Source: a virus
IMG/VR virus record: IMGVR_UViG_3300027714_000114
Location: 1-24,754 of that record
Reading direction: 5' to 3' (one strand)
DNA: 24,754 nt
The notes below the pieces were generated by a model. It was not told the origin of the DNA. It searched no databases and saw only the letters and a list, made by a program, of their open reading frames with translations. A program made the translations under genes and the position numbers. Positions 1-24,754 of the stretch are shown here, piece after piece (position 1 is the first letter of the stretch; every line of letters begins with the position of its first letter).

Positions 1-813
1 CTGAGCTGCTGAATTTCCAGCAATATCTCCCATGGCTTCAGTAACACCTGATGTGGATCTAGCGTTAAGTGCAGACAACCTTGAACTATCAGCTGACATT
101 CTGGCAAATTCTGCATTGTTCTGATACTGGACCACTTCAGCACGTTTCTGGCCGGAGGCATATACAGCGTTGACCTTCATCGTCATTGCATCCATCTCTT
201 TAATTAGGTCCATACTGGCAACCACCTCTGCGGCACTACCATCACCAAGCACAACTCCCCGAGCAGCAGCTTGAGTTTTAAATGCTTCTTTCTCTTGGCC
301 TACCTTAGCGGTGAGCCAACTAATACCTTGATTTGCGCTCTCAAGAATACTTTGTGCTTCCTTCTCTGCCTGCCTCGCATTTATGTCAGACATAGACGCT
401 GAGTAGTCATCAGACAACGCCTGAGCCTCATATTTGATAGCGTCAGACTCCATACCAAACTGTGCAAGCTTCAAGTCGAACTGTTGTGTGGTTAGCTGGT
501 GTGCCTGCTGCTGCAAGTTAAACTTGCGGCCATACTGACTGGAACTAAAATCAAAAGATCTTTGCTCACTGGCAATCTGTGCCCGAGTGTTCTCCAATTG
601 AATTGAATTGTACGCAGTTGATGCTTTGGATAGTGCCCCAACTATACCGAATATTATCTGGGCTCCCATCATTAGGGTGCCGCTTGATAGGGTGGATGCG
701 CCAGAGGAAGCTAGTGGTGAAAATCCACCAACAGTTGCCCCACTCGCGTATGTTCCACCTCCCCATCCAGCTGGGGTGCCGCTTGAAAATGGACCTGATA
801 ATAGTGAAGCCAT
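1..813 (-). CDS. Internal virion protein, T7 gp14-like (partial, runs off left edge)
   Basis: Open reading frame of 271 codons that begins at ATG 813 with a GAGG Shine-Dalgarno 9 nt upstream and is still open at base 1, so the C-terminus is missing. The N-terminal 75 residues are Gly/Ser/Ala-rich with a hydrophobic stretch (MMGAQIIFGIVGAL). The rest is a long Gln/Ala-rich helical or coiled-coil region. It contains RGVVLGDGSAAEVVAS, which resembles the RG(V)-x-GS-A-x-VL motif common in gp14-type internal core or DNA-ejection proteins of podoviruses. Its place just after the nozzle gene matches the order tail tube, nozzle, internal virion protein in this phage type. Such proteins are packaged in the head and are ejected to help DNA cross the cell envelope. 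The family assignment is from motif and order only. Confidence 0.7.
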   Translation of the reverse strand, partial: MASLLSGPFSSGTPAGWGGGTYASGATVGGFSPLASSGASTLSSGTLMMGAQIIFGIVGALSKASTAYNSIQLENTRAQIASEQRSFDFSSSQYGRKFNLQQQAHQLTTQQFDLKLAQFGMESDAIKYEAQALSDDYSASMSDINARQAEKEAQSILESANQGISWLTAKVGQEKEAFKTQAAARGVVLGDGSAAEVVASMDLIKEMDAMTMKVNAVYASGQKRAEVVQYQNNAEFARMSADSSRLSALNARSTSGVTEAMGDIAGNSAAQ

Positions 814-832
814 CTAATTAATCCTCATAATT

Positions 833-3277
833 CTATCCACCAATTGCGACTTCATAGGTCACACCAACAATTGATACTGGTAATGGATTAGTCTGTCTAA
901 TCAATAGTTTACCATTATCGTTCCAGTCTGGTTTCGCTACAATTTCTATCTCTCCCGTTTTAAGGGCTGTCGGAGATCCGTATGGCTCAGTAGTTCTAAC
1001 CTTGGCCTCAATTAAATTATCAGCATTAGGACCAACAAATAGACTAGATGATGCGCTTACACGAACCCAAGCCTTATTGATATTCTTCGTTCTGCCCTGA
1101 CCAAACGACCCATCCCGTAAACCAATGGTTGCTGGTAATAGCTCAATATCAGCTGTTACTGGGAGCCCCGCCTGTACCACGGAGGATGGCCTGTCTAATG
1201 TAATTGATCCAGAAGAAACGGTCTTCTGGGGGTGAACAGCGCCATCAGTGAGGATGTTTAGCGTTTCCCCCTCCAGCCAAGTCAATCCGGTGACCGTATC
1301 TCTGGCAAATGACCAATCGGTCCACGCTGCAGACCTTAATTCAACTGGTAATGCTTTATCAATCTGCCCGGTAACCACCGTAGTTGATGTCACCCCCTGA
1401 ATAGTGAATCTATACAACTCACCATCAGATCCCGTAAATTCAATAACGTCACCAATATCTGTCAGGGCCGGGTAAGCAAAGGCCGCTGGTAATGCTGTAA
1501 CGGTTAGCGTTTCTGTTCTATTCCACTGAGTTCCACCACTAATAGTCATCCTATCTGATCCGGTGTTGCGACCATCGTAGGTAGCAGACGAATCAGATAA
1601 AACCATATCTTTAATATCATTGATCTTTCTGGTGTCCATGCGTTCTATATAGCGCACTATGGAGCCATTAATAGTTCTCTTAACAATCACGTACAAATGA
1701 TCCTCAGTGCCTTCAGCGACCACACAGCAAGACTCAAACGCACCATTCACGGTGTCATGCTTATGAAATGCGCCGACCTGCTGCTCTGGAACGTAAGTTA
1801 AACCCAAAAGTAAGCCAGATGTGGAAACCATCCACACGATAGGGTCTGGAGCCTTCTGATAAGCAGCTTGGGATATCTCGTAACCATCAAATAGGTGAGG
1901 AGCCCTCAAACAAAGGTCACCAGTAATGTAACCTCTGGCAGTATCGTTGTAGCCCATCTCTCGAACGTGGCCACCACGCGCGGCGAAGTAGATCACCGAG
2001 TTGTTTACAATAACTGGTTGAACATTAGACGCTCCAATAAACGATTGAGGTCGAACGGATATTGTATTTGGAGTAATTGCGTCTGAGTTGACGGATGTCA
2101 CTCGCCATTCAACCGACGATGTGAACAGTAGTAGATCGTTCATCGGAACAATGTGTCGAATTCGGTCTGCTTCTCGAGCAGCTACTTTAAATGCAATTCG
2201 ATCGCTATCTCTGGTTGGTAGTGAGTAGGCAAGCTCTGCCTCTGTACCAGCTTTGGTCATCCATATTTTCTGTGGATCGGTATCGGTTCCACCAAAAGCT
2301 CGACGCTGCTCAAAGTAAGATACAGCTCCCGGGTACTCGTTAGTTGCTGCCAGTGCATCATCATAAATTGGCGGGGTGATCGCCAGATCAGGTGCAATAT
2401 TGTCATCGGTCATAGCGAGCGTTTCCGTCTCACCAATATATCCGAATATTCCACCCTGCAATTTGTAGACCCTGTACCTTGAAGCAGCCGTGACGGCGCT
2501 CCAGCTGATAGCGCCTATAGACCCACTGGTAAATAGGTTGCCAGTATCGGTCCCAGCAGATGATGCCTTAGATTCACCGATTCCATCAGCGTGAATTGCT
2601 GTGACTACATACTTATATGTATAGTCGGCAGCACCACCAACAGCCACCGTTGGGGCACTAGGGGCCGCTATTCTTTCACCAAACTCTATATCAACTAATG
2701 TCCACTGCGTAGCTCCAAGCCTTCTCAGCTCCGCTGTTGGGTAATTTGGGTGGGCAAGAGTAAGGATGTCAGCTGATTGGACATAATGAATATCAAATAG
2801 GTCAGCTTCAGCGTAAGCGTTTGGTATTTCGTAAGCCGTACTTGGTAGAGGATACCAATAAGTAGCGTTTGCGGGCGCATTTCCTGTAGTTGCTTTTATG
2901 CAGTAATAGTTTGTACCGGAACTTGAAACAAGACCCCCAATAACATAGGCCGCGCTGTTGTCATAAGCAGCTGGTGATCCTGCAAGCAGTGTGGCCCCAG
3001 CCGTGTGGAATCGAATATAACCCTCACCCAACTCAATCACCATCGTTTGTGTGGTGGAATAGGTGAACGGTAGCAGTGTAGATTCCTTGCTTGAAACCTT
3101 TGTTTCAATGACAAACTTGAATCCAGCCCTATTCTCGGCTGGACCTTGTGGTCTTACCTTATAATTTAAAATAGTAGCAGCGCCAGACTGAAACTTTACA
3201 TCGTCGGCACGGCCAAACATCTCAGGTGACATCTCTCCACCTGAGAATGACTGTTTAAGTAAACGTACAGATGCCAT
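833..3277 (-). CDS. Tail nozzle protein (T7 gp12 / tail tubular protein B-like)
   Basis: An 814-residue protein. The N-terminus (SFSGGEMSPEMFGRADDVKF, then an RPQGP-x-ENRAGF segment) is typical of the large tail tubular/nozzle protein of podoviruses. A fibronectin-III-like beta segment lies near residues 205-300 (APSAPTVAVGG, YKYVVTAIHADGIGESKAS, AASRYRVYK). The rest is beta-rich with no signal or membrane segment. The protein would form the distal part of the short tail through which DNA passes. Its start codon overlaps the stop of the upstream tail-tube gene by one base (TAATG), so the two are translationally coupled. The length is close to T7 gp12 (about 790 residues). The nozzle role is inferred from N-terminal motif, length and position. 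Confidence 0.85.
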   Translation of the reverse strand: MASVRLLKQSFSGGEMSPEMFGRADDVKFQSGAATILNYKVRPQGPAENRAGFKFVIETKVSSKESTLLPFTYSTTQTMVIELGEGYIRFHTAGATLLAGSPAAYDNSAAYVIGGLVSSSGTNYYCIKATTGNAPANATYWYPLPSTAYEIPNAYAEADLFDIHYVQSADILTLAHPNYPTAELRRLGATQWTLVDIEFGERIAAPSAPTVAVGGAADYTYKYVVTAIHADGIGESKASSAGTDTGNLFTSGSIGAISWSAVTAASRYRVYKLQGGIFGYIGETETLAMTDDNIAPDLAITPPIYDDALAATNEYPGAVSYFEQRRAFGGTDTDPQKIWMTKAGTEAELAYSLPTRDSDRIAFKVAAREADRIRHIVPMNDLLLFTSSVEWRVTSVNSDAITPNTISVRPQSFIGASNVQPVIVNNSVIYFAARGGHVREMGYNDTARGYITGDLCLRAPHLFDGYEISQAAYQKAPDPIVWMVSTSGLLLGLTYVPEQQVGAFHKHDTVNGAFESCCVVAEGTEDHLYVIVKRTINGSIVRYIERMDTRKINDIKDMVLSDSSATYDGRNTGSDRMTISGGTQWNRTETLTVTALPAAFAYPALTDIGDVIEFTGSDGELYRFTIQGVTSTTVVTGQIDKALPVELRSAAWTDWSFARDTVTGLTWLEGETLNILTDGAVHPQKTVSSGSITLDRPSSVVQAGLPVTADIELLPATIGLRDGSFGQGRTKNINKAWVRVSASSSLFVGPNADNLIEAKVRTTEPYGSPTALKTGEIEIVAKPDWNDNGKLLIRQTNPLPVSIVGVTYEVAIGG

Positions 3278-3942
3278 TATCGATCATTTAGCCATGAAGG
3301 AATATGGGCAGGATTCAGTCGCTCCTGACTCTTGTCTGATGCGAACGCAGTCTCCACCATGGCAATGGCCATAGCTTCTGATTGTTTCGCTTGCTGTGCT
3401 CCGGGCTCGCCTTTAATAATTGGGCCAGCCAGCAGTGATGCTAGGTAGTGGCTCAGTGATAGAACAAACAGCGGTGTAAATTTTGTGCTGTCGGTAATTC
3501 TTACGGTATATCGAACGATAGCATCCAGCAGATCAGTCATAATGACTTCATCGCCATTGCTTAGAGTCTCCATATCATACGGCACCACCACCTCAGATGT
3601 TCTTCGGTAGACCTCGGTTGCGTATGCTGAAGTTGATACATACGAGATTATGTTATCGTCGGTAGTATCGTCAGGAATAAGATCTCGGGCCTTCAGCATA
3701 TCCGCTGGAGGGGCGTAGACATAATCCCAAGCTGTGGTATGAGTGGCGATCGCTGCCATCGTGGATCTCCGCGAGGCAAACTTCCAATCATATAATTCTA
3801 ATAGTGCATCACGTGCTATTGGGTAGAACGTCTTGCAGTGCTCGGCCTGTGCAGATCCTTCAGGTGGATCAATAGACGAGACAGTCGCGCTATCACCTAG
3901 ATGCGATAAGGCTATATTACAGATCTCAACTTCACTAGCCAT
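3277..3942 (-). CDS. Tail tube / adaptor protein (T7 gp11, tail tubular protein A-like)
   Basis: A 221-residue protein beginning EVEICNIALSHLGDSATVSSI, the usual opening of gp11-like tail tubular proteins (CNxALxxLG). It continues with the typical F-Y-x-x-ARDALLELYDWKFASRR segment. Members form the ring that joins the portal to the nozzle. The start at ATG 3942 has AAGG 9 nt upstream. It lies only 14 nt after the T-tract of an intrinsic terminator, so expression depends on read-through or on a start within the terminator region. It is coupled to the nozzle gene by TAATG. Confidence 0.85.
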   Translation of the reverse strand: MASEVEICNIALSHLGDSATVSSIDPPEGSAQAEHCKTFYPIARDALLELYDWKFASRRSTMAAIATHTTAWDYVYAPPADMLKARDLIPDDTTDDNIISYVSTSAYATEVYRRTSEVVVPYDMETLSNGDEVIMTDLLDAIVRYTVRITDSTKFTPLFVLSLSHYLASLLAGPIIKGEPGAQQAKQSEAMAIAMVETAFASDKSQERLNPAHIPSWLNDR

Positions 3943-3956
3943 CTCAATGTACCTTT

Positions 3957-3993
3957 AAAAAAATGGGGCCGTAGCTTGCGCCTAAGCCCCATT
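3957..3993 (-). terminator. Intrinsic terminator between capsid and tail blocks
   Basis: Read on the minus strand, AATGGGGC pairs with GCCCCATT (3962-3969 with 3986-3993) around a loop that can form a further short stem. Seven T residues follow at once (3957-3963, the first two or so overlapping the stem base). This is the classical stem plus U-tract in the direction of the late genes. It sits after the Lys-rich 93-codon gene and before the tail-tube gene. Confidence 0.8.
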
Positions 3994-4022
3994 AAACCTA
4001 TACCAATAGGGGGAGGAGAAAT

Positions 4023-4304
4023 TTATTTAGGAGCCACCTTTTCAACCCACTCTTCTGAAGAGTTGGCTTTCTTGGGAGTGGCACCCTGAACAGCTGCAGC
4101 AACACCCGGCTCGTAATCTTCAGCTTTCACCAGATTAGATCCGGGTCGACCGTCATAGATTACTTTGTCTCCAGCTTCGTACAATTGATTGTCAATAAAT
4201 GACTTCTCAGTGCAGATGTACTTATTATTCGCAGCCTTGGGCTTTGCAGCAGCCTTGGGTTTTGACACAGCCTTGGACTTAGCTTTAGATTTTGATACAG
4301 CCAT
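4023..4304 (-). CDS. Lys/Ala-rich small protein downstream of capsid genes
   Basis: A 93-residue protein. Residues 1-26 are a histone-H1-like run of Lys, Ala, Ser and Pro (SKSKAKSKAVSKPKAAAKPK). Residues 27-67 look like a small beta domain of the type often found in short proteins next to phage capsid genes (KYICTEKSFIDNQLYEAGDKV...DGRPG). The tail is rich in Ala and Glu. The start has AGAGG about 8 nt upstream. It lies between the cement protein and the terminator, so it is probably the last gene of the head block. The basic N-terminus could bind DNA inside the capsid, but I do not recognise the family and no function can be assigned with confidence. Confidence 0.75.
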   Translation of the reverse strand: MAVSKSKAKSKAVSKPKAAAKPKAANNKYICTEKSFIDNQLYEAGDKVIYDGRPGSNLVKAEDYEPGVAAAVQGATPKKANSSEEWVEKVAPK

Positions 4305-4335
4305 TTGTGTTTCCTCTAAAAGTTAATTATCTTAA

Positions 4336-4767
4336 CTAGACTACAAAGCCAGAAGCATGAAACTTCTCGCCATCTTGAACAGTCTCAACAACATCAGTAG
4401 TAACTTTGCCAGCTGAGGCACTGGAACCAGTGATAACGTATCGAGCACCCAAGTATCGCTGACCCAGCGAAGCTAGTTGAGGGGGTATTGGCACAACTAT
4501 AGACTTGCCGACAATCAGCAAAGCGATAACTATTGTGCCGGATGATGAAATCACTGTAGGGCTGGTCAATGCTGCCGCAGCCGAAGTGATAATTTCAAAG
4601 TTGACAGACGTTGCTGTAGCAAAGTTTACATCAATATTGAAGTGCATGTACAAAGGTTTCCCTTCGCCAATATCTCGAGTCACCCCAAGATCGATAGTGT
4701 TCTCAGACACGGCTGACGCAGTAACTGCTTGAGCCGTTGAGAGACGTAAAAGGTCATCAGTAATCAT
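4336..4767 (-). CDS. Capsid cement/decoration protein (Bbp16-like)
   Basis: A 143-residue, Ala/Ser/Thr/Val-rich beta protein placed directly after the major capsid gene. The pattern is: start MITDDLLRLS-x-AQAVTAS, IDLG, then a Pro- and Gly-containing segment (PPQLASLGQRYLGARYVI) followed by ...SAGKVTTDVV, ending HASGF. This matches the Bordetella phage BPP-1 cement protein Bbp16 family, a jelly-roll that stabilises the capsid lattice. The start codon has GGAG 8 nt upstream. Family identity rests on remembered pattern, order and size. Confidence 0.75.
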   Translation of the reverse strand: MITDDLLRLSTAQAVTASAVSENTIDLGVTRDIGEGKPLYMHFNIDVNFATATSVNFEIITSAAAALTSPTVISSSGTIVIALLIVGKSIVVPIPPQLASLGQRYLGARYVITGSSASAGKVTTDVVETVQDGEKFHASGFVV

Positions 4768-4805
4768 AATTTTGCTCCGTAATTTATACGTTCAAAGATT
4801 CAAGT

Positions 4806-5825
4806 TTATGTTACACGCGATTCTGTTTTCAGAAGCGCATCACATAGCCGTAGGGGTACACCGTTAAAGTCGGTCCATCGATGAGGTAGGCCAAACTGAT
4901 CCAAACCTGCCTGATTCGCCAACACACTGGATGCAGTGTCTTTGGCCATCTTACGAAGACCTGACATTGTTCCACGGTTCAAGTAGAAGCATGACTTACC
5001 CATATTAATGTTAGGAATTTGCGTAATCGCGTCATCCATAAGATCAAGAATATTAGTAGCTGCAGCTATTGCTTGAGTCCCTGTTCTAGCTTTTAGATCA
5101 CTGACATCGATGTTCGCAATACGAACAACATAGCGCCAATCTTTAACCATTAAACCAGAATCCCAGTTATACATTTCAGCAAACACTTGCATACGTTTCC
5201 CGGCAGTATCAAAAGTAGTCATCTCGCCAAGATCTTTCTGGTCAAGACCAGCTTTAGAACCTTGAGGAAAAGGACAGTAGACAGTGTTTTCACCCCAAAC
5301 TACAAGGTAGATAGATTGGTTGTCAGAGCCACTTCCGCCAGCATCCAGAATATTGGCAGCATTACCAGCTGACAAATCAGAATAACGAGGGGCCAGACCT
5401 AAATGCTTCTTTGGGTCTGTTGAAGGGTTGCCATAAAACAATGTGCTTGCCTGCTCTTGGTTCATCGCTTCGATAAATGCTCGAGCTTCCTGCGCTCGGG
5501 ACGCTTCACGGTTACCACCAAGATTAGCCAACTTAACGTCGACCTCGCTTCGAGCTTCTAGCATTGAGCAAGCTTCTGTAATCTGTACAGAGGTTGATTT
5601 GCTCGGTGCAATTGGCTCATTAAGCGCCCGGTAATAAACATCAGGTAGGCCAGTTCGTACAGTGGCTTGTTCGCCAGTGACTAGGTTGCCTTCCCGAAAT
5701 TGACAATCCATAAGGATTTCATTTGTTTGAGAAAGAAGCTCCGCCACAACAGCTACGTTGCCATCCGGGTCCATCTCTTTAGCCCAATCGGCTAGAGTTT
5801 TAGTTGTTGTTGATAAAGTTGCCAT
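4806..5825 (-). CDS. Major capsid protein (Epsilon15 gp7 / Bbp17-like, HK97 fold family)
   Basis: A 339-residue protein, nearly the same length as Epsilon15 gp7 (335). The N-terminus carries the family signature: LADWAKEMDPDGNVAVVAELLSQ, then EILMDCQF-REGN followed by TVRTGLP-x-VYYRALNEPI. Further on are RSEVDVKLANLGGN and a region rich in aromatic residues (YLVVWGENTVYCPFPQGSKAGL). It assembles the icosahedral head on the scaffold encoded upstream. The start ATG 5825 has GGAG 7 nt upstream. It is the central member of the scaffold-capsid-cement block. Confidence 0.9.
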   Translation of the reverse strand: MATLSTTTKTLADWAKEMDPDGNVAVVAELLSQTNEILMDCQFREGNLVTGEQATVRTGLPDVYYRALNEPIAPSKSTSVQITEACSMLEARSEVDVKLANLGGNREASRAQEARAFIEAMNQEQASTLFYGNPSTDPKKHLGLAPRYSDLSAGNAANILDAGGSGSDNQSIYLVVWGENTVYCPFPQGSKAGLDQKDLGEMTTFDTAGKRMQVFAEMYNWDSGLMVKDWRYVVRIANIDVSDLKARTGTQAIAAATNILDLMDDAITQIPNINMGKSCFYLNRGTMSGLRKMAKDTASSVLANQAGLDQFGLPHRWTDFNGVPLRLCDALLKTESRVT

Positions 5826-5859
5826 GTTAAGACTCCAATAATTTACTTAAAAGTTTATG

Positions 5860-6600
5860 CTATTGAGAAGTCGGGTTTGTATACAGTTTCTTGCCAATCT
5901 GGGCATTACTCTGCTGGCTAACTGGGACATTATTGACCGCAGGATCGCCACCACCTACAAAACCATCTTCGCTCGTAGCTCGTCCAACCCTGTTCAAAAA
6001 ACGTAGCACCGAAGGGTGGCTACCAAGGTTAGTTTCCTCGAGGAGATTACGGAAGTCATCATCACCGAAAGTTTCCACAGCCTTCAGAGAAGTATTGATA
6101 GTTGCTTTGAGATTATCGCCGCCAATATCTTTGTCCTCTGTCGTTTGCTTTTTCCAATCTTCGTGCATAGCCTCAATCTGTTCAACATTTGATTGTTGAA
6201 TAACTGGAGCCACGGTATCTAACATCTTCTGTGCATCAGCTTGGTTAAGACCAGAATCCCGGGCAACCTTTTCGTAGGATTCCAAAACAGCTGGGTGATA
6301 CTCAACACCTTCCGGGGCGGAGAACTCATACTTTTCTGGGGGACCATCGGTTGTTTTGGTTTCGTCTTCAGAGCCATCGGCTTCGGTCTTTACTTCAGCT
6401 TTCGCATCAGTATCAATTTCAGCTTTAGTTTCTTTAGACTGCTCTTCAGCCTTAACATCGGTTGATGTTTCCTCACTTACTTCTGACTCCTCAGTATTAG
6501 ACTCGAGTAGAGTCGTATCTTGAGTGTCAGCACTTCCAGCACTAGCATCGCCACTTTCGTTGGTATTTGGAGCCTCGGCACTATTTGCTGTTTCTGTCAT
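5860..6600 (-). CDS. Capsid scaffolding protein (probable)
   Basis: A 246-residue very acidic protein immediately upstream of the capsid gene, the usual place of scaffolds. Residues 1-90 are almost all Glu, Asp, Thr, Ser, Ala and Lys. A helical C-terminal half follows (AVLESYEKVARDSGLNQADAQKMLDTV, ...EDWKKQTTEDKD). I chose ATG 6600 (MTETANS) because GAGG lies 9 nt upstream. An in-frame ATG at 6615 has no ribosome site. The gene overlaps the end of the upstream Bbp19-like gene by 20 nt. Scaffolds diverge quickly, so the role rests on composition, helical content and position. Confidence 0.8.
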   Translation of the reverse strand: MTETANSAEAPNTNESGDASAGSADTQDTTLLESNTEESEVSEETSTDVKAEEQSKETKAEIDTDAKAEVKTEADGSEDETKTTDGPPEKYEFSAPEGVEYHPAVLESYEKVARDSGLNQADAQKMLDTVAPVIQQSNVEQIEAMHEDWKKQTTEDKDIGGDNLKATINTSLKAVETFGDDDFRNLLEETNLGSHPSVLRFLNRVGRATSEDGFVGGGDPAVNNVPVSQQSNAQIGKKLYTNPTSQ

Positions 6601-6943
6601 CTTCTGTTGCCTCATTTAGCATTAAAGTATATTTGCTTGGATCTACTTCCATTACCTTGGACATAAGCATTAAGCCTTGATCACGTTGACCCTCTAATCG
6701 AGCCATCATCATCGCCGTGGTGTGGAAGCAAGATCTGTTGGTCCCGGCATTTGCCAAGAGCCACCATAAAATTCTTCTACCTGCCTGATCATTAAGAAAC
6801 CACTGAAAGTCTGCGTTAAGCAGCCTCTGGTTAGCCTCTGTATTAAGCCGGATCTGCTCAGCGGTTAGCTTTTGCTCTTGAAACCCGTAAGGATCAAAAC
6901 CGCTAAACTCCTGAGTGTCACCTTCAAAACCATCTTGACTCAT
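6581..6943 (-). CDS. Bbp19-like small phage protein
   Basis: A 120-residue protein between portal and scaffold. Its core (FQWFLNDQAGRRILWWLLANAG, then NRSCFHTTAMMMARLEGQRD, GLMLMSKV) is the conserved pattern of a small protein found between portal and capsid genes in BPP-1/Epsilon15-like phages (Bbp19-like domain). The pattern is a short helix, G-RR-x-x-W-x-LL, a Cys/Phe turn, then EG-x-R-x-x-GL. The exact function is unknown. Head assembly or packaging is likely from position. GGGG lies 6 nt before the start. The N-terminal 30 residues are acidic and Gln-rich. Confidence 0.75.
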   Translation of the reverse strand: MSQDGFEGDTQEFSGFDPYGFQEQKLTAEQIRLNTEANQRLLNADFQWFLNDQAGRRILWWLLANAGTNRSCFHTTAMMMARLEGQRDQGLMLMSKVMEVDPSKYTLMLNEATEDDRNSK

Positions 6944-6978
6944 ACTTTACACCCCAAACCACTCACCATGGGTCCGCA

Positions 6979-8631
6979 CTATTGTTCACCCAATCCAGCA
7001 GCACCTAAATCCTTAGTCGCAGCAGCGGCTTGCTGTGCAGCATCTAGCTGTTGTTGCTGCTGTTGAGCTTCTGCCCGAGCCTGTCGGACCCTCATCGCAT
7101 CATCAGTAGAATTAATTAATCGAGGGCTTGTGCCTAATGTGCTCGAATAATCATCCAGCCAAGCATCTGCATTAAATTTATCCATTACCTCTGGCTTAAT
7201 TTGGGAGACAACACCAATAGAGCTAACCAATCGATCGACCGAGTTTAGGCCAACGGTCCGCTGTGCTTGAGCAAGCATCGAAACAAATACAATACTTAAC
7301 TCCATATCATTCAACTCTTCGGGGGCATCAGGCAATATACCCGCATTGCTCATTGCCTCGAAAGTGACCGTGATTAGTGGCTCGAGGGCTTCGTTGTGCA
7401 GGCGCTCCATTACCGGGCCCAACATCAATAGTTTTTCCTCGTGCCTCTCTGCTACCTCGGTTGCTGTCATCCGGGTGTCCGTGGCGTTAGCCAACATTAG
7501 GAATAAGTCGGAGTAGAAACCCCGATTAATCCGCTGACGCACATCATTTATGTCAGCCGTTAGGTGAGACAGATCTAAATTAACATCAAAAGCTGTTCTG
7601 ATAGTCGATTGTGGGCCAGCTGCTGTAGTGTTTGTTATCCCCCCGGGGAGACGATCAACTGCAGATACACCAACAGGCACCTGCAATGGTGGGTTAGTTT
7701 GGTAATCAATTCCTTGGCCTTTGCGTAGCTGCTGATGCATCAACTGCTTGATATCACCAATGGTGTCTGAACCGGGGCTATTACCATATACATCACCACC
7801 ACTTGAAGACCATCGCGGGACCATGCACGGAAATGTCTTAAAACCGCTAATTCGTAACCACTCGTGCTCTTGCTCTGCACCCTCCTCCATGTAGTAAGAC
7901 CCATAGGCCATATTCTTATTATCAAGCTTGGTTGGGTCCCGATCGAACCTTGGCTCAATAGCATGCAGGATATTGACTGGCGCTTGGAGTGTTCCCTTCT
8001 CGTGCAAAAGTCTAGTCTGCCGGGATACGTTTTCAATGCCAAATTCTCGAACAACTTCAGCAACCGTCTTCTGGAACTCCCGGTACAGGGTGTTAACCTT
8101 TCCTTCCGGGTCTGTAGCTATACAATACTCACCAGCTGTCAAACCATAGTTATGGATGACTGTATCGTAATTTGGAAGGATAACGTTTGCGTAAGTACCG
8201 TATCCGGCAAGCTCCTCATAACAGTTATGCAGCATGCGGTAGGTGTTAGATCGATTGAAAATGGTCATCATTAGCTGAGACACACTCTCGAGCCAAATTT
8301 TGACGGGCGCGTGTCTGTTTAAATCTTGATCTGCTGTCTCGAGCTTGAACCACTGTCTAGCTGGGCTCGATGCTCCAGCCATCATTCCAGCACCCAATAT
8401 TCTTAGGGCGTAAGTAGCTGTGTTGTCGTAAATAGCGTTAGTCTTTTTGCCACCTTTGTTACGATCACTAACCAAGAACCGACCAGTTGTTGGCATTAAA
8501 AATTTACTTATCTCACGCCACTGATCTATTTTTGGAGTGCGCTCACTTTTAAGTGCAGCCCACCGTTCACGAATGCGAGATTTTAATGGGACACCGGGCT
8601 TTGATTCACCCTTTGAATGTGATGTATGCAT
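6979..8631 (-). CDS. Portal / head-to-tail connector protein
   Basis: A 550-residue protein of the podoviral head-to-tail connector family (length typical, 500-560). The N-terminus shows RERWAALKSERTPKIDQWREISKFLMPTTGRF, followed by YDNTATYALRILGAGMMAGASSPARQWFKL, the standard opening of these portals. The region near residue 290 (DIKQLMHQQLRKGQGIDYQTNPPLQVP) and DTRMTATEVAERHEEKLLMLGPVMERL are also characteristic. The C-terminus is a Gln/Ala-rich coil with a Gln run (RAEAQQQQQQLDAAQQAAA). The protein forms the dodecameric gate for DNA packaging and joins head to tail. Its ATG immediately follows the stop codon of the upstream gene, so translation is coupled. Confidence 0.92.
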   Translation of the reverse strand: MHTSHSKGESKPGVPLKSRIRERWAALKSERTPKIDQWREISKFLMPTTGRFLVSDRNKGGKKTNAIYDNTATYALRILGAGMMAGASSPARQWFKLETADQDLNRHAPVKIWLESVSQLMMTIFNRSNTYRMLHNCYEELAGYGTYANVILPNYDTVIHNYGLTAGEYCIATDPEGKVNTLYREFQKTVAEVVREFGIENVSRQTRLLHEKGTLQAPVNILHAIEPRFDRDPTKLDNKNMAYGSYYMEEGAEQEHEWLRISGFKTFPCMVPRWSSSGGDVYGNSPGSDTIGDIKQLMHQQLRKGQGIDYQTNPPLQVPVGVSAVDRLPGGITNTTAAGPQSTIRTAFDVNLDLSHLTADINDVRQRINRGFYSDLFLMLANATDTRMTATEVAERHEEKLLMLGPVMERLHNEALEPLITVTFEAMSNAGILPDAPEELNDMELSIVFVSMLAQAQRTVGLNSVDRLVSSIGVVSQIKPEVMDKFNADAWLDDYSSTLGTSPRLINSTDDAMRVRQARAEAQQQQQQLDAAQQAAAATKDLGAAGLGEQ

Positions 8632-9156
8632 TTAAGATCCTAACAAGCTTGATTTGCCTAATGATAGATTTGAACTATCAACTCCTTTGGTGCCAGTAAG
8701 CATGGTGCCTTTGACTCCACCCTTGATGGCTTGCTGTGCTTTCGATAGCAGCTTGCCTGAGTTAGGTCGCTTCTGCCGGGCACGGTTTAATTGTTCGTCC
8801 TGCTCTTTCGCTTGGGCCGCTGCTCGAGCACTAGCCTGTGAAAACTGCTCCTGCTGAGAGGCATACTGCTCACCCATCAAACTAAGCTGGCCTTGGTAGA
8901 TAGAATTCTGTTCAGATAGCAATCCAGCCTGTTGTGCAAACGCTTCACCCTGTTGGGAAAATGATTTTCGTTGCTCCGCAAGCTCTGCAGCCTGAAAGCT
9001 TTTCTGTTCTTCTAAAGCTTTATCTGCGCTGGCTTGTTGCGATCGGGCTGTAGACGAGGCTGATTGTCTGGCTTTTCTAGCGGCTGATCGCTGTGAGACC
9101 AAGCTAACTGTGCCAAGCCCTACTGTTGCCGCTATTAACGCTCCGTTTACACCCAT
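8632..9156 (-). CDS. Coiled-coil virion-associated protein (putative)
   Basis: A 174-residue protein with a short hydrophobic N-terminus (ALIAATVGLGTVSLVS). A long Gln/Ala/Ser/Glu-rich coiled coil follows (about residues 25-125), then a basic, Gly/Ser-rich tail. Composition resembles the gp14-like internal protein at the left edge, so it may be another virion-internal or assembly protein. The position directly before the portal is conserved for such proteins in related phages as far as I recall. GAGG lies 7 nt before the start, inside the end of the acetyltransferase gene. No enzyme motif is seen. Confidence 0.65.
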   Translation of the reverse strand: MGVNGALIAATVGLGTVSLVSQRSAARKARQSASSTARSQQASADKALEEQKSFQAAELAEQRKSFSQQGEAFAQQAGLLSEQNSIYQGQLSLMGEQYASQQEQFSQASARAAAQAKEQDEQLNRARQKRPNSGKLLSKAQQAIKGGVKGTMLTGTKGVDSSNLSLGKSSLLGS

Positions 9157-9158
9157 AA

Positions 9159-9611
9159 TTAAACCTCTTTACTGTAGATAACATCTTGGACGTTATAGTT
9201 TTGCCTTTGCATAATAGCTTCCAGCGCGGTTCCTTTTTTACAGTGCCACATCATCATCCGTGCATCCACATGCTCTGCTTCTTGCTCTGTAAATTTAATT
9301 AATCTCATACCTAATGTAGAGCCCCGGTGGTCTTTGGAAACAAACAGAAGATCATTACTTAAACATTTTAAATCTACATAGTGAGGGTGATTGCTGATTA
9401 TATTCACCGAATAACCAACCAGCGCATCATCTAAGAAGGCTCCCAAAATAATTAACTTCCCGCTGTCTTCGAGCGCCTCATAGGCAGACTCATCAGGCTT
9501 AATCTTCATCATTTTCTTATTGACGCAGATCTCATCCCAATGCTCTTTAAGCAGATCGTCAGCCAACGTCAAAATATCAGAAACTTTACAATGCTTAATT
9601 TCGTAAGACAT
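9159..9611 (-). CDS. GNAT-family N-acetyltransferase-like protein
   Basis: A 150-residue protein with the GNAT fold pattern. A helical N-terminus is followed by strand beta4 (LIILGAFLDDALVGYSVNII), then LLFVSKDHRGSTLGMRLIKFTEQEA, which matches motif A for acetyl-CoA binding (V-x-x-x-x-R-G-x-x-x-G-x-x-L). The C-terminus (ARMMMWHCKKGTALEAIMQRQNY) corresponds to the last conserved helix and strand. GNAT-like genes are known among the structural genes of several marine and enteric podoviruses, where the substrate is unknown. It lies between the oxygenase and the coiled-coil/portal genes. A role in modifying a virion or host protein is inference. Confidence 0.75.
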   Translation of the reverse strand: MSYEIKHCKVSDILTLADDLLKEHWDEICVNKKMMKIKPDESAYEALEDSGKLIILGAFLDDALVGYSVNIISNHPHYVDLKCLSNDLLFVSKDHRGSTLGMRLIKFTEQEAEHVDARMMMWHCKKGTALEAIMQRQNYNVQDVIYSKEV

Positions 9612-9656
9612 AAAAGCCCACTAAAAACTCATTAGAAATAGAATACTAGCAGCTGA

Positions 9657-10217
9657 TTAGCTCACCATGGGTCCGCTATTGGGGTCCACCATATCCACAA
9701 TCAAATGGATTCTATCTTCAGCACCCTCATTCCCTGCGGTGTGCTCCTTCTTGTGATTGAACTGCCAGAACTCTCCAACCTTCATGTGGATGAATTCATT
9801 CTCTACCCTGTAGTAGGCATCCGGGTTGGTGACGATCGGCAGGTGATATCGACTAAAGTAATCAGAGTATCTGCCCTCATCTATGTGTGGGACTATCTTT
9901 CCACCGGGCTTGAGTTTGACAATCAGTATCCTACCCAATTCCTTAACCCCCATCATCTGCATGATCGGGCCCAATAGATACTTGAGCTCCACCATAAATA
10001 AATCCATAGCTGGATAATCATAGCTCCCAACATCATCAAAGTAACTCTCTACAGTGAATGCTTCAGGCCCACGGACATAGATGCATTCGGTATCACTATG
10101 GGCGGTGCCCGGAGCTTCTTGGCGTATTTTTATCTCATCAAAGAATTCCGGGTGAGCTTCGAGAGCATTGGCTAATGGTCCAACGTCTGAACCTTCGCTT
10201 ATTAGTTTAAATCTCAT
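9657..10217 (-). CDS. 2-oxoglutarate/Fe(II) oxygenase, aspartyl/asparaginyl beta-hydroxylase-like
   Basis: A 186-residue protein with the double-stranded beta-helix metal site. HxD lies at residues 111-113 (KPGGKIVPHID), the distal His probably at 160 and the 2-oxoglutarate-binding Arg at 170 (EHTAGNEGAEDRIHLIVD). The spacing and the N-x-x-x-x-H...N...RxHLxxD pattern are those of the Asp/Asn beta-hydroxylase family. That family hydroxylates Asp, Asn or related side chains using O2 and 2-oxoglutarate. There is no signal peptide, so it should act in the cytoplasm. The start overlaps the large terminase stop by 4 nt (ATGA), so it is co-translated with the packaging motor. The substrate is unknown. 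Confidence 0.82.
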   Translation of the reverse strand: MRFKLISEGSDVGPLANALEAHPEFFDEIKIRQEAPGTAHSDTECIYVRGPEAFTVESYFDDVGSYDYPAMDLFMVELKYLLGPIMQMMGVKELGRILIVKLKPGGKIVPHIDEGRYSDYFSRYHLPIVTNPDAYYRVENEFIHMKVGEFWQFNHKKEHTAGNEGAEDRIHLIVDMVDPNSGPMVS

Positions 10218-11749
10218 ATTGCGTTATATGGGTCGTGCCCTGATGATCCTCCACCTTGGCTGTGAGCTCTAACTAATTCACTAACGTACTTCTCCTTGGG
10301 CGTGTCCATCCTTGCCAAGAATAATGCGCTGGCATCATCCGGGGATCTGCCAATCTTATCGACGATCTCTTCCCGACTGCATACCTTGATCACTGATCCT
10401 GATAGCTTCCACGTGAATGCTGTCAGGTCCGCAAGTATCGATGGGTCATCTGGTAGCTCGATCGCTTTGTTGTTTGCCGGGTCCAGATCCTCTCTGAACT
10501 TCCACGCCAACTCACTTCTAAGATTGAAGAACGTCAGCCTTCCTGACTGGTCTGTGGCCATAGATTTCTCTGAGACATTGACACCCAGTGCTTGCTGATT
10601 GGATTGGATGAGAAAGTCATAAGGGCTCGAACCAACACCGATTACATCAACATGCTGTGGTGCCTGATCTCGAGTAGCAGCAATTACCAACCCGGCTACC
10701 GAGGGACCATCAGGTGTTTCCTTGCCAGCATATCTAAGCTGCTCGTCGTACCAGTTATCATGTCTCCTCGAGATAACAGTCTTATCACCACCACCCCGAG
10801 CAACGTCGACACCCATCGAATCCATAATTGGTTTCTTGTCTCTAGGCTTCCACCTTGCCTGAGCTGCTTCCACCCACGCCGTAGGAATAACTTGCCAGAT
10901 GTCATCTTGCATACCGGCACCAAAGTCTCCGTGTAGCATCTGAGATCTTAGTGGCTCAGGTAGTGCTTGTAGTGTACTCATGTAATTGGTCCCCATCAGA
11001 TGTGGATTGTCTGAAATTCTGGAAGGTATGAAGGTTCTGGATATCGGCCTGATCAGCTCACCTTCGTGCTCAAACTCATCACCAGATTCTACTTCGACAT
11101 CCTTGCCATCCATAGCGGCGAACCATCGGATCTCACCGGGCTCCGCAGGATTTGGGTGCTTCTTTCCAATCCACGGCGCAAAGTAATCAATGATCCATCG
11201 GCCCTCAACGGTGGTAGGTGGGTTGAATGTCATCAATACTTTGACTGGCTGATTTGGATCTGTGGTCCGCAACCAACCCATGGTAAACCTGACTTGGATC
11301 TCCTTGTGATTTGCAGCCTCATCGTAGACCAGCAGGTCATGTGGCCGACCTTGATGTTTCTTCTCATCCCCCAGATTCGGATAGGCTCCCAACTCAATCT
11401 GCAATGCCTTACCATCTGACTCTCTAGGGATGCGCCATATCTTCTCGGACCCATTGTAGCCATCCCTGCTACCGACCAGCTCAACTAATCGATCAACAAT
11501 AGCGGTGAGCTCCGTACCCGACTCTCGGAATATCCCAACGCGCTGGTGCTTGGTGAGAGACATCCCACAAGCTAAGTCAGTCTTGCCACCTCCTGCGGCC
11601 CCACCATAACCAATGATAGTGGCCTCTGACTCATAAGCCATCGTCTGCGGCCCCTTCAATGGCTCCCAGATGGGCTTATCCGCAGCTAGGAGCCCATCAA
11701 ATTCCTTCAGCTCTTCTTCATTCAGGAAGCCAAGGGAGCTGGCTTTCAT
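10214..11749 (-). CDS. terL: Large terminase subunit (ATPase/nuclease)
   Basis: A 511-residue packaging motor. The ATPase domain shows Walker A near residues 49-57 (GGAAGGGKT), Walker B near 140 (LLVYDEA) and a coupling motif MTFNPP near 170. The C-terminal RNase H-like nuclease shows MGVDVARGGGDKT near 313, a second acidic site at HVDVIGVGSSPYDF and a third at RSPDDASALFLA near the end. All catalytic blocks are present and the length is normal. It pumps DNA into the prohead and cuts it, working with the small terminase at 12608-13081 and the portal. It overlaps its neighbours on both sides by 4 nt (ATGA). Confidence 0.95.
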   Translation of the reverse strand: MKASSLGFLNEEELKEFDGLLAADKPIWEPLKGPQTMAYESEATIIGYGGAAGGGKTDLACGMSLTKHQRVGIFRESGTELTAIVDRLVELVGSRDGYNGSEKIWRIPRESDGKALQIELGAYPNLGDEKKHQGRPHDLLVYDEAANHKEIQVRFTMGWLRTTDPNQPVKVLMTFNPPTTVEGRWIIDYFAPWIGKKHPNPAEPGEIRWFAAMDGKDVEVESGDEFEHEGELIRPISRTFIPSRISDNPHLMGTNYMSTLQALPEPLRSQMLHGDFGAGMQDDIWQVIPTAWVEAAQARWKPRDKKPIMDSMGVDVARGGGDKTVISRRHDNWYDEQLRYAGKETPDGPSVAGLVIAATRDQAPQHVDVIGVGSSPYDFLIQSNQQALGVNVSEKSMATDQSGRLTFFNLRSELAWKFREDLDPANNKAIELPDDPSILADLTAFTWKLSGSVIKVCSREEIVDKIGRSPDDASALFLARMDTPKEKYVSELVRAHSQGGGSSGHDPYNAI

Positions 11750-12018
11750 TTATTCCAACAGTGATGTTTATATTTTTTGCCTGTAGTACCGCACGGACAT
11801 ATGTAATTACGCATCCAGTTAGCCCTGAGCCGTGGGCTCTCGATGGAGAGTACCAGTTTGGCTTCATCCCGGGTGAGCTGCTTGCCATCGTGCTTTCGAT
11901 ACTTATTCTTAACGTCTCTAATGAACTGACTCAACACCCACTTCTTGCGGACCCCGATCGATAGGATCAAAACAGCAATCAACAGGCATGCTCCTGACAT
12001 TAGGTATATTGGGATCAT
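11746..12018 (-). CDS. Small membrane protein with C-terminal SEC-C-like zinc motif
   Basis: A 90-residue protein. Residues 2-24 form one membrane segment (IPIYLMSGACLLIAVLILSIGV) followed by a basic cytoplasmic stretch. The C-terminus ends CPCGTTGKKYKHHC, close to the SEC-C metal-binding motif (CPCGSGKKYKxCC) of SecA and many small proteins. Stop and start overlap with terL by 4 nt (ATGA). The upstream 47-codon gene ends in TAATG at its start. An anchored zinc knuckle beside the terminase is unusual. It might tether packaging or lysis functions to the membrane, but no function is known to me. Confidence 0.7.
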   Translation of the reverse strand: MIPIYLMSGACLLIAVLILSIGVRKKWVLSQFIRDVKNKYRKHDGKQLTRDEAKLVLSIESPRLRANWMRNYICPCGTTGKKYKHHCWNK

Positions 12019-12161
12019 TACTTATTCTCATCCAGTATCTTAGGTTTGGGTAACCATGAATGAATCCGCCCACAAGCCCTACAGGCATCATACACCCAGA
12101 CTACAATCTTATTGAGCACCACCTTGCGCTCTAACATCTTACCCCCGCAATCACAGGTCAC
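12018..12161 (-). CDS. 47-residue zinc-ribbon-like protein (GTG start)
   Basis: Short gene recognised from overlaps. The GTG start at 12161-12159 shares its first base with the stop of the upstream gene (TAGTG), and its TAA stop shares a base with the next ATG (TAATG). The product has CxCG at the N-terminus (TCDCGG) and CxxCG further on (CRACGRIH), a four-Cys pattern fitting one zinc ribbon. A basic and Pro-containing C-terminus follows. A later ATG at 12137 with a GGGGG site would drop the first Cys pair, which is why I prefer the GTG. Function unknown. Its place between the terminase genes suggests a small accessory role. Confidence 0.6.
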   Translation of the reverse strand: MTCDCGGKMLERKVVLNKIVVWVYDACRACGRIHSWLPKPKILDENK

Positions 12162-12406
12162 TACTCACCAAGCCTAACGTCAATGTAGTCAACAATAAGC
12201 TTCCCGCTCTTCCCACTTTTATGAACGTGAATGGTAGCTGTGTAGTTCTCCTCTACAACATCCAACTTATTAAGAATCGCCTCATTTAAAGGTTTATCCA
12301 GTTCAATGTCTTTAGCCTTCAAAAAGGCCAGTCTCTCAAGCGCGTCCTGTGATGTGTTTAGCCCAGCGTACACACCATGTGCCGGATAATAGGCGGATTC
12401 AATCAT
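12161..12406 (-). CDS. Hypothetical 81-residue protein
   Basis: I place the start at ATG 12406, which overlaps the upstream stop by 4 nt (ATGA), rather than at an in-frame start at 12478 lying inside the previous gene. The product (MIESAYYPAHGVYAGLNTSQ...) has a helical middle with alternating Lys and Glu. The C-terminus contains TATIHVHKSGKSGKLIVDYIDVRLG, which looks like a beta hairpin. There is no membrane segment or Cys. It is not a family I recognise. It is transcribed and coupled with its neighbours between the two terminase genes. Confidence 0.6.
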   Translation of the reverse strand: MIESAYYPAHGVYAGLNTSQDALERLAFLKAKDIELDKPLNEAILNKLDVVEENYTATIHVHKSGKSGKLIVDYIDVRLGE

Positions 12407-12630
12407 GACACACCCCACACGATCAGCGTAGCGCCAACAATGAAGATCCCAACATGCCACATTGAGAACGATATCCACTTAATTGATCCACACCCAGCAT
12501 CATGTCCAGTTTCCTCTATGTGATTATTTATAAGCACTTGGCTGTAGTCTGGCTTGTTATTTGGGTTCTCGATCTCAGCCTTAATCTCAGATGATCGTTT
12601 GATTAATTTATTTAGTTCTCTTTTTTTCAT
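12403..12630 (-). CDS. Small single-pass membrane protein
   Basis: A 75-residue protein. Residues 1-50 are charged and helical, rich in Lys and Glu then Asn, Asp and His. Residues about 52-74 form one membrane segment (WISFSMWHVGIFIVGATLIVW) that ends the protein. The start overlaps the end of the small terminase gene by 23 nt and lacks a strong ribosome site, so coupling is likely. A C-terminal-anchored protein next to terminase genes recalls the lysis or Rz-type proteins near T7 terminase, but no specific family is recognised and it could equally be a holin-like or envelope protein. Confidence 0.6.
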   Translation of the reverse strand: MKKRELNKLIKRSSEIKAEIENPNNKPDYSQVLINNHIEETGHDAGCGSIKWISFSMWHVGIFIVGATLIVWGVS

Positions 12631-13081
12631 TTCGTTTTCTCGTTTTAGGTTTAGGTTTAGGTTTGTTTTTTGCTTCTTCTTCAGCCTCCCGCTCTTCAGC
12701 GATAGACAAAAGTGTTTCGAGCCTAGCCACCCTTTCGGCTGGGGTCATGTCACTGGCGGGTGATTTAGTTGTGTTCACATCAGACTTATCGGTGTAGCCA
12801 TGTTTGGTTAACATTAGCTTGGCAATGTTTGGATTAAACTCTCCCTTGAGCCCCTTATCAGGCAATACAAACGCCTGTCTATCCATCAGCCTCTCTGTGA
12901 TGTCCAAAAATTCTTTGTCTTTATCTTCGGCCCAGTTGTAAATTGTTGATCTTGATGTGCCTAATACCAAGGCCAGCCCTTCGATGCTTGGCATAGCGTG
13001 ATCATATAACTCACTGTAATTTTCAACATAGTCCCACGCTTGGTCCTGAAGATCCTTAGTCCATTTCGTTGGTCTACTCAT
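12608..13081 (-). CDS. terS: Small terminase subunit (P22 gp3-like)
   Basis: A 157-residue protein. Residues 1-105 match the P22 Gp3-type DNA-packaging family: a helical N-terminus (TKDLQDQAWDYVENYSEL), a helix-turn-helix (PSIEGLALVLGTSRSTIYNWA) and FNPNIAKLMLTKHGYTDKSD. It recognises the packaging site and stimulates the large terminase. After residue about 130 there is a strongly basic tail with Lys-Pro repeats encoded by TTTAGG-type hexamers on the plus strand. The start overlaps the upstream gene by 8 nt. Confidence 0.88.
   Translation of the reverse strand: MSRPTKWTKDLQDQAWDYVENYSELYDHAMPSIEGLALVLGTSRSTIYNWAEDKDKEFLDITERLMDRQAFVLPDKGLKGEFNPNIAKLMLTKHGYTDKSDVNTTKSPASDMTPAERVARLETLLSIAEEREAEEEAKNKPKPKPKTRKRNEKKRTK
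12644..12661 (+). repeat. Three tandem TTTAGG hexamers in the terS 3' end
   Basis: Perfect TTTAGG units at 12644, 12650 and 12656. In the coding direction they read AAACCT and give Lys-Pro repeats. The same hexamer type recurs at 23947-23976. Confidence 0.8.
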
Positions 13082-13448
13082 AAATCACCACCTGTCTAAT
13101 TTCAGCCGTAGTTGATATTCGCCTTTGGTATAGGCATATTTTCTTAACGGTGTTAAACGGTACGCCAGTCTTCTTAGCAATTTCAGTAATAGTCTTGGGA
13201 TTAGTTTCGTGTTCATAAGAGTCTCGCATCTGCTCAACAGTGCTATCGGAGATTCTTGTCTTTGGATGGCTTTCCCCAATTCTATTTCCTTCCTCGTCGA
13301 ACGCAGCCCAGATAATTCGTTTCTTAACTTCTCGCTTTCCCCATATTCGATTACAGGTTTTGCATTCGCGGTAGGCGTAATATTTCTTAGATCGCGGAGA
13401 TAATTCAATACGCCCGTGCGCTTTATCGCCACATTTAGTGCATTCCAT
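13074..13448 (-). CDS. Zinc-ribbon / helix-turn-helix protein
   Basis: A 124-residue protein from ATG 13448. The N-terminus has CTKCG (residues 3-7) and CKTC about 24 residues later, a four-Cys zinc ribbon that can bind nucleic acid. The C-terminal half has a resolvase-type helix-turn-helix (TITEIAKKTGVPFNTVKKICLYQR). A GTG start at 13463 would add five residues, but it directly follows a stop and has no better ribosome site. The combination suggests a DNA-binding protein, maybe an HNH-less relative of homing-endonuclease recognition modules or a regulator of the terminase block just downstream. It overlaps terS by 8 nt. Confidence 0.7.
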   Translation of the reverse strand: MECTKCGDKAHGRIELSPRSKKYYAYRECKTCNRIWGKREVKKRIIWAAFDEEGNRIGESHPKTRISDSTVEQMRDSYEHETNPKTITEIAKKTGVPFNTVKKICLYQRRISTTAEIRQVVIYE

Positions 13449-13512
13449 AGACTTACCAAGCACTTAGCCATGCTGGAGTCTACTCTTTTTGTGTTTTCTT
13501 GTGAACCGTCCA

Positions 13513-13701
13513 TTATTTAGGACCAGCTATCACATCCACTTCAGAAATATATGGTGCGTGGATCTCACCAGTCAGAAGCTCAACGACAATAACCCGTACC
13601 TCCTCAGTACGCTGAAGACAGGGGATATAACCATCAATGTACACATCCAGCCCACACCACATGGCCATCGATCTACCCTTAACATCATTCTCATGAATCA
13701 T
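13513..13701 (-). CDS. Hypothetical 62-residue protein
   Basis: Begins at ATG 13701 with AGGGG about 6 nt upstream. An in-frame GTG at 13704 is less likely. The start shares one base with the stop of a small upstream reading frame (TGATG). The sequence has GRSMAMWCGLDVYIDGYIPC, then a beta-strand-like stretch (EVRVIVVELLTGEIHAPYI), and ends DVIAGPK. It is not recognised. Its stop overlaps a further ATG (TAATG at 13513) that opens a different frame over the next gene (see findings). Confidence 0.55.
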   Translation of the reverse strand: MIHENDVKGRSMAMWCGLDVYIDGYIPCLQRTEEVRVIVVELLTGEIHAPYISEVDVIAGPK

Positions 13702-13795
13702 CACACACCCCTAAACGATGGGTCATCGGAAGACTCGATATCAATGCGCCCGGGAAAGTTGTTGTAAGCAATATGTTTATTAAAATTATATACAT
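13701..13795 (-). pseudogene. Possible ~30-codon gene interrupted by a 2-nt slip
   Basis: ATG 13795 has an excellent ribosome site (GAGGAG, 7 nt spacing). It continues as a 34-codon ORF to 13691. Removing one TA from the TATATA just after the ATG would instead give a 30-codon reading frame ending exactly at a TGATG overlap with the next gene. That frame encodes an ordinary hydrophilic peptide (HIAYNNFPGRIDIESSDDPS). Either the 34-codon frame is the real gene, or the smaller one is broken or recoded. I cannot decide between them. Confidence 0.35.
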
Positions 13796-13796
13796 C

Positions 13797-14105
13797 TCAT
13801 TTCTCCTCCAGTGTTTCAATAGTAATTATCGTTTGTTCCTGTTGGCCCTTCTCTTGGGTATAGGTAATTTCTTCGACTTCTTTGGCCGAATCATCTTTAA
13901 GTATTCTGGCTTTAACGAGGCCATCAATCGCTGCCTTTGCTGAGATACCGTCCGGGTCGGTGAGCCTTCTTCGAATGCTGTGGATGTGGATACGAACCCG
14001 TGAATTAAATCTCGCAAAGCTTTCCTTTCGAACGGATGCATCGCCAGAATTCGATTCCACGTTGGTAGTGGTATTGGTAAGACTATGATCGTTTTCATTT
14101 TTCAT
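13797..14105 (-). CDS. RusA-like Holliday-junction resolvase-like small protein
   Basis: A 102-residue protein. The core (RRRLTDPDGISAKAAIDGLVKARILKDDSAKEVEEITYTQEK) matches the catalytic segment of RusA resolvases, which have D-x-D-N...K-x-x-x-D-x-L...DDS-x-V. The acidic positions D51, D53, D61 and the DD pair near 71-72 are all present. The first part of the RusA fold is short, and residues 1-25 are a polar Asn/Thr/Ser-rich leader. It may cut branched recombination or replication intermediates before packaging. The start overlaps the upstream YbcO-like gene by 4 nt. Length is below the usual 120 residues, so activity is uncertain. Confidence 0.6.
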   Translation of the reverse strand: MKNENDHSLTNTTTNVESNSGDASVRKESFARFNSRVRIHIHSIRRRLTDPDGISAKAAIDGLVKARILKDDSAKEVEEITYTQEKGQQEQTIITIETLEEK

Positions 14106-14419
14106 ACCTTGAGCAAACCTTTATTTATTAGGATCTGCTGGGTCCGTTTTATTGCCTCGTTGAAATATTTTTCTTTTATCAATTTAGTCGGGACCGTTAG
14201 CTGTACCCGGCCATCGACAACATCATGACAGCTGGAGCAGCCATAAGCACCAAACACATCGGATGCCTTGCCACCAACACCGCCACCATCATCATGGCAA
14301 AACACCACTGTCTCAGGGTTGCGATTACACACACCCGGAATACGAATGGTGCATTCCTCACCACGAGCAGACTCTCGAATTTTCTTGCTCCTGATGATTA
14401 TGTCTTTTTGTAGGCTCAT
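14102..14419 (-). CDS. YbcO-like (DUF1364) nuclease
   Basis: A 105-residue protein with the DUF1364/YbcO signature: SARGEECTIRIPGVCNRNPETVVFCH, then GGKASDVFGAYGCSSCHDVVDGR. The Cys pair after ECTIRIPGVC and the CSSCHD segment form the metal site of this HNH-like fold. The family is known as a lambdoid nin-region nuclease group. In this phage it is coupled by ATGA overlaps to the RusA-like gene downstream and to a small zinc protein upstream. A recombination or genome-processing role is likely. Confidence 0.85.
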   Translation of the reverse strand: MSLQKDIIIRSKKIRESARGEECTIRIPGVCNRNPETVVFCHDDGGGVGGKASDVFGAYGCSSCHDVVDGRVQLTVPTKLIKEKYFNEAIKRTQQILINKGLLKV

Positions 14420-14604
14420 GCTAGCAAGTTTACAGGTTTGTTACGAAACCCTAGAAATGTCTGCATAACTTCCTCATCGGCATCTAAACACTTTTCGCAA
14501 ATATAACCTGCTAAACCACCGAAGCCATCGCCGTAAGGAAACTTTGGCACAACATCAACATCGTGCTCTAAGTCACAACCATCGCATGTATATTTTTCAC
14601 TCAT
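14416..14604 (-). CDS. Small CxxC/CxxC zinc-binding protein
   Basis: A 62-residue protein with CDGCD at residues 7-11 and CEKCLDAD near residue 36, separated by a Gly/Pro-rich loop (PYGDGFGG). The pattern is that of a treble-clef or rubredoxin-like zinc fold. The ribosome site is a strong GAGGAAGCGAG before the ATG. The start overlaps the upstream 57-codon gene by 8 nt and the stop overlaps the YbcO-like gene by 4. The family is not recognised. A nucleic-acid or protein-contact role is possible. Confidence 0.65.
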   Translation of the reverse strand: MSEKYTCDGCDLEHDVDVVPKFPYGDGFGGLAGYICEKCLDADEEVMQTFLGFRNKPVNLLA

Positions 14605-14770
14605 CTCGCTTCCTCTTCAATCTGTAAATTGACCTGCCGTGACTAAGCAGGCTCTTGGTGTGTTCCGGCCGCTGGTGAGCAAACCATAGAACCAGTGTTG
14701 GTATATCGTCGTTGTGATTCTTACCAACCAATTTGGTTAGGTCCGCCTGCAGCTGCCCGAGACATTTCAC
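14597..14770 (-). CDS. Hypothetical 57-residue protein (GTG start)
   Basis: The GTG at 14770 overlaps the stop of the upstream 87-codon gene by 4 nt (GTGA). The frame stays open to a TGA at 14597-14599 that overlaps the next gene. The product begins KCLGQLQADLTKLVGKNHND, continues DIPTLVLWFAHQRPEHTKSLL and ends in a basic tail (YRLKRKRDE). It looks like a small helical protein with no Cys cluster or membrane segment. Not recognised. It is real by overlap pattern and frame length, not by family. Confidence 0.55.
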   Translation of the reverse strand: MKCLGQLQADLTKLVGKNHNDDIPTLVLWFAHQRPEHTKSLLSHGRSIYRLKRKRDE

Positions 14771-15030
14771 CCCATCCGCTCCCTATAATAAAATCCAGAA
14801 ACAGATCTTTCCCGAACTGGTCGAGGCAGCATTTGAGTAACTCGTTTAGCGAGTGCGTTAAAGCCTTTCTTAGGGCGAAGAAGCTTCTCAAGTGAAATGA
14901 TTTTTTTAATGTAAAGATGAAGTTGTATACGGCAGAAGTCATGTGAATGGCCGTTAGCTTCCACTAAAAATGATACATTTAGTGGACCAGCCAAAGTTTC
15001 TACAGTTAGTGGTTTTTTGTTAGTTTTCAT
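14767..15030 (-). CDS. Hypothetical 87-residue protein
   Basis: ATG 15030 has GAGGG 9 nt upstream (in an AACGAGGG context, see leader repeats). The N-terminal 35 residues look like beta strands (LTVETLAGPLNVSFLVEANGHSH). The C-terminal half is basic and Arg/Lys-rich (RPKKGFNALAKRVTQMLPRPVRER). A nucleic-acid-binding role is possible from charge. Not recognised. The stop overlaps the next gene by 4 nt. Confidence 0.55.
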   Translation of the reverse strand: MKTNKKPLTVETLAGPLNVSFLVEANGHSHDFCRIQLHLYIKKIISLEKLLRPKKGFNALAKRVTQMLPRPVRERSVSGFYYRERMG

Positions 15031-15049
15031 TTTTAAATTCCCTCGTTTA

Positions 15050-15199
15050 TTATTGTAAGCCTAAAATTAAAAAACCCATCGCCACAGCGCCCAACACTAA
15101 GCCAATACCCATATAATCAAGTATCTGGCCGGTGGTCAGTATGTGGAGGGATTCGCTAGATTTCGAGTTCCAGATTTTCTGAAGTAGTTCTTTGCTCAT
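15050..15199 (-). CDS. 49-residue membrane protein
   Basis: Short gene with GAGGC 6 nt before the ATG. The start overlaps the upstream stop by 4 nt (ATGA). The N-terminal 28 residues are polar (SKELLQKIWNSKSSESLHIL). Residues about 29-48 form one membrane segment (DYMGIGLVLGAVAMGFLILGL). Location within the replication block suggests an early or middle function such as membrane attachment or superinfection exclusion. Not recognised. Its initiation site is good, so I believe it is translated. Confidence 0.6.
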   Translation of the reverse strand: MSKELLQKIWNSKSSESLHILTTGQILDYMGIGLVLGAVAMGFLILGLQ

Positions 15200-15567
15200 T
15201 TTATTGCCTCTCGTTTAGATTTTGATGTTGCTATTTTAATTAATTCCTGAAAACGCCTTATGTTTTCTTTTCTCTGATGCGGCGATATCTCAAACTCTTG
15301 CTTGGTAATTGCTATGTGACTTCTCGGTAACAGTGCCTTGATTACTTGTGCCGGGGTAATCCAATTAACCGATGCAGTACGGCATAGCTGCCAAGCTGCG
15401 GCTATCCGATCGCTATCTTCAGGACGTAAGCCGTGATTCCAGAAAGTCTCCAAATAAGTTTTCAATGTAATCTCAGCCGTAACCTCGTCATTAGCTGGCG
15501 CAAACGCAAGGCCAGCAGAACGAGTTTTCATAATCTCTTCAGCGATAACTTGTTTTAGCTTACTCAT
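15196..15567 (-). CDS. Replication-region protein following the initiator
   Basis: A 123-residue, mainly helical protein whose start overlaps the initiator stop by 4 nt (ATGA). The segment LKTYLETFWNHGLRPEDSDRIAAAWQLCRT, then WITPAQVIKALLPRSHIAIT, resembles the small proteins that often follow DUF1376-type initiators in proteobacterial phages (pattern W-x-x-P-x-x-x-x-x-x-LP-R). It may help load a helicase or act as an initiator partner. That is inference, as no catalytic motif is present. It ends with Lys/Arg. Confidence 0.6.
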   Translation of the reverse strand: MSKLKQVIAEEIMKTRSAGLAFAPANDEVTAEITLKTYLETFWNHGLRPEDSDRIAAAWQLCRTASVNWITPAQVIKALLPRSHIAITKQEFEISPHQRKENIRRFQELIKIATSKSKREAIK

Positions 15568-16355
15568 TTCAACCCCTTTTTCTCTGGTGGTAGTGGCTCA
15601 TCCATAAACTTCTTAGCTGCTGCATACGTTCCTGTCATGCTGTTCTTTTTTGCTTTGGCTACCTTCATACTCTCAGGAAAGAACCCGGTCCACTCAGCAT
15701 CCATCGCTTCCTGCACAGCTTGTGCTTGAATGTCTGCAGGATACCTCGCTAGTTTGAGCGCAGCGTTATCTGTTTTGTATGGTGGCTTCTTTATTTTCTT
15801 TCTGTATTCAATCCAAGTTTCCCAAACTGCTAAATCAAGATCTTTCAAAAGTGAGTAATCAGGATCGATGAGAGAAACGTTTTTATTTGGTTCTTGGTTA
15901 TTGGTTCTTGGTTCTTGGTTATTGGTTGGTACCTCACTCGTACCACGCCCGTTTAACGCCCGTTTAACACCTGTTGAGCTCTTGTTGGATGTCTTGGGAC
16001 TATCCTTTGTAGATCTTCTCTTCTTCCTTGCGGCCCGGGCAGCTGCAGAAGCTTTACCAGCCTTGCTATTAGCCTCAATCTTGGATTGGTATTTGTCTAT
16101 CTCTAGGTCACATCTAACGTGCCTGTATCCATCGTCATCGATTATAAAATACTCACCCAACACACCAATAAGAGCCTCTTTTTCGTCATCTGTACGGGCC
16201 ATTAGCCGCCGAGACAGGACATCAATATCAGTGGTTAGTGGTAATTCTGTGTCGTAGTAAAGATTTATTGCATCGACGTACAACGCCCGTTCAACGAGCG
16301 TTAAATGTCTCGTTGAATTATTGAAGTCGGAAATATTGAAATTGTAGTAGTGCAT
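15564..16355 (-). CDS. Replication initiator-like protein with DUF1376 N-terminus
   Basis: A 263-residue protein. The N-terminus (YYNFNISDFNNSTRHLTLVERALYVDAINLYY) and the following VLSRRLMARTDDEKEAL belong to the DUF1376 phage replication domain, a winged-helix related to O-type initiators. Residues about 90-160 are a basic, low-complexity linker with NNQEP repeats. The C-terminus (LAVWETWIEYRKKIKKPPYKTDNAALKLARYP) has a motif common to replication proteins. It likely binds the phage origin. The DNA of the linker carries ordered short repeats and could itself be the origin, as in lambda O. GAGGAAGTT precedes the ATG. Confidence 0.75.
   Translation of the reverse strand: MHYYNFNISDFNNSTRHLTLVERALYVDAINLYYDTELPLTTDIDVLSRRLMARTDDEKEALIGVLGEYFIIDDDGYRHVRCDLEIDKYQSKIEANSKAGKASAAARAARKKRRSTKDSPKTSNKSSTGVKRALNGRGTSEVPTNNQEPRTNNQEPNKNVSLIDPDYSLLKDLDLAVWETWIEYRKKIKKPPYKTDNAALKLARYPADIQAQAVQEAMDAEWTGFFPESMKVAKAKKNSMTGTYAAAKKFMDEPLPPEKKGLK
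15887..15928 (+). repeat. Six tandem 7-bp repeats TTGGTT(C/A/G)
   Basis: TTGGTT begins every 7 bases at 15887, 15894, 15901, 15908, 15915 and 15922, with C, A, C, C, A, G as the seventh base. It lies inside the initiator gene and encodes the NNQEP repeat. Confidence 0.9.
15946..15967 (+). repeat. Two tandem 11-bp iteron-like repeats CGCCCGTTTAA
   Basis: Perfect tandem copies at 15946-15956 and 15957-15967. A one-mismatch copy, CGCCCGTTCAA, lies at 16284-16294 near the initiator start. The 11-bp period is about one helical turn, as in replication iterons. Confidence 0.75.
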
Positions 16356-16367
16356 AACTTCCTCTAT

Positions 16368-16457
16368 TTAGCTACGCGGCAATTGACAGACGCTATGATT
16401 CAATGGAGAATCCAGCTCTGTTGATGCGCGTCGTGGCGGTTGACAATCATTAATCAT
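16368..16457 (-). CDS. Possible 29-codon leader peptide
   Basis: ATG 16457 has GAGAG 5 nt upstream in an AAACGAGAG context like other genes of this phage. The frame runs 29 codons (MINDCQPPRRASTEL...) and ends 13 nt before the initiator ATG. The sequence is not recognised. It could be a leader or a chance ORF. It lies in the otherwise non-coding 16356-16525 stretch. Confidence 0.3.
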   Translation of the reverse strand: MINDCQPPRRASTELDSPLNHSVCQLPRS

Positions 16458-16487
16458 GTTTACTCTCGTTTCCGTGGTTGATGGTAG

Positions 16488-16520
16488 CCCGGGCACCAGT
16501 TAAATCTGGCCCGGGTTTTT
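16488..16520 (+). terminator. Plus-strand intrinsic terminator without an obvious gene
   Basis: CCCGGG (16488-16493) and CCAG (16496-16499) pair with CTGG (16506-16509) and CCCGGG (16510-16515), with a CA bulge and a 6-nt TTAAAT loop. TTTTT follows at 16516-16520. The direction is plus. The flanking genes are all on the minus strand. Confidence 0.7.
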
Positions 16521-16525
16521 CTTGT

Positions 16526-16798
16526 TTAGGATCTAAGCTCGTAGAAATCAGCAAAGCCCGGATACTTACTATTCCACATCCGAGTGTAGAATGGGCAGTA
16601 GCTGTTGTTCAGCTTCCATCTATCACCAGTAGCCCTTAACCCGGAGTACCAACGTAGGTGCCCAAACAGGTCACGCATGGACCCTCTTGTGCGAGCTCTG
16701 CCGATCTGCTCCTTTGTTGTTTTCTCGATCTCCTCCCAAACGTGGGGGTTCTCTTCGTGGTACTTATTGAATCGTTCCTGCCAGTTAATCTCACTCAT
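16526..16798 (-). CDS. Conserved small phage protein
   Basis: A 90-residue protein starting at ATG 16798, with AAGGAG 7 nt upstream. A TTG at 16801 is in frame but inferior. The pattern FNKYHEENPHVWEEIEKTTKE-x-I...FGHLRWYSGL...KLNNSYCPFYTRMW is that of a widespread small phage protein in which an aromatic core HLRW and NNxYxPFYxR recur. The function is not established to my knowledge. It overlaps the Cro-like gene by 8 nt. Confidence 0.7.
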   Translation of the reverse strand: MSEINWQERFNKYHEENPHVWEEIEKTTKEQIGRARTRGSMRDLFGHLRWYSGLRATGDRWKLNNSYCPFYTRMWNSKYPGFADFYELRS

Positions 16799-16979
16799 CA
16801 ATATACTCCTTGGGGATCTTAGTGCCTCGGCGTGAGGCCAGACCTATGATCTCGTTGACCCGGTTCTCTGGCAGAGGATCTGCCAAACGGTGCCAAGTTG
16901 TCTCCGCTATACCAAGATCATTAGCCATATCCGTAATAAAACGGTGGCCCAATAAATGCATTGCATCAAATTTAGTCAT
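16791..16979 (-). CDS. Cro-like DNA-binding regulator
   Basis: A 62-residue protein with a short helix-turn-helix (ITDMANDLGIAETTWHRLADPLPENRVNEIIGLA) typical of Cro/DicA-like small regulators. It is the first gene of the minus-strand train, just downstream of the divergent promoters, the standard place of an early switch repressor. It would bind operators in the 16980-17090 gap and balance minus- and plus-strand transcription. No oligomerisation domain is seen beyond the HTH. A partner repressor is not in the window. Confidence 0.75.
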   Translation of the reverse strand: MTKFDAMHLLGHRFITDMANDLGIAETTWHRLADPLPENRVNEIIGLASRRGTKIPKEYIDE

Positions 16980-17005
16980 ATCTTCACCTTAAATAATGAG
17001 CTGAC

Positions 17006-17035
17006 ATACTAGCATTACGCATTTAAGTCTTGCAA
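17006..17035 (-). promoter_or_regulatory. Minus-strand sigma70 promoter (extended -10)
   Basis: -35 TTGCAA (17035-17030), 18-nt spacer, then -10 TAGTAT (17011-17006) preceded by TGC, an extended -10. It points to the Cro-like gene at 16979. Confidence 0.7.
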
Positions 17036-17058
17036 GTTATATTTCTAACCAGTATAAT
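17030..17058 (+). promoter_or_regulatory. Plus-strand early promoter sharing its -35 box
   Basis: -35 TTGCAA (17030-17035), 17-nt spacer and consensus -10 TATAAT (17053-17058). TTGCAA is self-complementary, so the same six base pairs serve the minus-strand promoter. The flanking 8-bp palindrome CTTGCAAG (17029-17036) is a candidate operator. Confidence 0.8.
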
Positions 17059-17066
17059 CGGGTCTG

Positions 17067-17090
17067 GTTAAACGAGAAAAGGTAAACGAG
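17067..17090 (+). repeat. 24-nt leader repeat, copy 1
   Basis: Begins GTTAAACGAG and ends GGTAAACGAG directly before ATG 17091. It is identical to 18443-18466. The AAAGG core may act as ribosome site, and AAACGAG-ATG recurs before later genes. Confidence 0.85.
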
Positions 17091-17369
17091 ATGATAGTGA
17101 CTATAGTAAAAAAGATATATGTTTGTGGTGCATGGAGGCCAGCCCTTATCAAGCCCGGTAGGAAGCTGCTTTCAGTTGTTCACCGGGTGGATAGCAAACC
17201 CGGGGTCCGAGTAACCAAGGTGCCATTAAGGTGTCTAGACAAAGTTGTGGAGCTGGCCCCATTCAAGGGCAAGCCATACCCAACCAATCGATTCGTTAAA
17301 GCCCTTGCGGCTGAGGGTCGTAAGTATGGGGTGACGGCTGAGGCTAAAGCGATCTTGGGGGGTGTGTAA
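17091..17369 (+). CDS. Hypothetical early protein (92 aa)
   Basis: First gene of the plus-strand operon, behind the strongest promoter of the window. It has a basic N-terminus with mixed beta character (VTIVKKIYVCGAWRPALIKPGRKLLSVV) and a Lys/Ala-rich C-terminus. No motif is recognised. It is coupled to the next gene by TAATG. Position first in an early operon often marks host-takeover proteins, but nothing in the sequence confirms this. Confidence 0.65.
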   Translation: MIVTIVKKIYVCGAWRPALIKPGRKLLSVVHRVDSKPGVRVTKVPLRCLDKVVELAPFKGKPYPTNRFVKALAAEGRKYGVTAEAKAILGGV

Positions 17370-17563
17370 TGGGGACATCAATTAAACAAGCGTGTTCTGA
17401 TTCCGTAGCCATCCTTAATTTGAGAGGCTGGGCTTTTGACTCACTTCAAGAGTTAAGGAAAGTGGTGGCCCACCACCCCGGCGCCGATGTTGATCCTGAG
17501 CTACACGCGAAGCTTAAGCAAGCCAAAGTATTATTGGCAGACATAGCTGGGTGTAAGAAGTGA
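17369..17563 (+). CDS. Hypothetical early protein (64 aa)
   Basis: A small helical protein (IKQACSDSVAILNLRGWAF, then DPELHAKLKQAKVLLADIAG). Starts in a TAATG overlap with the preceding gene and ends in a GTGA overlap with the next. It is not recognised and has no membrane segment. Confidence 0.6.
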   Translation: MGTSIKQACSDSVAILNLRGWAFDSLQELRKVVAHHPGADVDPELHAKLKQAKVLLADIAGCKK

Positions 17564-18387
17564 CGGTAGCTAGAAAATCAGTAGCTCGTGTCCGGTGGGA
17601 ATGTCCCACCTGTGGCGCGGGCGTTCTTGCTGCCACCAAGCCACGGCGGAACAATATTGCTAGGTACTGTCTGCCCTGTTCGGGGAAAGCTGGCGTACTG
17701 GTGGAAAGATTATGCCCGACACTGGAGAGACAGCGGAAGCAGAAAGTTGACGCCAAGAAAGTCCGAGCTGAAAAGCGGCGGCTGACCCAAACCCCAAAAC
17801 CAAAAACAACCAGTCGATCTTGGATGCGCGATGATAAGTACATCTATCCATCGGTGGATGGTTTGACTTTCAATGTTATGGAAGTTGCCGAGCGGATGTG
17901 TGCTAGTGGGCAATGGAGAAAGCTTTGGAATAAAGGCCGCATAGATATTATGAAAAGACTTTGGGCTCGGACCATAAAGCACCGGGGTGGTGAAGGTGAG
18001 TTTCGTGGACTGGATGGTATAAGGATTGCCAAAAGCCAAGTCAATCACTACACGACTGGCCGGGCCGCTGATTGGTATGGGGTCACGATGACTTTTGGTG
18101 AGAGCGCCAGTGCAGCGTCGATCCTTGGGACAACGCTTCATGAGCTAACCCATGTAATCCATGTTGCCCACGCCCCAACCATTAATGGGGTGCGAAGACC
18201 ACATAACTTTGACTTCAATAAAATCATGCTCCGCATGGCTCGGCACTTCTGGGGGTACGACACCTCAGTGGTTGATGCTGGGTATTCAGATGGCAATGGG
18301 TATGCCCCCACACACCACCTAAATTACTGGCTGAGAGAAAGGATAATTGCCAGAGATCCAAGGGTGATGGGCTGGATTGGTGAGTAG
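17560..18387 (+). CDS. Zinc-ribbon SprT-like metalloprotease (zincin)
   Basis: A 275-residue protein starting at GTG 17560, overlapping the previous stop by 4 nt. Residues 15-18 and 37-40 are CxxC pairs (CPTC and CLPC), a zinc ribbon. A basic linker follows to about residue 90. The catalytic part shows HELTH at residues 194-198 (LGTTLHELTHVIH), the zincin HEXXH motif. A likely third ligand is H215 in RPHNFDFNKIM, spaced like the H-G-x-x-F of SprT-family proteases. These proteases cut proteins, often DNA-bound ones. A role in clearing host or crosslinked proteins from phage DNA is inference. No signal peptide, so cytoplasmic. Confidence 0.8.
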   Translation: MTVARKSVARVRWECPTCGAGVLAATKPRRNNIARYCLPCSGKAGVLVERLCPTLERQRKQKVDAKKVRAEKRRLTQTPKPKTTSRSWMRDDKYIYPSVDGLTFNVMEVAERMCASGQWRKLWNKGRIDIMKRLWARTIKHRGGEGEFRGLDGIRIAKSQVNHYTTGRAADWYGVTMTFGESASAASILGTTLHELTHVIHVAHAPTINGVRRPHNFDFNKIMLRMARHFWGYDTSVVDAGYSDGNGYAPTHHLNYWLRERIIARDPRVMGWIGE

Positions 18388-18404
18388 CGAATTGTAATTA
18401 ATAC

Positions 18405-18431
18405 TTGCGAACTGTTTGGTTATTCTATACA
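18405..18431 (+). promoter_or_regulatory. Weak possible promoter before the second leader
   Basis: TTGCGA (18405-18410) and TATACA (18426-18431) with a short 15-nt spacer, just before the second copy of the leader repeat. The similarity to the first promoter is partial. Confidence 0.3.
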
Positions 18432-18442
18432 GTAGTAATCCA

Positions 18443-18466
18443 GTTAAACGAGAAAAGGTAAACGAG
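18443..18466 (+). repeat. 24-nt leader repeat, copy 2
   Basis: Identical to 17067-17090 and again directly before an ATG (18467). The repeat fixes the start of the next gene here rather than at an upstream in-frame ATG at 18416. Confidence 0.85.
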
Positions 18467-19354
18467 ATGAAAAATAAAAGTAAACATAGCTGGGTGAACA
18501 TAGACCCAGCCAACTATGAGTATGTTGACTCCTATAGCACAAAGCCCCCACGCATTGATCCTCACAACCTTGATGGATCAATTTATCTTTTGGAGTTATG
18601 GAGAAAGCAGAGGGAAGATTTCAGGGCCAAATTTGTTGGGACACAATATCCCAGCCTGAGCCGTTGCGACTGCTGTGGAGCTCACATGATTTATGGAAAC
18701 ATTTTTAACCACGATAGTGGTGATCTGGTGAAGCTTGGTGAAACTTGTGCAGACAATGTTGAGTTTCATGATTCAAAACGAGATCTGGCTCAGAAGCGTT
18801 TGAGGGACCGGGCCAAAGCAGATCGCGATTCGCAAAAGAGATTGGAGGCGAGACGCATCACCCGCAGAGAGATGATTAATGAGTTGAAAACCAATCCTGA
18901 ATTCAGGGAGGCTTTTAAAATTCGCAAGCGAAACGATTTCATCTACGATCTTTTGTGGAAGCGGATTCAAGGCTATAAGTGGACGGAACGACAGGAAGAG
19001 GCTTTCTACGAAGCGGCCAAGAAGCAGGTTGAGTTTTACGACAAAAAACAGATCGAACTTAATGAGCGAGAAGCAAAACTTGCCACCGCACCGAACCTTA
19101 CAGAAGGTAAGCAGTCAATCACTGGGAAGGTGATTGGTAAAAAGTGGAAAAGCGATGACTGGGGTTGTACTTTGAAAATCATTGTTGAGCTAAGTGATGG
19201 CAACCGTGTTTGGGGAACAGCTCCAGCAAAGGTGCTAGAAACTATTGATGAGGAAGATGGGGTTAAGGTTACTTTTACTGCATCAGTTATTGCCAGTGAC
19301 AATGACCCTCATTTTGGTTTTTTTAAGCGCCCAACTAAAGCATCATTAATCTAA
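18467..19354 (+). CDS. Zinc-binding, coiled-coil protein with C-terminal OB-like domain
   Basis: A 295-residue protein starting at ATG 18467 behind the leader repeat. Residues about 65-95 contain CDCCG, then GNIFNHDSGDLVKLGETCADN, a Cys/His/Cys metal site seen in unassigned phage proteins. Residues about 100-215 are a charged coiled coil (Arg/Lys/Glu-rich). The last 80 residues form a beta-rich domain (ITGKVIGKKW, CTLKIIVELSDGNRVWGTAPAKV) that resembles an OB fold for single-stranded nucleic acid. It is followed by the recombination genes. A DNA-binding role in recombination or replication is inferred. No family is named. Confidence 0.6.
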   Translation: MKNKSKHSWVNIDPANYEYVDSYSTKPPRIDPHNLDGSIYLLELWRKQREDFRAKFVGTQYPSLSRCDCCGAHMIYGNIFNHDSGDLVKLGETCADNVEFHDSKRDLAQKRLRDRAKADRDSQKRLEARRITRREMINELKTNPEFREAFKIRKRNDFIYDLLWKRIQGYKWTERQEEAFYEAAKKQVEFYDKKQIELNEREAKLATAPNLTEGKQSITGKVIGKKWKSDDWGCTLKIIVELSDGNRVWGTAPAKVLETIDEEDGVKVTFTASVIASDNDPHFGFFKRPTKASLI

Positions 19355-19382
19355 TATACTTGAACACTTACGGAGAAACGAG

Positions 19383-19919
19383 ATGATTAAACTAAATGTA
19401 AAACCTACGACAAAACCTACGACCAAGGGTCAGTTCACGGTCACTAATAATATCAACGATCGAGAGTTCTACTTTGTAGAGAAGGGTGGAATATTCCGTG
19501 AGATCGACAACGATGGCCGGGCTCTTACCCGGGTAATTGATACCCGCACCAAGCTCATTCAGCACCTTAAGGACCGTGTTGTCAATAAACCGGGGTTTCT
19601 GGTTCATTACTTTGAGCCCAAGCATACAGATCGGCCAGCGAACAAAATGTCAACTCAAGCCGAGCAGGTTGGCGCAAGTGTCGATGATTTTGATCTTGAT
19701 GATAATGAGATTACCGACATCGTTGATGCGTGTTTTTCTGATGAGATCGATTTGGCTGCTTTGATTGTTATTGCTAGGGCCATAAGAGCCCGAGGTGAGG
19801 AGTGGCTTGAGGATAAAATTGAGAAGCATACAAACGACTTGATCGACGAAGAGTCTGCCCGGGGTGACTGGGGATACGAGCAAGAAAAAGATCGCCGTTT
19901 AAATGCGGCAGGAGAATAA
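19383..19919 (+). CDS. Hypothetical acidic protein upstream of recT
   Basis: A 178-residue protein with GGAG 7 nt and AAACGAG just before the ATG. Residues 5-16 carry a duplicated KPTT motif from a 12-bp DNA repeat. The first 75 residues are mixed beta/alpha (DREFYFVEKGGIFREIDNDGR). The C-terminus (VDDFDLDDNEITDIVDACFSDE, ...EEWLEDKIEKHTND) is strongly acidic and helical. It is not recognised. Its place directly before recT suggests a partner, but the exonuclease motifs of RecE or YqaJ proteins are absent. Confidence 0.6.
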   Translation: MIKLNVKPTTKPTTKGQFTVTNNINDREFYFVEKGGIFREIDNDGRALTRVIDTRTKLIQHLKDRVVNKPGFLVHYFEPKHTDRPANKMSTQAEQVGASVDDFDLDDNEITDIVDACFSDEIDLAALIVIARAIRARGEEWLEDKIEKHTNDLIDEESARGDWGYEQEKDRRLNAAGE

Positions 19920-19920
19920 A

Positions 19921-21063
19921 ATGGGAAAAGAATTAAAGCTAAATCCAACTGCGGTTGGTCTGGATGAATTCATTCAGGTGAATGCTGGGAAACAATTTTC
20001 GGTGTCGAATGATCAGAATCTAAACTTCGATACGGAGAAGCGGTTCGCGGTCCAACAGATCATGAAGAACGACTACAGTCTGGGTGCGGCGAGAAAGAAC
20101 TCTCAAAGCGTTGTGAACGCAGTAGAGAATATATCGGCCATTGGCCTGTCTCTTAACCCAGCGTCTGCTCACGCCTATCTGGTGCCCCGTGACGGAGCCA
20201 TCTGCTTAGATGTGAGCTACCGGGGGATCATCCAGCTGGGCACCAATGCTGGTGTTGTGGAGTGGGTTCGCGCTGCAGTTGTATATGCAGATGACAACTT
20301 CATCTATCGCGGCCCAGCTAAAGAGCCCGAGCATATCTCAAACCCATTCGCTAAGAAGGATGACCGGGGTGAGGTTATTGGAGCCTACTGTATTGCCAAG
20401 ACCAAAGCCGGGGATATTCTATGCGAAGCAATGTCTCGAGAAGAGATCGATGAGATAAGGGGTGTATCTAAAGCTGGTCAGTCTGAGTATGGACCTTGGG
20501 TTAATTACTTCACCGAGATGTGCAAGAAGACTGTGATCAAACGCGCATCTAAAACGTGGCCCTATTCAGGTGGTCGGGTGCAGCTCGATCGTGCCGTTGA
20601 GATTGCCCATCAGGCCGATGGATTCTCATCAACAATTGAGCGTGAGCCCAGTGAGTTTAAGCATAGCCCGGAGCAGTACGTTTACTTTGAGGAAGCGTTC
20701 ACCGCTGGCAGTGGCTTTGATTTGTATCTGATCAAACGGACCGTTGATAATGAGCTGTTCGCTGGCTTGGTGGGCTCCCTATTAAGCACCGTTCCACGAG
20801 GAACTAAAGCCACTGAAGATAAGCGGCTCACAGCACTACTGGCTGACGGTGAAAAACTTTATCAGGATACTTGGCCAGCAATCGACGAGGCTTTCCTTGG
20901 TGATGATAAGCTGTATCTAATATCACTGATTGAAGACTTCTCCCGCAGTCAAATCGAAAAGCTTCTGGAAGAGCTGAACACTGATTGTGCTGACTGGGCG
21001 ATATCTGTAATCGAAGACCCTTCCTATATGGAAGATAACGTAAAACTTGTAGAGGAATTATAA
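19921..21063 (+). CDS. recT: RecT-family single-strand annealing protein
   Basis: A 380-residue protein from ATG 19921, chosen for its GGAG site 6 nt upstream. An in-frame ATG at 19903 lies in the previous gene. The core shows the RecT/Redbeta-like pattern: [55 protein letters not shown] and [21 protein letters not shown]. It anneals single strands during phage recombination. Typical RecT is about 270 residues. The last 105 or so residues (after the [10 protein letters not shown] region) are an extra acidic, helical domain. SSB follows 1 nt after the stop, a natural partner. Confidence 0.88.
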
Positions 21064-21064
21064 A

Positions 21065-21502
21065 ATGGCGTCACGTGGAATTAATAAAGTAATAGTGCTT
21101 GGTAATCTGGGCAAAGATCCTGAGATTCGTTATGCGGCTAATGGTAGCGCGATAGCTAGTTTCAGTATTGCCACATCTGAAAGCTGGAAGGATAAAAACT
21201 CTGGCGAGAAGGTTGAGAAAACCGAGTGGCATCGTGTCTCAGCCTTTGGAAAGCTGGCTGAGATTATCGGTGAGTATTTGAAGAAAGGCTCTCAAGTTTA
21301 TATAGAGGGAAAGTTGCAGACCCGGAAGTGGCAGGATAAGTCTGGTGCCGACAGGTACACCACTGAGATAGTGGCGAAAGATATGGAGATGCTAGGCAGT
21401 AAAAACTCTGGGAATAGTGGGGCACCTGAAACCAAACGGGAACTTCAGCAAGAAGCTTTGGTTTATAACAAGCCAGATTTCGATGACGAAATTCCATTCT
21501 AA
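21065..21502 (+). CDS. ssb: Single-stranded DNA-binding protein
   Basis: A 145-residue SSB with the full OB-fold pattern: [77 protein letters not shown]. The C-terminus ends in the acidic tip DDEIPF, used by SSB to recruit partner proteins. It protects phage single strands and acts with the upstream RecT. Confidence 0.95.
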
Positions 21503-21522
21503 TTGCATAAGGGAGAAACGAG

Positions 21523-21738
21523 ATGAAAAAAATAACAGAACCACAGCAGAAGGTCTTCGAATTTATCAAGGCTGAGATTAGGCGCAACCAGCGCCCACCG
21601 ACCGTATCGGAGATAGCCAATCAATTCCACTGGAAATCACCCAACGCAGCGTGGTGCGTCCTTTGTGCGCTGCAGAAGAAGGGCTACATAAAACTTGCTA
21701 ACGACAACAAGGCGCGTGGAATTAGGGTGATAAGATGA
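21523..21738 (+). CDS. LexA-type DNA-binding domain protein without protease domain
   Basis: A 71-residue protein starting behind GGGAG-AAACGAG. The sequence matches the LexA N-terminal winged helix (PPTVSEIANQF, NAAWCVLCALQKKGYIKL, ARGIRVI), including the recognition helix and the wing. It stops where LexA would continue to the cleavage site and S24 protease, so it cannot self-cleave. It may occupy LexA-type operators or regulate the phage. It overlaps the next gene by 4 nt. Confidence 0.82.
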   Translation: MKKITEPQQKVFEFIKAEIRRNQRPPTVSEIANQFHWKSPNAAWCVLCALQKKGYIKLANDNKARGIRVIR

Positions 21739-22088
21739 AGATGACCAACAAGCAGCGCGGATCTTTGCATGTCTGGCTGGACCAGTGGGCTTTTGCGCTA
21801 CGCGAAGAGGGTGTGACTATGGATTTAATTGTCCGCACCCTAGCCACCAGAAGCATAGAAGCGAAGCCAACTAAAATGCTACTCAAGGAGCTGGTGTGGA
21901 AACCAGTTCAAGAGAAGTTAGCTGCAGTGATGTCATCCGAGAAGATGGAGACAACAGATTTGGATTATATCAGCGAGGCTTTATCAAAGTGGAGTGCCCA
22001 AGAGTTTGGGGTAGCATCTCCGCCATGGCCCAGCGAAGAAACGCTAATGCGAAAGCAGCTGGATGGAGGCAAGAATAATTCGCTGTAA
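21735..22088 (+). CDS. Conserved phage protein of replication/recombination blocks
   Basis: A 117-residue protein beginning MTNKQRGSLHVWLDQWAFALREEG, the opening of a widespread uncharacterised phage family (pattern TNKQR-x-SLHxW...LA-x-x-L). It continues LLKELVWKPVQEKL. The function is unknown. It often sits near recombination genes. It is the last gene of the plus-strand operon, 20 nt from the convergent nuclease gene. Confidence 0.7.
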   Translation: MKMTNKQRGSLHVWLDQWAFALREEGVTMDLIVRTLATRSIEAKPTKMLLKELVWKPVQEKLAAVMSSEKMETTDLDYISEALSKWSAQEFGVASPPWPSEETLMRKQLDGGKNNSL

Positions 22089-22108
22089 CCTGAGTGAGCT
22101 GTTGTCGG

Positions 22109-22462
22109 CTAATAATCTCGGTGTACGGCATAGCCTGAAGTCACTAGGAACTCATTTATAAATACGCCGTTGTGGTAAATGTCCACTAATAAGCGACCGT
22201 ACTTACCTGTTTTATCTAGGTAAGTTTTCACGGTTACCTCTTGGTCTAATATCATATTTCTAAGGAAGTCTCTGGCTAGTTTCCCTTTAGCTTTCTCCTC
22301 TCCACGCATCTCCGGGGTATCAATCCCCATGAGCCTGCACTTCTCCCTCTCGAGCGTGACAAAACATCCTAGCTTAATGTCCAGCGTTACCGTGTCCCCG
22401 TCATATATTTTAACCACCTTCGCTTTGTATACGTAGTTTACTTTTTTCTTTTGTTTTCCCAT
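22109..22462 (-). CDS. Staphylococcal-nuclease-like (thermonuclease) protein
   Basis: A 117-residue protein with the SNase motifs: VVKIYDGDTVTLDI (metal Asp 21), CRLMGIDTPE (Arg 43, Glu 51), KLARDFLRNMI and GKYGRLLVDIY (Arg 90). All three catalytic residues of the family are present. There is no signal peptide, so it acts in the cytoplasm or after lysis. The start overlaps the end of the DUF1353 gene by 25 nt. It may degrade host DNA or clear DNA on lysis. Confidence 0.88.
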   Translation of the reverse strand: MGKQKKKVNYVYKAKVVKIYDGDTVTLDIKLGCFVTLEREKCRLMGIDTPEMRGEEKAKGKLARDFLRNMILDQEVTVKTYLDKTGKYGRLLVDIYHNGVFINEFLVTSGYAVHRDY

Positions 22463-22905
22463 GTAATCCAGCCCCCCATCCGCACTCCGTAGTAAAGCGC
22501 GTAGCGCGTTATAAGCCCAACACCTAACACCCCCATAGCCTCAAAGAATATATCGTCAGACTGCCGCCTCGTGCGCGACTGAGAGGTGTATAGAAAGTCG
22601 TGCAGTATGGCTGCTGCACTGTAAGCACCCATCGGGGGCCATATAGCCCAAAGAAATCTAGGGATAGATGCAAAATCTGTAATAAACGGAGCCCTTATTG
22701 TTACCCGATCCGCCGAACGAGAGTGGCCTACGTCATACGAGATATCGTCATACAGAATAAACCTTCTGTAATTAGTGCCGGGTATTGCCCGCATCAACGG
22801 GGGTCTTTCAAGGAACCCACTGGCCCTAACTGCCGGTAAATAGGTATCGTCGATAATTGAAACACGAGTGGCGGTAACCTGATTTGATACAGCCTTTACG
22901 CTCAA
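22438..22905 (-). CDS. DUF1353-family protein (TTG start)
   Basis: A 155-residue protein. The core (LMRAIPGTNYRRFILYDDISYDVG, ITDFASIPRFLWAIWPPMGAYSAAAILHDFLYTS) is the DUF1353 signature with the conserved FASIPR and LHDxLY blocks. The role is unknown. These genes are common near phage lysis or tail genes. A TTG at 22905 overlaps the upstream stop by 4 nt (TTGA). A later ATG (residue 38) is also possible but would cut into the domain edge. Confidence 0.82.
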   Translation of the reverse strand: MSVKAVSNQVTATRVSIIDDTYLPAVRASGFLERPPLMRAIPGTNYRRFILYDDISYDVGHSRSADRVTIRAPFITDFASIPRFLWAIWPPMGAYSAAAILHDFLYTSQSRTRRQSDDIFFEAMGVLGVGLITRYALYYGVRMGGWITWENKRKK

Positions 22906-23717
22906 TTAACACCCACTGGAATAGTCACAGATGCGTTGACATTGTTGTCGGATTCATCAGTGCCGTTGTTTATCAAACCGTCTTGGTCATTGTAGTTGTC
23001 TCCATTGCCGGACTTGAGTCCAGTCGGGGCGACAGCATCAACGCCAGCCGTTGCGTTTGCATTAGCTCTGCCAATGTTGAGCGCGTTGTTTCCGTTAGTT
23101 CCGCCTCCAGCCGCGCCACTAGCACCACCTTCACTTCCTTCACCACCAATTGGGTTACCAGTTTCAGTTGTAGCTAGCCCGCCTGTCCCACCTGCACCGC
23201 CGGGTGCGCCTTGTGAGGCATATTGGGTGGATTGACTTACGTTGCCCACGGTGTATTCATCACCCGCCGAATCAAATCCTGCCTCTAAAACATCACCAGC
23301 CGTTTTGATCCCCAGACCTATTACCGTTGAACCTATTAAGTCGCCGGTAATTCCAGCTTGTGCCTTGGCTTGAGCTATGTCTCGGTCAAACATATTGGTC
23401 TGCGAAATTGCAGAACCATTCAAACATGGGTTCATCTGGATACCCGCAGCCATCCCCATAGCAAAAGCTACTTCCCCGATTTCGCTCAAGGCTTCCATGT
23501 TAAAAGTACAGTTTGGCACAACAGGGTCTGCTTTAGCATTGCTGATAGCTTGTTGCCCCATAGTGCTTGGAGTATGTTCAGTGACCGTGACGCTTTCAAC
23601 TGTTCCATCCAGCCTGTAAGAAGTCGTTGTGACTTCCAGCTTTTTGTCCAGAAACTCTGGATAGCTTGCACAGCCTGCCAGCGTTATGACTATCCCAGAT
23701 AATAAGATTCTATTCAC
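22902..23717 (-). CDS. Gly-rich lipoprotein in the lysis region
   Basis: From GTG 23717 the protein starts with a short lipoprotein signal (NRILLSGIVITLAGC) whose lipobox is LAGC, Cys at residue 16. Other in-frame GTG starts lie at 23726 and 23741. The mature protein has a helical middle (QQAISNAKAD..., FAMGMAAGIQMNPCLNG) with Cys pairs. A Gly/Asn/Ser-rich low-complexity tail follows (GGAGGTGG, GGEGSEGGASGAAGGG). The GTG overlaps the end of the upstream gene by 8 nt. It will be anchored in a membrane facing the periplasm. A spanin or exclusion role is possible, but no membrane anchor is seen at the C-terminus. Confidence 0.7.
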   Translation of the reverse strand: MNRILLSGIVITLAGCASYPEFLDKKLEVTTTSYRLDGTVESVTVTEHTPSTMGQQAISNAKADPVVPNCTFNMEALSEIGEVAFAMGMAAGIQMNPCLNGSAISQTNMFDRDIAQAKAQAGITGDLIGSTVIGLGIKTAGDVLEAGFDSAGDEYTVGNVSQSTQYASQGAPGGAGGTGGLATTETGNPIGGEGSEGGASGAAGGGTNGNNALNIGRANANATAGVDAVAPTGLKSGNGDNYNDQDGLINNGTDESDNNVNASVTIPVGVN

Positions 23718-23883
23718 CAGAATCACGCCCAAGTTTTGCACGAATTGCGGCTAATCCACCACCCACAAATAACCAATTTAGAACATCCATAAATGATTGA
23801 TCGCCATTTATGATCCCAGATACTTGAGCCATTACCAGCCCGACAACTGCTAAATAAGTTTTCTTACCTCTTAAAAATTTCAT
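23710..23883 (-). CDS. Holin-like small membrane protein
   Basis: A 57-residue gene from ATG 23883 with AGGA about 8 nt upstream. Residues about 9-24 (TYLAVVGLVMAQVSGII) and 37-47 (WLFVGGGLAAI) are two hydrophobic segments, with basic ends (KFLRGKK, RAKLGRD). Size and topology resemble small phage holins and the place is right after the endolysin. It could also be an unrelated membrane protein. Confidence 0.6.
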   Translation of the reverse strand: MKFLRGKKTYLAVVGLVMAQVSGIINGDQSFMDVLNWLFVGGGLAAIRAKLGRDSGE

Positions 23884-23890
23884 ATTAAGT

Positions 23891-23907
23891 TCCTGATGCT
23901 TTGCATC
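23891..23907. promoter_or_regulatory. Small hairpin beside the holin-like ribosome site
   Basis: GATGC (minus strand) pairs with GCATC around an AAA loop (stem bases within about 23894-23906), immediately before AGGA and the ATG. It could mask or position the ribosome site. Confidence 0.25.
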
Positions 23908-23919
23908 GCTTTAATTAAA

Positions 23920-23982
23920 TCAGCTTATATATCTTTTTGATCTTTTTTTAGGTTTAGGCTTAGACTTAGGTTTAGATTTCAT
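23920..23982 (-). CDS. Possible 20-residue basic peptide
   Basis: ATG 23982 has GGAG 7 nt upstream, inside the end of the endolysin gene. The ORF encodes 20 residues rich in Lys, Pro, Ser and Arg (KSKPKSKPKPKKR) and ends before the holin-like gene. Its DNA repeats TTTAGG-type hexamers like the terS tail. It could be translated, but might be a chance ORF. Confidence 0.35.
   Translation of the reverse strand: MKSKPKSKPKPKKRSKRYIS
23947..23976 (+). repeat. Five TTTAGG-type hexamers
   Basis: TTTAGG, TTTAGG, CTTAGA, CTTAGG and TTTAGA in tandem, coding for Lys-Pro/Lys-Ser repeats on the minus strand. Confidence 0.7.
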
Positions 23983-24610
23983 TTTTTTGCTCCGGGTTGT
24001 TGAAATGATTTTCTGCAAATATAGCAGCTTGGGAAACGTGCCTTGCCAATATCCCGTTAATAAATTCCTCTTGCTCTGGATACCTAACTGCTTGATCTTG
24101 CCAATGCGATAAAATGTTCGATCCTAATAGCAACAAGCAAGGCCACTCACTGCGGCTCTCGATCCACGCAGTAAGTGCATCAATCGTTTTGTTCCCAATT
24201 TTACCATCAAGCACAATATCAGGCCAATCGCGAGCGTTGCGATTAGTAACATTGCAACCAGTCTGCAAATACATAGAAGCATCCTTAACCCCCTTGTTGA
24301 CTGCGATGTCATAAAGATAATTAGCTATCTTTTGACTTGGAATATCATCGCCTTTAATCTTATCCCAAAACTCACGCTTATAAAAGTCAGTGACCATTGG
24401 TGCTAACCTATCATGATCGATGATCTTATTTGGCGTAGCCCGAAACTCTGGATGCTGCTTGTGTCCGTCTACGTGCGCCCATACGCCCTCCATAGGATGC
24501 CAGCGGCGAGAGATGCCACAATAGGTTTCGCCTCCCCTATCGGCCCTCTGATCGGTGTACTGCCCCTCATGCTGGAGAGTAGTTACACTAGCTTCATCGA
24601 AATTAGCCAA
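23972..24610 (-). CDS. Endolysin, GH108-type N-acetylmuramidase
   Basis: A 212-residue protein starting at TTG 24610, with a strong GGAGG 5 nt upstream. The N-terminal catalytic part has HEGQYTDQRADRGGETYCGISRR, the E-G-x-Y...D-x-GG-x-T pattern of GH108 muramidases (catalytic Glu 15). The C-terminal part (DIAVNKGVKDASMYLQ, DGKIGNKTIDAL) matches the peptidoglycan-binding domain that follows GH108. It cuts the cell wall at lysis. No signal peptide, so a holin or similar is needed for release. Confidence 0.9.
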   Translation of the reverse strand: MANFDEASVTTLQHEGQYTDQRADRGGETYCGISRRWHPMEGVWAHVDGHKQHPEFRATPNKIIDHDRLAPMVTDFYKREFWDKIKGDDIPSQKIANYLYDIAVNKGVKDASMYLQTGCNVTNRNARDWPDIVLDGKIGNKTIDALTAWIESRSEWPCLLLLGSNILSHWQDQAVRYPEQEEFINGILARHVSQAAIFAENHFNNPEQKNEI

Positions 24611-24624
24611 GGCAACCTCCGTGC

Positions 24625-24753
24625 CTAATCAACTTGTTCAGGAATCTCTATTCCCTCAAGTTTGGTTGCGATTCTGTCAAGTAATATATTAGCCCTGTCC
24701 ATCTGCCTATCCATCTTTTCAACCGATGCCTTATTACGTTCAACATCTCCATC
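24625..24753 (-). CDS. Coiled-coil protein, C-terminal part only
   Basis: Open at the right edge. The last 42 codons encode a helical, heptad-like, charged end (KASVEKMDRQMDRANILLDRIATKLEG) and stop at TAG 24627-24625, 17 nt before the endolysin start. It is probably a small phage coiled-coil protein. The family cannot be judged. Confidence 0.5.
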   Translation of the reverse strand, partial: DGDVERNKASVEKMDRQMDRANILLDRIATKLEGIEIPEQVD

Positions 24754-24754
24754 C

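What the first reader, a model, noticed from the sequence alone, without database searches (positions are those of the whole stretch)
16980..17090. Back-to-back promoters sharing one palindromic -35 box
TTGCAA at 17030-17035 is self-complementary. It has TATAAT 17 nt to the right for the plus strand and TGC-TAGTAT 18 nt to the left for the minus strand. RNA polymerase could use the same base pairs in only one direction at a time, which makes a compact either-or switch. The Cro-like gene is the first product of one arm and the CTTGCAAG palindrome may be its operator.
Basis: partly seen in the sequence, partly recalled or inferred. Interest (0 to 1): 0.6.

Follow-up and report, generated by a model that had tools for sequence, protein, structure and literature searches.

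The report
Overlapping back-to-back phage early promoters
In a small gap between two oppositely transcribed gene blocks of an uncultured BPP-1-like phage, one very good promoter and one mediocre, opposite-facing promoter appear to use the same six bases, a compact form of the known 'overlapping divergent promoters' that makes the two directions compete but is probably not a true on/off switch by itself.

Summary
The sequence features exist exactly as described. 16980-17090 is the only divergent gene gap in this 24.75-kb fragment of a BPP-1/DC33-like podovirus. The plus promoter TTGCAA-17-TATAAT is the best sigma-70 match in the window, either strand, and very unlikely by chance. The minus partner TTGCAA-18-TGC-TAGTAT is ordinary: about a 6% chance given TTGCAA, and it ties with a rival minus promoter whose -10 (TATACT, 17056-17051) overlaps the plus -10, the known 'shared -10' bidirectional class (PMC12825309). 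A promoter gap here fits synteny: relatives place a P22_Cro-family gene at the same position. The 62-residue product itself has no detectable HTH by Pfam, PHROG or fold search, there is no CI opposite it, and CTTGCAAG as operator is unsupported: an 8-bp palindrome arises in 46% of such gaps. Shared -35 pairs recur modestly in relatives: 6 of 135 divergent gaps versus 1.9 expected. Verdict: real compact divergent control region, strong plus promoter, probable overlapping weaker minus promoter, steric competition; the 'switch' and operator claims are unproven. New member of a known kind.

The parts
16980..17090 (.). only divergent gene gap in the window, 111 bp
   Evidence: ORF map, gene calls
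17030..17035 (.). TTGCAA palindrome, candidate -35 on both strands (4/6 to TTGACA each way); core of CTTGCAAG 17029-17036
17053..17058 (+). TATAAT, perfect -10 of the plus (early) promoter; start expected near 17065
   Evidence: PWM 14.58, best in window
17006..17011 (-). TAGTAT with upstream TGC, candidate minus -10 (extended); start expected near 16999
   Evidence: PWM 10.18
17051..17056 (-). TATACT, rival minus -10 overlapping the plus -10, with TTTTCT at 17080-17075 as its -35 (spacer 18); start near 17044
   Evidence: PWM 10.39
17046..17070 (.). inverted repeat TAACCAG-N11-CTGGTTA around the plus -10/start region, alternative operator candidate
   Evidence: P about 0.11 by chance
16791..16979 (-). 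62-residue gene, first of the minus arm, syntenic with P22_Cro-family genes of relatives; HTH not demonstrable
16526..16801 (-). second minus gene, 90-91 aa, phrog_13625 (unknown function)
15564..16355 (-). DUF1376/primosomal replication protein, 263 aa
17091..17369 (+). first plus-arm gene, 92 aa, no known family, not a recognisable CI repressor
19903..21063 (+). RecT in the plus (recombination) arm
17067..17094 (+). leader GTTAAACGAGAAAAGGTAAACGAGATGA, exactly repeated at 18443-18470
18405..18470 (+). second, weaker copy of the promoter-leader module (TTGCGA plus identical 28-bp leader)

Best explanation
The gap is the divergent early-control region of a BPP-1-like podovirus. A strong host sigma-70 promoter (TTGCAA-17-TATAAT) drives the plus arm (unknown genes, RecT, SSB), and a weaker extended -10 promoter (TTGCAA-18-TGC-TAGTAT) drives the minus arm (small Cro-position gene, DUF1376 replication gene, onward to terminase). 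In a 111-bp gap with 20-26 nt leaders the two -35 boxes must roughly coincide, so TTGCAA is read from either face by sigma region 4. Polymerase bound one way blocks the other; the stronger plus promoter should dominate at first, and a phage regulator (possibly the 62-residue protein) may shift the balance. Shown: sequence, positions, scores, synteny. Inferred: promoter use, start sites, competition, regulation.
For: The best sigma-70 site of the window sits in its only divergent gap; P=0.0008. Leader lengths of 26 and 20 nt fit the ribosome sites. Relatives have the same divergence point with a P22_Cro-family gene. The upstream region plus leader is partly duplicated at 18405-18470, upstream similarity P=0.0045. 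Shared -35 pairs scoring at least 10 both ways occur in 6 of 135 divergent gaps versus 1.9 expected with the best promoter held fixed, 0 of 114 convergent and 0 of 400 tandem gaps; in the 39-gap subset 5 versus 1.1.
Against: The minus partner is weak (10.18), about 6% by chance given TTGCAA, and has an equal rival. No close relative holding this gap was found, so conservation of TTGCAA is untested. The closest named relatives with the gap, DC33 and zth2-2, do not have TTGCAA in it. No transcript data; host unknown.
Confidence: 0.5

Rival explanations
1. The plus promoter is real, but minus transcription starts from a -10 that overlaps the plus -10 (TATACT 17056-17051, or GATTAT 17059-17054), i.e. 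an ordinary bidirectional promoter made by -10 symmetry; TTGCAA serves only the plus direction.
For: The rival minus site scores 10.39, slightly above the shared -35 reading. Divergent starts 7-25 bp apart sharing a -10 are the common bidirectional class (PMC10268837, PMC12825309); here the starts would lie about 18-21 bp apart.
Against: Its -35 TTTTCT is poor, its leader would be about 65 nt, and the TGC extended -10 at the other site is then unexplained.
Confidence: 0.25
2. Only the plus promoter is real; the minus half of the pattern is a coincidence and the minus arm starts elsewhere or needs another polymerase or an activator.
For: The minus score is ordinary: 29 of 49,498 positions reach 10; 6-9% chance.
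Against: The minus arm needs a promoter about here, since it begins 111 bp from a divergent gene; shared -35 pairs recur modestly in relatives.
Confidence: 0.2
3. A lambda-type lysis/lysogeny switch with CTTGCAAG as Cro operator.
For: Temperate relatives BPP-1 and Acinetobacter phage 4316 have cro opposite cI at this position.
Against: No CI or HTH in the first plus gene; a single 8-bp palindrome is expected by chance; 62-residue protein without HTH match.
Confidence: 0.05

Closest known systems
Bidirectional sigma-70 promoters with a shared -10 element (PMC10268837, PMC12825309)
   Same: Pseudo-symmetric core element read from both strands; polymerase binds in one orientation at a time.
   Different: There the -10 is shared and starts are 7-25 bp apart; here the -35 would be shared and the starts would be about 66 bp apart, pointing away from each other. 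The rival minus site here would be of the published class.
Overlapping divergent promoters Pc/Pr of plasmid pLS20 (PMC4207663)
   Same: Strong and weak opposing promoters that overlap so that polymerase excludes itself; a regulator adds the switching.
   Different: There the favoured model has the -10 and -35 positions exchanged, start sites were mapped and the regulator RcoLS20 was shown to bind; none of that is known here.
BPP-1 (Rauchvirus) and Acinetobacter phage 4316 cro/cI control regions
   Same: Same divergence point, cro leading the replication/late arm, gap 84-121 bp.
   Different: They carry a CI/LexA-like repressor opposite cro and separate -35 boxes; the window has an unknown 92-residue gene there.

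Membership tests
Divergent sigma-70 promoters with a shared -35 | -35 and -10 hexamers at 16-18 bp in both directions around the same hexamer | tested here: met
Divergent sigma-70 promoters with a shared -35 | both strands better than background | tested here: inconclusive
   plus P=0.0008; minus P about 0.06-0.09
Divergent sigma-70 promoters with a shared -35 | transcription starts in both directions dependent on TTGCAA | not testable with these tools
   needs 5'-end mapping and mutants
Shared -10 bidirectional promoter | opposing -10 elements overlap with predicted starts 7-25 bp apart | tested here: met
   TATACT 17056-17051 over TATAAT 17053-17058, starts about 21 bp apart (spacing rule from PMC10268837)
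Shared -10 bidirectional promoter | mapped divergent starts | not testable with these tools
   no transcript data
Lambda-type cro/cI switch | CI-like repressor transcribed opposite cro | tested here: not met
   92-residue first plus gene matches no Pfam or PHROG family; 12 of 31 relatives' genes at this place have Peptidase_S24
Lambda-type cro/cI switch | repeated palindromic operators in the gap | tested here: not met
   no repeated palindrome in 16900-17150
P22_Cro (PF14549) | profile match of the 62-residue protein | tested here: not met
   no Pfam hit, while 14 of the 15 aligned proteins match and the window's is the one that does not; weak profile score 6.6 versus 5.7 for the best of 200 shuffles
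P22_Cro (PF14549) | HTH fold | tested here: inconclusive
   all-helical model, mean pLDDT 70; no PDB match below E 2.9, P22 Cro itself only E 9.9

The most novel reading that the evidence does not exclude
A shared, (near-)palindromic -35 (TTGCAA, TTGACAA/TTGTCAA) is a recurrent, selected way for phages to couple their divergent early promoters, the -35 counterpart of the shared -10 bidirectional promoters, so that the orientation in which host polymerase binds itself sets the balance of recombination versus replication genes.
Probability: 0.12. Interest if true: 0.5.

Novelty: new member of a known kind. Interest (0 to 1): 0.25.

Why it matters
If both directions really use TTGCAA, one hexamer mutation would change two phage operons at once, a clean natural construct for measuring how polymerase orientation competes at a shared -35, a geometry not covered by the two papers on shared -10 promoters read here. 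It also marks the early-control region of a phage group in which many members lack a CI gene opposite the Cro-position gene.

Tried and rejected
Conspecific copies of the gap: protein scans with the 62-, 91- and 92-residue products and an exact leader pattern found none in IMG/VR; the same-species terminase contigs L005-L007 end before the gap. DNA similarity to phages: none. TTGCAA as a conserved operator across marine relatives: it recurs in their gaps but at the same place alternates with TTGACA-like and TTGCGA-like hexamers (seen by eye), so it behaves as a -35, not an operator. The excess of shared -35 pairs over plain shuffles (5 versus 0.13 in 39 gaps) shrank when the best promoter was held fixed (5 versus 1.1; 6 versus 1.9 in 135 gaps), because TTGACAA is nearly symmetric; L153/L154 are sister sequences and have better-placed alternative promoters on the cro side, so the remaining excess is modest. 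Fold search of the 62-residue model gave no credible match. Literature searches for divergent promoters sharing a -35 returned no direct precedent in the open-access library, which does not prove there is none.

Full report
What was checked. The window is a 24,754-base virus record. The terminase is 65% identical to that of Limnohabitans phage DC33 and 55% to that of Bordetella phage BPP-1, so it is a fragment of a BPP-1-like podovirus. Genes from 16979 leftward are on the minus strand, genes 17091-22088 on the plus strand; 16980-17090 is the only divergent gap. TTGCAA 17030-17035, TATAAT 17053-17058 (spacer 17) and minus TAGTAT 17011-17006 with TGC (spacer 18) are all present.

Is it more than chance? 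A sigma-70 weight matrix (hexamer frequencies from memory, so scores are approximate) ranks the plus site first of 49,498 positions in the window, 14.58 against 12.58 for the next; random 111-mers of the same composition reach this in 0.08% of cases. The minus site scores 10.18; random 111-mers reach that in 9%, and given TTGCAA a partner this good appears in 6%. A second minus site, TTTTCT-18-TATACT, scores 10.39 and its -10 overlaps the plus -10. So the plus promoter is credible on sequence alone; the minus one is not identified by sequence alone.

What the surroundings say. In DC33, zth2-2, Caulobacter phage Jess A, BPP-1 and Acinetobacter phage 4316 the same divergence point exists with a small gene at its head on the replication/terminase side. 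In aligned relatives 14 of 15 of these small proteins match P22_Cro; the exception is the window's 62-residue protein. It aligns in position and scores just above shuffled controls against a profile of them, and its predicted model is all-helical but of modest confidence and without a structural match. Thus it is Cro-like by position, not shown so by sequence. Across the relatives' opposite genes, 12 of 31 have a Peptidase_S24 CI-like repressor and 15 an HTH_3 domain; the window's 92-residue gene has neither. The only repressor-like domain seen among the plus-arm proteins scanned is a 71-residue LexA DNA-binding-domain protein at 21523-21738.

Comparative test of sharing. From about 2.9 Mb of fetched loci, 135 non-redundant divergent gaps of 50-300 bp were collected with a simple gene finder. 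Six have opposing promoters that share a -35 with scores of at least 10 both ways, against 1.9 +/- 1.3 when the best promoter is fixed and its flanks resampled; convergent and tandem gaps give 0 of 114 and 0 of 400. All six are in phage control regions (window, L048, L124, L152, L153, L154; L044 scores 9.8). The excess is modest, two are sisters, and some have better alternatives. Simple geometry explains much of it: back-to-back promoters with 20-26 nt leaders in a gap of about 110 bp must meet at the -35, and TTGACAA or TTGCAA can be read both ways.

How it most likely works (inferred). Host polymerase recognises TTGCAA-17-TATAAT and makes a 26-nt leader before the 92-residue gene; less often it binds the other way, using TTGCAA with the extended TGC-TAGTAT -10, to make a 20-nt leader before the 62-residue gene. 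The two complexes cannot coexist. Work on shared -10 promoters found no marked competition at basal levels, but strong reduction of one direction once the other was improved (PMC12825309); for pLS20 the authors argue that overlap makes a switch only when the promoters differ in strength and a regulator affects them differently (PMC4207663). Here no such regulator is demonstrated, so competition is likely and a switch is conjecture.

Operators. CTTGCAAG occurs once in the window and an 8-bp palindrome is expected in 46% of such gaps; a repeat like TAACCAG-N11-CTGGTTA around the plus -10 is expected in 11%. Neither is compelling.

Verdict. Observation confirmed; interpretation partly supported; an ordinary kind of compact divergent promoter region with one unusual, testable detail.

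Noticed in passing
17067-17094 and 18443-18470: Exact 28-bp repeat of a gene leader (GTTAAACGAGAAAAGGTAAACGAGATGA) in front of two plus-arm genes, with weak similarity continuing upstream into a TTGCRA box (P=0.0045): a duplicated promoter-leader module.
   Followed up: partly
17084, 18460, 19376, 21516: The start-codon context AAACGAGATG occurs four times, always at a plus-arm gene start and never on the minus strand; perhaps an early translation signal.
   Followed up: partly
21523-21738: 71-residue protein that is essentially only a LexA DNA-binding domain (PF01726), without the peptidase half, near the end of the plus arm; a possible truncated repressor.
   Followed up: no
17560-18387: 275-residue plus-arm protein with a weak SprT-like/metallopeptidase resemblance, below the Pfam cut-off.
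   Followed up: no
L001 (PQ492659.1): Limnohabitans phage DC33 is filed under Inoviridae in its record's taxonomy line, yet it is a 39-kb genome with a terminase 65% identical to this window's; the taxonomy looks wrong.
   Followed up: no
L152 gap; L049 30759-30842; L051 10511-10631: Repeated palindromic operator-like sequences seen by eye (TTGCGTCAAACGCAA; ATGCGTYAACGCAT; TTGCGTTTGACGCAA) in the cro/cI gaps of temperate relatives, absent from the window's gap.
   Followed up: no
15887-15927: Two tandem 20-bp copies (TTGGTTCTTGGTTATTGGTT) inside the DUF1376 gene, encoding a repeated NNQEP-type linker.
   Followed up: no
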